Source of the DNA: Lachnospiraceae bacterium | GTDB lineage: Bacteria; Bacillota; Clostridia; Lachnospirales; Lachnospiraceae | NCBI GenBank assembly: GCA_910574865.1 | Contig: CAJTDN010000002.1 | Span: 248,001 to 312,000 of the forward strand | Length of the DNA stretch: 64,000 nt | Direction of reading: 5' to 3' | Shown: positions 1 through 64,000 of the stretch, piece by piece | Layout of the letters: the number at the start of each line of letters is the position of its first letter | Position numbering within the stretch: the stretch's first letter is position 1 | Position numbers and translations under genes: made by a program | The notes under the pieces: model-generated | What the model saw: only the letters and a program-made list of their open reading frames with translations | What the model was told of the DNA's origin: nothing | Databases searched by the model: none

Positions 1-77
1 TTAATCACGGCTCCAATGTCCTGATGCGGATTCCCGCTGCCCCATTTTGTCACGTCGTAAAAATTTTTCTCACTCAT
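1..77 (-). CDS. N-terminal fragment of a GH91-like inulin fructotransferase (DFA-forming)
   Basis: Only the first 25 codons are inside the window; the gene runs off its left end. The translation starts MSEKNFYDVTKW and continues with DIGAVI. From memory of the family, inulin fructotransferases (GH91, right-handed beta-helix enzymes that turn inulin into difructose dianhydride) carry a YDVT-W followed by SDIGAVINDIIADIK near the N-terminus, and this matches. The start is clear: GGGAGGAAAC precedes the ATG with good spacing. It lies 68 bp downstream of a GH32 fructosidase and of a LacI regulator on the same strand, which fits fructan use. With so little sequence the call rests on one motif plus context. 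Confidence 0.5.
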   Translation of the reverse strand, partial: MSEKNFYDVTKWGSGNPHQDIGAVI

Positions 78-145
78 AATGTTTCCTCCCTAACCGACCA
101 TCCTTATAATATAAGTTCCACCAAAATGCCTTTTTCCTATCTTTC

Positions 146-1633
146 TTAAGAATGACATGCATCCTTTAACCCGCACGTCATGATATCCTTTATGACCGCA
201 GTACCCCCATATGCCCGGATACTCAACAAATTCTGCTCGCTTGGCGCAAACACGTTATTTGAGTGATTGTTCCGGTACTGATCCGTGAAAATTTCTAACG
301 AGCTCTGATCTGAAAATACGTGCACGTCCAATCCCTTTTTTCCTTTCAAATACATCACGCTCCTTGAAACACCCTCGCTCCATCCGTCCGCGTTCGTCCT
401 GTCCACTCTGAGTTCCGCGTTTTCAAAGTCAAACACGCAAGCCGTCTTTCTTCCGTTCCCGCACCGCAAATCCAGCTCCAACCTGCCCGCGTTCGTTTCC
501 ATGAGGTCTATTTCCATCATCAATTCAAAACAAATACCGTCCCCGGCCGAAAGCGCCACCCCATCTTCCGTCACGGCCAGTTCATCCCGGTCCCACACGT
601 CTTTTCGTAACGCCCTGATTTCCCTGACGGGAAGAAATTGTAAAGTTCCATCACTAAGCATGCGTACTTCCCGCGGGATATTGAAAAAACCGCACCATCC
701 CTCCTTATATGTCGGCCCCCAGTCTTTCCACTGGGGCATCCACTCCCACTCGTTGGACCATCCCACGATAATGCGTCTTCCGTCCGGAGCCTGAAAGGAC
801 TGTGGCGCATAAAAATCCAGCCCCCAGTCAATCTCCCCAGTCACACGGCAATCAAATTTTCCGGTATTATAATCAAAGTCACCCGTAAAATACACGGCCG
901 TGTGATCCCCCGCGCCCATGGGTGAGAACGTTAACACGTACTTTTCTCCCAAAGGGTAGAAGTCCGGGCATTCCCACATGCTTCCCCATTCCCCCCGGCT
1001 CTCGGCCAGTACGCTAAAAAATTCCCAATGATACAAATCTTTAGAACGGTACAGCAACGCCTGCGCCCGATTGCCATGGCTCGCCCCGCATACCAAATAG
1101 TAAACGCCTTCATGTTCCCATACCTTTGGATCCCTGAATTGATCCTTCGCGACCCCTTTCGGTGCTGTTAAAACCGGATTTCCATCATATTTTATAAAAT
1201 GAATCCCGTCTTCACTGTACGCCACGCATTGCGTTTGTTCAAACCCCCTTCCCTCGTTTGTCGCCGCGGTAAATACCAAATACAGTTTCCCGTCCATTTC
1301 AACCGCGCTCCCTGAAAAACACCCCCCTCGGAGATGGTCATCATACGACTCGCTGGGAGCCAATGCCAACGGAAGATACTCCCAATGCAACATGTCCTCA
1401 CTCACCGCATGCCCCCAGTGCATCCATTCCCAGAATCCGTGGTACGGATTGTACTGGTAGAAAAAATGGTATTTCCCCTGGAAATAAATCAGTCCATTCG
1501 GATCGTTCAACCACCCTGTTTGTGCCATAAAGTGGTAGTGCTGGCGCATTTTCCCATTTTTCACCTTGTCCTTCTTTCCATTAATTTCCTGCTGTGCCCT
1601 TTCAATGTTCTTTTTCATTATCTCATATGACAT
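146..1633 (-). CDS. GH32 glycoside hydrolase (sucrose/fructan beta-fructosidase)
   Basis: A 495-residue cytoplasmic glycoside hydrolase of family 32 that cleaves beta-fructosidic bonds. The WLNDPNG motif (about residues 41-47) contains the nucleophile Asp, FRDPKV carries the RDP transition-state motif, and MWECPDF carries the acid/base Glu of the ECP motif. The five-bladed propeller is followed by the usual C-terminal beta-sandwich (SLEIF region). There is no signal peptide, so it probably acts on imported sucrose, its phosphate, or short fructans such as inulobiose. A strong ribosome site, GGAGGTAAGAA, precedes the ATG. Its promoter carries two LacI-type operators, and the regulator gene lies immediately upstream on the same strand. 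Confidence 0.9.
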   Translation of the reverse strand: MSYEIMKKNIERAQQEINGKKDKVKNGKMRQHYHFMAQTGWLNDPNGLIYFQGKYHFFYQYNPYHGFWEWMHWGHAVSEDMLHWEYLPLALAPSESYDDHLRGGCFSGSAVEMDGKLYLVFTAATNEGRGFEQTQCVAYSEDGIHFIKYDGNPVLTAPKGVAKDQFRDPKVWEHEGVYYLVCGASHGNRAQALLYRSKDLYHWEFFSVLAESRGEWGSMWECPDFYPLGEKYVLTFSPMGAGDHTAVYFTGDFDYNTGKFDCRVTGEIDWGLDFYAPQSFQAPDGRRIIVGWSNEWEWMPQWKDWGPTYKEGWCGFFNIPREVRMLSDGTLQFLPVREIRALRKDVWDRDELAVTEDGVALSAGDGICFELMMEIDLMETNAGRLELDLRCGNGRKTACVFDFENAELRVDRTNADGWSEGVSRSVMYLKGKKGLDVHVFSDQSSLEIFTDQYRNNHSNNVFAPSEQNLLSIRAYGGTAVIKDIMTCGLKDACHS

Positions 1634-1650
1634 TTCTTACCTCCGTCTTA

Positions 1651-1709
1651 TGGAACGGGTTCCACTTTTTATTCTAAAAAGAGAGGCGTTCTTTGTGGAA
1701 CGGGTTCCA
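1651..1709 (-). promoter_or_regulatory. Promoter of the GH32 gene with two identical LacI-type operators
   Basis: The 14-mer TGGAACGGGTTCCA occurs at 1651-1664 and again at 1696-1709. It is palindromic apart from its two central bases, as expected for a LacI-family operator. On the minus strand a candidate -10 TAGAAT (1671-1676) follows a candidate -35 TCCACA (1694-1699) after 17 bp. One operator therefore overlaps the -35 and the other covers the start region. Their centres are 45 bp apart. The regulator at 1750-2769 is the obvious ligand-controlled repressor. Confidence 0.75.
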
Positions 1710-1736
1710 TTCGTTTGTAATAAAAAAACGCCTCTT
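1676..1736 (-). terminator. Possible terminator of the LacI-type gene overlapping the GH32 promoter
   Basis: The segment at 1681-1690 (GAGAGGCGTT) is complementary, with one mismatch, to 1727-1736 (AACGCCTCTT). On the minus strand the closing arm is followed by TTTTT. The loop of about 36 nt contains the upstream operator, so regulator readthrough and GH32 promoter control occupy the same DNA. Confidence 0.35.
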
Positions 1737-1749
1737 CCTCTATCTCTTA

Positions 1750-2769
1750 TTATATTCGCTTTTTCCCATCTGTCAATAGCTTTTTCCGGCCAATCGTCGT
1801 ATTCCCTTCTCGAAGATGCACCTGCAGCGTAATCTTTTTATTTTTATATTCTTTTCCGGCAATCAGTTCCCCCACCAGCCTTACCGTCTCTTTCGCAAGC
1901 TTCTCTATCGGCTGGACAATGGCTGTCAGCCTCGGCTCTGTCAATTTTGTGATAAATGTCCCGTCATAAGCAACGATTTTTATGTTCTCTGGTACCCGCA
2001 ACCGTCTCCGCCTTACTTCGTTCATACATTCTATCGCCAGCCAGTCCACCGCGAAAACACCGTCAAATTCCATGCCTCTCGCAAACACGTCATGGACGGT
2101 TTCCTGATAATAATCCGAGTCAAAACGGTTCCACTCCAGTTCATAGGAACACGTCTCTATTTGATTCTCTTCCATGACTCGGTCAAATTCATAATGTCTC
2201 TCATGATAAGGGGAACCGACCGCCGTGTCGCCCTTGAAATGTAAAATCTTCCTGCACCCGCTGTGAATCAGCACTTCCGCCGCCAAACGCCCCCCTTCCC
2301 CATGATCGACCGCCACAACGGGGATATGTTCCCCCAGATACCGGTCCAACGCCACGATTGGCTTATGAATCTTTCCATACTCTTCCACGTCCAATGAATG
2401 TACTGCCGTAATCACCCCGTCCACGATATGGCGGTTCAGCATGTCAAGATATTCCAACTCGGCATTATGTGTTTTTGCCGTATTGCATAGCATCATTTTG
2501 TATCCTGATTCATATAATTCAGTCTCCACATAATCCACAAATTCGGCAAAAAACGGATTAGACACGTTCGGAATAAGTACCGCGACAATTCCCGACCTCT
2601 TTCGATAAAGGTTCCTCGCTAGTTCGTTCGGCGTATAGTTCAGCTCGCGCATGGCACTTCTTATTTTCTTCCTCGTCTCCTCCGCCACGTAGCCACTGTC
2701 ATTCAGCATTCTTGATACCGTCCCCACGCCGACTCCCGCCTTTTTCGCGACGTCCTTGATTCCAGCCAA
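1750..2769 (-). CDS. LacI-family transcriptional regulator
   Basis: A 339-residue repressor. The N-terminal HTH reads AGIKDVAKKAGVGVGTVSRM with the hinge segment NELARNL. This is followed by a periplasmic-binding-protein-like effector domain (VLIPNVSNPFFAEFVDYVE onward) and a basic C-terminus. The start appears to be TTG, giving the canonical MAGIKDVA beginning. It is transcribed toward the GH32 gene, and two matching palindromes lie in the gap between them. I infer that it represses the fructan genes and is released by a fructose-containing sugar or phosphate. Confidence 0.9.
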   Translation of the reverse strand: MAGIKDVAKKAGVGVGTVSRMLNDSGYVAEETRKKIRSAMRELNYTPNELARNLYRKRSGIVAVLIPNVSNPFFAEFVDYVETELYESGYKMMLCNTAKTHNAELEYLDMLNRHIVDGVITAVHSLDVEEYGKIHKPIVALDRYLGEHIPVVAVDHGEGGRLAAEVLIHSGCRKILHFKGDTAVGSPYHERHYEFDRVMEENQIETCSYELEWNRFDSDYYQETVHDVFARGMEFDGVFAVDWLAIECMNEVRRRRLRVPENIKIVAYDGTFITKLTEPRLTAIVQPIEKLAKETVRLVGELIAGKEYKNKKITLQVHLREGNTTIGRKKLLTDGKKRI

Positions 2770-2859
2770 GACACCACCACCTTATTAAACGGTGGCCATG
2801 CGACAAAGCGCATGACCCCGTGAATAATATTTTCCAAGCGGCCTTGCCGCCTTTCCCTT

Positions 2860-3366
2860 CTACGCCGTCTTTTTCTTCGCCAGCCCCTTCAGGCCTTTCA
2901 CCGCCCCGTGCGTCATCCCTGATGCCGCCGTAAGGACGACTCCCGCCGCAATGAAAAAATCGGCCAGGTTGTACGTGAGGCGCGTAAGTTTTTCCTTCTT
3001 CGTCTCAAACCCCACGTAGTCAATCACGTATCCGCGCAGCCACCGGTCAAACGTGTTGCTCCACGCCCCCGCCGTCAAGAGGGAAAGCCCCGCCTTCTTG
3101 CCGAAGCGCCCCTTCCGAAGCAACGTGAACAGCTGGTAAATCGTCAATATTACCGCCGCGTACGCGGACGTGTACTTCACGATTTCCGGCTTGTTTTTCA
3201 ATATATTCAAGCAGAAGCCCTTGTTATACACCTTGCGCAGTACCACCTTGCCGCCGAAGGCCGTGCGTTCCTCGCCCTGCTTCAGATACCCCTCTATCAC
3301 GGACTTCATCGTGATGTCGAGCATGGCCAGACAGGCGGTGACACTAATCAGTACCAGAATCAGCAT
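2860..3366 (-). CDS. Signal peptidase II family protein (divergent LspA)
   Basis: A 168-residue membrane protein related to lipoprotein signal peptidase, which removes signal peptides ahead of the lipid-modified Cys. An N-terminal hydrophobic helix (LILVLISVTACLAMLDI) is followed by the NKGF segment. The two catalytic Asp motifs are recognisable in altered form as SNTFDRWLRGYVIDYVGF and YNLADFFI, the latter corresponding to the FNIAD motif. Further hydrophobic helices surround these. It is more divergent than housekeeping LspA, so a second, specialised copy is likely. The start follows GAGAGGTAAGAC. A weak hairpin without a clear T-run lies downstream (about 2790-2812). Confidence 0.7.
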   Translation of the reverse strand: MLILVLISVTACLAMLDITMKSVIEGYLKQGEERTAFGGKVVLRKVYNKGFCLNILKNKPEIVKYTSAYAAVILTIYQLFTLLRKGRFGKKAGLSLLTAGAWSNTFDRWLRGYVIDYVGFETKKEKLTRLTYNLADFFIAAGVVLTAASGMTHGAVKGLKGLAKKKTA

Positions 3367-3414
3367 GTCTTACCTCTCCTCTTCCAGATTAATTTTAACG
3401 CCGCTCCTCTTTTC

Positions 3415-4131
3415 TCACTCCGCCTTGTCTTCCCCGTCGCCCGTGGCTTCTTCCACCGCTTCCGCGGCCTCGTCCTTCACCGCCTCCCCGGCCTCGGTCG
3501 CGGCCGTTTCCACCGTCTCTTCCATCACGTCCACGACGTTCTCAGCCGCGTCCTCCATCTTCTCGGCCACCTTGTCGGCATATTCCCCGGCCTTCTCCAT
3601 CGCCTTTTCCGCATACTCGCTGGCCTTGTCTATCGCCTCGGACGCGTACTCGCCGGCCTTCCCGGCCATCTCGTTGATGACGTCCGCCGCCTTATCGGCA
3701 TATTCCCCGGCCTTCTCCCTGGCGTTTTTCAGCTTTTCTTCCATGCTGACGGACTCCGCTTTCGGCTTCTCCGGCGCCTTCTCCCCGCAGTACGGGCAGT
3801 ATGCCATGTCCCTGCCCACCATTTTCCCGCAGCTCGGGCACGCGTACTCTCCCTTCACCTCGACAATCTTCTGCAAATACTCGTCGATACTCTCCTCCCT
3901 GCTCTGGATGGCCTCGCACAAGCCGGACGCCTCCTCGCTCATATGGCCGCCCTCCTTGAACTGGTCGTACACCATCCTGCCAAGCGCCGCCAGGTCATTT
4001 TCGTTACTGCGCTCCAGCGTGCGTATCTGGTTTTTCAGTTTCTGGATTTCCATCGCCTCGCCGGCCTTGTTCGTCATCGTCTCCGCAGTCTCTCCCAGCC
4101 GTTTTCCCAAATCTTCAAAAAATGTTCCCAT
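3415..4131 (-). CDS. Zinc-ribbon protein with Ala/Glu-rich helical repeats
   Basis: About 238 residues starting MGTFFEDLGKR; the upstream in-frame codons are skipped because AGGGAGA sits correctly before this ATG. Residues 1-90 are helical and coiled-coil-like. A zinc ribbon follows (CPSCG...YCPYCG). The rest is a low-complexity amphipathic tail built of repeats of the type EKAGEYADKAAD and EAIDKASEYAEKAM. The architecture suggests a cytoplasmic or membrane-peripheral scaffold. No enzymatic domain is visible and I assign no function. It is divergent from the subtilase gene that follows on the other strand. Confidence 0.75.
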   Translation of the reverse strand: MGTFFEDLGKRLGETAETMTNKAGEAMEIQKLKNQIRTLERSNENDLAALGRMVYDQFKEGGHMSEEASGLCEAIQSREESIDEYLQKIVEVKGEYACPSCGKMVGRDMAYCPYCGEKAPEKPKAESVSMEEKLKNAREKAGEYADKAADVINEMAGKAGEYASEAIDKASEYAEKAMEKAGEYADKVAEKMEDAAENVVDVMEETVETAATEAGEAVKDEAAEAVEEATGDGEDKAE

Positions 4132-4303
4132 AACAACGTCTCCCTTCAAAATTAGGTTCTATATTTTGTTACTATTTCCTTCCATTATACCCCTTTTTGC
4201 CAGAAGTTCAAACAAATTCTGTTTTTTTATAGTTTTTATAATTTGGTTATATTTGGTCCCCCGCCCTCATATATTATTTCAAAACATGCGGAGTTTTATT
4301 TTC

Positions 4304-6022
4304 ATGCCTGAAACCACTCTCTGCCGTGACCAAATCCTCTCGGAGGATTACCGCGACTTCATCATCGGGGGAATCGCCTCGGATTTCCTTGCCAATTTAT
4401 TGCTTGACGAATACTGCCGGCAGGCGGCCGACTTCGACTACGAATGCCTTTACCTGCCGGCCTCCGTAGCGGAACCAATCACTTTTGAACGGTTTCCCTA
4501 TTACACGATTCCAAAATGCTATGCCCCCATAAGCCTGGAAACGCTCGACCAGGCCGGCATCCTGCAAATCCAGAACTTCCCTTCCCTGCAATTAAAGGGA
4601 CGCGGCATCCTGATTGGCTTTTTAGACAGCGGAATCGACTATACGCTGCCCATTTTCCGCAACCCGGACGGCACCAGCCGCATCGCCGGCATCTGGGACC
4701 AGACGGTTCAGGACGGCCCCCCACCGGAATTTTTTTCCTATGGCACTGAATACTCCAAAACCCAGCTTGACGTGGCCTTGCGAAATGAAAATCCGCTCAA
4801 TATCGTCCCCACCACGGACGAGGACGGACACGGAACCTTTGTCGCCAGCCTGGCCGCAGGCAGCGGGAATGCCGACGAAGCCTTTCTCGGGGCCGCCCCG
4901 GAATCCACCATTGCTTTCGTAAAATTAAAACAAGCCAAACGCTACCTGCGGGACTATTATTATATTCCAGAAAACGCCGTCTGCTATCAGGAAACGGATC
5001 TGCTTCTCGGAATAAAATACCTCACGGGTCTCGCCACCAGGCTCTCCCTTCCCTTGGTACTTTGCATCAGCGTGGGAACCAGTTCTGGCGGGCACGTCGC
5101 CATCCTGCCACTTTCCAACGCCCTCGATTCCTATGCCGCCCGCTACAACTGCGTCCCGGTCATCGGCGTGGGCAACGAGGCGGACAAGAGGCACCATTAC
5201 CAAGGCGGCCTGCAGGACGCCTCCGACACGCGGACGGTGGAAATCCGGGTCGGGGAAGGCACCACCGGGTTCACGTTGGAACTTTGGACCTCCATCCCCA
5301 ACCTGCTATCGGTATCACTTGAATCCCCGGGCGGTGAAAGCACCTCCGACATCCCCTTGCGTATCGAGGGCAGCGTCAATTATTCGTTCCTGTTGGAACG
5401 GACGCGCGTGAACATCGACTACCGCATCATCGTGGAGAAGACGACGGCGGAACTGATTTTTTTCCGTTTCCAGACCCCCTCCGCCGGCATTTGGAAAGTC
5501 CAGGTCAAGCCCGTCCGCATGTTGGACGGCATTTTTCACATGTGGCTCCCAATTACGGAATTTTTAGGCGGGGAAGTGTTTTTCCTTGAATCCAACCCTT
5601 ATTACACGATCACCAATCCTGGCAATACCTTGCGTCCCCTCGTGATGGCTTACTATGACGGCGGCAACAATGCCCTCGCCTTAAGCTCCGGCCGCGGATA
5701 TGAGCTCGCCGGGAAATACCATCCCGACCTCGCCGCCCCCGGCATCAACGTCCGTGGCGCGCTCCCCGGGGGACGTTATGCCACCCGTTCAGGCTCCTGC
5801 ATCTCCGCCGCCGTCTCTGCCGGTGCCGCCGCCCTGCTGCTTCAATGGATACGAAGCTATGGAGGGACGATGGACGGGGTTCCCGCCGCCGACGCCTACT
5901 TGATCAAGGCTTTGTTCCTCATCGGTGCCGTCCAGCCTGACAACATGACCTTCCCGAATCGCGAATGGGGATACGGACAGCTCAACCTTTTCCAAGTGTT
6001 TGAAGAGCTTCGAAGGTTGTAA
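4304..6022 (+). CDS. Csp-like subtilisin-family (S8) protein with Cys at the nucleophile position
   Basis: A 572-residue S8 peptidase-family protein. The catalytic Asp lies in GFLDSGIDYT (Asp108) and the catalytic His in DEDGHGTFVASLAAG (His176). The oxyanion Asn is in GVGNEAD. Between His and the last motif sits a beta-rich insertion of about 150 residues, typical of the Csp germination-protease group. The final motif reads SGSCISAAVSAG. Aligned with SGTSMAAPHVAG, the nucleophile Ser is replaced by Cys499. It may be a pseudoprotease or use Cys. There is no signal peptide. The start chosen is ATG 4304, after CGGAG; the open frame continues far upstream but lacks coding character. Confidence 0.85.
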   Translation: MPETTLCRDQILSEDYRDFIIGGIASDFLANLLLDEYCRQAADFDYECLYLPASVAEPITFERFPYYTIPKCYAPISLETLDQAGILQIQNFPSLQLKGRGILIGFLDSGIDYTLPIFRNPDGTSRIAGIWDQTVQDGPPPEFFSYGTEYSKTQLDVALRNENPLNIVPTTDEDGHGTFVASLAAGSGNADEAFLGAAPESTIAFVKLKQAKRYLRDYYYIPENAVCYQETDLLLGIKYLTGLATRLSLPLVLCISVGTSSGGHVAILPLSNALDSYAARYNCVPVIGVGNEADKRHHYQGGLQDASDTRTVEIRVGEGTTGFTLELWTSIPNLLSVSLESPGGESTSDIPLRIEGSVNYSFLLERTRVNIDYRIIVEKTTAELIFFRFQTPSAGIWKVQVKPVRMLDGIFHMWLPITEFLGGEVFFLESNPYYTITNPGNTLRPLVMAYYDGGNNALALSSGRGYELAGKYHPDLAAPGINVRGALPGGRYATRSGSCISAAVSAGAAALLLQWIRSYGGTMDGVPAADAYLIKALFLIGAVQPDNMTFPNREWGYGQLNLFQVFEELRRL

Positions 6023-6085
6023 ATGAAAGGGGGCATTCCCATCACGCCGCTCAAACCTCCCTCGTGCCACTTGGCTACTTCCGCG

Positions 6086-6970
6086 TCATTCCGGCCAATG
6101 CCGTATCAAACCGGCAATCTCGTCAAGGTCAATCTGCAATTCACCGTTGTAGAGGGCAAGCCCGGCCTTGCCCTCCAACGGGTGGATGCAGGGAATGTCC
6201 CAATTGACGAAGTCGTAAGTAATCAGCAACCGTTTCTCCGGGTCGACAATCCAATACTCCCTCACTCCCGCGTCGGCATATTTTTGTAATTTTTTCGTAT
6301 AATCCTTCTTACGCGTGGATTTTGATATCACTTCCAACACAAAATCGGGTGCTCCCATGATACCCCAGCGCTTAATCTTGTCCGCATCGCACAAAATGAC
6401 CAGGTCCGGCTGGACCATTGTCCTTTCATCGCAATCCAGTCGCACGTCAAGCGGGGCGGACAGCGGAATGCAGTCGCCACCCTTCTCGCGAATGTACGCG
6501 CTAATCTGGAAAAGCAGGGCGGCCGCGATTCTCTGGTGCACGAAGTCTGGTGCCGCCATGTCATAAATCACGCCGTCAATCAACTCCGCCCGAACGTCAT
6601 ATGGCAAGGCGTAATAATCATCCACGGTATATTCGCCCTGCCTTCTCCGTCTTTTCCCTCCATATGAAATCGCCGCATCCCGCACGAAATCCACCGGCGG
6701 CTCCTCCTTGTCCCTCAAGTAGTGGAACGATTGCGGGTCATGCCCGTCCCCTTTCCTCGCGCCGTCCCCCTTCTTCATACCATCTCCGGCCTCCGGCCCC
6801 GTGCCGCCAAGCACCTTCTCGATGGCCTGTCTCGTCTTGTAACGTGGATGTTCCGTCTCGCCGTTAAAAATCTTTTGGAGCGTACCCAGCGGAACACCGC
6901 TGTATGCCGACAACTGCGCCATGGTGTATCCTTTCTCCTGCTTCGCACGCCTCATTTCTTCTATGGTCAT
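6086..6970 (-). CDS. XRE-type HTH fused to a Uma2-family PD-(D/E)XK nuclease domain
   Basis: A 294-residue two-domain protein. Residues 1-55 form an XRE/Cro helix-turn-helix (YTMAQLSAYSGVPLGTLQKI). After a Gly/Lys-rich linker, residues about 105-290 match the Uma2 (DUF820) restriction-endonuclease-like family: PDLVILCD, then DFVLEVISKSTRKKDYTKK and YADAGVREYWIVDPE. These supply the acidic and Lys residues of a PD-(D/E)XK core. Uma2 proteins are abundant but poorly understood. The HTH could target the nuclease or autoregulate the gene. A promoter-like TTGAAA-17-TATGGT lies upstream on the minus strand. Confidence 0.8.
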   Translation of the reverse strand: MTIEEMRRAKQEKGYTMAQLSAYSGVPLGTLQKIFNGETEHPRYKTRQAIEKVLGGTGPEAGDGMKKGDGARKGDGHDPQSFHYLRDKEEPPVDFVRDAAISYGGKRRRRQGEYTVDDYYALPYDVRAELIDGVIYDMAAPDFVHQRIAAALLFQISAYIREKGGDCIPLSAPLDVRLDCDERTMVQPDLVILCDADKIKRWGIMGAPDFVLEVISKSTRKKDYTKKLQKYADAGVREYWIVDPEKRLLITYDFVNWDIPCIHPLEGKAGLALYNGELQIDLDEIAGLIRHWPE

Positions 6971-7348
6971 GAAATCCCCCCTTCCATCTAGTGGACAAAG
7001 TCAATGTATGGATGTCATGTCCTTACCATAACATAATATCGTCCGATTTTCAACCGTTTTTTTATCCGAATTTTATCCATTTTCGTCCATGAAGTGCCGC
7101 CCTTCGCCAAATTCCGTCCAAAACAGAACAAAAACTTTGGCTTGCCGGACTCTCGCGCCGGGGCGCGGCTGCGTCAGTAGCCATTTTCCTTCGTCGCGAA
7201 GTGCGCATCCCCCGGAGGTTTTGTGCCATGGGGAACGAAGTTTTCCATGGCACAACAAAGCAGCATGGCTTTTACACCATGCTGCCTTATCCAGCCATTC
7301 TCTATTTACGGCCTGCGGCCGCGACAGTAACGGCATTCGGCCATTCAC
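6971..7348. repeat. Intergenic region with two perfect hairpins
   Basis: No gene is evident. Two hairpins sit at its clpX-proximal side: an 11-bp stem TTGTGCCATGG/CCATGGCACAA at 7221-7255 and a 9-bp stem GCAGCATGG/CCATGCTGC at 7260-7285. Both lie downstream of the minus-strand clpX stop. Neither is followed by a good T-run. Around 7125-7171 the sequence resembles a stretch near 42330-42375, suggesting a decayed dispersed repeat. Confidence 0.5.
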
Positions 7349-8806
7349 TTAATCCAGCCTCGGCACCGGCTGTCCGCGAAGTTCAATCAGCGGCCCTCCC
7401 GTCCCTTCTATGTAGGCCCTCGTAATCGTCACCTGCCCAATGCCGTCGTCCTTGGGTATCTCATACATGATGTCCAGCATGAATTCCTCGATAATCGCAC
7501 GCAAGGCCCTGGCACCGGTATCCTTCTCCATCGCCTTCTCGGCAATCGCCTCCAATGCGCCATCGTCAAAAAGAAGGTTCACCTCGTCAAGCGAAAGCAA
7601 CTTCTGGTACTGCTTGAGGATGGCGTTCTTCGGCTCCTTCAATATCTTAACCAGCATTTCCTTGTCCAGTCCCTGCAACGTGAAAATAATCGGCAGGCGG
7701 CCGATAAACTCCGGTATCATGCCGAACTTGCGCAAATCCTCCACCGTCACCTTGTCAAGGATGTTCTTCTCCTTGTCGTACTTGTCCTTCAAATCGGCGT
7801 TAAATCCCATCGAGGACTTCTTGTTCAAGCGCTCCTTGATGATTTCGTCCAAATCCGGGAACGCGCCCCCGCAGATGAAGAGGATGTTCTTCGTGTTCAC
7901 GGTCGTCAACGGCACCATGGCGTTCTTGCTGTTCGCCCCCACCGGCACCTCCACCTCGCTTCCCTCCAATAGCTTTAACATCCCCTGCTGCACGGACTCC
8001 CCGCTGACGTCGCGCTGGTTCGTGCTCCGCTTCTTGGCAATCTTGTCAATCTCGTCGATAAAGATGATTCCCTGCTCGGCCCGCTCCACGTCGTTGTCCG
8101 CCGCCGCCAAAAGCTTCGACACGACGCTCTCGATGTCGTCACCAATATATCCTGCCTCCGTCAGGGACGTCGCGTCCGTGATGGCCAGCGGCACGTCCAA
8201 AAGCTTCGCCAGGGTCTTTACCATGAACGTCTTCCCGCTCCCGGTCGGCCCAATCATCAGCATGTTCGACTTCTCAATCTCAATGTCATCCATGGTGTCC
8301 GTCGCCACACGCTTATAATGGTTGTAGACCGCCACCGACATGGCCTTCTTCGCCTGCTCCTGCCCCACCACGTACTCGTCAAGGCGCGCCTTGATTTTGT
8401 GTGGCGCAGGAATGTCATGGATATCTAGCTTTTTAAACTTTTTCGTTTCTTTTTTCTTCTTTTTCTTTATCTTCTGCTGCGGCGGAATGCCGTTCTCCAA
8501 ATCCGACATGTTCATGAACTGAATGCCTGGCATGTTAAATCCCTGCATGTTCAGGTTGTTCATAATCTGGTTGTAATCAAATCCGCTCCCCGCCATCAAG
8601 TCAAAGCTTTTCTGCATGCAGTCCTTGCATATGGTGATGTTGTTGGGAAGCGACATCATCGGTCCCGTCACGCTCTCCGGACGGTGGCAGACAAAGCAGA
8701 CCTTTTCATATTCACCTTCCTTGTCGTCCTCCCGCGCGGATTCGGCTTCCCTTTTTTCCCCTTTTCCCTCTTCCGTATCGACTAACGTAAAATCATTCTC
8801 AGACAT
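7349..8806 (-). CDS. clpX: ClpX-type AAA+ unfoldase
   Basis: A 485-residue ATP-dependent unfoldase that would feed substrates to ClpP. An acidic N-terminal extension precedes a four-Cys zinc-binding domain (CFVC...CKDC). A Lys-rich linker leads to the AAA+ module: Walker A GPTGSGKT, pore loop EAGYIGDD (canonical GYVG), Walker B IIFIDEIDK and sensor regions through FIGRLP. The ClpP-docking tripeptide appears as MGF in KKSSMGFNAD. The N-domain is longer than in classical ClpX of about 420 residues, so it may be a second, lineage-specific ClpX. It stands alone between palindrome-rich gaps. Confidence 0.88.
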   Translation of the reverse strand: MSENDFTLVDTEEGKGEKREAESAREDDKEGEYEKVCFVCHRPESVTGPMMSLPNNITICKDCMQKSFDLMAGSGFDYNQIMNNLNMQGFNMPGIQFMNMSDLENGIPPQQKIKKKKKKETKKFKKLDIHDIPAPHKIKARLDEYVVGQEQAKKAMSVAVYNHYKRVATDTMDDIEIEKSNMLMIGPTGSGKTFMVKTLAKLLDVPLAITDATSLTEAGYIGDDIESVVSKLLAAADNDVERAEQGIIFIDEIDKIAKKRSTNQRDVSGESVQQGMLKLLEGSEVEVPVGANSKNAMVPLTTVNTKNILFICGGAFPDLDEIIKERLNKKSSMGFNADLKDKYDKEKNILDKVTVEDLRKFGMIPEFIGRLPIIFTLQGLDKEMLVKILKEPKNAILKQYQKLLSLDEVNLLFDDGALEAIAEKAMEKDTGARALRAIIEEFMLDIMYEIPKDDGIGQVTITRAYIEGTGGPLIELRGQPVPRLD

Positions 8807-8822
8807 GTTTTCATCCTCCCAT

Positions 8823-8950
8823 GTTACAGTTCAGCCTTGGCTGAACTGTAACGGCATGTGGCCTTTAAAATCGCTTCGCGAGAGGCCACATGCCATATCC
8901 TCCATCATGTTTTCGCACGGTCAGCGCAGTAAATGCGCGCACCTGACCGT
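8823..8950. repeat. Cluster of three palindromes upstream of clpX
   Basis: Three inverted repeats follow one another: GTTACAGTTCAGCC/GGCTGAACTGTAAC (8823-8852, 14-bp perfect stem, 2-nt loop), GGCATGTGGCCT/AGGCCACATGCC (8853-8894) and ACGGTCAG/CTGACCGT (8917-8950). The first resembles the palindrome at 63195-63229. The third resembles one at about 35809-35847. The rest of the 8807-9119 gap holds no gene that I can support. Confidence 0.7.
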
Positions 8951-9119
8951 ACCTCCATCCTTCTGTACCCCTATAGTATATCTGAAAACCGCGCAATATA
9001 CAAATGAACTTTTTCTAAAGCGAGAAGCGAAAGTCGCCAATGGCAACGACAGACACGTAAGCGGATGGTTTCGCAGCTTGTATGGGGCATGCGCCCCGTG
9101 AACGATACGCCTACCGTCC

Positions 9120-11078
9120 TTACCCCAGCATTCCCAAAAACTCCTCTTCCGATATGATGGGAATCCCAAGCTCCCTCGCCTTCTTATTTTTCGAGGACGT
9201 GGACTGCACGTCATTATTAATCAAATAGTCCGTCTTCGACGTCACCGAGCCGGTCACCTTGCCGCCCTTGGCCTCTATCAGTTCCTTCACCTCGCCACGG
9301 TTCGAGAAATGCGTCATGCTCCCGGTAATCACGAAGTTCTTCCCCGAGAAAGCCTGCGCCGCGGCCTCCCCCCCCGCCTTTTCAGGAAGCCTCACTTCCT
9401 CAAGCAGGCGGTAAAACAGTTCCTTGTGCCCTTTCTCCGCGAAATATTCCACGAACGTCCCGGCAATCACGTCGCCCACCCCGGGAATCTCACCCAGTTC
9501 CTCCCGCGTGGCGTTCACGATTCTTTGCGGGTCATTGTCAAACGCCTTGCAAATCATCTTCGCGTTGGCCAGCCCGATATTTGGAATGCCCAGCCCGTAC
9601 ACCAGTCTCGGCAACGTCGTCTCCCGCGCGCGCCCGATACTGGTTTGCAAATTGACGTATGACTTTTCACCAAAACCCTCCATGTTCTTGATTTCTTCCC
9701 CGTACCGCTCCAGGTGGAAAATGTCCACGAAGTCCTTGATGAACCCGCTGAGAATGAACTTCTCCAGCGTCGCCTCCGACATCCCCTCGATATTGAGCGC
9801 GTCACGGCTGACGAACAGCGCAAACGCCTTCACCTGTTTGGCCTGGCACCGTGGGTTGGTACAATACAACGTCTTCGTCTCGTTTTCCATGGAAACCCTC
9901 GTCTTCCCGCCGCACACCGGGCAAGTCTGCGGGATTTCCACGTTGCCGCCGCGGGTCAGGTTCCCGGCAATCTGCGGAATGATCATGTTGGCCTTGTACA
10001 CCTGCACGATATCCCCGATTCCCAACTGCAGATCTTCCATGATGCTCAAATTGTGCACGCTCGCCCGCGAGACCGTCGTCCCCTCCAGTTCCACCGGCTC
10101 GAAGATGGCGACAGGGTTTATCAGCCCGGTGCGCGAAGGACTCCACTCGATTTCCAACAGTTTCGTTTCCCGAACCTCGTCAGCCCATTTGAAAGCGAAC
10201 GAGTCACGCGGGAACTTGGCCGTCGTCCCCAGCGACTGCCCGTAGGCAATGTCGTCATAGACCAGCACCAAACCGTCGGATGGAAAATCATTTTCGGAAA
10301 TCTTGGCAGAAAACCACGCGACTTCCTCCTCCACCGTGTCCGCGGTGACCACATGGTACTCGACCACGTCGAAGCCCTGCCCACGGAGCCACTCCATCTG
10401 CCTTGCCCGGGAATTTTCAAAATCCAGGCCTTCCGCCCACACCAGCGTGAACGCGTAAAAGTGTACGTTCCGCTTCGCCGTCACCTCGTTGCTCAACTGG
10501 CGCACGGAACCGCTGCACAAGTTGCGGGGATTTTTATATTTGGCGTCCACGTCCTCAATCTGCGCATTGATTTTCTCAAAATCCCGATAACCGATGACGG
10601 CCTCCCCGCGCAGCACGAGTTCACCCTGGTAGGGAATGTGCAGGGGAAGGTTTTGAAACACCTTCGCGTTATTGGTGATGACCTCCCCGACCTCCCCGTT
10701 TCCGCGCGTGACGGCCTTTACAAGCGTCCCGCCCTGATATGTCAGGACAATCGTCAGCCCATCCATTTTCCAGGAAATCACGGCCTTCTGCCCACCCAAA
10801 AACTCCTTCAGCCGTCCGACCTCCTTCGTCTTGTCCAACGAAAGCATCGGCCGCCCGTGCCGTTCCTTCGGCAATTCGCTTAGCACCTCGTAGCCGACGT
10901 TGACTGTCGGGCTCGATGCCAGGGTCGTGCCCAGTTCCTGCTCCAAGGCGAGAAGCTCGTCATAGAGCTTGTCGTATTCAAAATTACTCATGATTTCCGT
11001 GTCCTCCTGCTCGTAGACACGGCGCGCATGATTCAGAAGTTCCACCAATTCCAGCATCCGCCGCTTCTTTTCATCCAT
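9120..11078 (-). CDS. ligA: NAD-dependent DNA ligase
   Basis: A 652-residue ligase that seals nicks using NAD. The adenylated Lys lies in ISWKMDGLT (KxDG motif). The order is an Ia-like N-terminal helical region, adenylation domain, OB fold, zinc finger (CPVCGG...CTNPRC), helix-hairpin-helix region and a C-terminal BRCT domain (FVITGSMTHFSNRGEVKELI). It is slightly shorter and more divergent than the standard 670-residue housekeeping LigA, so the organism may carry another copy. It is probably in one transcription unit with no close partner. The upstream pseudouridine synthase is 71 bp away on the same strand. Confidence 0.92.
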   Translation of the reverse strand: MDEKKRRMLELVELLNHARRVYEQEDTEIMSNFEYDKLYDELLALEQELGTTLASSPTVNVGYEVLSELPKERHGRPMLSLDKTKEVGRLKEFLGGQKAVISWKMDGLTIVLTYQGGTLVKAVTRGNGEVGEVITNNAKVFQNLPLHIPYQGELVLRGEAVIGYRDFEKINAQIEDVDAKYKNPRNLCSGSVRQLSNEVTAKRNVHFYAFTLVWAEGLDFENSRARQMEWLRGQGFDVVEYHVVTADTVEEEVAWFSAKISENDFPSDGLVLVYDDIAYGQSLGTTAKFPRDSFAFKWADEVRETKLLEIEWSPSRTGLINPVAIFEPVELEGTTVSRASVHNLSIMEDLQLGIGDIVQVYKANMIIPQIAGNLTRGGNVEIPQTCPVCGGKTRVSMENETKTLYCTNPRCQAKQVKAFALFVSRDALNIEGMSEATLEKFILSGFIKDFVDIFHLERYGEEIKNMEGFGEKSYVNLQTSIGRARETTLPRLVYGLGIPNIGLANAKMICKAFDNDPQRIVNATREELGEIPGVGDVIAGTFVEYFAEKGHKELFYRLLEEVRLPEKAGGEAAAQAFSGKNFVITGSMTHFSNRGEVKELIEAKGGKVTGSVTSKTDYLINNDVQSTSSKNKKARELGIPIISEEEFLGMLG

Positions 11079-11149
11079 TTGCCTGCACCTCGCACCATCC
11101 TAATCCCGCATGTCCGTTCATTCCTATTTATACGAATCGATATCCAGAT

Positions 11150-11959
11150 TCATTCCCGCATGCCGACGTCCCCATGTCCGTCGCCATTTACGTCCCGCAC
11201 GGGTCCATTTGAAGAATCCTTGATCAGTTCATACAACCTGTCCAGTTCCTCGTCCGTAAGCCTGCGGCATGCCCCGTCCTTCAAATTTCCCAACTCGACG
11301 TTCATCACCCGCGTCCGCACTAAATCGCGCACCTCGTAGCCAAGCGCCCCGCACATCCTGCGAATCTGGCGGTTGAGCCCCTGCGTCAATATGATGGAAA
11401 ACGTATATTTCCCAATCCGCCGCACCTCGCACGGCCTGGTCACGGTGTCGAGAATCGGCACCCCCCGCGCCATTTGCGAAAGGAATTCTTCCGTAAGCTC
11501 CTTGTCCACCGTCACCTTGTATTCCTTCTCGTGGCGGTTGCCCGCTCGCATCATCTTGTTGATAATGTCGCCGTTGTTCGTCATCAAAAGAAGCCCCCTC
11601 GATTCCTTGTCCAGCCGCCCGGCATAAGTCACGCGGATCGGGTAGTTTAAAAACCGTACGATACTGTCGCGTTCCCGCCTCTCCTCGGTACATACGATGC
11701 CCCTCGGCTTGTTGACCGCCAAAACGACCATCTCCTCCACCCGGCCAACCTTTTTTTTACCCACGCGAACGTCCTGGCCGGGCAGCACCTTCATGCCCTT
11801 TTCGGCCCTCGCGCCGTCCACGCTCACGAGTCCTTCCTCAATCAGTTTGTCCGCTTCCCGGCGGGAACATACCCCGGACTCGCTCAAATATTTGTTCAGG
11901 CGCACCGGTTCCCTTTTTTCGGTAAATTCCCGGCTGAGCCGATTTCGCTTACTCCCCAT
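11150..11959 (-). CDS. 23S rRNA pseudouridine synthase, RsuA/RluF type
   Basis: A 269-residue enzyme converting uridine to pseudouridine in rRNA. The N-terminal S4 RNA-binding domain (VRLNKYLSESGVCSRREADK) is followed by the catalytic domain with the Asp motif GRLDKESRGLLL and the conserved LTQGLNRQIRRMCGALGYEV. The RluF-like features are the RLDKESRG form and the C-terminal helix. The target base cannot be fixed from sequence alone. It is likely co-transcribed with the ligase gene downstream. Confidence 0.88.
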   Translation of the reverse strand: MGSKRNRLSREFTEKREPVRLNKYLSESGVCSRREADKLIEEGLVSVDGARAEKGMKVLPGQDVRVGKKKVGRVEEMVVLAVNKPRGIVCTEERRERDSIVRFLNYPIRVTYAGRLDKESRGLLLMTNNGDIINKMMRAGNRHEKEYKVTVDKELTEEFLSQMARGVPILDTVTRPCEVRRIGKYTFSIILTQGLNRQIRRMCGALGYEVRDLVRTRVMNVELGNLKDGACRRLTDEELDRLYELIKDSSNGPVRDVNGDGHGDVGMRE

Positions 11960-12033
11960 TTTTCAACCGCCTTTCAACCGTTTTCAAATATCAGGCGCGG
12001 TTCATTGTCCCGCACGCGTCCATTTCCCGCACA

Positions 12034-13185
12034 TCAACCGTTTCCCAGTACCCCGCTCAGACTATTGTCCTGAAAGAACCCGTTCCCGCTATACAAGAAC
12101 AACACGTCGCTGATGCGGTACGTCCCCAAAAGCTCCTGCAGCGTCCCGCTGTAATAATGCGGATCCACCACCACGATTTCCCGAAAATGCGGTGCCAGAA
12201 AAGGAATGAAGCAGTTGGCAAAAGAATCCTTGACGACCAAAAGCCGCCTGCCGCTTTCGGAGGCCGTCCGGATATCCAATACCGACGTGTCGCCGCCGAG
12301 GAACAATTCGTACTGGTTTGCTCCCTCCAGGCACGAAGAATCGTAGAGCGAGGTTGTCTTGCGCTGTTCGTCCACATAGTTGACCACCACGTCGTTGTCC
12401 CTTCCTTTTGCCACGTAAATGTCAATCTCCTCCTGCACGTCCAGGCAATACCCGCTCTTTGATGACAAAATCCCGTTAAACGAAGTCGAAACCGGGTATG
12501 CCGCGTACTCGCTGATTGAATCCTTGGAGATTCCCAACTGCTCCGCCGCCGCTCCAAACGCGTAGTACGCCCCCAGGCTCGTCCAATGCGCGTCCGTCTG
12601 GTAATATATTTTTTCCTCCGCATGCCCGTTCAAGACTTCCGTCACGTCAATCCATGTGATGGAATCAGGAAGCCCCCTCTTCACCTGCGTGAGCATAAGG
12701 TTTTGGTCAGGAAACGTGGCCAGGTACGGACGCTTGTCCGTCAGTACGCAGGCCGCGTCCGGCACGAGCATCATGTAAACGTCCATGTCGGAATGTTCCT
12801 CCGCAAACGACCCAAGCGCGGAAAGTGTTTCCGAAAGAGTGTCCTGGTTCGGGGACTCCAACGTCTCGAACAGTTGCCCGCCGTCTCCCAAAACGACCCC
12901 GTTTTCCTGCCTCACGCCGCCAAGGCGGCCAAGCGTCACTTTCAAGTTCCTCCACAAGTCGCGCCCCGCGAACTGGTCGGCCAAATACGTCTCGTATTTC
13001 TCCATGAATTCTCCCGACACCAGGCTGTTTAACGTCAGTTTCGGCCTTTGCGCGAGCACCCTGCTTTCCTTCGTGGATATTTCCTGGTCGGGAACAAAAA
13101 GGTTCCAAACCAGAACGACGAGCACGGTGGCAGACAACAAGATTCCCACGATGCCATCTACGATTCTCTTTCTTCTTTTCTTCAT
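12034..13185 (-). CDS. DHHW/AlgJ-like surface-glycan acetylation protein
   Basis: About 383 residues, starting MKKRRKR after TTAGGAGA; a longer in-frame start is rejected because it lies in a repeat element. One N-terminal membrane helix (IVGILLSATVLVVLVWNLF) anchors an extracytoplasmic SGNH-like domain of the AlgX/AlgJ/DHHW group. The signature is YYQTDAHWTSLGAYYAF, and LLVVKDSFANCFIPFL resembles the nucleophile block. With the MBOAT gene upstream it should form an O-acetylation machine: the MBOAT moves the acetyl group across the membrane and this protein places it on a glycan. It is the last gene of the four-gene operon. Confidence 0.8.
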   Translation of the reverse strand: MKKRRKRIVDGIVGILLSATVLVVLVWNLFVPDQEISTKESRVLAQRPKLTLNSLVSGEFMEKYETYLADQFAGRDLWRNLKVTLGRLGGVRQENGVVLGDGGQLFETLESPNQDTLSETLSALGSFAEEHSDMDVYMMLVPDAACVLTDKRPYLATFPDQNLMLTQVKRGLPDSITWIDVTEVLNGHAEEKIYYQTDAHWTSLGAYYAFGAAAEQLGISKDSISEYAAYPVSTSFNGILSSKSGYCLDVQEEIDIYVAKGRDNDVVVNYVDEQRKTTSLYDSSCLEGANQYELFLGGDTSVLDIRTASESGRRLLVVKDSFANCFIPFLAPHFREIVVVDPHYYSGTLQELLGTYRISDVLFLYSGNGFFQDNSLSGVLGNG

Positions 13186-13213
13186 CTTATCTCCTAAGCC
13201 AAACACCACTACG

Positions 13214-13376
13214 AGTAAAAGTCGATTGCTTCGTGCAGGGCACTCTCGCAATCGGCACCCTCATTCACAATTCGGGCTATCGCCCTACTTGTTCATACGG
13301 GTTAGCCCGTCCGATGTCGAAACGAATATGCAAGCAAACTTGCTATCGTTTCGCCGCCGTCTGGGACTTTTACACT
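13214..13376. repeat. Family C palindromic repeat, copy 1
   Basis: A 163-bp element with ends AGTAAAAGTC and GACTTTTACACT. It contains three potential hairpins: GATTGC...GCAATC, GGGCTA...TAGCCC, and CGAAACGA...TTCGTTTCG. Near-identical copies lie at 14834-14997 and, inverted, at 32559-32722. It fills the gap between the MBOAT and DHHW genes, and its edge supplies the MBOAT stop codon. Confidence 0.88.
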
Positions 13377-14782
13377 AAATAGTACAAAAACGGCACGCAT
13401 TCTTCCGTCACCAGGAACGCGACGCTTACGATGAACAGCAACAAGTAAAACACGCCAACCGCCAACCGGCGGACTATCACGTTTTTACGCCCTTCCGTCA
13501 TGGTGCAAAACAACTCCCACCCCCGCATGGACGAACACAGCACGCAGAGAATGAACAACACCCAGTGCGTGACGATCAAGTACAAGGACTGCTGGTCGAC
13601 CAGGGCGCGCCTGCCGAACCCGAACATGATTTCCAGGTAATCCATCGCGTACCCCGTGTCCGGGCTAAAAAACAAAACCCATCCCACGGACACGACGGCA
13701 AACGTGTAGGCATGTTGCACGAAATCGGGAAGTCCGGCAAGCCACCCGCCCCACGCGTATTTCTCCAAAACCAGCACCACCGCGAAAAAAAATCCCCACA
13801 ACACGAGGTTCCATTTTGCCCCATGCCACAGTCCGACCAGCAGCCAGACCACGAAAATGTTGCGGACACGAATCGACGTATCGCCCCGGCTGCCGCCAAG
13901 CGGTATATACACGTACTTCTTAAACCAATTTCCCAACGAAATATGCCACTTCCGCCAAAACTCCGACACGCTCTTCGCGGTATATGGGTAACGAAAATTG
14001 GTTCCCAAATCGAACCCGAACATCATGCCCAGCCCTTGTGCCATGTCCGAATAACCGCCAAAGTCAAAATAAATCTGGAACGCGAAAGCAAGGCAGCCGA
14101 CCCACGCCGTCAGGATGGAAAATGTTTCCATCTGCAACGCGTACACCTGGGCAAAGACCTCCCCCATCCGATCCGCCAAAATCGCTTTCTTGGCCAGGCC
14201 GCAGACAAACCGGGAAGCCCCCCGTCCCAACGTATATACATTGACCGCGTGCCGCCCAAGCTGCGGTTCGAAAGCCGCATAAGGTACCAGGGGACCCGCG
14301 CACAATTTGGGAAACATCATCATGTACAGCGCGAACTGGAACACGTTTTTCTGCGCCTTCACCTCCCCCCGATATACGTCCACGAGATATCCCGCCGCCC
14401 GCAACGTATAAAAGGACAAACCGATTGGCAGGGAGAGTACCCGATAAGGGATTGACACCGAAAACAAATCGTTAAACGTCCCCAAAAGCCATCCGTAATA
14501 TTTGAAAAATCCCAAAATCAGCAAGTTGACCGCCACTGCCACGAAAAGGCTCCGCCGCGCCAGCCACCGTTCCTTCTGCTTTTCCTCGATATCCATCCCA
14601 CAAAAATAATTAAACATGCTGGACAGAACCAGCAAAGCCAGATACACCGGCTCCCCCCACGCATAAAACAGCAGGCTGGCGACGAGCATCACGGGGTTCC
14701 TGAACTTCTGCGGAACCAGGTAATAAACTGCCACGGTGATTGGCAAAAACACGAATATGAAAACGATACTGCTAAACTGCAT
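13370..14782 (-). CDS. MBOAT-family membrane O-acyltransferase (AlgI/DltB-like)
   Basis: About 470 residues, starting MQFSSIVFIFVFLP after AGGAAGAGGA. This multi-spanning protein is of the MBOAT class that passes acyl groups to extracellular glycans. The catalytic His motif is in LVGLWHGAKWNLVLWG. FDFGGYSDMAQGLGMMFGF and NFRYPYTAKSVSEFWRKWH are the hallmark AlgI/DltB blocks. The C-terminal Val and stop codon lie inside a family C repeat, so the natural end may have been changed by that element. Together with the SGNH and DHHW genes it predicts O-acetylation of a wall or capsular polymer. Confidence 0.92.
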   Translation of the reverse strand: MQFSSIVFIFVFLPITVAVYYLVPQKFRNPVMLVASLLFYAWGEPVYLALLVLSSMFNYFCGMDIEEKQKERWLARRSLFVAVAVNLLILGFFKYYGWLLGTFNDLFSVSIPYRVLSLPIGLSFYTLRAAGYLVDVYRGEVKAQKNVFQFALYMMMFPKLCAGPLVPYAAFEPQLGRHAVNVYTLGRGASRFVCGLAKKAILADRMGEVFAQVYALQMETFSILTAWVGCLAFAFQIYFDFGGYSDMAQGLGMMFGFDLGTNFRYPYTAKSVSEFWRKWHISLGNWFKKYVYIPLGGSRGDTSIRVRNIFVVWLLVGLWHGAKWNLVLWGFFFAVVLVLEKYAWGGWLAGLPDFVQHAYTFAVVSVGWVLFFSPDTGYAMDYLEIMFGFGRRALVDQQSLYLIVTHWVLFILCVLCSSMRGWELFCTMTEGRKNVIVRRLAVGVFYLLLFIVSVAFLVTEECVPFLYYLV

Positions 14783-14833
14783 GCGAATTCCTCTTCCTAA
14801 ACATCCATGTCGCCTGACGGCGACACCACCACA

Positions 14834-14997
14834 AGTAAAAGTCGATTGCTTCGTGCAAGGCACTCCCGCAATCGCCACCCGCATTCTTGGGTTCGGGCTA
14901 TCGCCCTACTTGTTCATACGGGTTAGCCCGTCCGATGTCGAAACGAATATGCAAGCCAACTTGCATTCGTTTCGCCGCCGTCCGGGACTTTTACAGT
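14834..14997. repeat. Family C palindromic repeat, copy 2
   Basis: This 164-bp copy is nearly identical to the one at 13214-13376 and in the same orientation, with ends AGTAAAAGTC and GACTTTTACAGT. It occupies the gap between the DUF4358 gene and the MBOAT gene. The same element therefore separates two consecutive gene pairs of one operon. Confidence 0.88.
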
Positions 14998-15047
14998 AAA
15001 ATACTGTGAAAACAAACCTGGCATCCCGGCCAATTCAAAACACGTCC

Positions 15048-15617
15048 TTACAAACTCTTCCGAAAAACGTCCGCATACCGCTCGGCATCGGGCGAAACCG
15101 CCACGAAAACATACTTGCCCCGCACGAGAACTGCCGCCTGCTCGATCATCATCGCCTGTTTGGGCGCATAATCTGAAAAATTTTCCTTCCTGCTTTCCAG
15201 CCTCGCCTCCACGGCATCCCGAATTTCTTGCACCTGCGTCTCGGACTCGGCCTCGATGATTAGCACCTCCTCGGCCGATATGCTAAATTCCGACGAGTAA
15301 TACAACACCCCCGCGTAATCGGCACCGTTCAACCCGAAATAACGTTTCAAGGCCTGCACGTCCCTCTTGACCAGGTTTTCCGTGTCCAATTGACTCTCCA
15401 CCGCCTGCGCCACTTCCTCGAACGGCTTGGTGCTTCCGCCCGTAAACCACAACAAAAGAGCCACGTATCCCAAAATCAACACCACCACGAGCCACTTTCC
15501 AATCGCCGCCACGCGAAAGGAGAACATGTCGGTCAAAAACACCAGGCCCGACTTTTTCCCTTTTCCACTTTTTCCCGTCTTTCCACCCATCCTCATCCTT
15601 TCACCGTTTTCCATCAT
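15048..15617 (-). CDS. DUF4358 membrane-anchored protein
   Basis: About 189 residues, starting MMENGERMR. The start overlaps the previous stop as ATGA and follows GGAGGTGA, so translation is coupled to the SGNH gene. A Lys/Gly-rich cytoplasmic N-terminus leads to one transmembrane helix (WLVVVLILGYVALLLWF), then an extracytoplasmic DUF4358 domain ending in YADVFRKSL. Function is unknown, but this family recurs next to acetylation or O-acyl transfer genes in Lachnospiraceae, and the context here is the same. Confidence 0.8.
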   Translation of the reverse strand: MMENGERMRMGGKTGKSGKGKKSGLVFLTDMFSFRVAAIGKWLVVVLILGYVALLLWFTGGSTKPFEEVAQAVESQLDTENLVKRDVQALKRYFGLNGADYAGVLYYSSEFSISAEEVLIIEAESETQVQEIRDAVEARLESRKENFSDYAPKQAMMIEQAAVLVRGKYVFVAVSPDAERYADVFRKSL

Positions 15618-16369
15618 AACGAAGTCACCTCCGCCATATTCACGGCCCATTTAGGATAAAACAAGGATTTCAGGTGCAGGCCGTCCGCCTCGTAATCCGT
15701 ATCCCTGGCAATCTCCGTATTATCCACGAAGGTAATCTGCAACCGGTCGCACAATTCCCGCAGTGCCTGGTTGTATTCGTCCACCTGCCCGTAAACCGCG
15801 TACTTTTCCAGCGTCTCCCCCCGCACCGGAAAAATGGAATTTACCAACACCCTGGTGTTGGGAAGCTGCGCCTGCACCTCCCGGAGCGCGTTTCGATACT
15901 GCTCTATGAAAATTTCCACATCCCCATTCGTCGTGAGGACGTCGTTCGCGCCATAGGTCATGAAAATGTATTGCGGGTTGATTTCCCTCACCCGCCCAAT
16001 CTGGTCGTCCAAATCTGTCAATGACACCCCGATGTCCGCCACCACGCTCGACGCGTTCAAAATGTCGTATTCTGAAAACCCCTGCGCCATAGAATCCCCC
16101 ATTATGACCGAACTGGCGAAAATCTCCTTCAGGCTGCGTCCGCCGCCCAGCTCGTCCTGCGCGTCCAGCGACTGTATTTTCAACTCGATGGCCGTCACGT
16201 CCGCGTTTTGCGCCGCCTCAATCAGCGCCAGCCCCTCGCTTACGTCCACCCGGTTCCTCGTGCGGTGCGAAATCGCCTCTATTACCATGATGGCCACCAG
16301 CAAAAATACCACGATGCCGGAAACGGCAGGCAGCCATCCGATTCGTCTTGGTTTTATCCTTTTCAACAT
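15614..16369 (-). CDS. Membrane-anchored SGNH/GDSL hydrolase
   Basis: A 251-residue protein with an N-terminal transmembrane helix (VSGIVVFLLVAIMVIEAI) and an external SGNH hydrolase domain. Block I is SVIMGDSMAQ with the nucleophile Ser, block III is TYGANDVL, and block V is DGLHLKS with the catalytic Asp and His. It probably removes or transfers acetyl groups on a surface glycan. It is the first gene of the operon SGNH-DUF4358-MBOAT-DHHW. Confidence 0.85.
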   Translation of the reverse strand: MLKRIKPRRIGWLPAVSGIVVFLLVAIMVIEAISHRTRNRVDVSEGLALIEAAQNADVTAIELKIQSLDAQDELGGGRSLKEIFASSVIMGDSMAQGFSEYDILNASSVVADIGVSLTDLDDQIGRVREINPQYIFMTYGANDVLTTNGDVEIFIEQYRNALREVQAQLPNTRVLVNSIFPVRGETLEKYAVYGQVDEYNQALRELCDRLQITFVDNTEIARDTDYEADGLHLKSLFYPKWAVNMAEVTSL

Positions 16370-16525
16370 CTATCAACCTTCCATGTGTATTCTACGTGTT
16401 CCATATGTCTTACACGTTTTTAAAAATGTCTTCCCTAATAATACTTTTTTTGGAAAGAAAAGTCAATAAAAATTGCCCTGGCGCGTTGCAAAATAAGGTA
16501 TTCAAATCTCTCGTCCTATGCTAAA

Positions 16526-16747
16526 ATGATACCAGGTTCAAAAAATTTAATGATTAGAGCGTCAAAAGGTATTTTGACGCTCATGATACACGGATTACTC
16601 CGTGCTAACACACTCCCGTAATCCTAAAACACCTCAAATCCGCTCATTTTTCTGCGAAAAATGGCTACTTTTCGGTGTTTTGCGCGTCCCAAAGTCATCC
16701 TTTTTCATGCAAGCATGAAACGCATGACCTTTTGACGCTTGTATCAT
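16526..16747. repeat. Family B structured repeat, copy 1
   Basis: About 222 bp, ends ATGATACC and GTATCAT. Internal stems include AAAACACC/GGTGTTTT and GTCAT...ATGAC around CATGC-tt-GCATG (reading the minus strand), and GAGCGTCAAAA/TTTTGACGCTC at one end. Other copies are at 34945-35188 (opposite orientation) and 60254-60453, with truncated ones at 56498-56583 and 57982-58017. Confidence 0.85.
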
Positions 16748-16798
16748 TTAATGGTTCTGCCGTTTTTATCAATTAAAATTGGAAACGAGGTGTCTGTC

Positions 16799-17093
16799 AT
16801 GTTGAAGAAGCCCATTGGCATAGGCATTGAAAATTATAAGAGACTTGTTAAAAAGCCATATTATTACGTAGATAAGACGCTGACGATAAAGGACCTATCT
16901 GGGAGACCTTTTACCATGGATTTTTGCCGGGATTGTTAAGCGGCCTGCAAGAGTACCGAATCCGTTCCAACCAGGAAAGCGGTAACGGTCGCCCGACTTA
17001 CTCCTGCTCCCGCTGGACGAGGGCTATGAAAACATCTTGAAATACGGCATCTGCTTTTGCAAAAAAAGCTGCATGGTAAAAATAAGAACGTAA
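16799..17093 (+). pseudogene. Remnant of an AAA-ATPase-like / PD-(D/E)XK (DUF1703-type) protein
   Basis: The 5' part encodes MLKKPIGIGIENYKR followed by PYYYVDKTLTIKDL, the recognisable N-terminus of the AAA-ATPase_like/DUF1703 family, which normally continues with a Walker A. Here the frame stops at about 16939. The 3' part, in another frame, gives LLLPLDEGYENILKYG and then FCKKSCMVKIRT before a stop at 17093, which resembles the family C-terminus. About 450 internal codons are missing. A family D element lies 16 bp downstream. Confidence 0.7.
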
Positions 17094-17108
17094 TCAACCA
17101 TAAATCAT

Positions 17109-17239
17109 GGGGCTGTCGGGAAATGTTGCCTACCCGCAATATATGTTTATGAATCTCAACGTGTCACAGCATATATGGTAGACGTACAGTCATTTTCCGA
17201 CTGCCCCTATTTGGAACTATCTATTTTCCGACAGCCCCA
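17109..17239. repeat. Family D inverted-repeat element, copy 1
   Basis: The 99-bp element has terminal repeats GGGGCTGTCGGGAAATG (17109-17125) and CATTTTCCGACTGCCCC (17191-17207), plus an inner pairing GCAATATATG/CATATATGG. A second right-end sequence, TTTTCCGACAGCCCC, follows at about 17225-17239. Copy 2 is at 47246-47343. MITE-like; no transposase is present here. Confidence 0.75.
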
Positions 17240-17276
17240 TTTACGATATAACTTTCCCTTAATAACCAAATTAACC

Positions 17277-18659
17277 CTATGCATCCACATTCTGCAGCAT
17301 CACCGGCTTCCCCACCTTTTTAAACAGCTCCACCACGCTGCTCGGATCCCCGTAATACGCGTCGCTTATGGCAATCGCCCGGTTCAAGTCGGCGGAATCG
17401 TCATAAATCCCCCAGCCGCCCGCGCGGTATTCTTCCACAATTTTCTCATACTCACTGTACAATGTCGGCCGCATGGACTTTATCGTCGCCGGGAGCAACG
17501 GGTGCGGCCGCCATAAAAGCGTGACATGTTTCTGCTCTTGTTCAAACATCTGGAACACACGCCGCATTTTTGCCAACATTTTATCGCCATGCTGCAAAAA
17601 CGCAGCGATACTTGTATTGTAAAAAATCACTTTCCCGCGGTTACCGCCTTTACATACACCGTCTTCCCCCATACCACCTCCACATGCATCATTTAAATAT
17701 ATATGCCTCTTCCATTCCTCGGAAATCTCAAAATCCCCCTCCTTCGCCATCGACACCTTGTCCATTTTTGGCGAACCAAGCCCCAAAATACGCCCCTCCC
17801 AAAAGTTCCGCGTTTCCTCTCCGAAATGCCGCGTCAAAATATCTACATAAATTTGTCGCATCGCCTCCGACTGCACGACCACGTAATTCGCATGAAACAC
17901 GCCGGAACTGAGCACGAAGCCCTCCATATGTTTCACGGCACGCTCGTCTGCCGGTTCAAATTCTCTCTCAATAAAATACGGAATGTAAACCAGGCAATCC
18001 GTATATTTTTTTAAATTTTCCGAATAAAAAAATGGAGGCACGCTCGTCACAAAATTGTCGTTGTCATACGGATTATGAATAAAAACCATATCCGGCCGCC
18101 TCGCCTCGAAATCATAGTCGTTGTAATTTACAACCGGCACGTAATCCGGGTACATGGCACTTTCATCATGCATTTCCCCGAACGACCAGTCTTGATTCCT
18201 ATCATAGTAGGGAATGGGAACCACATAAGCGTCGCAGTCGGGATCTTCGTCCGCCGCCATCCAGACACTTTCCAACGAATCCCACATGGATGCCTTGTAG
18301 GGCAAAAAGACGGCCTCCGTTCGCATAGGAATGTCTTGTTTCACACTGTTTTCAATGTGGACAAGATACTTCTGCAGAATTTTCTGCAGCTTGCGCGGGT
18401 TCTGCGTCCCCATCTGCAATCCCTCATGAATCTGATATGCCAGTTCACAGTATTCCTCAAGCAGCCCCACCGTTACAAAGCCCTCTCCCTCCGTCTCTTC
18501 AATCATCGTCCCGATTTGGATGGCCGCATTCTGGCAGTCCCCCAGGAACTGCCTCGCGAGATTGAAATTACCGTTGTCCACCGCCTGTAAGATTTTCCCA
18601 TGCGCACTTTGAAGCATCGCGAGCAAATTCAATATTTGTTCTTTTTGTGCCTTTCTCAT
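17277..18659 (-). CDS. CDP-glycerol glycerophosphotransferase-family protein
   Basis: A 460-residue cytoplasmic protein. The N-terminal 120 residues are helical. The rest resembles the CDP-glycerol:poly(glycerophosphate) transferase group: FLPYKASMWDSLESVW, DMVFIHNPYDNDNFVTS and LLWRPHPLLPATI, then IYDDSADLNRAIAISDAYYG and SSVVELFKKVGKPVML. It may transfer a polyol-phosphate or another CDP- or CMP-activated unit to a glycan. It starts with an ATGA overlap on the kdsA stop and is the last gene of the glycan operon. The exact donor is not deducible. Confidence 0.75.
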   Translation of the reverse strand: MRKAQKEQILNLLAMLQSAHGKILQAVDNGNFNLARQFLGDCQNAAIQIGTMIEETEGEGFVTVGLLEEYCELAYQIHEGLQMGTQNPRKLQKILQKYLVHIENSVKQDIPMRTEAVFLPYKASMWDSLESVWMAADEDPDCDAYVVPIPYYDRNQDWSFGEMHDESAMYPDYVPVVNYNDYDFEARRPDMVFIHNPYDNDNFVTSVPPFFYSENLKKYTDCLVYIPYFIEREFEPADERAVKHMEGFVLSSGVFHANYVVVQSEAMRQIYVDILTRHFGEETRNFWEGRILGLGSPKMDKVSMAKEGDFEISEEWKRHIYLNDACGGGMGEDGVCKGGNRGKVIFYNTSIAAFLQHGDKMLAKMRRVFQMFEQEQKHVTLLWRPHPLLPATIKSMRPTLYSEYEKIVEEYRAGGWGIYDDSADLNRAIAISDAYYGDPSSVVELFKKVGKPVMLQNVDA

Positions 18660-19447
18660 AACGTCATCCCTTTCTGACAGACTGCCTCGCGCACCATCAA
18701 AATCCTTTTCAGTATCCCTTCCACCTCGTCCAACCGTACCGAATTCGAACTGTCAGAAAGCGCCTCGTCAGGATTCGGGTGAACCTCCATGAAAATACCA
18801 TCCGTCCCCACGGCGACTGCCGCTCTTGCCAGATACTCCGCGTAATCCCGGTTTCCGCTTGTAGAAGTCCCGTTCCCCCCCGGTTTTTGTACACTATGCG
18901 TCGCGTCGAAAATGACGGGTACTCCCAACTTCTTCATTTCAAGAATGGATGTCATGTCAACAACCAGATTGTTATAACCAAAGCTGGTTCCGCGTTCACA
19001 AAGACAAATATTCTCATTCCCCGACCGCCTGATTTTTTCCACTACGTTCTTCATATCCCATGGAGCCAAAAACTGCCCTTTTTTCACGTTTATAATTTTT
19101 CCCGTCCGCGCAGCGGCTACCAACAAGTCAGTCTGTCGACACAAAAAAGCCGGAATCTGGATTACATCCACGACATTTGCCACCGCTTCCGCCTGCCACG
19201 GTTCGTGGATGTCCGTGCAGATTTTTACTCCAAGCATTTCCTTTACCTCTTGTAAAATCTCCATCCCCTGCTTGATTCCCAATCCCCGATAGGAATTTAG
19301 CGAAGTACGATTCGCCTTGTCAAAGGATGCCTTAAAATAATAATCCACATTCATTTTGTCTGTCATCGCCTTCATTTTGTCCGCGACTTCAAAAACCTGC
19401 ACCCTCGATTCAATCGCACACGGCCCCACAATCAGCATAAATCTCAT
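18656..19447 (-). CDS. kdsA: 3-deoxy-8-phosphooctulonate (Kdo-8-P) synthase
   Basis: A 263-residue DAHP/Kdo-8-P synthase-type TIM barrel that condenses arabinose-5-phosphate with PEP. Family signatures include IVGPCAIES at the N-terminus, YYFKASFDKANRTS, DIHEPWQAEAVANVVDVIQI, PAFLCRQTDLLVAAA, NVKKGQFLAPWDM, and FDATHSVQKPGGNGTSTSG. The start overlaps the stop of the CMP-sugar synthetase fusion (TGATG). KdsA in a Gram-positive genome implies Kdo in a capsule or protein glycan rather than LPS. Confidence 0.93.
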   Translation of the reverse strand: MRFMLIVGPCAIESRVQVFEVADKMKAMTDKMNVDYYFKASFDKANRTSLNSYRGLGIKQGMEILQEVKEMLGVKICTDIHEPWQAEAVANVVDVIQIPAFLCRQTDLLVAAARTGKIINVKKGQFLAPWDMKNVVEKIRRSGNENICLCERGTSFGYNNLVVDMTSILEMKKLGVPVIFDATHSVQKPGGNGTSTSGNRDYAEYLARAAVAVGTDGIFMEVHPNPDEALSDSSNSVRLDEVEGILKRILMVREAVCQKGMTL

Positions 19448-20742
19448 CAGAATTCACCCTCCGTCTGGTATATTTCATATGCGTCCTGGTTTTGCATCAC
19501 TTTTTTCAAGATGCTTTTTTCCGTCTCCACCATCTGCGTCGCACGCTCTAGTACCTGTTGCTCCAATTCCTGCGGAATCCGCACAATTCCACAATTATCC
19601 GCAAAAATCAAGTCTCCTGGAACGATTTCTATTCCATGAATCGATACCGGCATTTGATGGGATTCCACCGTAGCCTTATACTTCACGTCGACACAACAGT
19701 ATCCTTCAGCCCACACCGGGTAATCGAGACACGTCACTTCGGAAATATCCCGCGTCATACCCCCGATAATCGTTCCCAGCGCACCCGCCCGAACAGCCAG
19801 GTGCGCGTTCAGTTCACCAAAATATGCCCGGTCACCAATTTCATTTTCCACAACGAGGATTTCACCAGGAGTAACCCTTTTATAAGTCTTAAGGCCGTCA
19901 TAAATCCCCCGATAATCCTCGCTGTCCGAAAGTTTTCTTATTTTGAGCGTATTCGCCCGGCCAAACACTTTTCGGTTCTCAAGATTAAGCTTCATGCCAG
20001 TGATGACAGACTCGACCCCCATGTCCGACAAAATGTCCGCAAATATTGCCGAACTCATAAACTTGCCCAAAAGATTCAACCTTGCATTCTCCCGCTCCTG
20101 AAGCCCCTTCATGATAGTCTCGGCCAGTTCGAACTCATCAGGATAATTTACGTCTATCGTCTCAACGGCATCCCCCGTGAGCATGAAAACATGGTTTCCA
20201 TAGCGCATTTTCAAAGTACACGCGGTTTCTTTTCGAACAATGTAAAGTCCCATAGACTCGGTTATAGTATCCGGCAGTGTGTTACTGTTTGGAACATGGA
20301 ACTTATCATACGACGGCTGGCCGTTTTCCCACAAGTACTCCTTTTCCTTTTTCACTAGCACCACAGAATCGTACTCGTCATGTTCCTTTAAAATTTCCAC
20401 ACCCTTTTGAATCGTTTCCGGCTTTATGAACGGACTGGTACAAAGAATCTGGATGTAAATATCCGCTTCCACCTGTCGCACTTCGTTATAAAACATCTGG
20501 TGTCCGTCCGTCTTATTACTGGCAAGTGCAGAATCTCGCTTTAACGGTATGTAACGTAAAAACGGCGCGTAATTCAATATCTCATCAGACTCCGAATCCA
20601 GATACACCTCGTCGATAAAATCGCATTTGCACAACTTCTCTAACATGCACAAGAACAGTGGTTTCCCATTTAAAAGTTTCATATTCTTCGATTCTATCCG
20701 CTCACTCGTTCCCTTGGCGGGTAAAAACGCAACGACTTTCAT
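19447..20742 (-). CDS. CMP-Kdo/acylneuraminate-type cytidylyltransferase fused to an RraA-like domain
   Basis: About 431 residues, starting MKVVAFLPAKG after GAGGAGGATAAT. Residues 1-230 form a cytidylyltransferase of the NeuA/KdsB class: LPAKGTSERIESKNMKLLNG nucleotide-binding loop, DEVYLDSESDEIL, and QILCTSPFIKP. Residues about 235-431 form an RraA/HMG-aldolase-like domain: RAGALGTIIGGMTRDISE and VPGDLIFADNCGIVRIP. The first domain should activate Kdo to CMP-Kdo. The job of the fused RraA domain (aldolase, decarboxylase or regulatory) is unknown. It sits between kdsD and kdsA. Confidence 0.82.
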   Translation of the reverse strand: MKVVAFLPAKGTSERIESKNMKLLNGKPLFLCMLEKLCKCDFIDEVYLDSESDEILNYAPFLRYIPLKRDSALASNKTDGHQMFYNEVRQVEADIYIQILCTSPFIKPETIQKGVEILKEHDEYDSVVLVKKEKEYLWENGQPSYDKFHVPNSNTLPDTITESMGLYIVRKETACTLKMRYGNHVFMLTGDAVETIDVNYPDEFELAETIMKGLQERENARLNLLGKFMSSAIFADILSDMGVESVITGMKLNLENRKVFGRANTLKIRKLSDSEDYRGIYDGLKTYKRVTPGEILVVENEIGDRAYFGELNAHLAVRAGALGTIIGGMTRDISEVTCLDYPVWAEGYCCVDVKYKATVESHQMPVSIHGIEIVPGDLIFADNCGIVRIPQELEQQVLERATQMVETEKSILKKVMQNQDAYEIYQTEGEF

Positions 20743-20820
20743 ATTATCCTCCTCGTAAATGCCTTGTTCCAAATATTTTTAAAAGCTTTTCCAGAATGGC
20801 TTTTCCAAAAACAATTTGAC

Positions 20821-21789
20821 TCAAACAATTCCCGCATTAATGATGTCATGCAGGCTCAACATTCCCATCAAACGGTTCTTCTCTCCTACTAACGGCATAA
20901 CAGAAATTCTTCGAGCCTTCATTTCCCGCAACACGTCAACCGCCAATGCTCCTTCACGCATATGGATAGGATTTTCCGTCATAATGTCTTCCACTGCCAG
21001 TTCAAGAATATCCGGCCTTGATTCAAGCAGCCTTCGAATATCCCCATCACTGACAATTCCCATCAGTCTCCCCTGTCCATCAACCACGGCAACAGCTCCC
21101 AGATGGTTTCTCGTAATTTGGAACAATGCGTCCTTTGTCGTCTGACCGATTAAAACGACAGCTTCCTCTTTTGATATCTTAGATAGTTCGATGGCCGTTA
21201 CCAACAGCTTTTTCCCCAACGTTCCCAAGGGATGAAACAACGCGAAATCCTTTTCCGCGAAATGGTTCATCTCAGAAACGGCCACTGCCAACGCATCACC
21301 ATAGGCGAGCGTAACGGTTGTGCTCGTTGTTGGCGCAAGATTATTAATACACGCCTCCCGCCTTACCGGCAACACAATTTCCAAGTCACAGTACTCCGAC
21401 AGGATACTGTCCGCGTGGCAAAAGATACCAACCAATTTGCAACCAATCACCTTAATTGTCGGAATGATGTGCACCAGCTCATCCGTATTGCCGCTATTAC
21501 TGACCATGATGACAATGTCGTCTTCCTGCAGCATTCCCAAATCTCCATGAGCCGCCTCGGCCGGATGCAGAAAAAATGACGGGATTCCAAGGCTCGCCAT
21601 CGTCGCGCTAATTTTCCGTGCGACATGCCCAGACTTCCCCATTCCGGTCCAAACCACCTTTCCGCCACAATCATGACAGAATAGCGCCAACTCAACCGAC
21701 CTCTCGTCTATGTCACATATTAGTTCCTCCAATGACTCCTTTTCAATAGAAAGTGCATTTTTCATACTATTCTTTATCGCTTCACACAT
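20821..21789 (-). CDS. kdsD: Arabinose-5-phosphate isomerase, KpsF/KdsD type
   Basis: A 322-residue SIS-domain sugar isomerase with two C-terminal CBS domains. It interconverts ribulose-5-phosphate and arabinose-5-phosphate, the first committed substrate of Kdo synthesis. Signatures are VVWTGMGKSGHVARKISATM, HPAEAAHGDLGML, MVSNSGNTDEL, PLGTLGKKL and the CBS pair (GAVAVVDGQGRLMGIVSDGD; VMPLVGEKNRLMGMLSLHD). It overlaps the upstream MptE-like gene by 8 bp. With KdsA and the CMP-Kdo synthetase it nearly completes the pathway; the KdsC phosphatase is not in the window. Confidence 0.92.
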   Translation of the reverse strand: MCEAIKNSMKNALSIEKESLEELICDIDERSVELALFCHDCGGKVVWTGMGKSGHVARKISATMASLGIPSFFLHPAEAAHGDLGMLQEDDIVIMVSNSGNTDELVHIIPTIKVIGCKLVGIFCHADSILSEYCDLEIVLPVRREACINNLAPTTSTTVTLAYGDALAVAVSEMNHFAEKDFALFHPLGTLGKKLLVTAIELSKISKEEAVVLIGQTTKDALFQITRNHLGAVAVVDGQGRLMGIVSDGDIRRLLESRPDILELAVEDIMTENPIHMREGALAVDVLREMKARRISVMPLVGEKNRLMGMLSLHDIINAGIV

Positions 21790-22780
21790 ATCCTTGATTC
21801 TCCGTAAAATTTTCCATCAACTTATCAAAGTCTACACGTTCAAACACTTCGAGTTTCCCCCCTCGCGTTGCATTGTAAATTCGAAAACCATGTGCTCGCG
21901 AGAAACGTTCTGCCTCTTGGTAGGCCAAAAGGTTTGTTCTTAAATCTGGCGGATTCACGATTTCACCTTTTTTTATGTAATCCTTACAAAAATGGTCGTT
22001 TTTTTCATAATCCATCCCCGTCATGTCTTCATAAGAAAAATCAATCCCTAAAAGATACATTTCCTTAAAACCCATATAATAGGCCAACTGCAGCATAGCA
22101 TAGGTTACGGTCATCCCCTCATTAACAAACTTGCTGGCATCCTCTGAGAATACGGGAACGAACTTCCTATCTTTGGAAATGTAACCATCAAATTCCAATG
22201 AAAACAAATGGGGATTCATGCACCACGGAAGTTCAGGCACGTTATTAATGAAAATCTCCCTCGCTTCCATGTCACATATCTCATTGAAATATTGACTAAT
22301 AAATTTTGAATCTGTCACACAATAAAAATCCGGCCTCCATGTTGTTTCCACAAAAATTTTAAAAATTTTATTGGATGCAAAGGTATATAATCCAGCTTTT
22401 TTTATTCTTTCTAAATCACATACACGCAAACTTGATCCCGTTCCAATAATAACACAAGATTTTCCATAGTATTTATTTTTAAATGTACAAACATCGTTGT
22501 TTTGTGCTTTATAAATACCTTTTTCCAAAGAGCGGGCCATTTTGATATTATGTAATCCCCGAATTGAAAGCATATCTACAATTTCGTGTACGTATCTGGG
22601 GGATGTCGCGATATAGATTTCGTCATCCTCATTTATTTCTTCGGGCGATTTTATCTCCGTTCCCAAGATGTCCGTTCCCCATTTGTCCTCATTGTTATCC
22701 ACCACGAACGAAATTCGTCCCTTAATATGTGGAAGTATTTTTTTACACTCATCCCCCGCCCCAAAAACGATTTTTCGCAC
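21782..22780 (-). CDS. MptE-like (DUF115) protein with N-terminal Rossmann-like domain
   Basis: About 332 residues if started at the GTG giving VRKIVFGAGDECKK, which follows AAAGGG at 10 nt. A GTG at 22861 would add 27 residues but lacks a ribosome site. Residues 1-105 resemble a PglD-N/CoA-binding Rossmann domain. Then comes the MptE/DUF115 domain (CVIIGTGSSLRVCDLERIK, MGFKEMYLLGIDFSYE). DUF115 is also the core of Maf flagellin glycosyltransferases, so a role in transferring a nonulosonic sugar to flagellin or a glycan is plausible. It overlaps kdsD. Confidence 0.72.
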   Translation of the reverse strand: MRKIVFGAGDECKKILPHIKGRISFVVDNNEDKWGTDILGTEIKSPEEINEDDEIYIATSPRYVHEIVDMLSIRGLHNIKMARSLEKGIYKAQNNDVCTFKNKYYGKSCVIIGTGSSLRVCDLERIKKAGLYTFASNKIFKIFVETTWRPDFYCVTDSKFISQYFNEICDMEAREIFINNVPELPWCMNPHLFSLEFDGYISKDRKFVPVFSEDASKFVNEGMTVTYAMLQLAYYMGFKEMYLLGIDFSYEDMTGMDYEKNDHFCKDYIKKGEIVNPPDLRTNLLAYQEAERFSRAHGFRIYNATRGGKLEVFERVDFDKLMENFTENQGYV

Positions 22781-22844
22781 GACCCAAATACCCTTTCCAT
22801 GCAACAAGCTGCTGCCCAACTTTAGTGTATCAATTATTAAAACG

Positions 22845-24005
22845 TCATTTACAATTCCCACTAGAATTTTGACGGCATACTATCCAATCATCCATGCAGG
22901 CACATTTCGTTTGTTCCCAGGGATATGTTTCATCATAAGTACAATATCTGCATATATCAAAACTTTTACGTAAACGCTCCAAAATCTGCCTACCTGTAAT
23001 TCCGGCATCATAAATATCAATCGCGGAATTCCCTGCTTCAATTTTTGTCCCGAAGTGATTATTAAAAATAGAAACTGTTGCCGGAAGATAACATGGGTAT
23101 AGCTTTCCATCGCGCAACATTGTACAACATCTATCACGACATTCGTAAAATTGCTTTTCAGGATTTTCATTTCCCTCCAGCATCATTTTCTTGGAAAAAG
23201 TTTCAATCTTCGTGCCAAAAACATATCGAACCCTCTGCTCTTTCAAAAAACGGGTTAACTGTTCCTTCACCGGCTCAAGAACCGGATAAAAAGAGATATT
23301 TACAATAATATCATTATCCCTTATGGCTGAAATCAACTTTTCATTCATGTTCCGCACAAGCAAACCATTAGTGATAATGTCGATGAAACTATAGGGAAAC
23401 AATTCCCGAAGCATCACGCAATATCGATAAAGCTCTGGGTTCAAGAACGGTTCGCCCCCCAGAATGGCAATTCGGTTAATATCGCAAAACAATTCCCGAA
23501 GCCTTTGAAAATCTCCTTTCACTTTCTCGAAACTCGGAAATCTTGGATTGTCAGCAATATTTGAAAAATGCTGGCAACGCCTGCAATTCAAATTACAGCA
23601 ATCCGATATATGGAATTGTACATGTTGCAACTGGGAAAACTCGTCTTGTTTTGTAAATATATTGCGAAAGTCCGTTTCATCCCATTGTTCTTTGCGAAAA
23701 ATGTAGGAAGGCACTATATAGTAATCCGAAATATTCAATTCTTTCAGTTGCCGTAACATATCATCCAAAAAATGAGACAACACCTTTGCCGAGCAAACCA
23801 AAACTTTGTCAATGTTGCCCTCAACCATTTGAAGCTTGACCTCATTCGGAGTAATTACCGGTATAGATAATCCCTCCATTATCATGCCCTTTTCCTCGCT
23901 TGGCGCATTGTCTACAAACGAACAGACTTCCACATTCGCCTGTCCTCGCAATATGGAATATAATTTTTTTCCATCCTTTCCTGCCGGAAATATAGCGACT
24001 TTCAT
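22845..24005 (-). CDS. Radical SAM protein with N-terminal Rossmann-like domain
   Basis: About 386 residues, starting MKVAIFPAGKDGKK after GAGGTG. Residues 1-115 share the same Rossmann-like domain as the two neighbouring MptE-like proteins (VEVCSFVDN, then DKVLVCSAKVL). Residues about 125-330 form a radical SAM barrel with the CNLNCRRC cluster motif and the AILGGEPFLNPEL loop. A Cys-rich C-terminus (RCCTMLRDGKLYPCYLPA, ICRYCTYDETYPWEQTKCAC) is SPASM-like and may hold an auxiliary Fe-S cluster. It probably modifies a sugar or glycan intermediate. The substrate is unknown. Confidence 0.8.
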   Translation of the reverse strand: MKVAIFPAGKDGKKLYSILRGQANVEVCSFVDNAPSEEKGMIMEGLSIPVITPNEVKLQMVEGNIDKVLVCSAKVLSHFLDDMLRQLKELNISDYYIVPSYIFRKEQWDETDFRNIFTKQDEFSQLQHVQFHISDCCNLNCRRCQHFSNIADNPRFPSFEKVKGDFQRLRELFCDINRIAILGGEPFLNPELYRYCVMLRELFPYSFIDIITNGLLVRNMNEKLISAIRDNDIIVNISFYPVLEPVKEQLTRFLKEQRVRYVFGTKIETFSKKMMLEGNENPEKQFYECRDRCCTMLRDGKLYPCYLPATVSIFNNHFGTKIEAGNSAIDIYDAGITGRQILERLRKSFDICRYCTYDETYPWEQTKCACMDDWIVCRQNSSGNCK

Positions 24006-24092
24006 ATTTTTCACCTCGTATAAAGATTTATCGTTCCTTTAATCTGAAGCCATGCTAATAAACCAAAATTAAAGAATGACAAGCCGATTAAG

Positions 24093-25244
24093 TTATTTTA
24101 TTACAGACAAGACATCCTCGTATTTTTTACGAGGTATTCCCTCCAATATTCCACCTTCCGTACAATTAAATATCTTAACTCCCTCCTCCTTACAGATTTC
24201 ATATATCTTTCGAAATGCGGCAAATTTCTTTGCTTGTAATTCGTAAATAAACTCTAGCGGCCTCTCCCCCAACATATATTTCACTTGTGTCTCCACGAAA
24301 CTATCGTCCTCATACGCATACTGTGCTGATGCGATAACACTATTTTTGGCAGAAATGACTGTCAAAATATCCGTACAGTCGCAACCCAACAAATATATTT
24401 CGGAAAATCCCATATAAATAGCGATATTCACAGCAGATAAAACGACACTCCCTACCTCCGGCATCAAACTGGAAAGATTCAACGTTGCTTTTTCCAATGG
24501 AATTGTGCCATATTCTTGATAATAATAAATATTTAAAAACTCGTCTAAATGATTCTTCTTTACAAATTCCACAGACTTGTTATATGGCAAAAAGGAAATG
24601 GCTTTCTTTCCTATTTTTTTACATAATCCGATTCGCTCTTGCAAGACCTCACTTCCCCCTGACTCGGTAAAATAGCCCGAGTCATTCCATACATGAAAAT
24701 TCGTTCCAACGTCTTCAAATTGTCTTGAACGCATGAACTGGTTTACCGTAACTACAAACTCATTTCGCAAATATTTTAAATCTTGACTTTTCAATGACGG
24801 CCCTGTTCCTAGCACAAAACACCTATGTCCTTTATATTTTCCCCGAAATTGCTCGTTACTCTTCAATAATTTATATAAATCTTGATATTTTTTTAAATAT
24901 CTTTCTACCTTATGAGTATCCAGTTTGATAAATAACCGCATCTCATCCCAATCATATATATTCTTAAACCCTTTCTCTCTAAACGCATTCGCCAATTCCT
25001 TATTATTTTTCAACGGAGTAACAATTAAGCAGCTTTCCTTTCTCCCGTTCAATGACTCCAATTTATCACACAGAATTCCACCTATCATAACATTTTGCTT
25101 GTTAATATCGGAATCCACAAACATACTTATCGGAATTCCAAGCATTTCCAAATATTCCGCAATATAACGTCCATTATCACCCGCCCCAAAAACAATAATT
25201 TCCTTACTTGATTTTAAGTCATTATATATTAATTCGTAAATCAT
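24093..25244 (-). CDS. MptE-like (DUF115) protein, second copy
   Basis: A 383-residue paralogue in architecture of the gene at 21782-22780. The N-terminal Rossmann-like domain (IIVFGAGDNGRYIAEYLEML, then ISMFVDSDINKQN) is followed by a DUF115 domain with CFVLGTGPSLKSQDLKYLR and MGFSEIYLLGCDCTDI. The start has GGAGTATCATC before ATG. Composition is AT-rich compared with flanking genes. It is probably a glycosyltransferase-like enzyme of the Maf/MptE group acting in the flagellin or surface-glycan pathway. The actual substrate is not visible. Confidence 0.75.
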   Translation of the reverse strand: MIYELIYNDLKSSKEIIVFGAGDNGRYIAEYLEMLGIPISMFVDSDINKQNVMIGGILCDKLESLNGRKESCLIVTPLKNNKELANAFREKGFKNIYDWDEMRLFIKLDTHKVERYLKKYQDLYKLLKSNEQFRGKYKGHRCFVLGTGPSLKSQDLKYLRNEFVVTVNQFMRSRQFEDVGTNFHVWNDSGYFTESGGSEVLQERIGLCKKIGKKAISFLPYNKSVEFVKKNHLDEFLNIYYYQEYGTIPLEKATLNLSSLMPEVGSVVLSAVNIAIYMGFSEIYLLGCDCTDILTVISAKNSVIASAQYAYEDDSFVETQVKYMLGERPLEFIYELQAKKFAAFRKIYEICKEEGVKIFNCTEGGILEGIPRKKYEDVLSVIK

Positions 25245-25304
25245 GATGATACTCCTTATCGAAAACGATTTCCTTCAGTTTTTCTTCAATTTTTTATTCG
25301 CACT

Positions 25305-26348
25305 CTACATCTGCTCCATGATATATTCCGCAACTTCCCATAATTCCTCCTCGCTCTGGGGACTGGGAATTGAACTCAAATCGAATTTCAAAACGCCGTT
25401 CTCAATAATCTGCTCTTGAGAATACGCCACAAGGCTAATCGCCTTGTCCAACCCATCATCTCCCGTTTTGGCAAATGTCAGTTTTTCATAGTCTTGAAAA
25501 CAAGGATAATATACAGCCAATGACTCTGAAAGCCTTTTAAGTTCCTCGTGACACGTCTTGTTCTCACGCCACCTTTGATAGGCCATCCTCACCTGAGCGA
25601 GCATGATTTTCTTGATTTCCAGCCATTGTCCGTCCGATAGCGTAGAAGCGCACGCACGCTTCCAAAGCAGATGCAGCGACTTTCCAATATCCGGTATGTT
25701 TCCTTCCCGTGCGGAAAGGCTGTCCGACTGGTTGCGCCAATAATGATACAACCCTTTGTTTACATATCCTATTTTCCTTGCCTTACAAGCAAGGAGCGGA
25801 GTACTCGCAATGTCCTCGAATGTCCATGGGGGAAACAACAAATCGTTCGTAAACAAACGTTTACTCCAGAGCTTTCCACATGCGAACGTGCGAACTCGGT
25901 TCATGACGGACGGTTCCATTTTCGCATCCAATACATCCCTTCTAAATCGTATTTTTGAAAATTCTCGTTCCGATTTCCTGCTGTCCCAGTAAAAAATATC
26001 ACATACTGCCAGTTCGGCATCCGTCTGATTCATTTTATTCAAAAGCAATTCAATGAAATGCTTGTCCAACCAGTCATCTGCGTCAACAAAAGTAAGAATT
26101 TCATTTTTTGCCATGGCAATCCCTTGGTTTCTGGTAGGCCCGAGTCCCTCGTTTTCCTTATGTACAACCTGAATCCGATTATCCTTTTCTGCCCATTTCT
26201 GGCAGAGTGCCAGGCTATCATCCGTCGAGCCATCATCAAACAAAAGAATTTCTAAATTTCCATATGTCTGGTTGACAACGGACTCGACGCACCGATCTAA
26301 CAATGATTCTTCGTTGTACAGCGGAACAACCACGGTAACTCCTTGCAA
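25305..26348 (-). CDS. Family 2 glycosyltransferase
   Basis: About 347 residues of a GT-A glycosyltransferase. The N-terminus has VTVVVPLYNEESLLDRCVES and ILLFDDGSTDDSL. The DXD motif is VDADDWLD. The C-terminal third is helical and ends in an acidic tail. The start is unclear: a GTG at 26357 overlaps the GGGGAGGTG ribosome site, so the TTG at 26348, giving QGVTVVVPLYN, is preferred. It belongs to the co-directional glycan block. Confidence 0.85.
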   Translation of the reverse strand: MQGVTVVVPLYNEESLLDRCVESVVNQTYGNLEILLFDDGSTDDSLALCQKWAEKDNRIQVVHKENEGLGPTRNQGIAMAKNEILTFVDADDWLDKHFIELLLNKMNQTDAELAVCDIFYWDSRKSEREFSKIRFRRDVLDAKMEPSVMNRVRTFACGKLWSKRLFTNDLLFPPWTFEDIASTPLLACKARKIGYVNKGLYHYWRNQSDSLSAREGNIPDIGKSLHLLWKRACASTLSDGQWLEIKKIMLAQVRMAYQRWRENKTCHEELKRLSESLAVYYPCFQDYEKLTFAKTGDDGLDKAISLVAYSQEQIIENGVLKFDLSSIPSPQSEEELWEVAEYIMEQM

Positions 26349-26425
26349 TACCTTCACCTCCCCAATGCGGCCTTAATGACAAACATATCTGTTAGCTTAT
26401 TATCATGTATTTATGCACCACAGAT

Positions 26426-27142
26426 TTACAATCCAAATATCTGCTGGTTTTCTTGTGCATCGTACAGTGCACGACAAATATAAAAATCAGCAGGTTCCGT
26501 AATCTTAATGTTATTTTTAGTACTTTGAACCATGTGCATGGATTCCTGGTACATGCTGCATAAATGAGCCGAGTCAATGCTTTTTTTTCCATCCTTTTGT
26601 GCTTGTTCGTATAAACGCAGAATCTTCGCGTAATAAAAAGATTGTGGTGCTTTTGCAACATACATTTCATCCCTGCATGGCACATCAGCAATGTCTTTTC
26701 CATCTTTGCTTCGAATCACGCTTTCACGAGCGGCTTCGCATGTAATGGCGTTTCCATAAGATTTTACGCCTTCTATGTTGCGTGTGATAAGTTCTTCCGT
26801 TACCAACGGCCGCACACCGTCATGAATCAGGATGATGTCATCTGCGGCAGCAAACTCCCTCATGGATATAAGACCCTGATATATGGAATCATGTCCCGTG
26901 CCGCCTCCCGGTACAATGGAATGCACTTTTTTAATGCCATACCGAGAAATCAAACCCTTCAATTCACCAATCCATTCCCTAATACACACAATTACAATAC
27001 TGTCAATTTGCTTGTGACGTTCAAAATGCTCCAGCGTATAAATAATAATTGGCTTCCCATGTATTTCCAAAAATTGTTTTGGCTTGGAACTAGAATTCAT
27101 GCGCCGCCCCGCCCCGCCGGCAAAAACAAGTGTAGTATTCAT
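26426..27142 (-). CDS. IspD/TarI-like cytidylyltransferase
   Basis: A 238-residue nucleotidyltransferase of the IspD/TarI family, which forms CDP-alditols such as CDP-ribitol or CDP-methylerythritol. Signatures are FAGGAGRRMNSSSKPKQF, GKPIIIYTLEHFE, ILIHDGVRPLVTEELI and a C-terminal KITEPADF. In IspD the last motif is KVTxPEDL. Because it sits in a glycan cluster with a CDP-glycerol-type transferase, a TarI-like role is more likely than isoprenoid synthesis. No TarJ reductase is nearby. The ribosome site AAGGATGATAGT precedes ATG. Confidence 0.75.
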   Translation of the reverse strand: MNTTLVFAGGAGRRMNSSSKPKQFLEIHGKPIIIYTLEHFERHKQIDSIVIVCIREWIGELKGLISRYGIKKVHSIVPGGGTGHDSIYQGLISMREFAAADDIILIHDGVRPLVTEELITRNIEGVKSYGNAITCEAARESVIRSKDGKDIADVPCRDEMYVAKAPQSFYYAKILRLYEQAQKDGKKSIDSAHLCSMYQESMHMVQSTKNNIKITEPADFYICRALYDAQENQQIFGL

Positions 27143-27228
27143 ACTATCATCCTTTTAGCTCTTTCCAAAAACTTTTATACATAAAACGCTTTCAGGCAAT
27201 TAAAGATACAAGTCCAAAATTCCTTCGA

Positions 27229-28122
27229 CTAAATTTTGCGTACCATGTCATATATTTTCTTTCCATAATTTGTCACGTCATAACAATTCAGACAAAAATT
27301 GAAATATCGTATCAGGTTAATATATTCTTTTAATCCTCCCTTTTTTTTCCTCTCGTAATACGAATTATTTACCAAATAATTACTGATTACTTGCCTATTA
27401 TAGTAATAATCTTGCCATGAAACAGTTTCAAAAGAATGTATCTTCCTCGTTTTACTAAAAAACACACTTTTGCAATGACATACTGCAGAACACCCGCCGT
27501 CAATATCCAACGGCTGAATTTCTATTTTTTCGTCACATAAATTAAAAACCGCCATTGCATTCAGACCCGTGAACGGCAAGAAAACTTTTCCGTCCACAAT
27601 TTCATACTGAAGCATAAAACGTATCGAATTTTCCGAAATATTTTCCACTATAACACTCAAATCATCCAAATACTTAATAACATTTTTCCGAACATCATAT
27701 CGAATAATACATCTGGCCTTGACTGGAAACATGTACACATATTGTTCACACACACATGCCCCAAAGTAATATAAATCTGTTTTTCCCGTTTTGCTCAGCT
27801 TTAATGCTACAGACATGAACTCATTTGTTTTTATATCATACGAAATAATGTATCTGCTTCGAAACGGGACAAAAATAAGTTTTTGTCCCACACAAACCAC
27901 ATAAGAATGCTGACATTGACGCCAAATATCATAATTCGGAAACTTCATCAGAATTTCTATTTTTCCAGTCGTCTTGTTTATTTTTTCAAGCCCGTTAAAA
28001 TACACATTGGAAAACCATATTGCATTCTCCACCTCTGCATACCCAAATGCTCGAGACTTATATATTTCATCCATCTTCTTTACTACTGCCTCTTTATTTT
28101 GCTTGTCTACATAAATCACCAA
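27229..28122 (-). CDS. Unknown protein, possibly a beta-propeller
   Basis: Up to 297 residues. The start is uncertain: a TTG at 28122 has no ribosome site, and an internal ATG at 28074 gives MDEIYKSRAFGYAEV. I do not recognise a family. Recurrent short strands such as GLEKINKTTGKIEILMKFP, YIISYDIKTNEFMSVA and CIIRYDVRKNVIKYLDD suggest kelch- or WD-like propeller blades. It is strongly AT-rich. The position between a GT2-TPR protein and a cytidylyltransferase suggests a role in the glycan pathway, but this is only by association. Confidence 0.6.
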   Translation of the reverse strand: MVIYVDKQNKEAVVKKMDEIYKSRAFGYAEVENAIWFSNVYFNGLEKINKTTGKIEILMKFPNYDIWRQCQHSYVVCVGQKLIFVPFRSRYIISYDIKTNEFMSVALKLSKTGKTDLYYFGACVCEQYVYMFPVKARCIIRYDVRKNVIKYLDDLSVIVENISENSIRFMLQYEIVDGKVFLPFTGLNAMAVFNLCDEKIEIQPLDIDGGCSAVCHCKSVFFSKTRKIHSFETVSWQDYYYNRQVISNYLVNNSYYERKKKGGLKEYINLIRYFNFCLNCYDVTNYGKKIYDMVRKI

Positions 28123-28203
28123 GGAGTAATTTAATCTTTTCCCACGTCGCTACAAATCCATAAATAACACTGTCATTCATTAGTTCTTCTTACCACTTCT
28201 CTC

Positions 28204-29949
28204 TCACTTCCCAAATATGTCCCCGCGTCCGTCCCCTATGAACCGCGCCACCTGCCTATAGGCCGGCGTCGCCTTCAACGCCACCACCTCCGGCGCGTCT
28301 TTGGGATACAAGGATAAAAGCGTCCTCACCTGCTCCGCCAGTGCCATAAGCTCCTCGGACGGCTCCCCCGCCTTTAGTCCCGGCGTATTCTCCGTCAGAT
28401 ACTCCACCATCCCCGTATACTCCTTAAAGCAGGAAAGACCGGCCTTAAGGTTCTTTACATATTCCCGCAGATTGCCCGCGTCCAGAGCCGCAAACGCGCG
28501 GATGGCGTACCACCCAAAGCGGTGCCTTGCAGGCAATTCCTCTATCTCCTCTTCATTGAGAACTTCCGCTTTATAAAACGCCGACAGGAAGCCCTCTTCC
28601 ACATGCGTAAACAGACGTGCCAGTGTCATTCCCTCTGGATTCCCTTTCCCGCCTCCCGTCCAGTCAAACCGTTGCACCGCCTCTTGCACCGCCCTATTCA
28701 ACCACCGAATCTCCTCCAACTCTTCCGCGTTTACGCGTTTTCCCATATAGCCGCGTAACACGTCCGACAGAAACTCCCCCGCTTTCCTGATTTTCCCGAT
28801 TTTCAAACACGCCTCCGCCAGAAACAGCCTCGTCTGCCTCTCCTTCGCCGGAGACGCAAGATAAATCACGCTACTGGCCAGGGTTTCCCGTTCCCCCCGG
28901 CCGGCGCGATATTCCTTGAGCGCCGCAAGGTACTTCTCCCCGTGTCGGACGCATTCCTCGTAGTCCCCCTTGTTCCAACTGTAAGCGCACGCGTAGCACT
29001 CCACGTCGATTCCAGTCAAAAACGACTCCGGGAAAAGCTCCTCCGACCGGGAAATCCATTCAGCCAGCTCCGCATCCAGCCCCGACTCATACGCCGCACG
29101 TACCGCGTTGCGTAAGACCGCCGGGCCGAAATATTCCCACCCCGGCTTTTTCTCATCCACCAGGTGTACGCTTTCACGAACCCACTTCTCGTAGTCCTCC
29201 CAGCCCCTTGAGCTTTCGATATAGTGTACAAGAACCGAAAGATTCTCCGGCTCTTTCGCAAGCTTTCCCTTTAACAAGGCGCGGTTTCGCTCCTGCTTTG
29301 CCCGCTCTCGCTCCTTCGTCGTCTTTACATAACCGTCGTGATGCAGGATTGTTCCCGAAAGTGCCGCTGTCTCCCGCGCCGCCCTCTTCGGCAGCACAAT
29401 CTGCTCGTGAACCGCCCCCTCGTAATGCACCCCCGGCAACAAGCGTACCAGGCGCACAGCCATGAAGTCCGCATAATCCCCGTCCATATCCGCTGTCTCA
29501 TACCCATCCGGGCATCCCGTGTCTGATGCGCCTCGCGCCAGCGAACCCTCCGGGTTCGTCAAGGGATGCCCCTGGGTATAATTCCGCACAAGCAGGGCGG
29601 CAAGATTTTTTCCCTCCCCGTCCTTGTCCAGAAACCCTACAAGTTCCGAAACATCCGCATCCAGGTATTCGTCCGTGTCCACTGTCAGATACCATTTTCC
29701 CGAAGCGCGCTCCAGCACCGTGTTCCTCGCCGCCGCGAAATCATTAACCCACGGGAAGTCAATCAGGACGTTAGCGTACCGCTTTGCAATCTCCCGGCTT
29801 CCATCCGTGCTCCCCGCATCTGCCATGACCAACTCGCAGGAAACCCTCTCCCGCAGGGAGACAAGTGCCTTCAGACACCGTTCCAAGCTTCGTATTTCAT
29901 TTTTAAAAATGATGCCAATCGTCAAACATGGCTGTTTTGTCTGTCCCAT
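28204..29949 (-). CDS. Family 2 glycosyltransferase with C-terminal helical (TPR-like) region
   Basis: A 581-residue protein. Residues 1-230 form a GT-A domain of the WaaE/SunS-like group: TIGIIFKNEIRSLERCLKAL, MADAGSTDGS, NDFAAARN, and the metal motif TVDTDEYLDADV. The remaining 350 residues are helical repeats resembling TPRs, common in enzymes that glycosylate proteins. It lies 123 bp downstream of the flagellin gene on the same strand, so flagellin O-glycosylation is the natural hypothesis. The ribosome site AAGGAGAAACGCCGC precedes ATG. Confidence 0.85.
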   Translation of the reverse strand: MGQTKQPCLTIGIIFKNEIRSLERCLKALVSLRERVSCELVMADAGSTDGSREIAKRYANVLIDFPWVNDFAAARNTVLERASGKWYLTVDTDEYLDADVSELVGFLDKDGEGKNLAALLVRNYTQGHPLTNPEGSLARGASDTGCPDGYETADMDGDYADFMAVRLVRLLPGVHYEGAVHEQIVLPKRAARETAALSGTILHHDGYVKTTKERERAKQERNRALLKGKLAKEPENLSVLVHYIESSRGWEDYEKWVRESVHLVDEKKPGWEYFGPAVLRNAVRAAYESGLDAELAEWISRSEELFPESFLTGIDVECYACAYSWNKGDYEECVRHGEKYLAALKEYRAGRGERETLASSVIYLASPAKERQTRLFLAEACLKIGKIRKAGEFLSDVLRGYMGKRVNAEELEEIRWLNRAVQEAVQRFDWTGGGKGNPEGMTLARLFTHVEEGFLSAFYKAEVLNEEEIEELPARHRFGWYAIRAFAALDAGNLREYVKNLKAGLSCFKEYTGMVEYLTENTPGLKAGEPSEELMALAEQVRTLLSLYPKDAPEVVALKATPAYRQVARFIGDGRGDIFGK

Positions 29950-30000
29950 GCGGCGTTTCTCCTTTTCTTTCTACCATGAACTTATCTCTTTGGCATGATT

Positions 30001-30034
30001 ATTTAAAAATCGGGGCGGGCCAAAGCCCGCCCCA
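30001..30034 (-). terminator. Rho-independent terminator of the flagellin gene
   Basis: On the minus strand the stem GGGGCGGGC/GCCCGCCCC with loop TTTG is followed by GATTTTTAAAT. It lies 39 bp after the flagellin stop, so the downstream glycosyltransferase is mostly expressed from its own promoter or by readthrough. Confidence 0.9.
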
Positions 30035-30072
30035 ATCCATATCCGAAACCGAATAAAGTAATCCACCCCAAC

Positions 30073-31824
30073 TTACTGGAGAAGCTGCAACACGCCCTGC
30101 GGAATCTGGTTCGCCTGGGCCAGCATGGCCTGCGCGGACTGAACCAGGATGTTGTTCTTCGTGTAAGCCATCATTTCCTCCGCCATGTCAACGTCGCGGA
30201 TGCGGCTCTCAGCGGCGGTCATGTTCTCGGTCGCAACACTCAGGTTGTTAATCGTGTGCTCCAAACGATTCTGGATTGCACCCAAGTCACCACGGGTGGA
30301 GGACACATAGTTAATCGCGTCTTTAATCTTCTTAACCGCATCCGAAGCTCCGGCCTGCGTGCTGATGTCCACATCGCCAATGCCCATCGCCTTCGCATGC
30401 ATATCGTTGACGGAAACACGCATCTTGTTGAAATCATCCGAAGTATCGCCAATCTGAAGAACCAGACCGCCGGTAGCGGCATCGCCCTTGCTCAAACGGA
30501 TACCCTGGCCTATACCTATTGCGTTCCCATCCGTCGCACTTGCCTCTGTTACTTTCAACCCCGTAACTTCGGCAATTTTCTGGATGTTCTGTTGGAAGTT
30601 GGCATCAGTGCTCATCAAACCATTTTTTGGAGTCCCACCTTGAACGGATTTGTCTACGGCATCTTTATCACTGATTAAGATTGTAACATCCGATCCCAAG
30701 CCCTTCGTGGCGTTCATCATCTCCACATCGCCTGCCGTATGGGTAGCAGCAACATGGGTAGCCGTCATATTACCAGTCATAAGCACGAACTTGTGACCGT
30801 TAATTTCAAACACGGCATCCTCATAATTGGTGCCATCGTACAAAGTAAGCGTTTTCGCATCAATCTCACGACCGTCATCACTGCCTAAGTCTCTCTTTAC
30901 ACCCATATCAGTCGGTCCTGCTGTTGGTTTCTGCACCCCATCCGTCGTCACATTCACATCAAAGCTCTCGACATACTCGCTATAACCAACATTACGAGCC
31001 TCAAGCTTTATCGTATTGCCAGCAGCACCAGTCGTAATATCCCAGTCCTTGGCCAGATTCGTCTTGTCAAGCTCCTTTTTGATAGCATCGGCAAGATTCT
31101 CCGCCGTAACCTCTGTCGTCTTTCCGTCACCAGCTGTATCCAACTTATCATAGACGGTCTTTCCGTCGGCAGACCTCAACTGATAAGTCCCGTCATCCTT
31201 CTTTTCCATCGTAAATTTGACTTGCTGAGAAGTGCCGTCATTGAAACCGATGTTGAATGTAATCGTGCTGCCTTCTTTCATATCAGCCGCATCAACGTCA
31301 TCAAACGCAACGTTCGTCTCAAAAGAAGCCTTGCTGCCCGGGGACTTGATGCTGTTCGCATTCCCACCAATCTTAACCTCGGTAGCTCCTCCTTTTGCAG
31401 ACAAAGAACCATCCAACAAGTTGATTCCGTTGAAGTTCGTGCTGTCAGCGATACGGTTGATTTCGTCTTTCAGGGAAGCAACTTCCTTCTGAAGGTTCTC
31501 ACGGTCCACTTCGTCAGCGTATGTTCCGTTCGCGGACTGGTCAGCCAGTTCTATCATACGGTTCAGCATGGAGTGGATTTCCGTCATGGCACCCTCGGCC
31601 GTCTGCACCAGAGAAATACCATCGTTGGCATTCTTCTGGGCGGTCTTCAGACCGGTAATCTGGGCACGCATTTTTTCGGAAATCGCCAGGCCGGCAGCGT
31701 CGTCGCCCGCGCGATTGATTCTGTAACCAGAGGAAAGTTTCTCCAAGTTCTTGGAAACGGCACTGTTGTTTACAGTCAAGTTACGATAAGAGTTTAATGC
31801 AGCAATATTGTGTTGAATCCTCAT
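30073..31824 (-). CDS. fliC: Flagellin
   Basis: A 583-residue flagellin, the filament subunit. The conserved N-terminal D0/D1 segment (MRIQHNIAALNSYRNL, then LEKLSSGYRINRAGDDAAGL) and C-terminal segment (RIRDVDMAEEMMAYTKNNIL to QGVLQLLQ) flank a variable central D2/D3 region of about 350 residues rich in Thr, Asp, Lys and Gly. Many surface Ser/Thr residues would suit O-glycosylation. A strong ribosome site AAGGAGGTAGAATC precedes ATG and holds GGA motifs suited to CsrA binding. The csrA-like gene is directly upstream and glycan genes are downstream. Confidence 0.95.
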   Translation of the reverse strand: MRIQHNIAALNSYRNLTVNNSAVSKNLEKLSSGYRINRAGDDAAGLAISEKMRAQITGLKTAQKNANDGISLVQTAEGAMTEIHSMLNRMIELADQSANGTYADEVDRENLQKEVASLKDEINRIADSTNFNGINLLDGSLSAKGGATEVKIGGNANSIKSPGSKASFETNVAFDDVDAADMKEGSTITFNIGFNDGTSQQVKFTMEKKDDGTYQLRSADGKTVYDKLDTAGDGKTTEVTAENLADAIKKELDKTNLAKDWDITTGAAGNTIKLEARNVGYSEYVESFDVNVTTDGVQKPTAGPTDMGVKRDLGSDDGREIDAKTLTLYDGTNYEDAVFEINGHKFVLMTGNMTATHVAATHTAGDVEMMNATKGLGSDVTILISDKDAVDKSVQGGTPKNGLMSTDANFQQNIQKIAEVTGLKVTEASATDGNAIGIGQGIRLSKGDAATGGLVLQIGDTSDDFNKMRVSVNDMHAKAMGIGDVDISTQAGASDAVKKIKDAINYVSSTRGDLGAIQNRLEHTINNLSVATENMTAAESRIRDVDMAEEMMAYTKNNILVQSAQAMLAQANQIPQGVLQLLQ

Positions 31825-31850
31825 GATTCTACCTCCTTGAATATGTTTGT
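31814..31850 (-). promoter_or_regulatory. Candidate CsrA-binding leader at the flagellin ribosome site
   Basis: The flagellin leader reads TTCAAGGAGGTAGAATC directly before ATGAGGATTC. The two AGGA motifs, one being the Shine-Dalgarno itself, are spaced as CsrA sites often are on flagellin mRNA. I found no convincing sigma-28 promoter in the 190-bp gap upstream, and the remaining gap sequence shows nothing else I can name. Confidence 0.4.
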
Positions 31851-32015
31851 TTAGAGTGCTTTCGCTTCATGCTATGGCACTTGTTACTTTTCCTGCGTCT
31901 TTTGCCCTTATAACCATGGCCATGCTTTTTGGCAAACCAACGCGGATCTATTCCAACCGGCTCGCGAAACCGGGTGAAACCTACATAACCTTAAACGGAC
32001 TAATTCCGTGTATTT

Positions 32016-32537
32016 TCACGCGCTTTTCGAATCCTTGCCGCCTGCGGCTTTTCCATCCGCGCTTTCCCCACCGGCGATTCTTCCGGCGGCAACTCCGCCG
32101 TTCGTTCTCCCGGCGTTCATGATTCCCTCGTTCAGGCTTTCCCATATGCCTGACAGTTCCCGCATCTGCGTCCGTACAAGTTCCAGCTCACGCCGTCTCA
32201 GTTTGTGCTCTGGGTTGTCCAGTATCTCGCCCAACTGGTACAGTATGCCCGCGCAAATCTCCTGCCCGCTCCGATACGTTTCCTGCCTCTTTTTCACCTT
32301 TTGGAGATACTGCGCATAATGCTGTTTATCCGACGGCGAACGCTTCGGTTTTCGATCCAGCAGCCCCTCCGGCCGTTGCTCGCCGTCGCGCTCAAGCACC
32401 TTCCCGCGCACGATGGAAACCTCCTTCGGCGCCTTGATGGAAATGCGAAACTGCGGTCCCGACTCCTTGAACACCTGCACCACCACCCGATCCCCGATGG
32501 TGACATAATCTCCCGACTTCATCTGTAACGAAAGCAT
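32016..32537 (-). CDS. csrA: CsrA-domain protein with long C-terminal extension
   Basis: A 173-residue protein. Residues 1-54 are a CsrA RNA-binding domain: MLSLQMKSGDYVTIGDRVVV, GPQFRISIKAPKEVSIVR, and GKVLER, keeping the C-terminal Arg needed for GGA recognition. Normal CsrA ends at about 60-75 residues. Here a charged helical region follows (about 60-150) and then a Gly/Ala-rich tail with AGGK repeats. It lies upstream of flagellin on the same strand, matching CsrA control of flagellin translation. No fliW is seen. The extension may be a new partner-binding module or be partly dispensable. Confidence 0.8.
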   Translation of the reverse strand: MLSLQMKSGDYVTIGDRVVVQVFKESGPQFRISIKAPKEVSIVRGKVLERDGEQRPEGLLDRKPKRSPSDKQHYAQYLQKVKKRQETYRSGQEICAGILYQLGEILDNPEHKLRRRELELVRTQMRELSGIWESLNEGIMNAGRTNGGVAAGRIAGGESADGKAAGGKDSKSA

Positions 32538-32558
32538 GACAGAAACCTCCTTATTTCC

Positions 32559-32722
32559 TATAAAAGTCCCGGACGGCGGCGAAACGATAGCAAGCTTGCT
32601 TGCATATTCGTTTCGACATCGGACAGGCTAACCCGGATGAGCAAGTAGGGTGTCAGCCCGAATTGTGAATCCGGGCGACGATTGCGGGAGTGCGTAAGCA
32701 CGAAGCAATCGGTTTTTATTAC
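32559..32722. repeat. Family C palindromic repeat, copy 3 (inverted)
   Basis: Reverse-complement copy of the repeats at 13214-13376 and 14834-14997, keeping the stems GATTGC...GCAATC with inner GTGC/GCAC and CGAAACGA...TTCGTTTCG. It lies directly upstream of the csrA-like gene. The rest of the 32538-32905 gap holds a recombinase-site-like palindrome (separate entry) and no gene. Confidence 0.87.
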
Positions 32723-32847
32723 CAAAAGTCCCGGAACTTTTGCCCACCTATCTAATATGACATTTTTTGTTTGCATTTTACGCCGCCTGCGTCTACAATA
32801 AATCTTGTAAGGCATCCTCTGAAAAAAATGTCGCCCACCGTATAGTT

Positions 32848-32872
32848 TTCGCAGAACGGGCGATTCTGCGAA
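32848..32872. repeat. Left 9-7-9 inverted site flanking the integrase
   Basis: TTCGCAGAA, then CGGGCGA, then TTCTGCGAA. The same 25 bp occur as the exact reverse complement at 34351-34375. The pattern of two 9-bp inverted arms around a 7-bp asymmetric core is that of a tyrosine-recombinase core site. A hairpin reading is also possible, but no T-run follows on either strand. Confidence 0.6.
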
Positions 32873-32905
32873 AATCTCAAAAAATCCCAGCCTTACGCCG
32901 TTTCT

Positions 32906-34126
32906 TCATACCGTCCGACCACAAATCTGACCACAAACCTCCCTATAAAAACCTGAAAGAGCCCCCAACTGTTTCCGCTTGGAATCCATGGTCGGGTGGA
33001 CATAACGGTTCATGGTAATCTTTACTTCAGAATGTCCGAGAATCTCGCTCAAAGACTTCACATCCATCCCGCACTCGATGCAGCTCGTGGCAAACGTGTG
33101 CCGCAACATATGGAAATTCCGCTCGTCCACTTGTGCCATCGCGAGTATTTTCTTGAACCGGTACTGCAACGTCCTCGGCTCCATGGGTCTGTCCCCGCCG
33201 AACACGTAAGGCCGACTTTTGTCCAAATGGGAAAGAAGCCCCTTGACTTCCGCCGGGATGGGAATCTTCCGCCGGGAACTTTCGCTTTTCGGCTCCGTTT
33301 CCAGCAAGACTGTCTTTGTACCCCGCTTTCCATGCGGACGTGTCTCCCGGTCCCCGGACTTGTCCGCGCCTTGATTTTTGACGGCAAGCCTCTGTACCGT
33401 ACGGTTCACGGACAGCGTCATTTCCAGGAAATCCAAATCTGACCAGCGCAGTGCGCACAACTCACCAATCCTCACCCCCGTGTATAGGCAAAGCACGAGC
33501 GCGGCATCATATTTGTCCGGCTCCGCGCCTTTCTCACGGATGATGGAAAACATACGCTGACGCTCGGACTCGGTAAACGTCTCCAACACCTTTTTCCCCT
33601 GGCCCGTATCAGGACGTTTCAAGAATGGGAGCAGCAAGCCGTATTTTTCACCGGCATAGCGCAAAATCTGGTTGACAACGCAGCAAATGCTTTTTTGCAG
33701 GCTTTCCGAAAAACCTCCCGATGACAAGTGGTCAGAAATCTTTTTCAGAAAATTTTTGACGTTGGCGTTTGACAAGCGGGAGTCGCCAAGAAGGGCAGAA
33801 AGATGTGTCCGGTAAACTGTTTCATATTTTATGTAAGTTGAATACTTGCCTTTCTCCCTCTTTACATCCAGCCACTCCGCCGCCACGTCGGAAAACAAAA
33901 CGTACGCGTCTGTATTCCCCATGCCATGCACCATTCCCGTCACGTCAGACAAAAGATTTTCTTGAGTGGTCATTTTTACGATGGCAAGCTTTTCCTTTAC
34001 CGCGGCATATGAATATCCATAAACCGAATGATAGATGTAACGTTTCTTTCCCGCATGATATACCTTGTGCCGCCCTTCCCAGCGTCCGTCCTTGCGCTTC
34101 CTTATGTTTTCCCCACGTCGTGCCAT
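32906..34126 (-). CDS. Tyrosine site-specific recombinase (integrase)
   Basis: About 406 residues, starting MARRGENIRKRKDGR after GGAGAAACGAC. An N-terminal AP2-like DNA-binding segment (RWEGRHKVYHAGKKRYIYHS) is followed by a SAM-like core-binding domain. The C-terminal catalytic domain has Arg in YTGVRIGELCALRW, HMLRHTFATSCIE (HxxR), H in LGHSEV, and the nucleophile Tyr in NRYVHP. It is a phage/ICE-type integrase by family, but no phage or conjugation genes accompany it. Two inverted 25-bp sites flank it, 33 bp beyond its stop and 224 bp before its start. It points toward csrA and flagellin. Confidence 0.92.
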   Translation of the reverse strand: MARRGENIRKRKDGRWEGRHKVYHAGKKRYIYHSVYGYSYAAVKEKLAIVKMTTQENLLSDVTGMVHGMGNTDAYVLFSDVAAEWLDVKREKGKYSTYIKYETVYRTHLSALLGDSRLSNANVKNFLKKISDHLSSGGFSESLQKSICCVVNQILRYAGEKYGLLLPFLKRPDTGQGKKVLETFTESERQRMFSIIREKGAEPDKYDAALVLCLYTGVRIGELCALRWSDLDFLEMTLSVNRTVQRLAVKNQGADKSGDRETRPHGKRGTKTVLLETEPKSESSRRKIPIPAEVKGLLSHLDKSRPYVFGGDRPMEPRTLQYRFKKILAMAQVDERNFHMLRHTFATSCIECGMDVKSLSEILGHSEVKITMNRYVHPTMDSKRKQLGALSGFYREVCGQICGRTV

Positions 34127-34350
34127 GTCGTTTCTCCTTCCGTACAATGTCAGAGGCTCCTTCCCCTGAAGATTTTGACCACAAAAATGACCCTTATTAT
34201 CGCTTCCCGTATGTTCTTTTTTCAAGAAACACCCCTATCCGGCACTGCGGTTTTTGCAAAAAACCAAAAAAACTTTCAAAAAGTTGTTAACTTCTGAAAG
34301 AAGATGCCGATATAGTATGTGTACGAAGATAAAATCTATGTTTTATCCAT

Positions 34351-34375
34351 TTCGCAGAATCGCCCGTTCTGCGAA
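34351..34375. repeat. Right 9-7-9 inverted site flanking the integrase
   Basis: TTCGCAGAA, then TCGCCCG, then TTCTGCGAA: the exact inverse of the site at 32848-32872, placed upstream of the integrase. On the plus strand it is followed by TTTTT, so a weak terminator function is possible as well. Confidence 0.6.
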
Positions 34376-34545
34376 TTTTTGTGTCTTTCGACACCGAACG
34401 TTCCCATTGATTTTGTACATGTTTTGTAATTATCCAGAACCCCCTCAGTTGTACATTTTCTCGCGGTCCACGCGGTAAATGCCGCCATGCGCATCCTACG
34501 GGACGATGCAACGTTCTATTTCCACGCATATTTATTGTAACAAGT

Positions 34546-34824
34546 TAGCGTCGGTGTACAAAAGGCAACACGGTCGATGAAGGACATATTTCCCCTCTTT
34601 CATCGTTACTTTCACTCCGCGTACGTCCTTGTACGCGTCGCTTAAGTGCCTTGAAAGAGGGGAAATATGCCTCTTCACGACTCTACGACCTCACCCATAG
34701 GGATTTCAAGGGTTTTCAAGGAAGATGAATGAGGCGTACAAGGACGTACGCCGATTGAAGATGACGCTGAAAACCCTTGAAATCACATGGGTTGAGGCGT
34801 GTTGCCTTCTGTACACCGACGCTA
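34546..34824. repeat. Family A cloverleaf-like repeat element (full length)
   Basis: A 279-bp element with 27-bp terminal inverted repeats beginning TAGCGTCGGTGTACA (one mismatch). Inside are two arms. Arm 1 is an 18-bp perfect stem (34585-34602 with 34652-34669) tipped by CGCGTAC-GTCCTT-GTACGCG (34618-34637). Arm 2 is a 17-bp perfect stem (34702-34718 with 34768-34784) tipped by GGCGTAC-AAGGAC-GTACGCC (34733-34752). The two 6-nt loops are perfectly complementary. Shortened copies lie at 54981-55047 and 40187-40201. It contains no credible ORF. Confidence 0.85.
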
Positions 34825-34944
34825 CATATGCCTTTTTGAATTTATTTTTGAGCAGTTCCCAATTTCCGTAAGCGTCAGGAGAAATCTTGTGAAAACTTTA
34901 CGATGAAATAATTGAAAAAGTGAGAAAAGGACGTTATAATGTGT

Positions 34945-35188
34945 ATGATACCAGGGTCAAAAGGTCATGCGTTCCACGCTTGCATGGAAAAGCATGACTT
35001 TGGAACCTGCAAAACACCGAAAAGAACTTCCTAAGAAATGAGCGGATTCGAGGTGTTTTAGGGCACTGAACGTCCAATGGACGTTCGTTTAGTGCCGACC
35101 ATAGCGGAGCGGAGACAACGAGAGCACGTAGTGCGGAGTAATCCGTGGGTATCATGGGGGCAAAACTTGTTTTGGCCCCAACATCATC
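34945..35188. repeat. Family B structured repeat, copy 2
   Basis: Opposite orientation to copies 1 and 3. Ends are ATGATACC and GGGTATCAT, followed by the tail hairpin GGGGCAAAAC...GTTTTGGCCCC and ACATCAT. Stems GTCATGC/GCATGAC and AAAACACC/GGTGTTTT are kept. It has an extra hairpin GGCACTGAACGTCC/GGACGTTCGTTTAGTGCC in the middle (about 35058-35097). It lies directly before the DUF5721 gene. The rest of the 34127-35243 gap holds a family A element, the right integrase site and no gene I can support. Confidence 0.85.
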
Positions 35189-35243
35189 ATGTGTATATGT
35201 CATGAAGAGAAATACGTGAATGTCTTACGATGGAGGAACTGCC

Positions 35244-35732
35244 ATGATTGCCTTAAAGCTTACCAGCCCTAAAAATTTCATGTCCCACCTTTTGTTATCA
35301 GAGACGTTCGACCATTTTTTATTAATCGAGGGGGAGATTACCACCTTCAACACGTTCCACATAGACGGTTACATGCAGAAGGAATTTTTTGAAAGTCCGG
35401 AAGGCCTGCCGGAATACTCACCTTGGAAACAGACAAGGGAATTCTGCCACTCCCTCATCAGGGGAAAGCGCACGCCGCTTGCTTTCAAATTTATTTTCAG
35501 CCTTTCCGCGGAAAATATCGCCCGGTTTATCGAGAGCGGCCATCTGGACTTCAAGCCCGATGACGTGCAGGGGCTCTACATGAACATCCGTTTTGACGAA
35601 AACGGCTTGAATTGCGTGACGGGAACATCGCTTAAGACGTTTTCCATGGACAAGTCGCTGGAAAAGGGTTGGGACGCGATGGTACAACGTTTTTTCACTA
35701 AAAAGGATATCGAGTATGACGTGGTTGCCTAA
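35244..35732 (+). CDS. DUF5721 family protein
   Basis: A 162-residue soluble protein starting MIALKLTSPKNFMSHLLL after GATGGAGGAACTGCC. It matches the Lachnospiraceae DUF5721 family in pattern: HIDGYMQKEFF, SPWKQTREFCHSLIRGKRTP, then GTSLKTFSMDKSLEKGWD near the C-terminus. Function is unknown; there is no signal peptide or membrane segment. It stands alone between a repeat element and a terminator. An in-frame ATG 24 bp upstream has no ribosome site. Confidence 0.8.
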   Translation: MIALKLTSPKNFMSHLLLSETFDHFLLIEGEITTFNTFHIDGYMQKEFFESPEGLPEYSPWKQTREFCHSLIRGKRTPLAFKFIFSLSAENIARFIESGHLDFKPDDVQGLYMNIRFDENGLNCVTGTSLKTFSMDKSLEKGWDAMVQRFFTKKDIEYDVVA

Positions 35733-35739
35733 GGCACAC

Positions 35740-35776
35740 GACGGGGCAGGTTCAAAGAACCCGCCCCGTCCTTATT
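35740..35776 (+). terminator. Terminator after the DUF5721 gene
   Basis: Stem GACGGGGCAGGTT/AACCCGCCCCGTC (one mismatch) with loop CAAAG, followed by CTTATTT. It begins 8 bp after the stop. Confidence 0.75.
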
Positions 35777-35805
35777 TCCATAATGCCTTGTCCCCATCAC
35801 GTTTC

Positions 35806-35848
35806 CGTACGGTCAGCGCGGTAGACGCGCTGACCTAACCGTACCATA
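35806..35848. repeat. Palindrome at the 3' side of htpG
   Basis: GTACGGTCAGCGCG, a short loop, then CGCGCTGACC-TA-ACCGTAC: a nearly perfect hairpin directly downstream of the minus-strand htpG stop. Similar sequence occurs at 8917-8950. No T-run follows. Confidence 0.6.
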
Positions 35849-35852
35849 ATCA

Positions 35853-38066
35853 TCACTTCGTCAACAGCATCATGATTTCATTGCTTCTCTGCACGAACGC
35901 CGTCATCTCCTCCGGTGCAAGTGGCTTGTGCGCCAACATCGCCAGGTCATACAACTGCTTGCAGATAATGGTCACGTTCTTGCTACGCTTGTGCTCCACG
36001 ACAAACTTCACCAACGGATGGTTCGCGTTCAGTATCAGCGTCGCCTTGCCGCCATACATGCCGTCCATGTTACCCATGCCATACATGCGCATCATCTCTT
36101 CCATCCTCCGGGATTCTTCGGAAAGCACCGCCATCGACGCCACGTTGTCGTCCTTTAAGTTCTCCACCTTCACGTCCAGCTTTTCATTGCCCAGCTCCTT
36201 GCGGAAAATCTCCACCAGGCTGTCCGTCTTCTTCTGGAAAGCCTCCTTGTCTTCCTCCGCCACGTCCGCCTTCATGGACTCGTGCACGTCGGAGTCAATG
36301 CGGCAGAACTTCACGTTCTCGTTCTTCTGCTCCAGGTAGCTGACAAACGGCGCGTCAATGTTGTGCGTCAGGATGACCGCGTCTTGTCCTTGTGCCTTAA
36401 ACATGTTGACATACTGGCTCTGCTGCTGCTCGTCCGTCACATAATAAATGGTCGTCTTCTCCGGCTCTTTTTCTTCCTCGTCCGCATCATCGCCATCCGC
36501 ATCCGCGCTTTCCACATCCGCGCTTTCCGTGACGTCACCCTCTTCCACGACCTCGGCCTCCACGCTCTCGCCGTCCTCGGTACGGGCACGTCCCGCCGCT
36601 TCTTCCACGGCATCCGCATTTTCGGCAGCCGCATCTCCCGCCGCGTCCTTAGCGCCATCGGTGGCCGCTTCGACTTCGGCCGCCGCGCTTTCCCCGCTTT
36701 CCGCCTTAGCCTCTTCCTTCTTGTCCGCGGCGATGCAATCCTCCAACGTCAAATACTTATGGTCAAGGTTTTTAAACAAAATGGATCCCTTGATCTTCTC
36801 GCCAAACTTCTCGTCCTTCAGGCAGCCGAACTTGATGAACGGATTGATGTCGTCCCAGTATTTTTCATAATTCTCCCGGTCGGTCTTGAACATCCCGTTC
36901 AACTTGTCGGCCACCTTCTTGGAAATATAATCGGCCACCTTGTTCACGAACCCGTCGTTTTGCAGCGCGCTACGCGACACGTTCAGCGGCAGGTCCGGAC
37001 AGTCGATGACGCCCTTTAACACCGTCAAAAACTCCGGAATCACTTCCTTGATGTTGTCCGCGATGAACACCTGGTTGTTGTACAGCTTGATTTTGCCTTC
37101 GATGGAGTCGTACTCCATGTTAATCTTCGGGAAGTACAAGATTCCCTTCAAATTAAACGGATAATCCATGTTCAGGTGAATCCAGAACAACGGCTCCTTA
37201 TAATCCATGAACACCTTGCGGTAAAACTCCAGATAATCGTCCTTCTCACACTCGCTCGGGTTCTTGCCCCACAGCGGATGCGTGTCGCTTAAGGAAACCG
37301 GGCGTTTCACGATCTTGGCCTTCTTCTTCGGCTCGCCTTCCTCGCCCTCCTTCGGCTCCTCGGTAATGTGCTCGACCACCTTGTCCGTCTCCAGCACGTC
37401 CGCCTCGTCAATCGTCTCGTACTCCTCCGGCGCGTTGGCCTTGGAGAGGAAAATCTCCACCGGCATGAAGGAGCAATATTTCTCCAATACTTCCCGCGCC
37501 CGGTACTCGTTGGCAAACTCCAAACTGTCCTCGTTGAGGAAAAGGGTAATCTCCGTACCCACGCCCTCCTTCGTGCCCTCGCCCATCTCGTACTCGGTGC
37601 CGCCGTTGCTCACCCAGTGCACCGCCGCCGCGTCCTTCTGGTAAGACAACGTGTCAATGTGCACCTCGTCGGCTACCATGAACGCAGAATAAAATCCCAG
37701 ACCGAAATGCCCGATCATCTCATCGTCCGTCGTCTTGTCCTTGTACTTCTCCAAAAACTGGGTCGCGCCGGAAAACGCGATGCGGGTAATGTACTCCTCG
37801 ACCTCGTCGGCCGTCATGCCAAGACCGTTGTCGATAAACTTGAGCGTCTTCTCCTCCGGGTTGACGATGACCTGAATCTTCGCCTTATAATCCACAGGCA
37901 TCTCGTACTCGCCCATCATGTCCAGTTTCTTCAGCTTGGTAATCGCGTCGCAACCGTTAGACACCATCTCACGCATGAAGATGTCGTGGTCCGAATACAC
38001 CCACTTCTTGATAATCGGGAAAATATTTTCACTGTCAATGGATAAACTGCCTTTTTTCAACACCAT
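35853..38066 (-). CDS. htpG: Hsp90-family chaperone HtpG with acidic insertion
   Basis: A 737-residue ATP-dependent chaperone starting MVLKKGSLSIDSENIF after GGAAGGAA. The GHKL ATPase domain shows MREMVSNGCDAITKLKKL, DNGLGMTADEV and HFGLGFYSAFMVAD. The middle domain has GILYFPKI and FVNKVADYISKKV. Between the middle and C-terminal domains (about residues 448-533) sits an Ala/Glu/Asp-rich low-complexity stretch not found in ordinary bacterial HtpG of about 620-630 residues. The C-terminal part ends in ANHPLVKFVVEHKRSK and PLAPEEMTAFVQR. Expression should be under HrcA through a perfect CIRCE element. Confidence 0.95.
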   Translation of the reverse strand: MVLKKGSLSIDSENIFPIIKKWVYSDHDIFMREMVSNGCDAITKLKKLDMMGEYEMPVDYKAKIQVIVNPEEKTLKFIDNGLGMTADEVEEYITRIAFSGATQFLEKYKDKTTDDEMIGHFGLGFYSAFMVADEVHIDTLSYQKDAAAVHWVSNGGTEYEMGEGTKEGVGTEITLFLNEDSLEFANEYRAREVLEKYCSFMPVEIFLSKANAPEEYETIDEADVLETDKVVEHITEEPKEGEEGEPKKKAKIVKRPVSLSDTHPLWGKNPSECEKDDYLEFYRKVFMDYKEPLFWIHLNMDYPFNLKGILYFPKINMEYDSIEGKIKLYNNQVFIADNIKEVIPEFLTVLKGVIDCPDLPLNVSRSALQNDGFVNKVADYISKKVADKLNGMFKTDRENYEKYWDDINPFIKFGCLKDEKFGEKIKGSILFKNLDHKYLTLEDCIAADKKEEAKAESGESAAAEVEAATDGAKDAAGDAAAENADAVEEAAGRARTEDGESVEAEVVEEGDVTESADVESADADGDDADEEEKEPEKTTIYYVTDEQQQSQYVNMFKAQGQDAVILTHNIDAPFVSYLEQKNENVKFCRIDSDVHESMKADVAEEDKEAFQKKTDSLVEIFRKELGNEKLDVKVENLKDDNVASMAVLSEESRRMEEMMRMYGMGNMDGMYGGKATLILNANHPLVKFVVEHKRSKNVTIICKQLYDLAMLAHKPLAPEEMTAFVQRSNEIMMLLTK

Positions 38067-38196
38067 TTCCTTCCACACTCCTTTTTTGAATTGATACCGG
38101 CACGGCCTGGCCGGCACTTCACATGCCGCGCGGATGCCGCTTGTTTTTTGCCTAATGGACATTCTAATACAATGCTTTCCAAATGTCAATACAAAA

Positions 38197-38223
38197 TTAG
38201 CACTCTTCTCGCAAGAGTGCTAA
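38197..38223 (-). promoter_or_regulatory. CIRCE operator (HrcA site) upstream of htpG
   Basis: TTAGCACTC-N9-GAGTGCTAA, a perfect match to the CIRCE consensus. On the minus strand it follows a candidate -10 TATAAA (38227-38232) with a TTGCGC-like -35 (38248-38253, 15-bp spacing), placing the operator at the transcription start. HrcA repression and heat induction of htpG are predicted. Confidence 0.95.
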
Positions 38224-38264
38224 TAATTTATAAAAACTTTATACATTGCGCAAAAATTACCAAC

Positions 38265-38315
38265 AAACAAGGTGCGAAGCCTTTGATAATTCCATAAAGA
38301 CTTCGCACCTTGTTT
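38265..38315 (-). terminator. Hairpin between the small gene and the htpG promoter
   Basis: A 15-bp perfect stem, AAACAAGGTGCGAAG/CTTCGCACCTTGTTT, with a 21-nt loop. On the minus strand it ends in CTTGTTTGTTG. It lies 25 bp after the stop of the 63-residue gene, so a terminator is likely. Confidence 0.55.
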
Positions 38316-38340
38316 GTCAGACGCTATTCAGCTGTGGTAA

Positions 38341-38532
38341 CTACTCCTTTATTTTGTCAATGTCTGTAAGGTTCACGCCCGATACATTAAGCAATGCTTT
38401 TATCGTCAAATATTCGTCTTTTAACTTGGCATAGGTCTCGGTCGCGTTTTCTTTCTTTGCCAATACCATGTACTCTTGAATCTTTTTGAAATCGTCAAGA
38501 GCTAGTTTTGTCACTTCAATTCCAGTTGGCAT
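38341..38532 (-). CDS. Small helical protein of unknown function
   Basis: A 63-residue protein, MPTGIEVTKLALDDFKKI with a C-terminus DLTDIDKIKE-like in character. The ribosome site TAGGTGATTAT precedes ATG. It is fully soluble and mostly helical, with a gene-like charge pattern. I do not recognise a family. It has its own downstream hairpin and lies upstream of the htpG promoter on the same strand. Confidence 0.6.
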   Translation of the reverse strand: MPTGIEVTKLALDDFKKIQEYMVLAKKENATETYAKLKDEYLTIKALLNVSGVNLTDIDKIKE

Positions 38533-38960
38533 ATAATCACCTACTTTCTGTAATCTGTACCGATTTCTACATTATTGATTTTATATTATTAATCATAACA
38601 GATTTATAAAAAGGTGTAAAGTCATACAAGCATAATTTGCCCCACTTAATTTTGTCTGATACCGAAATATAGACCTCGGTCAACATTTCCTTAATCTGTT
38701 TTTGTAAACTTATCCCTGCTTCTGTCTGTCCGTTGTGGCACACCCCGCCCTGCTCCAGCCCTTCCCGCCCCGGCTGCCCCTCATGGTTTTTCGCATAAAA
38801 AAGCAGTATAGCATAGCTACTATGCATTGTCAAGTAGCAATGACATAAAACAACTAGCACAAGTCGAAGCCAAACTCTTTGTTCATTCCTGGCAGGATTT
38901 TCACAATATTGTCATGAAAACTCTTTTCATTCCCTGTTTTGCCTAGAAACCCCACAAATA
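38533..38960. other. Gap with possible decayed coding sequence
   Basis: Short minus-strand frames (38567-38860 and 38854 onward) contain gene-like pieces such as SLQKQIKEMLTEVYISVSDK and FHDNIVKILPGMNKEF but no ribosome site, conserved domain or plausible start. They may be remnants of one broken gene. Nothing else is identifiable here. Confidence 0.3.
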
Positions 38961-38962
38961 AT

Positions 38963-38992
38963 TTGCAAATGTCAGAAAGAGTATGATATGAT
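38963..38992 (+). promoter_or_regulatory. Candidate promoter of the glycerate kinase gene
   Basis: TTGCAA at 38963-38968 and TATGAT at 38987-38992 with 18 bp between them. The start codon follows 55 bp later, with AGAAAGGAAAC as ribosome site. Confidence 0.5.
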
Positions 38993-39047
38993 ACTGTTAC
39001 AAACGGCAACATAAATAGATGACACGAACAGAAAGGAAACAACACAA

Positions 39048-40175
39048 ATGAAAGTAGTAATCGCGATTGACTCATTTAAGGGAAGCCTCTCCTCCATGGA
39101 GGGCGGCAACGCGGTAAAGGCCGGCATCCTGGCCGCCAGGCCGGACGCGCACGTCGTCGTAAAACCCCTGGCGGACGGGGGCGAAGGAACAACCGACGCG
39201 CTGACCGAGGGTCTGGGCGGCGAACGGATTGACCTTTCCGTGACCGGGCCTCTGGGCGAACCGGTGGACGCTTATTATGGGCTGCTTCCCTCGACAAACA
39301 CCGCCATCATGGAAATGGCGGCCGCCTCCGGCATCACCCTGCTGCCGGGCGGTGCGAAAGACCCGCTGCGCGCCTCCACCTACGGCGTGGGGGAGATGAT
39401 TGCGGACGCGGTTACCAGGGGATGCCGCGACTTCATTATCGGCATCGGCGGCAGCGCGACGAATGATGGCGGAATCGGGATGCTGAAAGCACTTGGATTT
39501 ACGTTCCTGGATGAAAACGGGAACGACGTGGGCGAAGGCGCCCAAGCCCTGGCCAAGGTTGACACCGTCCAGACACAAGGGCGGCTTCCCGAATTAAAAG
39601 AATGCCGATTTCGTATAGCATGCGATGTAATTAACCCCCTTTGCGGGGATGATGGAGCAACTTTTGTCTACGGACCGCAAAAGGGTGTCACCGACGACAT
39701 GAAACAGCCGCTCGACATGGCGATGGCACATTTTGCCGACGTGACCGCCACCGCCCTGGGCAAGGACTTGCGCGACGTACCCGGGACGGGGGCGGCAGGC
39801 GGCCTCGGCTTCGCCTTCCTAAGCTACTTGAACGCACGTCTCACGCCGGGGATCGACCTGATACTTGACGCGGTCAAATTGGAGGACGAACTCGCGGACG
39901 CCGACATCGTCGTGACCGGCGAGGGCCGGCTCGACTTCCAGACCGCCATGGGCAAGGCTCCCGTGGGCGTGGCAAGGCTCGCCAAAAAACACGGGGCGAA
40001 AGTCATCGCCTTCGCCGGCGGCGTGACGAAAGAAGCGCGCGCCTGCAACGGAGCCGGAATTGACGCCTTTTTCCCAGTCGTAAGAGGGGTCACCACCCTT
40101 GAGGAAGCCATGAATCCGGAGAACGCGAGAGCGAACGTGACGGACACGGCGGAGCAGGTATTCCGGCTGATGTAA
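39048..40175 (+). CDS. Glycerate kinase (GarK/GlxK family)
   Basis: A 375-residue kinase phosphorylating D-glycerate (the 2-phosphoglycerate-forming type is usual). Signatures are MKVVIAIDSFKGSLSSMEGG, VKPLADGGEGTTDALTEGLG, FIIGIGGSATNDGGIGML, and DIVVTGEGRLDFQTAMGKAP with GVARLAKKHGAKVIAFAGGV. Length is normal for the family. It is monocistronic, with its own promoter, and is followed by a solo end of a family A repeat. Confidence 0.95.
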   Translation: MKVVIAIDSFKGSLSSMEGGNAVKAGILAARPDAHVVVKPLADGGEGTTDALTEGLGGERIDLSVTGPLGEPVDAYYGLLPSTNTAIMEMAAASGITLLPGGAKDPLRASTYGVGEMIADAVTRGCRDFIIGIGGSATNDGGIGMLKALGFTFLDENGNDVGEGAQALAKVDTVQTQGRLPELKECRFRIACDVINPLCGDDGATFVYGPQKGVTDDMKQPLDMAMAHFADVTATALGKDLRDVPGTGAAGGLGFAFLSYLNARLTPGIDLILDAVKLEDELADADIVVTGEGRLDFQTAMGKAPVGVARLAKKHGAKVIAFAGGVTKEARACNGAGIDAFFPVVRGVTTLEEAMNPENARANVTDTAEQVFRLM

Positions 40176-40186
40176 GACCAGGATTT

Positions 40187-40201
40187 TAGCGTCGGTGTAC
40201 A
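40187..40201. repeat. Solo family A terminal repeat
   Basis: TAGCGTCGGTGTACA identical to the end of the full element at 34546-34824, 11 bp after the glycerate kinase stop. The matching right end is absent. Confidence 0.7.
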
Positions 40202-40337
40202 GACGCCCCATGTGGTATGATAAACATATGGAATAGTGGTGCCGGCTGTCGGAAATGGAGGAAACGTTTTTGCATTTCTTATTTTCGAGATGAAATCAGT
40301 TGCCAGAAAAAACGGGGAAACTCAAATGAATTTTAGG

Positions 40338-40366
40338 TTGACATGCAAAACATCTTGTGCTATGAT
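40338..40366 (+). promoter_or_regulatory. Promoter of the T-box/AspRS-gatCAB operon
   Basis: TTGACA (40338-40343), a 17-bp spacer and TATGAT (40361-40366): a near-consensus sigma-A promoter. Transcription should start at about 40373 and produce a leader of about 610 nt before the AspRS start codon. Confidence 0.85.
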
Positions 40367-40372
40367 TAAAAA

Positions 40373-40820
40373 CGTTTTAGCAAGGTAACGCATTACATTG
40401 ATCGTCACATTGGGCGTGGCACTTTGTGACAAATGCGGGTTTTCCTGCAAAACACAAGGCATCCGTAGCGATTCGGCCCTGGCCGGGTTGTCACGGACAT
40501 GACGGCAAAGGCTGGGAACAAGACTCTGGTTTTCAGAACCTGACAGGAAGTTGGCGTCACCGACTGAGAGCGCCGGACAGGGAAGGAAGTCAAGGGAACA
40601 CTTGGGAGCCGACCGGTTGAACCAAGGATTTCGAACGTAACGATGAATTTCGAAACATTCCGAGAAAGAAGTTGCGACGATTTCGAGAGTAGGCCGGTAC
40701 GTAGGGCACACGTTACGTGTAAAGAGTGGAATCCGAACGGGTTCAATGCGGGTGGTACCGCGGATATTATTTGATTAATTTCCGTCCCGGGATGCAAGTG
40801 CATCCCCGGGGCGTTTTTCT
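40373..40820 (+). promoter_or_regulatory. T-box riboswitch leader (probably tRNA-Asn sensing)
   Basis: The T-box sequence GGTGGTACCGCGG lies at 40751-40763, after GGAATCC...GGGTTC stems. It is followed by a terminator hairpin (CCCGGGATGCA/TGCATCCCCGGG, about 40781-40812) and the run TTTTTCTTTTTT. An uncharged tRNA would stabilise the antiterminator and switch on the operon. CTGAGAGCGCC at about 40565 resembles the AG-bulge part of Stem I. Several AAC triplets are specifier candidates (GGGAACAC, TTGAACC), but I could not fix the specifier loop. The leader is about 440 nt, longer than the usual 200-300. Confidence 0.9.
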
Positions 40821-40982
40821 TTTTTAAAACTTCCATCGGGAATGTACCTGCCTGGCTCGTGATGACGCGGCATTACAAACCGTTTGACATCGCGACGCCG
40901 CCAGAACGCCAAGACGTTCTTGAGCAAATGAAACGCGCGCCCCGCCGACATGGGCCGCGCCAAAAAGAAAGGGAGGACAACG

Positions 40983-42317
40983 ATGATGGAATATTTGACT
41001 GGAGTAAGGGCGAAAGAAGCACTGGAACTGAAAGATTTATTAAAGGAAAACATGCAGGGGCAAACCGTGAAGGTGAACGGGGCCGTGCACGCCATCCGCG
41101 ACATGGGAAACATCGCCTTCGTAATACTGAGGAAGCGCGACGGACTCCTCCAATGCATATTTGAGGAAGAAAAAACAAAATTTAGTTTGAAAGATTTGCG
41201 GGAAGCGTATACAATAGAGGTAATAGGGACATTGTCAAAAGCCTGCAAGGCACCGAATGGAATTGAAATCCGCCTCACGGAAATCAAAGTGTTAAGCGAA
41301 CCGGCAAACGCCTTGCCGCTCCCCATTTCCAAGTGGAAGCTGAAAACGTCTTTGGACGCGAAGCTCAATTACCGGCCCATTTCCTTGAGGAACTTAAGGG
41401 AACGCGCGAAGTTCAAGCTGCAGGAGGGCATCGTGCGGGGATTCCGCGACTTCCTCTACCAGGAAGGCTTCACGGAAATCCATACGCCGAAAATCGGGGC
41501 GAAAAGCGCCGAGGGCGGGGCGAACCTCTTCAAGCTGGACTATTTCCACCGGCCGGCCATTTTGCAGCAAAGCCCGCAGTTCTATAAGCAGATGATGGTC
41601 GGCGTGTACGACCGGGTGTTTGAGACGGCGCCGGTATTTCGGGCTGAAAAGCACAACACCAGGAGACATTTGAACGAGTACACGAGCCTGGACTTCGAGA
41701 TGGGCTATATCGACGGCTTCGAGGACGTCATGGCGATGGAAACCGGCTTCTTGCAGTACGCGATGAAGCTGCTTGAGACGGACTACGCGAAGGAACTGCA
41801 AATCCTGGGTGTCACATTGCCAAAGACGGACGAGATTCCCGCCGTGCGCTTCGATGAAATCAAACGCCTCGCCTCGGAAAAATACGGCCGCGCGATGAAG
41901 AACCCGTTCGATTTGGAACCGGAAGAGGAAATCCTGATCAGCCGCTACGCGAAGGAAGAATGGGACGCGGACTTCGTCTTCGTGACCCATTACCCGTCCA
42001 AGAAACGCCCGTTCTACGCGATGGACGATCCCAAAGACACAAGGTACACGTTAAGCTTCGACTTATTGTTCCGGGGAATGGAAATCACGACCGGCGGGCA
42101 GCGCATCCATGATTATCGGAAATTGCTGGAAAAGATGGAGGCGCGCGGCATGACCACGGAAGGCATGGAGCAATACTTAAGCGCGTTCAAGTACGGGATG
42201 CCGCCACACGGCGGGCTCGGCATCGGCATGGAACGCCTGACCATGAAGCTGGTCGGCGAGGACAACGTGCGGGAGACGACATTGTTCCCAAGAGACTTAA
42301 GCAGGCTGGAGCCGTAA
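40983..42317 (+). CDS. aspS: Archaeal-type aspartyl-tRNA synthetase (probably non-discriminating, Asp-tRNA(Asn))
   Basis: A 444-residue class IIb synthetase starting MMEYLTGVRAKEAL after GGGAGGACAACG. The N-terminal OB fold recognises the anticodon (GNIAFVILRKRDGLLQCIF). Class II motif 2 is FRAEKHNTRRHLNEYTSLDF and motif 3 is GGLGIGMERLTMKLVG. FVTHYPSKKRPFYAMDD is typical of archaeal-type AspRS. It lacks the large GAD insertion of bacterial AspRS. Followed by gatCAB in the same operon, it most likely charges Asp onto tRNA-Asn for amidation. An AsnRS cannot be fully excluded from motifs alone. Confidence 0.85.
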   Translation: MMEYLTGVRAKEALELKDLLKENMQGQTVKVNGAVHAIRDMGNIAFVILRKRDGLLQCIFEEEKTKFSLKDLREAYTIEVIGTLSKACKAPNGIEIRLTEIKVLSEPANALPLPISKWKLKTSLDAKLNYRPISLRNLRERAKFKLQEGIVRGFRDFLYQEGFTEIHTPKIGAKSAEGGANLFKLDYFHRPAILQQSPQFYKQMMVGVYDRVFETAPVFRAEKHNTRRHLNEYTSLDFEMGYIDGFEDVMAMETGFLQYAMKLLETDYAKELQILGVTLPKTDEIPAVRFDEIKRLASEKYGRAMKNPFDLEPEEEILISRYAKEEWDADFVFVTHYPSKKRPFYAMDDPKDTRYTLSFDLLFRGMEITTGGQRIHDYRKLLEKMEARGMTTEGMEQYLSAFKYGMPPHGGLGIGMERLTMKLVGEDNVRETTLFPRDLSRLEP

Positions 42318-42412
42318 TCCGCACCGCCATGAACAAAGAGTCCGGCTTGCCCGACTTTCGCGCCGGAACGCGGCATTGGCTCCACCTGAAAGAGAGGGAA
42401 GGGTGAATCAAG

Positions 42413-43840
42413 ATGTCAGAAAAAAACAGTTGTCAATTATGCGGCGGCCCGCTGGATCGGGGCTACTGCCACACTTGCGGGTTTTATGCGGTCCGCAAGA
42501 GCAAGATGCATTACCGGCTGAACGAGAGCAACGCCTCCCGGCGGCTGGACGCCCAATATGGGAAAAAGCTGGAAAAGCAATTGGAGCGCAGGGAAAAATC
42601 ACACCAGGGCCTGCACAACGATTTCAGAGGAACGTCCTCGGAGGTCATCAAGGCCAGGCGCGAGGCGGACGCGCGCAAGAAGGCGCTCCAACAAGAAATT
42701 GCCGGCCGCGGCCTGAAACAAGCGCTTACCTCGGATTCGATGGCGGCGGCCGCGAGGGAAACCTTCCAATCCGCAAAAAACGTGGTGGGCACGCTGGCGA
42801 CGGAGCTTGACCAGAAGCTGCTCTCCGGCAACGGTGCCGGCAAATCACGGGCAAACGGGAATGCCGCCACAAACAGAAACAGCGGTTACCAGACGTCCTA
42901 CACGGCCGCGTCGCGAAGCGGCACGGGCACGAATCGGACCAACGCATGGAACACCAGATCCATGAATGGCGGAAATACGTGGAATGCCGGGAGCGGCACT
43001 TACAATCGAACCCGGCCGCTCAATACGATGCAGAGCAAGAAATCGGGAAAGGGAATCCTCGTGGGAGTCGTCGTCATCGCGTTTTTCCTCGTGGCGGTAT
43101 TCTCCGTGGTCGGGCAATTCGCGTTCGACATCCCGAAGCCATGGACGGAAAGTGGCACTCCCGAGCCGGAGCCCGCGCCATACAGCCCTTACGAAGACGC
43201 GGCACCTGCTTTGGCCGAGACCGGGGACGATTTCACGACCGTGCTGACCGGCGGGAAATATATCGTAGGAGTCCATTTACCGGAAGGCCTTTACAAGGTA
43301 ACGCTGGTGGAAGGCGAAGGTTCTTTGAACGTCGAGGATGACACGAACGACATATCCGTTTATGAGTGGTTCGAGCTGGATGAAGAAGGGGAAGAAGAGG
43401 AACTGTACACCCATATTACCGAGCTCGACGAGGTCCGCTTGTTTAACGGGGCGCACATCGACGTGTACACCGACGTGGTGCTCTCCTTCGAGACGCACAA
43501 CGGGCAGACCGCGCAGATGTCCGCCATGGAAAACCCGTTAAAGGACGTTTTCAACATTCCCAAAGGCACGACCCTCGTCTGCGGCGTGGACTTTGAACCG
43601 GGGGTGTATGACATCCAGGGATTCTCAGACAACGGGCTGCTGTTTTACACCCACCCGTATTACTGGTCCGACGACGGGGAATTCTATGAGGAAATCCTCT
43701 GGCTGGACGAAGGAATGGCTTACAAAAATATCGTACTCCTTGACGGGGCCGAGATTTATTCGGATGACGCGAATTTCACGCTGGTGCCAAGTCCGCAGAT
43801 TGGAAACATCGATTATGATACATACTATGACTATGAATAA
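42413..43840 (+). CDS. Zinc-ribbon single-pass membrane protein with two extracytoplasmic repeats
   Basis: A 475-residue protein. An N-terminal zinc ribbon (CQLCGGPLDRGYCHTCG) is followed by a helical charged stretch and an Asn/Ser/Thr/Gly-rich linker. One transmembrane helix lies at about residues 212-232 (ILVGVVVIAFFLVAVFSVVG). Outside are two related beta-domains, each with a GxYxVG-like start (GGKYIVGVHLPEGLYKVTL and GTTLVCGVDFEPGVYDIQGF) and acidic linkers. No enzyme motif is visible. It lies between aspS and gatC on the same strand, so it is co-transcribed with translation genes, which is unexpected. Function unknown. Confidence 0.8.
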   Translation: MSEKNSCQLCGGPLDRGYCHTCGFYAVRKSKMHYRLNESNASRRLDAQYGKKLEKQLERREKSHQGLHNDFRGTSSEVIKARREADARKKALQQEIAGRGLKQALTSDSMAAAARETFQSAKNVVGTLATELDQKLLSGNGAGKSRANGNAATNRNSGYQTSYTAASRSGTGTNRTNAWNTRSMNGGNTWNAGSGTYNRTRPLNTMQSKKSGKGILVGVVVIAFFLVAVFSVVGQFAFDIPKPWTESGTPEPEPAPYSPYEDAAPALAETGDDFTTVLTGGKYIVGVHLPEGLYKVTLVEGEGSLNVEDDTNDISVYEWFELDEEGEEEELYTHITELDEVRLFNGAHIDVYTDVVLSFETHNGQTAQMSAMENPLKDVFNIPKGTTLVCGVDFEPGVYDIQGFSDNGLLFYTHPYYWSDDGEFYEEILWLDEGMAYKNIVLLDGAEIYSDDANFTLVPSPQIGNIDYDTYYDYE

Positions 43841-43948
43841 AATCCCGCGGCGGTCACCCGGATCATGTGTACATGATTTCGGCCCGCCGCCCGTAAAACG
43901 AAACGCTACCGCGCGCGGCCACGGCCGCGGGGCAGAAAGGACGACGAT

Positions 43949-44242
43949 ATGGCAAACAAGATTTCGGACGAAACGATAGAATACGTCGGCATCCTGGCGA
44001 AGCTGGAGCTCTCAGAGCAAGAACAACAGGACGCCAAGGCCGACATGGAAAAAATGCTGGACTACATCGACACCTTGAACGAGCTGGACACGTCGGACGT
44101 CGAGCCGATGTCCCACGTCTTTCCGATAAACAACGTCTTCCGCGAGGACGTCGTGACAAATGGAAACCAAATGGAAGAAACGCTGGCGAACGCGCCGCTG
44201 CGCGGCGGCGACTGCTTCAAGGTGCCAAAGACGATTGGGTGA
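43949..44242 (+). CDS. gatC: Asp/Glu-tRNA amidotransferase subunit C
   Basis: A 97-residue GatC, the small belt subunit that stabilises GatA-GatB. ISDETIEYVGILAKLELSEQE, MLDYIDTLNELDTSDVEPMS and FREDVV are family signatures. The ribosome site GAAAGGACGACGAT precedes ATG. It lies about 110 bp after the zinc-ribbon gene and about 110 bp before gatA. Confidence 0.95.
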   Translation: MANKISDETIEYVGILAKLELSEQEQQDAKADMEKMLDYIDTLNELDTSDVEPMSHVFPINNVFREDVVTNGNQMEETLANAPLRGGDCFKVPKTIG

Positions 44243-44355
44243 TATTTCCTTTCGGCTACTTACGGCCGCGCAGCAACGTGCGGACCATAAACATTGGCAG
44301 AACATGCATTTTCACCAATGCAAACATCACCATGACAGAAAGGCGGCATGAGGAC

Positions 44356-45804
44356 ATGGACATTTTAAGCTTATCGGCGGTCGAGCTGGGCAAAAAAATC
44401 AAGGCGGGAGAAATTTCTGCCATGGAAGCCACACAAGCCACACTCGCACAAATTGAAAAAGAAGAACCGCGCATCCACGGCTACGTGACCGTGGACGCGC
44501 AAGGGGCATTAAAACAAGCGGAAGAAATACAAGGAAAAATCGAGCGCGGGGAACTGACCGGCCCGTTGGCCGGCGTTCCGGCGGCCATCAAGGACAACAT
44601 ATGCATCAAGGGGCGGCTTACGACCTGCAGTTCGAAGATTCTTTCGAACTACAAGCCGACCTACACGGCGGAAGCGGTGGAACATTTGCAGGACGCGGGG
44701 GCCATCATCCTCGGCAAGACCAACATGGACGAATTCGCCATGGGCAGCACGACCGAAACTTCGTATTTTGGTCCCACCATGAACCCGCACAATGTCGGGC
44801 ACGTGCCGGGCGGGTCGTCCGGCGGCTCCTGCGCGGCGGTGGCCGCACGGGAATGTTACTACTCGCTCGGCTCCGACACCGGCGGCTCGATTCGCCAGCC
44901 CAGCTCGTTCTGCGGCGTGGTCGGGCTAAAACCGACCTACGGGACGGTCTCGCGCTACGGGCTTGTCGCCTACGGCTCCTCCCTTGACCAGATCGGGCCA
45001 ATCACGAAAAACGTGGAGGACTGCGCGGCCGTCCTCACGGCGATTGCCTCGTGGGACAAAAAAGACAGCACCTCCGTCAAGCGCGAGGACTACGACTTCA
45101 TGGGCTCGCTAAAAGCAGACGTGAAAGGCCTTCGCGTCGGCATTCCCGCCGACTATTTTACCGAGGGGCTGAACAAGGAAGTGGCCGAAGCCATCCGTGC
45201 CGCCGCCAACGTGCTAAAAGAACAGGGCGCCGTCGTGGAAGAATTCAACTTAAGCCTTGTCAAGTACGCGATCCCCGCCTACTACGTCATCGCCTCGGCC
45301 GAAGCCAGCTCCAACCTGGAGCGTTTTGACGGCGTGAAATACGGCTACCGCGCCAAAGATTACGAGGGACTGCACAACATGTACAAGAAGACCCGCTCGG
45401 AAGGCTTCGGGGCAGAAGTAAAACGCCGCATCATGCTCGGCTCGTTCGTCCTCAGCTCCGGCTACTACGACGCGTATTATTTGAAGGCCCTACGCACGAA
45501 AGCGCTCATCAAGGCGGCCTTTGACAAGGCATTTGAAAATTATGATATCATCCTCGCCCCGGCCGCCCCGACGACCGCCCCGGAGCTTGGAAAAAGCCTG
45601 GGCGACCCGCTGAAAATGTATTTGAGCGACATTTACACGGTGTCCGTCAACCTGGCGGGATTGCCGGGACTCTCGATTCCCGTCGGCAAGGACGAGAAGG
45701 GGCTGCCCATCGGCATGCAGCTGATTGGAGACCATTTTCAGGAAAAGACGTTGTTACGCGCGGCATATACCTACGAACGCGTGACGGGAAAGGAGGCGCG
45801 TTAG
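44356..45804 (+). CDS. gatA: Asp/Glu-tRNA amidotransferase subunit A (amidase)
   Basis: A 482-residue amidase-signature enzyme releasing ammonia from glutamine for transamidation. The start is MDILSLSAVELG. The catalytic Lys lies in AAIKDNICIKG, the cis-Ser in GGSSGGSCAAVAA and the nucleophile Ser in GSDTGGSIRQPSSFCG. The C-terminus has LPIGMQLIGDHFQEKTLLR. It is followed by gatB after 2 bp, so translation is coupled. A long in-frame extension to 44239 overlaps gatC and is rejected. Confidence 0.97.
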   Translation: MDILSLSAVELGKKIKAGEISAMEATQATLAQIEKEEPRIHGYVTVDAQGALKQAEEIQGKIERGELTGPLAGVPAAIKDNICIKGRLTTCSSKILSNYKPTYTAEAVEHLQDAGAIILGKTNMDEFAMGSTTETSYFGPTMNPHNVGHVPGGSSGGSCAAVAARECYYSLGSDTGGSIRQPSSFCGVVGLKPTYGTVSRYGLVAYGSSLDQIGPITKNVEDCAAVLTAIASWDKKDSTSVKREDYDFMGSLKADVKGLRVGIPADYFTEGLNKEVAEAIRAAANVLKEQGAVVEEFNLSLVKYAIPAYYVIASAEASSNLERFDGVKYGYRAKDYEGLHNMYKKTRSEGFGAEVKRRIMLGSFVLSSGYYDAYYLKALRTKALIKAAFDKAFENYDIILAPAAPTTAPELGKSLGDPLKMYLSDIYTVSVNLAGLPGLSIPVGKDEKGLPIGMQLIGDHFQEKTLLRAAYTYERVTGKEAR

Positions 45805-45806
45805 AC

Positions 45807-47237
45807 ATGTCCAAGCAATACGAGACCGTCATCGGACTGGAAGTCCACATTGAACTGGCGACGAAGACAAAGATTTTCTGCGGCTGCAGCACGGAATTTG
45901 GCGGTGCGCCGAACGTGCACACCTGCCCGGTCTGTACTGGCATGCCGGGTTCCCTGCCGGTGCTGAACAAGCAGGTCGTGGACCACGCGCTGGCCATCGG
46001 CCTGGCCACCAACTGCCATATCACGCGGGTCTGCAAATTTGACCGCAAAAATTATTTCTATCCCGACAACCCGCAGAATTACCAGATTTCCCAACTGTAC
46101 CTGCCGATAGCCAGGGACGGCTGGGTGGAAATCGAAACCGGCGGTGTCAAAAAAAAGGTACGCATCCACGAGATGCACATGGAGGAAGATGCCGGAAAGC
46201 TCGTCCACGACGAATGGGACGACACCTCACTTGTCGATTATAACCGGAGCGGCGTGCCGCTGGTGGAAATCGTCTCCGAGCCGGACATGCGTTCCGCCGA
46301 GGAAGTCATCGCCTACCTGGAAAAATTGCGCCACATCGTACAGTATCTAGGCGCGTCCGACTGCAAGCTGCAGGAAGGCTCGATGCGGGCGGACGTCAAC
46401 CTTTCGGTACGCGAGATTGGCTCCGACGCTTTCGGCACCCGCACCGAGATGAAGAATTTGAACTCGTTCAAGGCCATCACGCACGCCATCGAGGGCGAGC
46501 GCGAACGGCAGATTGAATTACTCGAGGAAGGGAAACAAGTCGTGCAGGAGACGCGCCGCTGGGACGACAACAAGGAGAGCTCCCACGCCATGCGCTCGAA
46601 AGAAGACGCCAAAGATTACCGCTACTTCCCCGAACCGGACCTCGTGCCCGTCATGATTGACGACGAATGGATTGCCCGCGTCAAGGCCAGGGAGCCGGAA
46701 TTTCGCACGGCGAAACTGGCACGCTATCAGAAGGAGTACGGCATTTCACAAGTGGACGCGGAGATTTTGACCGAATCGAGAAACATGGCCGAATTGTTCG
46801 AGGCCGCGACGGCCCTCTGCAAGAAACCGAAAAAAGTCGCCAACTGGCTGATGGTGGAAACGATGCGCCTTATGAAGGAACATGACATGGAACCGCAGGA
46901 TTTGCGTTTTTCCCCGGAAAACCTGGCCGGCCTGATTGAGATGACGGACAAAGGAACCGTCAACAGTTCCGTCGCCAAGGAAGTGTTCGAGCATGTCTTC
47001 CTGGAAAATGTCGACCCGCAAGCCTATGTAAAGGAACACGGACTGGCAACCGTCAACGACGAGGACGCGCTTCGTAAGACCTTGGAAGAAGTCATCGCCG
47101 CCAACCCGCAGGCCGTGGCCGATTATAAAGGCGGCAAAGAAAAGGCCCTCGGCGCGCTGGTCGGCCAGACGATGAAGGCCATGAAAGGCAAGGCGAACCC
47201 CGGACGGATCAACGAACTTTTGAGGGAAATGCTTTAG
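45807..47237 (+). CDS. gatB: Asp/Glu-tRNA amidotransferase subunit B
   Basis: A 476-residue GatB that activates the misacylated tRNA carboxylate with ATP and performs amidation. Signatures are VIGLEVHIELATKTKIFCGC, VCTGMPGSLPVLN, MHMEEDAGKLVHD, DYNRSGVPLVEIVSEPDMRS and QEGSMRADVNLSVR. The C-terminal YqeY/tRNA-binding tail ends in KANPGRINELLREML. The ribosome site is inside the gatA end. It completes the T-box-controlled indirect Asn-tRNA pathway. Confidence 0.97.
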   Translation: MSKQYETVIGLEVHIELATKTKIFCGCSTEFGGAPNVHTCPVCTGMPGSLPVLNKQVVDHALAIGLATNCHITRVCKFDRKNYFYPDNPQNYQISQLYLPIARDGWVEIETGGVKKKVRIHEMHMEEDAGKLVHDEWDDTSLVDYNRSGVPLVEIVSEPDMRSAEEVIAYLEKLRHIVQYLGASDCKLQEGSMRADVNLSVREIGSDAFGTRTEMKNLNSFKAITHAIEGERERQIELLEEGKQVVQETRRWDDNKESSHAMRSKEDAKDYRYFPEPDLVPVMIDDEWIARVKAREPEFRTAKLARYQKEYGISQVDAEILTESRNMAELFEAATALCKKPKKVANWLMVETMRLMKEHDMEPQDLRFSPENLAGLIEMTDKGTVNSSVAKEVFEHVFLENVDPQAYVKEHGLATVNDEDALRKTLEEVIAANPQAVADYKGGKEKALGALVGQTMKAMKGKANPGRINELLREML

Positions 47238-47245
47238 CCAGATTT

Positions 47246-47343
47246 GGGGCTGTCGGGAAATGACTGCTGGCCCACAATATATGCCGTGGCGCATCTGGAT
47301 TTGCCTCCATATATTGTGGGTTTCCCGCATTACCCGACTGCCC
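47246..47343. repeat. Family D inverted-repeat element, copy 2
   Basis: 98 bp with ends GGGGCTGTCGGGAAATG and CATTACCCGACTGCCC and a perfect inner stem CCACAATATAT/ATATATTGTGG. It begins 9 bp after the gatB stop and ends exactly where homology of the adjacent broken ATPase gene stops. Copy 1 is at 17109-17207. Confidence 0.8.
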
Positions 47344-48405
47344 TTTTTCACGTCAATCGGATACAACTTGTTATCCGATTCCACGATGAATTCCAGTTCG
47401 GCGGAGGACTTGCCCCTCCAGTAAAACAATTTGTAATCCTTCGCGACCAATTCATTGGCCACGAAATTTTCAAAGAAAATCCCCGACAACGTGTTTTCCC
47501 TTTCGTTTGACACGAACGAGGCCGCATTGATACCACTTTGATACGAAAACATGCCAATGTCGCCAAGAAACAGCCGAAAGTGGCTTTCATTATCCTGCAT
47601 AAGGGGCATCGTGACACGTTCCTTTAATTGGAACGACTGATTAATGACATGTGCCATCGTAAGCCACTGGATAGATATCGAGAAATCCCTTGTCTTGCTT
47701 TTTTCTTCAAGCATGCCGGGAGAAAAATTTTTGGATTCTTTATTTAGTTCCTTATAAATGTTTGAAAACAATGCACGGGAACGCAAAACCGCCTCCCTGC
47801 TGGCCTGGTACAAATCCATGTCGGAAAGATAATTGTCATACAAAGCCTTTAAAATCTCCCTGGATTCTAAAAGGTCTCCCTCTTCTACATAGACATCCAC
47901 CGCTTCCGGCATACCGCCCACAAGCAGATACTTGTACACCTGCTCCATCGCCAGCTCATGAATCTTAAAATCTAGCGGCTTTCTTTCCCCGTAGGCCTTT
48001 TTTGCGGCTTCATACAGCACCGGATTACTGTTCATCAGGAATTCGTCAAACGTCATCGGATAAACCGTAATCTGGTTAATCTTACCGACCGGGAAAAGGA
48101 ACTTGCCATTATCCGCCGCCCCCCCTTTTGTGGGTTTCCCGCTGAATTTTTATGCGCACCATCGAACCGGTAACGATAACCGGAACCTGACGGAAATCCT
48201 GGCAAAAATATTTTAACGCGGACACGATATTCGGGCATTCCTGCACCTCGTCAAATATCAGCAAGGTCTTGCCAGTAATCTTTTTACCTTTGAACAGTGA
48301 AACGTATTCGATGATTTTCTCCGCGTTCACAGTTTTTGAACAAAATTCGCGGATCTCATCCTCAATCTTACAATCAATATAGATATAATTGTACTTTTTC
48401 ATCAT
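47344..48405 (-). pseudogene. Broken AAA_14/DUF4143 ATPase gene
   Basis: The family is an ATP-binding protein of about 400-450 residues with an AAA_14 domain followed by DUF4143. Here the N-terminal frame (48405 to about 48118) keeps the Walker B (KTLLIFDEVQECPNIVSALK) and VIVTGSMVRIKIQRET but lacks the Walker A. The frame shifts at a run of seven C (48119-48125). The downstream frame carries YPMTFDEFLMNSNPV to SSAELEFIVESDNKLYPIDV and is cut off by a family D element, so the last 40 or so residues are lost. The frame happens to stay open into the antisense of gatB. Confidence 0.85.
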
Positions 48406-48445
48406 CTGTTTTCTGTATTATTCGCACTTTTTTCCACTTTGTCCC

Positions 48446-49213
48446 TCACTTCGCCTTCAGCATCTGTATCAATTGCTCATAAGTTCCTATATTCAGTTTC
48501 TTGTAGATGTTGGCAAAATGCTTGTTCAGCGTGTTCTCCGTGATGCACAATTTATCGGACAAGTCGTTTCGCAAAACGCCGTCGTTGATATAAGCCAGGA
48601 TTTCCCGTTCCCGGTTCGTAAGCCCGTCGATTCGAACCACGTTTCCCGACAAGACATCCAAATTTTCACCTACAATCCCGTTTGGAAACGCGTGGAAAAA
48701 CTTCCGGTACAGCCGCTCCTGCAAGATACCCAGTATTTCCAAATCCCTGTCGGAAAAATCGCGCTCTCCTTCCTCCCGATACAGATAAACGCCCGCATAT
48801 TTGACGTCGTTCCTCGTAATAATCATCCCCACTCCATGGTACAGCCCAAGAGGTTTCATCCAGCCGGACATGAAATTCGAATTCAGCCGCAAGGAATCCG
48901 GGACGACGTCCGACTCGCGAAACACGCAGTTGCAAGAACTTCTGGCGTACCAGTTAATATAGTCCATCGTGATAAATTTTTCCACGTACAGACGCAAATG
49001 TTCCTTCGGAATGTCCTGGCTCTCATATTGGAAACTTTCCATCCTCCCGTCCTCGTAACGGACAAAATGCGTCAGCGAGTGCGAATAGGAAACCAGGGAT
49101 TTGAGCTCCGTTATTAACATGGGCAATAACTTCAACACGGGCGTGTCATAAATCAGGTGATTTAACCGTTCCAGTTCTTCCCAGTCTTCCAAGGTGATAT
49201 GTCGGCATTTCAT
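48446..49213 (-). CDS. LuxR-family transcriptional regulator
   Basis: A 255-residue regulator starting MKCRHITLEDWEELER after AAAGGAGCG. The N-terminal 180 residues are an unassigned, possibly GAF-like sensor. The C-terminal LuxR HTH is clear (IDGLTNREREILAYINDGVL, then ITENTLNKHFANIYKKL). It overlaps the upstream AraC-type gene (ATGA), so the pair is co-translated. Divergent from the solute-binding lipoprotein and agmatine genes, which it may control. Confidence 0.85.
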   Translation of the reverse strand: MKCRHITLEDWEELERLNHLIYDTPVLKLLPMLITELKSLVSYSHSLTHFVRYEDGRMESFQYESQDIPKEHLRLYVEKFITMDYINWYARSSCNCVFRESDVVPDSLRLNSNFMSGWMKPLGLYHGVGMIITRNDVKYAGVYLYREEGERDFSDRDLEILGILQERLYRKFFHAFPNGIVGENLDVLSGNVVRIDGLTNREREILAYINDGVLRNDLSDKLCITENTLNKHFANIYKKLNIGTYEQLIQMLKAK

Positions 49214-50433
49214 ATGTGACGCTCCTTTCCCTTTCCCCTGTACTCTGTCGGGGTCATTCCCTTTTCCCTGCGAAACATCGTGCAAAAATGGCTGGGTGAC
49301 GAGTAATGCAGCGTTTCCGCCACGTCCCGGACGGACTGGTCAGAATTTTCCAGCAAAAAGGCCGCGTAATCTATCTTCTTCTTTTGAATATAGGCCAACA
49401 GCGACTGGTTCATCTCCTTCTGGAACAGGCGCGAAATGTAATATCCGGCATAGCCGGTGGAAGCCGCCACGTCCACGACGCTCAAATGATCCGTAATGTG
49501 AAAATCGACATAATCCAAACAGGCTATGACGGCGGGAGACAGCCCTTCCTTTTGCTTAAGGTCATGTACACGCCGGATATATTCCTCGCGCATCCGATAA
49601 TGCACGGCCCCCACCTCGGGCAGTGTCGTGGCGGCCTCCACCGCCTGGATGAACTCATCAGACATCTTGAGCGCCCTCTTCCGTGGCAATCCTCCCTGGA
49701 TGGCCGCCCGGCTGCACAAGGTAATCTCCGTAATGATTTCATCCTGGAACTGGCGGAGGGCGTTTCCTGGTGCCAGCACCCCCGGAACCACATGCTGAAT
49801 CTCCCGTGTCCGCTCGCCGTAATGAAGGTCCCCATCCCTTATCGCCTTGAGCATCAATGCCTCCTGCTCGGCCCCGCTATGGGAATACCCCTCTTCCGTC
49901 TCCTCCCCGTCCTTCTGGAAAGCCTTGTCCCTCTCCTGCATCCGGATATCCGTAATACGGATTCGTGAATTGGTCACGCAAAAATGCTGCAACGCTCCCA
50001 ACACGCAAAGAACAGTGTGCGTAATTGAGGGAAGGCATCGCAATTGCCGAACCAGCTCCCTTTTATACTCGACGGAAATCTGCTTTTTCTCTAATTGTCC
50101 GTTCAAACCAAATTCCTGGATGTCGGAAGAAAACACCGGACCCAATAGCCAGAGCTTCTGCAGACGTTTCTCTTCCCACTGCGGCGTGGCAACCCAGAGT
50201 ACCCCGATGTCGTCCCCGATTAAAACGGAATCCTCCGAACCCTCGCATGATTCCAGCACATTCCTGCTAAAGGAGACCATAAACACGTTATGCCAGAACT
50301 CCTCTTCCGGGCAGTTGCTGCCAATAAGCGACAATCCCGCACCCTCTTTTAAAATATACTGCCACACATATAGCTTCTCGATACCGGCCATCACTTCCTG
50401 GAACTCTTTCATCCTGCCGTCCAGTGTTTCCAT
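49210..50433 (-). CDS. AraC-family transcriptional regulator
   Basis: A 407-residue regulator. The C-terminal 100 residues contain two HTH motifs: HLSVVDVAASTGYAGYYISR and SVRDVAETLHYSSPSHFCTM, with LFQKEMNQSLLAYIQ and RREKGMTPTEYR. The large N-terminal region is a sensor of the type found in AraC proteins next to solute-binding proteins. It overlaps the LuxR gene by 4 bp. The 226-bp divergent gap to the lipoprotein gene is the probable target. Confidence 0.88.
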   Translation of the reverse strand: METLDGRMKEFQEVMAGIEKLYVWQYILKEGAGLSLIGSNCPEEEFWHNVFMVSFSRNVLESCEGSEDSVLIGDDIGVLWVATPQWEEKRLQKLWLLGPVFSSDIQEFGLNGQLEKKQISVEYKRELVRQLRCLPSITHTVLCVLGALQHFCVTNSRIRITDIRMQERDKAFQKDGEETEEGYSHSGAEQEALMLKAIRDGDLHYGERTREIQHVVPGVLAPGNALRQFQDEIITEITLCSRAAIQGGLPRKRALKMSDEFIQAVEAATTLPEVGAVHYRMREEYIRRVHDLKQKEGLSPAVIACLDYVDFHITDHLSVVDVAASTGYAGYYISRLFQKEMNQSLLAYIQKKKIDYAAFLLENSDQSVRDVAETLHYSSPSHFCTMFRREKGMTPTEYRGKGKERHI

Positions 50434-50659
50434 CCTCCAAACCTCCCATACTTCCGACTTTCTACCATATTAACATGAACCTGGAAAAATCACAACCGTT
50501 TCTATTTCATATTTTATAAATCGCTGTCACAAATTGTACTCCGCCTCGGATTTTGTAAAAATATAAAATATTTTCGCAAAATATGACATGCATCTGAAAC
50601 CGCCCTTTGCTATCATGAACACCATCAAGAAACCATTTTGATTAACAAGGAGGAAAAAC

Positions 50660-52321
50660 ATGAAGAACAAGTTATGGAAGAAAATCTTGACGGTTGGGCT
50701 TTTGGCGGCGATGGCAGTCACCATGGTTGCCGGCTGTGGCGGCAAAGGGGATTCAGGCGACAAGAAGGAGAACGGCGTGCTTATGGACATTACGGAGTAC
50801 GTGGAAAAATACATGCCGAATTATCTGGCATATCTGGATGCGAATCCGGAATTGAAACCGCTTGTCCAGGTAAAGGAGGAAGATGGAAGCATTCATTACT
50901 ATGCCATTTACGGACTGGCGGAAGGTATTGAGGAACCGTGGCAGGGAACGTGTTATCGCAGGGACTGGGTCGCCAAGTACGCCGAGCCGACGGAATATGT
51001 GTGGGATTGGGAGAGCGATTATATAAAAGAGAACGGCCATCCGGCCGTGACACCGCTTGCCAAGGCTGAAAAAGAGAAGAATCTGGAAGGATGGAAGAAG
51101 AATGAAGTAACCTCTTTCGAGGGAAATTACAACGCGGATAATGAACTTGGGTACGAGGACAATATCATTTTCCCCAGCGGTACGTCCGACCCGCTGACCA
51201 TCAGTGACTGGGAGTGGATGTTCGAGGCCTTTGAAAAGGCGATTGACGAGAGGGGCTGGGCGAATGACAGCGGTGCGTATTGCACGACCGTATATTATAT
51301 GGGATTTATGATGACGGGAGATTTGGTATCCTCGTTTGGCGGTGGCACGGGGCAGTATTGCGTGAAGGACGGGGAAGTTTCCTTCGACGGAAATTCCGAG
51401 AATTTTAAGGCGTATCTGGAGTGTTTGAACGCATGGTATGAAAAAGGATGGCTGGATTCCGAGTTTAATACGCGTGCGGGTGACATATTTTTTAACATTA
51501 ATTCGGCGGGTATCGCGCAGGGAAAGATTGGTTTGTGGGATGGGCAGAGCAGCAGGCTTGGTACGTCGATTCGCCAGACATGCCAGAACGAGGAAGATGT
51601 CAAGGATGCGTTCGTGATGGGCGCGGCGCTGCCGATTAACGACGTGTATGGCGGGGAAGGGCAGATGTACAAGGAGCCGGACGCCTTGTACCAGGCGAGC
51701 CGCAAGGGAACGGCGACGGGTATCACGACCAAGGCCGAGGACAAAGATTTGGCGGCGTTGTTCACGTTCTTTGACTGGACGTATACGCATGAAGGCGCGT
51801 TGGTAATACGTAATGGTTTGAATGAGGAGCAGTACACGTCAATGGAGTTCGACCCGGATTTTTATGCGGAGCGCAATTTAAAGAGCGCCTATACGGTATC
51901 GACGGACGAGGATGGGAGAACGGTTTATTCAAGGGCGATAGATTCTTCCGACCCGGCGGTCAATGCATTGAACGGACAGAGGATGTCCGTAGGTTTGGGA
52001 ATGCAGAGTTCGGACGAATATCGGTTGGACACGGGGACGCCGGCATTGAACCGCAAGGCGGTGGAACAGTGGACAAAATACTTGAATACCGGAAGCACGA
52101 TGGATTATACAGAGTTGTTAAACGTGGAAGAGACGGAGGCTTACAATAAGGTGTCCACCGCGCTTACGGATTATCAGAGCCAGAACGTGCCGAATGTCAT
52201 CAAAGGCACGATGTCCTGGGAGGATTATGTAAAGGGTCTTGAAAATATTAATCCGGATTCCGCGGTGGAATATTTGCAAAAATACGTGGAGCTGACAAAC
52301 ACGGCGAGAGAGGCAAAATAA
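50660..52321 (+). CDS. Extracellular solute-binding lipoprotein (family 1), orphan
   Basis: A 553-residue lipoprotein. The signal peptide ends in the lipobox MVAGC (Cys26 or nearby). The mature part resembles family 1 ABC solute-binding proteins (DWVAKYAEPTEYVW, GNSENFKAYLECLNAWYEKG, RKGTATGITTKAED). The family usually binds sugars or oligosaccharides. No permease or ATPase is encoded nearby, so it may work with a distant transporter or as a sensor for the AraC/LuxR pair. The ribosome site AAGGAGGAAAAAC precedes ATG. A terminator follows, so it is monocistronic. Confidence 0.85.
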   Translation: MKNKLWKKILTVGLLAAMAVTMVAGCGGKGDSGDKKENGVLMDITEYVEKYMPNYLAYLDANPELKPLVQVKEEDGSIHYYAIYGLAEGIEEPWQGTCYRRDWVAKYAEPTEYVWDWESDYIKENGHPAVTPLAKAEKEKNLEGWKKNEVTSFEGNYNADNELGYEDNIIFPSGTSDPLTISDWEWMFEAFEKAIDERGWANDSGAYCTTVYYMGFMMTGDLVSSFGGGTGQYCVKDGEVSFDGNSENFKAYLECLNAWYEKGWLDSEFNTRAGDIFFNINSAGIAQGKIGLWDGQSSRLGTSIRQTCQNEEDVKDAFVMGAALPINDVYGGEGQMYKEPDALYQASRKGTATGITTKAEDKDLAALFTFFDWTYTHEGALVIRNGLNEEQYTSMEFDPDFYAERNLKSAYTVSTDEDGRTVYSRAIDSSDPAVNALNGQRMSVGLGMQSSDEYRLDTGTPALNRKAVEQWTKYLNTGSTMDYTELLNVEETEAYNKVSTALTDYQSQNVPNVIKGTMSWEDYVKGLENINPDSAVEYLQKYVELTNTAREAK

Positions 52322-52329
52322 ACGGATCG

Positions 52330-52355
52330 GGGGTGTCGAAAGACACCCCTTTTTT
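52330..52355 (+). terminator. Terminator after the solute-binding lipoprotein gene
   Basis: GGGGTGTC-GAAA-GACACCCC followed by TTTTTT, 9 bp after the stop. Confidence 0.95.
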
Positions 52356-52518
52356 GCTGCACTTCTAAAAACATACTCAATTTTAAGTACGTTCAAAAAT
52401 TATTATATCTGGGAATTCCATAAAATGCACAAAAGCTTTACAATAATAACATGAAAAAAGAACAAAAGTTACAGGCATTGCCACGGCAAGCGCGTAACGG
52501 AAAGAGAGGGTTGCCCGG

Positions 52519-53622
52519 ATGGGAAACGTAAAGCATTTTATGGACTGTTGGGATTATTCCAACGAGGAATTGATGGACATGGCGGAGCTGATCATGCAGC
52601 TCAAAAAGGACGCAAAGGCGGGACGTTGCCCCAAGTTATTAAAAGACCGGTCACTGGCCATGATATTTAACGGGAATTCCACCCGCACGCGGGTGTCGTT
52701 CGAAGTGGCGGCGACGCAGCTTGGCGCGCACGCGCTCTACCTGACCGGCGGGGAGGAGGGGGAATTGCACCTTGGCAAGCGCGAGACCATCGGCGACACG
52801 GCGACCGTCGTCTCCAGCATGGTGGACGGAATCGCCATGCGGTGGCGGCCGACGCTGGAAATGGAAGAATTCGCGAAAAACTGTTCTGTCCCGTTTTTCA
52901 ACGGCATGGACCACACGCGCCATCCCACGCAGACGTTGTGCGACTTCGTAACGATTCTGGAAAACCTGCCGGAAGGGAAGGAGTTAAAAGACGTCACGCT
53001 GACCTTCATCGGCTCCACGGGCGTACGCGAGACTTCCGCCAACGACCTCGCGAAACTGCTGCCAAGGTTCGGCGCGACCGTGATATTGTCAAGCCCCGAA
53101 GGCTATGTGCTGGGTGGCGAACACGACAAGAACGAGCAGTGGATGATTGACAAGAACGTGAACGGGCGCAGGCAAGCCTGTGCGGAAGGCGGTGGAAAAG
53201 TCCTGGAAATCCAAGACCCGAAAGAAGCCGTGCAAAATGCCGACTACATTTACACCGGCTGCTTCTGCTACGAGGGCACGGAAAGCAAGAGTGATTTTGA
53301 AATCTACGAGCGCGACTTCATCAGCAAGGGATATCAGGTGACAAAAGAACTGCTCTCCCTCTGCCCGAACGTGAAAACCATGCACTACCTGCCCGCGCTG
53401 CGCGGCAAGGAAATGACGGATTATACCATGGATTACGAAGGGTCGTTGCTCTGGAAACAAGCCGAGAACCGCCTGCACACGCAGCGCGGATTGATGGCTT
53501 ACCTGATGGGTCCGCTCGCACCTGATTTTTACGCGGCCTCCAAAAAAGAATCCGAGGCCCGCGCAAAGGAAAAAATCCGCGAAATGCGGGAAAAATACGG
53601 AACGGGGTATACGCACAAGTGA
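52519..53622 (+). CDS. ptcA: Putrescine/ornithine-type carbamoyltransferase (probably putrescine)
   Basis: A 367-residue transcarbamylase. Carbamoyl-phosphate-binding residues lie in NGNSTRTRVSFE and the HPTQ motif is HTRHPTQTLCDF. The C-terminal domain has MHYLPALRGKEMTD and ENRLHTQRGLMAYLMG, as in putrescine carbamoyltransferase. The long C-terminal helix (ESEARAKEKIREMREK) also fits that group. With agmatine deiminase and carbamate kinase downstream, the reaction is phosphorolysis of N-carbamoylputrescine to putrescine plus carbamoyl phosphate. An ornithine enzyme is less likely because no arcA is present. Confidence 0.85.
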   Translation: MGNVKHFMDCWDYSNEELMDMAELIMQLKKDAKAGRCPKLLKDRSLAMIFNGNSTRTRVSFEVAATQLGAHALYLTGGEEGELHLGKRETIGDTATVVSSMVDGIAMRWRPTLEMEEFAKNCSVPFFNGMDHTRHPTQTLCDFVTILENLPEGKELKDVTLTFIGSTGVRETSANDLAKLLPRFGATVILSSPEGYVLGGEHDKNEQWMIDKNVNGRRQACAEGGGKVLEIQDPKEAVQNADYIYTGCFCYEGTESKSDFEIYERDFISKGYQVTKELLSLCPNVKTMHYLPALRGKEMTDYTMDYEGSLLWKQAENRLHTQRGLMAYLMGPLAPDFYAASKKESEARAKEKIREMREKYGTGYTHK

Positions 53623-53785
53623 GGAAACTCCGCTTAGCTAGGCTCGTAAAAACCTCGCCAAGATGCGCGGAGTACATTCGCACATAAGTGCAAACAGAGG
53701 AAACTCCGCACGACTAGGCTCATAAAAACCTCGCCAAGAAGTGCGGAGTGCATTCACACTAAGCTCGTGTGAAACCTCGCTAAGT
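53621..53785 (+). repeat. Two tandem hairpin repeats between ptcA and aguA
   Basis: A unit of about 63 bp, repeated with a 76-bp period, starts at 53621 and 53697. Each unit starts GAGGAAACTCCGC and holds AAAACCTCGCCAAGA, then GCGGAGT, so that ACTCCGC pairs with GCGGAGT. A degenerate third partial unit (AAACCTCGCTAAGTG) follows. Unit 1 overlaps the ptcA stop. The hairpins are in the operon leader to aguA. Confidence 0.75.
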
Positions 53786-53823
53786 GTTCATAGCAAGTGC
53801 TCATAGTAAGGGAGGTATCACTT

Positions 53824-54954
53824 ATGGCATCAAGATTAATCGATTCGACACCTTATAAGGACGGGTTTGTCATGCCCGCGGAATATGAACCGCAGGAGGC
53901 GGTATGGCTCATGATTGGAGGGCTGTACTCGCACTGGCACAGCGGCGGGTTCGCGATACGCGACACCCAGGTCAAGCTGGCAAAAGCCATTTTGGAGGCC
54001 GGCACGAAGGTCAACATCGCTGTGCCGCAAAACTTATATATGGAAGTGGAATACATTTTCCAAGGACTCGACGTTTCCATTTACGAGATGACGCTTGACA
54101 ACTGCTGGCCGCGCGACAGCGGGGCGATTACCGTAAAGAACCGCAAGACCGGCGAAGTGCGCGGGGTGGACTTCAAGTTTACCGCCTGGGGCGGCGAGCT
54201 GCACGGCGCGCAAGTCTGCTGGGCGAACGACGATTTGGCGGCGCGGAAAATGTTGCAAATCACCAACCTGGATCGCTACAAGACCACGTTCACGCTGGAG
54301 GGCGGCTCCATCACGACGGACGGCGAGGGTACGGTCATCACGACCGAGAGTTGCCTTTTAAACGAAAACCGTAATCCGCACCTTGACCGGGCAGGCGTCG
54401 AGGAAACATTGAAGCAATACCTCGGCTTCGAAAAGGTCATCTGGCTCAAGCGCGGCATCGACCTGGGCGAGGGCGAGACGGACGGACACATTGACGATAT
54501 CTGTGCCTTCATCGGCCCGGCCGAGGTCGTGACCTGCTATACCGAGGATGTCACGAACGAATATTACGAGATTTTCAAGGAATGCTACGACGCGTTGTGC
54601 GAGGCGACGGACGCGAAAGGACGTAAGCTCAAGGTGCATAAGCTGACGGCGGCCAAGCCGTTTCGGTTCACGAAAGCCGAGGCCGAAAACGTGCTCGTCT
54701 CCCAGGGCGTGGGACGCGAACCTGACGGGAAGTGGCGTAAAGAGGGAGATTTTTCCGTTCCAAGCTATGCAAATTTCCTGATTACGAACGGGAGCATCAT
54801 TTTCCCGATTTACGGGTTGGAAACGGATGACGAAGCCGTCAGGCGTATCACCGAAATCGCCGATGGCAGATACACAATCCGCCCCGTGAACGCGCATGAA
54901 ATCGCGTTGAATGGCGGCTCCATCCATTGCTTCACGCAGCAAGTCTCAAAATGA
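53824..54954 (+). CDS. aguA: Agmatine deiminase
   Basis: A 376-residue amidinotransferase-fold enzyme converting agmatine to N-carbamoylputrescine and ammonia. The start is MASRLIDSTPYKDGF, after GGGAGGTATCACTT. The N-terminal GFVMPAEYEPQEAVWLM is characteristic. LDNCWPRDSGAI carries the RD motif, GETDGHIDDICAFI the catalytic Asp/His, and ALNGGSIHCFTQQ the nucleophile Cys near the C-terminus. It works between import of agmatine and ptcA. The upstream gap carries tandem hairpins; a family A repeat follows. Confidence 0.94.
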   Translation: MASRLIDSTPYKDGFVMPAEYEPQEAVWLMIGGLYSHWHSGGFAIRDTQVKLAKAILEAGTKVNIAVPQNLYMEVEYIFQGLDVSIYEMTLDNCWPRDSGAITVKNRKTGEVRGVDFKFTAWGGELHGAQVCWANDDLAARKMLQITNLDRYKTTFTLEGGSITTDGEGTVITTESCLLNENRNPHLDRAGVEETLKQYLGFEKVIWLKRGIDLGEGETDGHIDDICAFIGPAEVVTCYTEDVTNEYYEIFKECYDALCEATDAKGRKLKVHKLTAAKPFRFTKAEAENVLVSQGVGREPDGKWRKEGDFSVPSYANFLITNGSIIFPIYGLETDDEAVRRITEIADGRYTIRPVNAHEIALNGGSIHCFTQQVSK

Positions 54955-54980
54955 GATTGCCCGAATTGTTACTGAAACGT

Positions 54981-55047
54981 TAGTGTCGGTGTACAGAAGG
55001 CAACACGGTCGATGAAGGGCATATTTGCCCTCTGTACACCGACGCTA
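54981..55047. repeat. Family A repeat, short copy
   Basis: 67 bp with ends TAGTGTCGGTGTACAGAAGG and TGTACACCGACGCTA. The two internal arms of the full element are deleted, leaving GGTCGATGAAGGGCATATTT in the loop. It separates aguA from the first antiporter gene. Confidence 0.8.
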
Positions 55048-55109
55048 CTGGAATGAAAGAAAAACTCTTGCGGGAGATATGTGTCTCCCGCAAAGGAATG
55101 GAGGGTCAT

Positions 55110-56480
55110 ATGGAACTTGGAATCTTAACACTGCTCCCGCCGCTCGTCATCCTCGTGATTGCCATCAAGAGCCGGAGCACCTCATCGTCCCTCTTCATAG
55201 GCGCCATCGTCTGCTGCATCCTGCAATACAAAACCGGATTCCTGGCCGGCCTGATTGACCTGATGTACGCGGTGGCCTGTGACGAGGATACCGCGTGGTA
55301 CGTCTTGTTCGTGGCATTGTTCGGCTGTCTGATTGGCATTTGGACGAGAACCGGGGCCACGAGGGCCTTGGCGGATTGCCTGCAAAAATACGCGACGACG
55401 AAAAAACGGACGCTGGTACTCACATGGCTGATTGGCCTCGTCTTGTTCATTGACGACTTCACGAGCATCGCGGTGCGTGGCACGATGACAAAGCTTTACG
55501 ACAAAAACAAAATTCCCAGGACGCAGCTCAGTTACATGACGGATGCCACGGCATCCCCGCTGAACGCGCTGATTCCTATCGGGACGTGGGGCATTTTCTA
55601 CATCTCCGTGTTTAACGGCTACGAAGAAATCACACAGTACGGAACCGGCATGGGTCTTTACGCAAAGCTCATCCCCTTCTTGTTTTACAGCTGGGTGGCG
55701 GTCATCATCGCCCTGCTCTTCGCCATAGGCGTGATCAAGCCGTTCGGCGCGATGAAAAAAGCCGTCATAACCGCCGAGGAAACGGGCAGACTATATTCTG
55801 ACGCCTCAGGCACGTTAAACGCGGCGGACGAAACGGATAACACGCCCATCGAGGCCGGAAAGATGAAAAAGCTCCTGGTCGGCTTGTTCGGGCCGCTGCT
55901 CATTTTCATTATCACGGTCATCATCACCGGTGACGTCATCACCGGGTCATTAATCGCCATCGCGGTGGCACTGGTGCTGTTTCTGGCAATGCGTCTGGCC
56001 ACCTGGAAGAAACTGATGGAAGCCTGCATGGGCGGTATCGGCGACATGCTTTCGATGATTGTCATCGTGTTCTGCGCCTACATGGTGCGCGACTCCTTAA
56101 TCGGGGTCGGTCTGCCCGAATACGTGACCAGCGTGATGGAACCGTTCATGAGCCCTGTCATCCTGCCGGTGCTGACGTTTTTAATCTGTGCCTTTTTGGC
56201 TTTCGTCTCCGGCACGAACTGGGGTTCCGGCCTGCCGGTGGCGGCCATCGTGATACCGCTCTGCACGGCCATCGGTGGAAACATGTTCCTCGTGATTTCG
56301 GCCGTCGTCTCCGGCGCGGCATTCGGCGCGCACGCCTGCTTCTACTGCGACGTCACCGTGTTCACGTCGGGAATGACGAAAATCGACAACATGGAGCACG
56401 CCACCACGCAATTGCCCTTGTGCCTGGTTGGCGGCGGGATTACGGCCATGCTTTATCTGGCGGCGGGATTTATCTTTTAA
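55110..56480 (+). CDS. NhaC-family antiporter, first of a tandem pair
   Basis: A 456-residue membrane protein of the NhaC/Na+:H+ antiporter superfamily with about 11-12 helices. It starts MELGILTLLPPLVILVIAIK, after GGAGGGTCAT. Conserved blocks are LFIDDFTSIAVRGTMTKLYD, DATASPLNALIPIGTWG, FVSGTNWGSGLPVAAIVIP and GAAFGAHACFYCDVTVFTSG. Located between aguA and arcC, it could be the agmatine/putrescine exchanger of this pathway, in place of the APC-type antiporter known elsewhere. That assignment is inference; Na+/H+ exchange remains possible. Confidence 0.85.
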   Translation: MELGILTLLPPLVILVIAIKSRSTSSSLFIGAIVCCILQYKTGFLAGLIDLMYAVACDEDTAWYVLFVALFGCLIGIWTRTGATRALADCLQKYATTKKRTLVLTWLIGLVLFIDDFTSIAVRGTMTKLYDKNKIPRTQLSYMTDATASPLNALIPIGTWGIFYISVFNGYEEITQYGTGMGLYAKLIPFLFYSWVAVIIALLFAIGVIKPFGAMKKAVITAEETGRLYSDASGTLNAADETDNTPIEAGKMKKLLVGLFGPLLIFIITVIITGDVITGSLIAIAVALVLFLAMRLATWKKLMEACMGGIGDMLSMIVIVFCAYMVRDSLIGVGLPEYVTSVMEPFMSPVILPVLTFLICAFLAFVSGTNWGSGLPVAAIVIPLCTAIGGNMFLVISAVVSGAAFGAHACFYCDVTVFTSGMTKIDNMEHATTQLPLCLVGGGITAMLYLAAGFIF

Positions 56481-56497
56481 CAAAATATTCGTACGAC

Positions 56498-56583
56498 GGG
56501 GTCAAATTATTTGGCCCCTGTTGTCGATTTGAGGTGGCTTAGGATTGCGTGAGCACATAATACGTAGCAATCCGTGGGTATCA
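56498..56583. repeat. Family B repeat, truncated copy
   Basis: Starts with a tail-type hairpin (GGGGTCAAATTATTTGGCCCC-like) and keeps GATTTGAGGTG, the GGATTGCGTGAGCAC region and the end GCAATCCGTGGGTATCA. The first half of the element is missing. It lies in the gap between the two antiporter genes. Confidence 0.75.
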
Positions 56584-56607
56584 CCACTTGAATGGAGGGA
56601 TAAGGAC

Positions 56608-57978
56608 ATGGAATTAGGAATATTGACTTTATTGCCGCCAATCGTCATCATCGTGGTGGCAATGACGACGAAAAAAACGACTTCTTCTTTATTGATAGGA
56701 GTGCTTCTCTGCTGCATATTAAACTACGGGATTCATTTTCTGCATCCCTTCATCGACCTGATTTACCGCGTGGGCACGAACGAGGACACCGTCTGGATTA
56801 TCGCCTTCACGGCCCTCTTCGGGTGCTTTATCCAGCTGATTTCCGAATCCGGCGGGCAACGGGCGTTCATTCATGTCATGGAAAAACTGGCCACGTCCCC
56901 CAAAAAGACCATCGTCCTTTCTTGGGTGGCCGGCCTCATCGTGTTTTTTGACGATTTTACAAGTGTCCTTATCCGGGGCATGATGACCAAGCTGTACGAC
57001 AAACACAAGATTCCCCGGGCGATGCTCGCCTACATCACCGACGCGACCGCCTCGCCCTTGTGTATCCTGATTCCGTTCGGGACATGGGCGGTATTTTACC
57101 AGTCACTGTTTTCAGGATATGACGAGGTGACGAGCCTGGGGCCGGTCATGAACACGTACATCGAGGCCATCCCGTTCATGTTTTACGGATGGGCGTCACT
57201 CCTCGTTTCCCTCCTGGCCGCCTTGAACATTATCCGGCCACTGGGAGACATGAAAAGGGCTTATGAGCGCGCAAACGACACCGGGGTGCTTTTCGGCAAA
57301 GAAAGCGAGGCCCTGAATGCCAAGGATAAGGGCACGGACAGGCCAATGAACCAGAAAACGTTGGTAAAGGGGCTAATCTGCTTCTTTGTTCCCGTACTCC
57401 TTTTAATCGTGCTGGCACTGGTCTCGATGGACGTGCTGTTTTCCGTGATCGTGACACTGGGCGTGATGGTTCTCCTCTACCTTGTCCTGCGCGTGATGAG
57501 CTGGAAGAAAATGATGGAGGCCAGCATGCAGGGTGTCGTAAGCATGACCTCGATGAGCGTCATTGTCTTCATGGCATACATGCTGAAGGAGGCCATCACC
57601 GACATCGGCCTGCCACAGTACGTGATTTCGCTCGCCCAGCCCGTCATGGGGCCGTCCATCCTGCCGCTTGTCACCTTCCTCGCCTGCGTCGTTTTGACGT
57701 TCACGACCGGCAGCAACTGGGGCGGCACCGTGGGCGTGACGGCCATCGTGATTCCTTTGGCCGCGGCCCTCGGGGCGAACATGCCGCTCGTGCTGGCCGC
57801 CATCGTCTCCGGCGCGGCCTTTGGCGCGCACGTGTGTTTTTACACGGACGTGACGGTATTCACCTCGACCATCACGAAGATTGACAACCAGGAGCACGCC
57901 ATCACGCAGTTCCCATATGGGATGATCGGGATGCTCGTCAGCGCGGCGGCGTTTTTCGTGTGCGGGTTCGTCATATAG
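56608..57978 (+). CDS. NhaC-family antiporter, second of a tandem pair
   Basis: A 456-residue paralogue of the upstream antiporter, starting MELGILTLLPPIVIIVVAMT, after GGAGGGATAAGGAC. It keeps VFFDDFTSVLIRGMMTKLYD, DATASPLCILIPFGTWAVFY, FTTGSNWGGTVGVTAIVIP and GAAFGAHVCFYTDVTVFTS. The equal length and order of blocks indicate tandem duplication. Differences near the NALIP/CILIP and SGLP/GTVG segments could change substrate. Possibly one copy imports agmatine and the other exports putrescine or handles ion balance. Confidence 0.85.
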   Translation: MELGILTLLPPIVIIVVAMTTKKTTSSLLIGVLLCCILNYGIHFLHPFIDLIYRVGTNEDTVWIIAFTALFGCFIQLISESGGQRAFIHVMEKLATSPKKTIVLSWVAGLIVFFDDFTSVLIRGMMTKLYDKHKIPRAMLAYITDATASPLCILIPFGTWAVFYQSLFSGYDEVTSLGPVMNTYIEAIPFMFYGWASLLVSLLAALNIIRPLGDMKRAYERANDTGVLFGKESEALNAKDKGTDRPMNQKTLVKGLICFFVPVLLLIVLALVSMDVLFSVIVTLGVMVLLYLVLRVMSWKKMMEASMQGVVSMTSMSVIVFMAYMLKEAITDIGLPQYVISLAQPVMGPSILPLVTFLACVVLTFTTGSNWGGTVGVTAIVIPLAAALGANMPLVLAAIVSGAAFGAHVCFYTDVTVFTSTITKIDNQEHAITQFPYGMIGMLVSAAAFFVCGFVI

Positions 57979-57981
57979 AGC

Positions 57982-58017
57982 ATCACCGGGGCAAAATTCA
58001 TTCTGCCCCAACATCAT
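57982..58017. repeat. Solo tail hairpin of family B
   Basis: ATCACCGGGGCAAAATTCAT, then TCTGCCCC and ACATCAT, matching the end hairpin of the copy at 34945-35188. It sits between the second antiporter and the carbamate kinase gene; no T-run follows directly, so it is probably not a terminator. Confidence 0.65.
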
Positions 58018-58042
58018 TACTATAAAAAAGGAGAAAATGAAC

Positions 58043-58987
58043 ATGTCAGAAAGAATCGTTATCGCGTTGGGCGGGAACGCCTTGCAGTCAAAGAACAGCC
58101 CGCCGACGGCGGAAGGGCAGCTTCGTGTCGTGAAAAAAACATGTGAGCATATCGCGGACGTGAGCGGCCGGGGATATGAACTGGCCATCGTGCATGGCAA
58201 CGGACCGCAGGTAGGAAGAATCCTCCTGGCAAGCGAGACGGCAAAAGACCTCACCCCGGCAATGCCGTTTGACGTGTGCGGGGCGATGAGCCAAGGATAC
58301 ATAGGCTACCATATCCAACAGGCCCTAAAATACGCGCTCAGCCTCCGTAACATCAACGTGCCGGTACTGACCGTGGCAACGCAGGTCATCGTGGACAAAA
58401 ACGACCCGGCGTTTGAGAATCCGTCCAAACCAATCGGGCCGTTCTATACGGAAGCGGAAGCGAAAACCTTGGAAACGGAAAAAGGCTATTCCATGAAAGA
58501 GGATGCCGGAAGGGGATTCCGGCGCGTCGTACCCTCCCCGCTGCCGAAAAAAATCGTGGAAATCGACGCCATCCGGGATTTGTGGAATTCCTCCATCGTC
58601 ATTTCCTGCGGGGGCGGCGGGATTCCGGTCGTGGAAAACTTAGACGGCACGCTCGAGGGTGTGGCCGCCGTGATTGACAAGGATTTCGCGGCGGAACTCC
58701 TGGCCGAACAAGTGGACGCGGACGTGCTGATGATTCTGACCGAAGTAGAAAAAGTGGCCGTCAACTGGGGCAAGCCCAATCAGAAAGACCTGGATTCCTT
58801 GAACCTGAAGGATGCCGTGCGTTACATCGAGGAAAGCCAGTTCGCCCCTGGCAGCATGCTGCCGAAAGTGATGGCGGCCATGAAATTCGTGCGCACGTAT
58901 CCGCACAAAAAGGCCATCATCACCAGCCTCGACAAAGCCATTGACGCGTTGGAGGGAAAAACAGGGACGCAGGTGACCTTCTCATGA
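58043..58987 (+). CDS. arcC: Carbamate kinase
   Basis: A 314-residue amino-acid-kinase-fold enzyme converting carbamoyl phosphate and ADP to ATP, ammonia and carbon dioxide. Signatures are IVIALGGNALQSKNSPP, AIVHGNGPQVG, MSQGYIGYHIQQALKYALS, GRGFRRVVPSPLPKKIVE and VISCGGGGIPVV. It is the ATP-yielding last step of the agmatine pathway. The start could be the ATG at 58037 or 58043; AAGGAG spacing favours the second. A strong hairpin terminator follows. Confidence 0.95.
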   Translation: MSERIVIALGGNALQSKNSPPTAEGQLRVVKKTCEHIADVSGRGYELAIVHGNGPQVGRILLASETAKDLTPAMPFDVCGAMSQGYIGYHIQQALKYALSLRNINVPVLTVATQVIVDKNDPAFENPSKPIGPFYTEAEAKTLETEKGYSMKEDAGRGFRRVVPSPLPKKIVEIDAIRDLWNSSIVISCGGGGIPVVENLDGTLEGVAAVIDKDFAAELLAEQVDADVLMILTEVEKVAVNWGKPNQKDLDSLNLKDAVRYIEESQFAPGSMLPKVMAAMKFVRTYPHKKAIITSLDKAIDALEGKTGTQVTFS

Positions 58988-59059
58988 ACAACAAAGCGTT
59001 TCGTTTGCGAGGCTCCCGAATCAGGATTGGCAACCGAATCATTTCATCAATCAGGAAAG

Positions 59060-59104
59060 GGAAAATGGCGTTGCCGCCACTTGGCAAACGCCATTTTCTT
59101 TTCC
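59060..59104. terminator. Bidirectional terminator between arcC and the phosphoesterase gene
   Basis: AAAATGGCGTTGCC pairs with GGCAAACGCCATTTT around a 7-nt loop, followed by CTTTT on the plus strand. It serves arcC and probably the convergent gene as well. Confidence 0.8.
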
Positions 59105-59105
59105 A

Positions 59106-60224
59106 TCAATCACCCGGAAGCAAACGGACCACCACGTACTCCGAATGCCGTTCCGTCCGCAGCGGGTATCCCCACCCGGCGATACCGGACGAGACGATGG
59201 CCTTCAAATTCCCCTGCTCTTTATATCCGTAATTCCACTCATTAAACCGAAACAGCTCCGAGAAAAATCCTCCCGGCCATATCTGCCCTGAATGGGTATG
59301 TCCCGACAACACGAGCCCGTACCCGTTTTCCTGCGCTTCCACATAATCCGATGGCTGGTGGTCGATAAGAATCCACTCCGCCCCATCGTCAAGCCCCTCC
59401 GCCAATTGCGCAAGGGACTTCCTATTCATCCTGTCACTTCTGTCCGCACGCCCGACCAGCACAAGTTCCTCGTTTACCTCGCAAACCGCATCCTCCAAAA
59501 TATGAATGCCCGCCGTCCCTATCGCTTCCGCCAGCTGCGCTTCGTCATAATTCGGCTCCGCGCTATAACGGCTCTTGTCATGATTTCCATATACATAATA
59601 AATGCCATGCCGGCTGGGAATCTCCCCCAATATAGAAAAGGCCTCCCGCATTTGCGCAAGCGTGGTGGTCTCGTCCACGATGTCCCCGCCCAGAATCACG
59701 ATGTCCGGCTTTTCTTGTCCTACGGATTCCACCACTTCCCGTAACTGTCCCGAATCCAATGTGAGCCCGTAATGCAAGTCCGAGAGGAAGACAATGGTGT
59801 ATCCCTCCTCGCGAATCGGTTTTTCCGCAGACACCGAATACTCCGTCCTCACGACATGGTAAATATTATAATACCCGTAACCAATCACCAACGCCGTCAG
59901 AAGCGCCGCGACCGCCCCGCTACGATACAGCCCTTTCCAAAAACGCGCGACCGCCTTGTCCCTGCCGGTTTTGCGGACAACCAGCGCCACCGCGTCCGCC
60001 AACAGTAAAAATGCCGTCAGGTGCAGCAACACGACCAGCCATACGCTGCCCACGATAACAAACGGCAAGGCCAGCAGGATGCAGATTCCCCCCGCCGTCA
60101 CCATTCGTTTCCCTTTTGGCAAGTCACGTCCGAAAAAACAAACCGCCGCGTACGCCTTCCGCAACAAATATATTCCCGCCAGCAACAAAAAGATAAGCGG
60201 AAGTATTATCCATAAAAACATCAT
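59106..60224 (-). CDS. Membrane-anchored metallophosphoesterase (YkuE/YaeI-like)
   Basis: A 372-residue protein. About four hydrophobic helices occupy residues 1-125. The calcineurin-like phosphoesterase domain follows with metal motifs FLSDLHYGLTL, ILGGDIVDETT, YVYGNHDKSRY, and LVLSGHTHSGQIWPGGF. Related proteins act on lipid-linked substrates at the cell surface. The real substrate cannot be read from sequence. It is convergent with arcC and monocistronic. Confidence 0.85.
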   Translation of the reverse strand: MMFLWIILPLIFLLLAGIYLLRKAYAAVCFFGRDLPKGKRMVTAGGICILLALPFVIVGSVWLVVLLHLTAFLLLADAVALVVRKTGRDKAVARFWKGLYRSGAVAALLTALVIGYGYYNIYHVVRTEYSVSAEKPIREEGYTIVFLSDLHYGLTLDSGQLREVVESVGQEKPDIVILGGDIVDETTTLAQMREAFSILGEIPSRHGIYYVYGNHDKSRYSAEPNYDEAQLAEAIGTAGIHILEDAVCEVNEELVLVGRADRSDRMNRKSLAQLAEGLDDGAEWILIDHQPSDYVEAQENGYGLVLSGHTHSGQIWPGGFFSELFRFNEWNYGYKEQGNLKAIVSSGIAGWGYPLRTERHSEYVVVRLLPGD

Positions 60225-60253
60225 CTTTTGTCCACACTCCCTTTGATAATATT

Positions 60254-60453
60254 ATGATGTTGGGATCAAAATACATTTTGCCCCCCTTGATATCCAAGAG
60301 TTACTCCGCACTACGCGCTCCCGCAACTCTAAAACACCTCAAATCCGCTCATTTTCCTACGGGAAATGGCTACTTTTCGGTGTCTTGCGGGTCTCAAAGG
60401 TCATGTATTGACATGCAAGCATGTCATACATGACCTTTCGACCCTGGTATCAT
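60254..60453. repeat. Family B structured repeat, copy 3
   Basis: 200 bp, same orientation as copy 1. Starts ATGATGTTGGGATC with the tail hairpin and ends ACCCTGGTATCAT. The minus-strand hairpin GGTCATGTAT...ATACATGACC encloses ACATGC-tt-GCATGT: the base pair next to CATGC differs from the other copies but still pairs. Lies upstream of the phosphoesterase gene. Confidence 0.85.
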
Positions 60454-60510
60454 ATTATATTTTCTTTCTTCCCCCTTGTCAATTATCGTTTCCCCGGTTT
60501 GGTCGATAAC

Positions 60511-60546
60511 TATAGTAAGCGACAAATTAATTTGTCGCTTACTATA
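60511..60546. promoter_or_regulatory. Perfect 36-bp palindrome before the unknown gene
   Basis: TATAGTAAGCGACAAATT followed directly by its exact reverse complement. It ends 47 bp before the ATG of the unknown protein. It may be an operator for a dimeric regulator or a hairpin; TATA-like ends could overlap a promoter. Confidence 0.6.
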
Positions 60547-60593
60547 ACCCCTCCGAAAGGATACTATTACAGGCGGAAGACGAGGTACTCATT

Positions 60594-62342
60594 ATGGCTG
60601 TTGAAAAAATAAATTCCAAAAACATCACCCTTGGCAACACGGGCGTGAAGATTCCCCTTCCAGGCACGCCGGGACAAAACACGCCCCAAAAAGGGATTCC
60701 CCTTCCAAGCACGCCGGGACAAGGCGCGCCCGGGCAAAGCATCCAGTCACCCAAGCAAGTCACCGACGGTTCGGAGCAGGTTTTGCGCGCGCAGGAGCTT
60801 GCCAACCTGATTGCCTCCGGGCAACCGTTGCCGGACGGTGTCATCGACCCGGAAATGAGCGTGGAAATGGCGAAGATGCGGGCCGAGCAGGCCTTTTTGC
60901 AGGCGACATTCGAACAGACGGATCTGGCCGTCGAATCCACGAAGGATACCGACCGGGCGGAACTTGAGTCCACACGGGAAGTCGAGAAAACGCCGGAACG
61001 CGCCGTCAATGAGCGAATCTGGGACATGATACTTCAATGGCGGCAAAATTCCAGCTTATCGGTCGAGGAAAATTTAAAGGATCTCCAAGCTCTTTTCCAG
61101 ATGCTGCTCAAACAGATTATGACGGACTACCGAGGAGATATCCAGCTTCAGTTGCTGGCACAGCTTGACAGTCTGACGATGAACGCCATCAAGCAGATGA
61201 TGTTCGAGCGTTCTTCTGACCTGATGGATTTCCTCGGCCAGTACGGCCGCCCCGGCACGAACCAGCAGATGATAGAAAGTCTTTTTAAGGTCGTGGCCGG
61301 GCGGGCGCCGATTACCCTGTCCGGCGAGCTTTTCGGTTCCGACAGCCTTTCCTCGTCCAAAGGCCAGGGTGTCATTTACCAGAAATCCGCGCGCGGGGTG
61401 CAGGTCAACGCCGACTACCAGAACCGCATCGACCGCTCGGAAAACCGCCAGAACCAGGCTGCCGAACTATTGCGCAGGGGTACTCCCGGCACGGCCGGCA
61501 AGGGGATTTTCGGCTCGTCCGCCAAGACGGACTTCGCGTTGCAACAAAGCGGGCGGCTGGCCAAGGGGGACGGGGTTTCGCCGCGCGACATTTCACTGGC
61601 GCAAAATTTCGTCCAATACCTGAAACAGAATTTCCCGGGAATCGAACCGGCCAAGCTGCCTTACACCAGCGAGGAATATATTGGCTTTACCGCCGGTACC
61701 CTGGCTTTGAAGCTGCATGCCCTGGCGGATAAAAAGGGAATGGGCGACACCATGTCCTCCGCCCTGAAGTACGCCGTGGACACTTTCGCGCAGAATTATT
61801 TCCTGCAAAGCGCGCAGAGTTTGAAACAAACATCCCTCTTTCGGAGCAAGGCGTCTTATCCCGCCATGAAGGCGGACGATTTTCAAAAGGTGTACCATTT
61901 CATGGTGAATACTTACGAGGACAGAAAGGACGCGCAAACCTCCATGCTGGCCGGGTTACAGAGGGCTTCGGAAAGCTTTCACGCCAAACAAAAAGACACC
62001 GTGTACCAAAAGGCCGAACGCTATTTTTCCGAGACCGGTTTTTTCTCCCGCTCGGAAATCCATGACCTGGAATGGGAAATTCTGGACGGCTGGAAAGCGA
62101 TTTGCAAGGATTGGAACGATTTCCTGAAATTTGCACAGATTCCGATTGACAAGGCACTGCGTTTCCAGCCCAATATGGACTATAATTCCTACATGGCAAT
62201 CCTTCTGGCCTATGAAAGGGCCGCCCAGTCAAAGGACGGCCCCAGGATCCATAAGCCCATCCCGTACATGGTGAAATGGGGGACGGCCATCGTCATCGTG
62301 GGAACGGGCGCGGTGGTGATATCCTCGATGCTGTTCCGATAA
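60594..62342 (+). CDS. Unknown protein with Pro/Gly-rich N-terminus and C-terminal membrane anchor
   Basis: A 582-residue protein with no family I recognise. Residues 15-55 hold the repeats IPLPGTPGQ and IPLPSTPGQ. Residues about 60-330 are charged and helical (SVEMAKMRAEQAFLQATFEQ; WRQNSSLSVEENLKDLQALF). A Gly-rich segment follows, then a second helical domain. The last 20 residues are hydrophobic (GTAIVIVGTGAVVISSMLF), a tail anchor. The layout suggests a cytoplasmic protein fixed to the membrane or part of a secretion-like complex. It stands alone between a palindrome and a terminator. Confidence 0.7.
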   Translation: MAVEKINSKNITLGNTGVKIPLPGTPGQNTPQKGIPLPSTPGQGAPGQSIQSPKQVTDGSEQVLRAQELANLIASGQPLPDGVIDPEMSVEMAKMRAEQAFLQATFEQTDLAVESTKDTDRAELESTREVEKTPERAVNERIWDMILQWRQNSSLSVEENLKDLQALFQMLLKQIMTDYRGDIQLQLLAQLDSLTMNAIKQMMFERSSDLMDFLGQYGRPGTNQQMIESLFKVVAGRAPITLSGELFGSDSLSSSKGQGVIYQKSARGVQVNADYQNRIDRSENRQNQAAELLRRGTPGTAGKGIFGSSAKTDFALQQSGRLAKGDGVSPRDISLAQNFVQYLKQNFPGIEPAKLPYTSEEYIGFTAGTLALKLHALADKKGMGDTMSSALKYAVDTFAQNYFLQSAQSLKQTSLFRSKASYPAMKADDFQKVYHFMVNTYEDRKDAQTSMLAGLQRASESFHAKQKDTVYQKAERYFSETGFFSRSEIHDLEWEILDGWKAICKDWNDFLKFAQIPIDKALRFQPNMDYNSYMAILLAYERAAQSKDGPRIHKPIPYMVKWGTAIVIVGTGAVVISSMLFR

Positions 62343-62347
62343 AACGA

Positions 62348-62375
62348 GCCGCCCTACCGGGCGGCCCTTGTTTCT
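62348..62375. terminator. Convergent terminator
   Basis: GCCGCCC-TACC-GGGCGGC followed by CCTTGTTTCT on the plus strand. It starts 5 bp after the stop of the unknown gene and overlaps the last codons of the DeoR-type gene. Confidence 0.8.
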
Positions 62376-63085
62376 ATCACTTTCTCCGTCAATATCTGCA
62401 CGTCCTCAAATGCCGCGAACGTCACCGGGCTCACCTGCCCGAACTTTGTACGGTCCGCCAGCACGTACCGCTCCCTGCACTGCTCCATGGCCGTTTGCTT
62501 AACCATGGCCTCGTTGGCATCCGGGGTCGTGCACCCCTCTTCCTCCGTCACTCCGTTCGTCCCGAAAAAACCTTTCGTAAAATGAAACACCCGCAGCATC
62601 TTCATCGCCATGTTTCCAACCACGGCCTCGGTGGAACCTTTCAGTTCCCCGCCCACCAGCTGCACGCGGTGGCCCATGCCCGCCAGCCGCCGGGCATGGG
62701 CCACCGCGTTCGTCACGAAAGCGGCGTGCGTGTCCGGCGGGATATATTCCAACATATATCCCGTGGTCGTCCCCGCGTCCAGATAGACAAAGTCCTCATC
62801 CGTAATCAGCCCCGCGGCATACCGGGCAATCCGTTGTTTTTCTTCCTTGTTCACTTCCATTTTCTGCGCCACGGTCGGTTCCGCCGCCGTCACCCGGCTT
62901 TGTTCCTCCAAGGCGATGGCCCCGCCGAACACCTTCGTCAATTTCCCGGCCTTGTCAAGCGCCGTAATGTCACGCCGCACGGTGGACTCGGAAGTATCCA
63001 GAAGTTCCTTCACCTCGGTCACGGTGATACTCTTTTGCTTCTCCAAAAGTTCCAAAATCAGTTGGTAACGTTGCTCCGTCAACAT
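62354..63085 (-). CDS. DeoR-family transcriptional regulator
   Basis: A 243-residue repressor starting MLTEQRYQLILELLEKQ after GGAGGAAAACACC. The N-terminal HTH_DeoR is SITVTEVKELLDTSESTVRR, followed by a DeoR sensor domain with LDAGTTTGYMLEYI, VTNAVAHARRL, LVGGELKGSTEAVVG and VLADRTKFG, which binds sugar phosphates. It lies 117 bp downstream of PTS enzyme I on the same strand. A role in fructose/PTS regulation (FruR-like) is likely but not provable here. Confidence 0.9.
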   Translation of the reverse strand: MLTEQRYQLILELLEKQKSITVTEVKELLDTSESTVRRDITALDKAGKLTKVFGGAIALEEQSRVTAAEPTVAQKMEVNKEEKQRIARYAAGLITDEDFVYLDAGTTTGYMLEYIPPDTHAAFVTNAVAHARRLAGMGHRVQLVGGELKGSTEAVVGNMAMKMLRVFHFTKGFFGTNGVTEEEGCTTPDANEAMVKQTAMEQCRERYVLADRTKFGQVSPVTFAAFEDVQILTEKVIETRAAR

Positions 63086-63194
63086 GGTGTTTTCCTCCAT
63101 TGTTTTCGATATTTCCCATGTCTTAAGCATACACCGTCATAACCTTCCCGTCAAGAAACAGATTCTTTCAACAGACTCACGTGCATCCTCCCCA

Positions 63195-63229
63195 TTACAA
63201 TTCACGGCCGGTCAGGCCGTGAATTGTAA
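63195..63229. repeat. Perfect palindrome overlapping the end of ptsI
   Basis: TTACAATTCACGGCC-GGTCA-GGCCGTGAATTGTAA, 15-bp perfect stem. The ptsI stop codon (63202-63204) and its last codons lie inside it, so the protein ends in SYNSRPDRP. It resembles the palindrome at 8823-8852. Confidence 0.8.
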
Positions 63230-64000
63230 CTCTCCCGCACAATCTTGCGAAGCGGCAGGATACTGCCCGGGGACACGGACAATTCGTCCACGCCCATTGC
63301 CAGAAATTCCTTCGTCAGACTCCCGTCCGCGCCGAGTTCCCCGCAGATTCCCGCCCAGATTCCCGCCTTGTGGGCGTTTTCCACCACCATGGCAATCATC
63401 CTGAGAACCGCCGGATGGTGCGCGTCATAAAACAAGTCCAGTGACGAATTCTGTCTGTCAATCGCCAATGTGTACTGTGTCAGGTCATTCGTCCCGATAC
63501 TGAAGAAATCGACCTCCCTTGCCAGCTCCTCGCTCATCATCACCGCCGCCGGCGTCTCAATCATGATTCCCTGCTCCGGTTCACCGAACGCAATGCCGTT
63601 TTCCGCCAGTTCCCGCTTCACTTCGTTTACAATCTCCTTGATTTTTTGCACTTCCCACAGATTGGCAATCATCGGGTACATGATGGCGACTTTTCCGTAC
63701 GCGCTGGCCCTAAACAACGCGCGAAGCTGCGTCTTGAACACCTCCGGCTGGGTCAGGCAAATACGGATTGCCCGTCGCCCGAGTGCGGGGTTTTCCTCTT
63801 TTTCCATATGGAAATAATCGCACTGCTTATCCGCGCCGATGTCAAGCGTACGGATGATAACCCGCTTTCCGGCCATGGTCTGGGCCACCGTCTTATAAAT
63901 CTGGAATTGCTCTTCCTCCGTCGGGTAGTCCTCCTTTTCCAGGTAAATGAATTCACTGCGGAATAGGCCGATACCGCCGGCGTCATTTTTCAGCACCATC
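63202..64000 (-). CDS. ptsI: PTS enzyme I, C-terminal part (partial)
   Basis: About 265 residues are visible; the N-terminal phospho-His domain lies beyond the right edge. Signatures of the PEP-binding barrel are GIGLFRSEFIYL, VIIRTLDIGADKQ, NPALGRRAIRICL, MYPMIAN and FFSIGTNDLTQYTLAIDRQN, and the active Cys in AGICGELGAD. The enzyme phosphorylates HPr from PEP. The normal C-terminus (ELSVSPGSILPLRKIVR) is followed by a few residues encoded by a palindromic repeat. Confidence 0.95.
   Translation of the reverse strand, partial: MVLKNDAGGIGLFRSEFIYLEKEDYPTEEEQFQIYKTVAQTMAGKRVIIRTLDIGADKQCDYFHMEKEENPALGRRAIRICLTQPEVFKTQLRALFRASAYGKVAIMYPMIANLWEVQKIKEIVNEVKRELAENGIAFGEPEQGIMIETPAAVMMSEELAREVDFFSIGTNDLTQYTLAIDRQNSSLDLFYDAHHPAVLRMIAMVVENAHKAGIWAGICGELGADGSLTKEFLAMGVDELSVSPGSILPLRKIVRESYNSRPDRP

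Follow-up and report, generated by a model that had tools for sequence, protein, structure and literature searches.

The 1.5-kb segment at 32848-34375 of the window, by which we mean the whole 64,000-nucleotide stretch of Lachnospiraceae DNA analysed, is probably a self-contained phase-variation cassette, in which an enclosed tyrosine recombinase flips the segment and an outward sigma-D-type promoter thereby toggles a csrA-flagellin gene pair. The reading draws on what the sequence itself displays, namely the anatomy of the segment, matched sites throughout a family of related cassettes, inverted configurations between related loci and conserved outward promoter motifs. The features concerned are:

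30073-31824, minus strand: flagellin gene (Pfam), presumably sharing a transcript with the csrA-like gene
32016-32537, minus strand: csrA-like gene (Pfam), the first gene downstream of the left site
32848-32872, no strand assigned: left recombination site (9-7-9), at the recombinase 3' end on the csrA side, with no T-run outside
32906-34126, minus strand: tyrosine recombinase gene, 406 aa from the ATG at 34126, or longer if read from a TTG at 34225
34196-34225, minus strand: promoter-like site that could drive the recombinase (10 of 12, consensus match only)
34287-34314, plus strand: putative outward sigma-D/sigma-28-like promoter, TTAA-N15-GCCGATAT, pointing away from csrA (consensus from PMC3720852)
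34351-34375, no strand assigned: right recombination site, exact inverted copy of the left one, at the recombinase 5' end
34351-34380, plus strand: terminator-like structure (putative function), the site hairpin plus five T outside

In the mechanism we propose, the tyrosine recombinase would exchange strands between the inverted 9-7-9 sites, whose 7-bp cores are identical, and so flip the 1.5-kb segment with its own gene included. The sigma-D-type promoter, which lies immediately within the site at the 5' end of the recombinase gene, would be carried along. In the present orientation this promoter would fire away from csrA-flagellin and its transcript would terminate at the hairpin and T-run of the right site (OFF); after inversion it would read across the left site, outside of which there is no T-run, into csrA-flagellin, so that inverted cells with an active flagellar sigma factor would be ON. 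Inversion in this strain, as well as promoter activity, termination and the effect on flagellin, is what we infer, the probable consequence of a flip being that an alternative flagellin is switched on or off.

The anatomy given in the initial annotation, which described 25-bp ends forming exact reverse complements in a 9-7-9 layout around a lone tyrosine recombinase, is right when checked on the sequence, and the proposed self-contained inversion switch would be a variant of the inverton kind, the segment being bounded by inverted repeats. The left site reads TTCGCAGAA-CGGGCGA-TTCTGCGAA and is repeated as a perfect reverse complement at 34351-34375, the inverted match extending to 26 bp (32848-32873 and 34350-34375). 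By our own estimate the chance of a perfect inverted 25-bp pair in 64 kb is of the order of 1e-6, and such a pair is not expected. A search of the 5.33-Mb assembly for TTCGCAGAA-N7-TTCTGCGAA gave four occurrences, against none for the backward control pattern, and the second site pair (C1:202105 and 203582) is again 1.5 kb apart with an integrase enclosed, its core being TTGGCCA. The annotation had itself raised the question of whether the 25-bp palindrome is an ordinary terminator common elsewhere in the genome; with four copies only, paired around recombinases, this is ruled out. It is likewise extremely improbable that the palindromes are merely transcription terminators around a dead or lone integrase since, even if the right site is scored as terminator-like and both sites fold well, the few genomic copies come as pairs around recombinases and their asymmetric cores are matched.

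The enclosed protein, the only gene product identified in the 1.5-kb segment, matches Phage_integrase (PF00589) with an E value of 9.6e-26 (Pfam, longer reading). Residues R219, H339, R342, H365 and Y375, to which we presumptively assign the catalytic roles, are invariant across 18 aligned relatives and make up the R-H-R-H-Y set of the tyrosine recombinase superfamily, and the gene is apparently intact. NCBIfam matches all fall below the curated cut-offs. The best solved matches are 6en0, 6emy and 6emz (deposited as Int protein), which we take to be the Tn1549 integrase, with E about 1e-15 over residues 337-390 only, giving the enzyme a likeness to Tn916/Tn1549-type integrases. Unlike elements of that type, the cassette has complete inverted sites with identical cores and no conjugative cargo, the 1.5-kb segment being devoid of the conjugation and excision genes that would lie between such ends. 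Pfam detected no phage or ICE genes among the four neighbours checked, so that the earlier remark that none accompany the recombinase is borne out as far as these four genes reach; they lend no support to an ICE or phage remnant.

As had been annotated, the csrA-like and flagellin genes lie downstream of the recombinase on the same strand, the recombinase being transcribed toward csrA with no other gene in between. The csrA-like protein scores above the Pfam cut-off and below the NCBIfam csrA cut-offs. A search of positions 27000-40000 at the Rfam gathering threshold revealed no riboswitch upstream of csrA, the only matches being two Clostridiales-1 RNAs (RF01699), one on each side of the cassette (32558-32721 and 34946-35154, both on the plus strand). 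This RNA family is strikingly repeated in the same genome: of 247 candidates 150 were scored, giving a list of 99 in which 79, a lower bound for the genome, exceed the gathering score. Also repeated is a MITE-like element of about 280 bp with internal dyad symmetry at 34546-34824, the genome having at least 37 near-full-length copies, this one included, which are 95-100% identical (40 of 142 candidates scored).

The four csrA-flagellin tyrosine cassettes (the one in the window, L026, L029 and L030), which form a starred clade on the recombinase tree, carry inside the 5' site the motif TTAACTTC(T/C)GAAA(A/G)AAGATGCCGATAT, a putative promoter that in all four is oriented away from csrA. The motif fits the sigma-28 consensus given in the available text of PMC3720852, which is TAAA-N15-CCGATAT, with TAAA-N16/17-MCGATAa in Butyrivibrio and one listed flagellin promoter reading ttaa-16-ccgataa. 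The bare sigma-D pattern is not enriched in the genome (13 matches versus 14 in the backward control) and looser sigma-D-like motifs also occur in L060, L061, L115 and L135, near which no csrA or flagellin was found; the weight of the motif thus lies in its position and conservation. More generally, cassettes of the family tend to carry a predicted outward promoter beside the 5' site: within 230 nt inside this site, an outward sigma-A-type promoter scoring at least 11 of 12.5 was found in 37 of 70 cassettes, against 1/70 on the other strand and 0/70 at the 3' end. Of the internal promoter able to face a flanking gene that characterizes an inverton, the window has the sequence motif.

The two sides of the csrA cassettes differ in T content, with 7-9 T of 10 outside the promoter-side site of the four cassettes versus 1-2 on the csrA side, the run outside the right site in the window being a short one (7 of 10, five consecutive). 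Among 65 cassettes (L122, L138, L081, L107 and L127 left out), 17 have at least 6 T outside the promoter-side site, compared with 4 at the opposite site. The terminator scan calls the right site terminator-like, and the eight such calls in the region exceed the shuffles only modestly (4.5, sd 2.3). Predicted folding energies are −12.7 kcal/mol (z −3.8) for the right site and −15.3 kcal/mol (z −3.0) for the left; the asymmetry between the sides is the T-run and not the hairpin. The promoter pointing away from csrA, the terminator-like right site and the lack of any minus-strand hit of the promoter scan in the interval from the cassette to csrA together lead to the prediction that the present orientation is OFF.

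This is the opposite of what follows from the control initially annotated, in which the recombinase transcript would read through the left site into csrA-flagellin, the present orientation would be ON and inversion would switch the genes off. Readthrough could make use of a recombinase transcribed toward csrA with nothing between, of the promoter-like site at 34225-34196 upstream of the recombinase and of a left site lacking a T-run. However, it leaves unexplained an outward promoter that is of sigma-D type in the four csrA cassettes and of sigma-A type in many others, and the T-run sits on the side toward which this promoter presently points. The sigma-D-like motif at 34287-34314 (+), facing away from csrA-flagellin, accounts better for the arrangement; we therefore regard readthrough as unlikely and an invertible sigma-D promoter as probably the better candidate mechanism. 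A lower likelihood still is to be given to a switch serving the right-hand side, where the promoter at present faces the RNA gene and DUF5721: although DUF5721 (35220) is the first sizeable co-directional gene on this side, a terminator-like hairpin, the repeated element of 280 bp and an RNA gene that has a promoter-like site of its own intervene, and what the four related cassettes have in common is the csrA side, not the right side. Moreover, DUF5721 is found in 12 of 12 genomes of the genus and no related recombinase was found beside its other copies (flanks up to 1.5 kb), so that this alternative is highly improbable.

The inversion cassette in the window belongs to a larger family. Integrase matches were found in 11 of the 12 genomes of the genus, and the 98 loci examined comprise 18 from the genus and the best 80 of 581 relatives from a scan of genome contigs. 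An inverted pair scoring at least 12 surrounds the integrase at 77 of these loci, the other 21 having none, and after dropping seven pairs as weak or irrelevant (L035, L041, L070, L100, L106, L134, L137) 70 of the 98 recombinases, a set that includes the best 80 of 581, are enclosed by a kept site pair (L032 lies on the same contig as L075, and L111, L112 and L114 are one element). A score of at least 19 was reached by 66 of the 70 kept cassettes versus 13 of 1500 swapped 5'/3' pairings, a control that matters because the exact 10-base seed of the finder favours letter-matched pairs. Around other tyrosine recombinases of the genus no pair with this score was detected (0 of 11, the gene limits of eight being taken from a partial match).

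The site arms resemble TTTCG(C/T)AGA, and the 7-bp core is identical, in inverted orientation, at both ends of 65 of the 66 distinct pairs, the exception (L122) being out of register. Among these 66 pairs 60 distinct core sequences occur. Comparing cores between elements gave 12 agreements in 4290 comparisons, a data set in which several rows (e.g. L081, L122, L127 and L138) are out of register. L122 apart, the differences between the two ends are confined to the outer and inner arms, the outer arms being more variable than the core. Tyrosine recombinases need identical overlap sequences, and in agreement with this expectation the core has changed at both ends together between the related loci L038/L042, L083/L084, L120/L124 and L117/L119, whose cassettes adjoin related genes. 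One site alone is seen at some of the loci without a pair, several of which lie close to the end of a contig, and L125 has a close site pair in a looser scan. At L097 the integrase is followed by both matched sites, at distances of 64 and 454 bp (cores TGTGATA and TATCACA), so that the recombinase stands beside an inverton of about 400 bp, adjacent and not enclosed. At L041 (G005:C8) long inverted copies of adjacent coding sequence surround a related integrase and, unlike the promoter cassettes, possibly serve gene shuffling. A search of 299 family genomes returned 15 with a match at E ≤ 1e-60. Similar self-contained switches appear to be common in related gut bacteria.

Inverted configurations were observed between related loci. 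The cassettes L077 and L079, both of isolate B85_10_CF_BP, are 95% identical and inverted exactly at the sites. Their flanks have changed places, and the exchanged sequences align from base 1 of each flank onward, with 92.8% identity over 222 bp in one case and 91.7% over 2497 bp in the other; the two loci may represent paralogous loci or two strains in one assembly. One homologous flank is found on opposite sides of the cassette in L066/L067, in L109 versus L120 and L124, and in L038/L042, and five aligned pairs have homologous flanks on the same side, including L075/L025, L027/L033, the cassette in the window/L030, and L120/L124. For L118/L027, L089/L077, and L036 or L037/L123 no flank match was found at the DNA level. 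A quick tree of 63 recombinases (leaving out L075, L112, L114, L138, L081, L107 and L127) needs at least nine orientation changes, seven of which are forced by starred branches. Here, orientation labels (30 OFF, 13 ON) were assigned manually to 43 rows, on the basis of crude gene directions or homologous targets, and 20 are unlabelled, including L087 and L102, whose crude gene directions looked ON; shuffled labels gave on average 11.3 changes, about 40 of 500 shuffles being as low as the observed nine. The initial annotation had suggested searching relatives for both orientations. These are seen between related loci, with the tree labels being crude, and this sustains the claim of a tyrosine-recombinase inversion cassette that could phase-vary csrA-flagellin, whereas the four csrA cassettes all have one orientation.

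The same comparisons bear on the possibility of an IS-like mobile element with terminal inverted repeats, in which the sites would serve transposition and the neighbouring genes would be incidental. A recombinase between inverted ends does look transposon-like, the same element is present in three genera (L111, L112, L114), and the greater variation of the outer arms over the core would also suit it. Yet most recombinase pairs above about 65% identity adjoin homologous genes, so that much of the family seems kept in place and not freely mobile, and the copies in the three genera share kilobases of flank, which indicates that a larger unit moved. Matched variable cores and inverted configurations fit inversion, outward promoters are conserved, and no empty site was found at the one candidate tried, the DUF5721 locus of G008, which has no match at all to the csrA-cassette side and is therefore uninformative. 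We hence consider an IS-like element very unlikely.

The three-genus copies consist of the same cassette and flanks in Butyricicoccus, Blautia and Agathobaculum and lie, by eye, upstream of an erm-type rRNA methylase gene, the promoter pointing away. By appearance, the genes neighbouring cassettes elsewhere encode glycosyltransferases, CDP-glycerol-type transferases, NusG-like antiterminators, regulators and TnpB/Cas12f-like proteins. PF07282 was detected in 3 of 3 of the latter tested (L059, L061, L065), and L034, L062, L066, L067, L073, L087 and L115 have such neighbours by similarity. Their RuvC acidic residues look absent by eye; these proteins may thus be nuclease-dead, and may be TldR-like regulators under phase-variable control.

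A distinct type of switch is found at three more csrA-flagellin loci, L171 (same genome as the window, G000:C16), L172 (G008:C12) and L173 (G011:C211, its csrA cut by the contig end), where a resolvase-like serine recombinase lies directly upstream of csrA-flagellin (PF00239 tested for L171 only, translation similarity for L172 and L173). At these loci 26-bp inverted repeats with 4, 2 and 2 mismatches, respectively, enclose an invertible-looking stretch of 99-109 nt that holds a sigma-D-like promoter pointing away from csrA (read by eye in L172 and L173); the L172 pair comes from a script, the inverted-repeat tool having given only an unrelated pair. The genome of the window has five full-length flagellin matches among seven above the cut-off, two of them under tyrosine cassettes, one under a serine switch and two with a sigma-D-like −10 element (TTCGATAAT) directly upstream. 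The occurrence of serine switches at loci paralogous to those with tyrosine cassettes suggests convergence. No csrA cassette in the ON state is present among the csrA-flagellin loci found in the 12 genomes of the genus, and that all seven switchable loci are apparently OFF could reflect selection in the gut, a biased enzyme or a misread polarity.

Hin is a serine recombinase that acts on 26-bp sites with a 2-bp core. The cassette resembles the Salmonella Hin/hix system, mentioned in the available text of PMC5903667, in having a recombinase inside its own inverted segment, a moving outward promoter and a flagellin target, but it differs in its sigma-D-like promoter, its 9-7-9 sites, an OFF-side T-run in the cassette and an enzyme of PF00589 tyrosine type, where a Hin-type switch has a serine recombinase. 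According to the same text, RecV of Clostridioides difficile operates switches that include the flagellar switch Cdi4 and cwpV; the likeness here is a tyrosine recombinase, inverted repeats and phase-variable flagellar genes in a clostridial relative, whereas RecV acts on several switches elsewhere in its genome and each cassette of the present family encloses its own recombinase. The available text of PMC11892184 links a Clostridia inverton group (139) to tyrosine integrase group 35. This group also has inverted repeats with a motif of their own and a tyrosine-type integrase nearby, and compared by description the cassette family is possibly the same or overlapping; that text speaks of integrases "nearby", without enclosed recombinases, element-specific matched cores or flagellin. 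We recognised no description of recombinase-enclosing tyrosine cassettes in the open-licence literature searched.

Taken jointly, own recombinase, target-suited sigma promoter, core address, site acting as terminator and separate switching would make these cassettes plug-in switches of gut Clostridia, a reading to which we give an even chance. If it is true, the conserved site arms would recruit the enzyme, the variable 7-bp core would be a private address preventing cross-recombination among the cassettes of one genome, and the OFF-side site could double as a terminator. The basis of the address idea is the difference among cores (4 of 4 differ in the genome of the window, but L077/L079 of one isolate share one). 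This Schaedlerella genome would then have three separately switched csrA-flagellin loci, two tyrosine and one serine, beside two flagellins with fixed promoters. Element-specific matched cores would allow the core-identity rule of tyrosine recombinases to be read by comparing genomes, and the use of both tyrosine and serine enzymes to switch paralogous flagellin loci within a single genome would be clear convergence. Flagellins of commensal gut bacteria are immune targets, and the cassette offers a directly testable model for their phase variation. It also points to a switch family whose recombinase usually rides inside the flipped segment.
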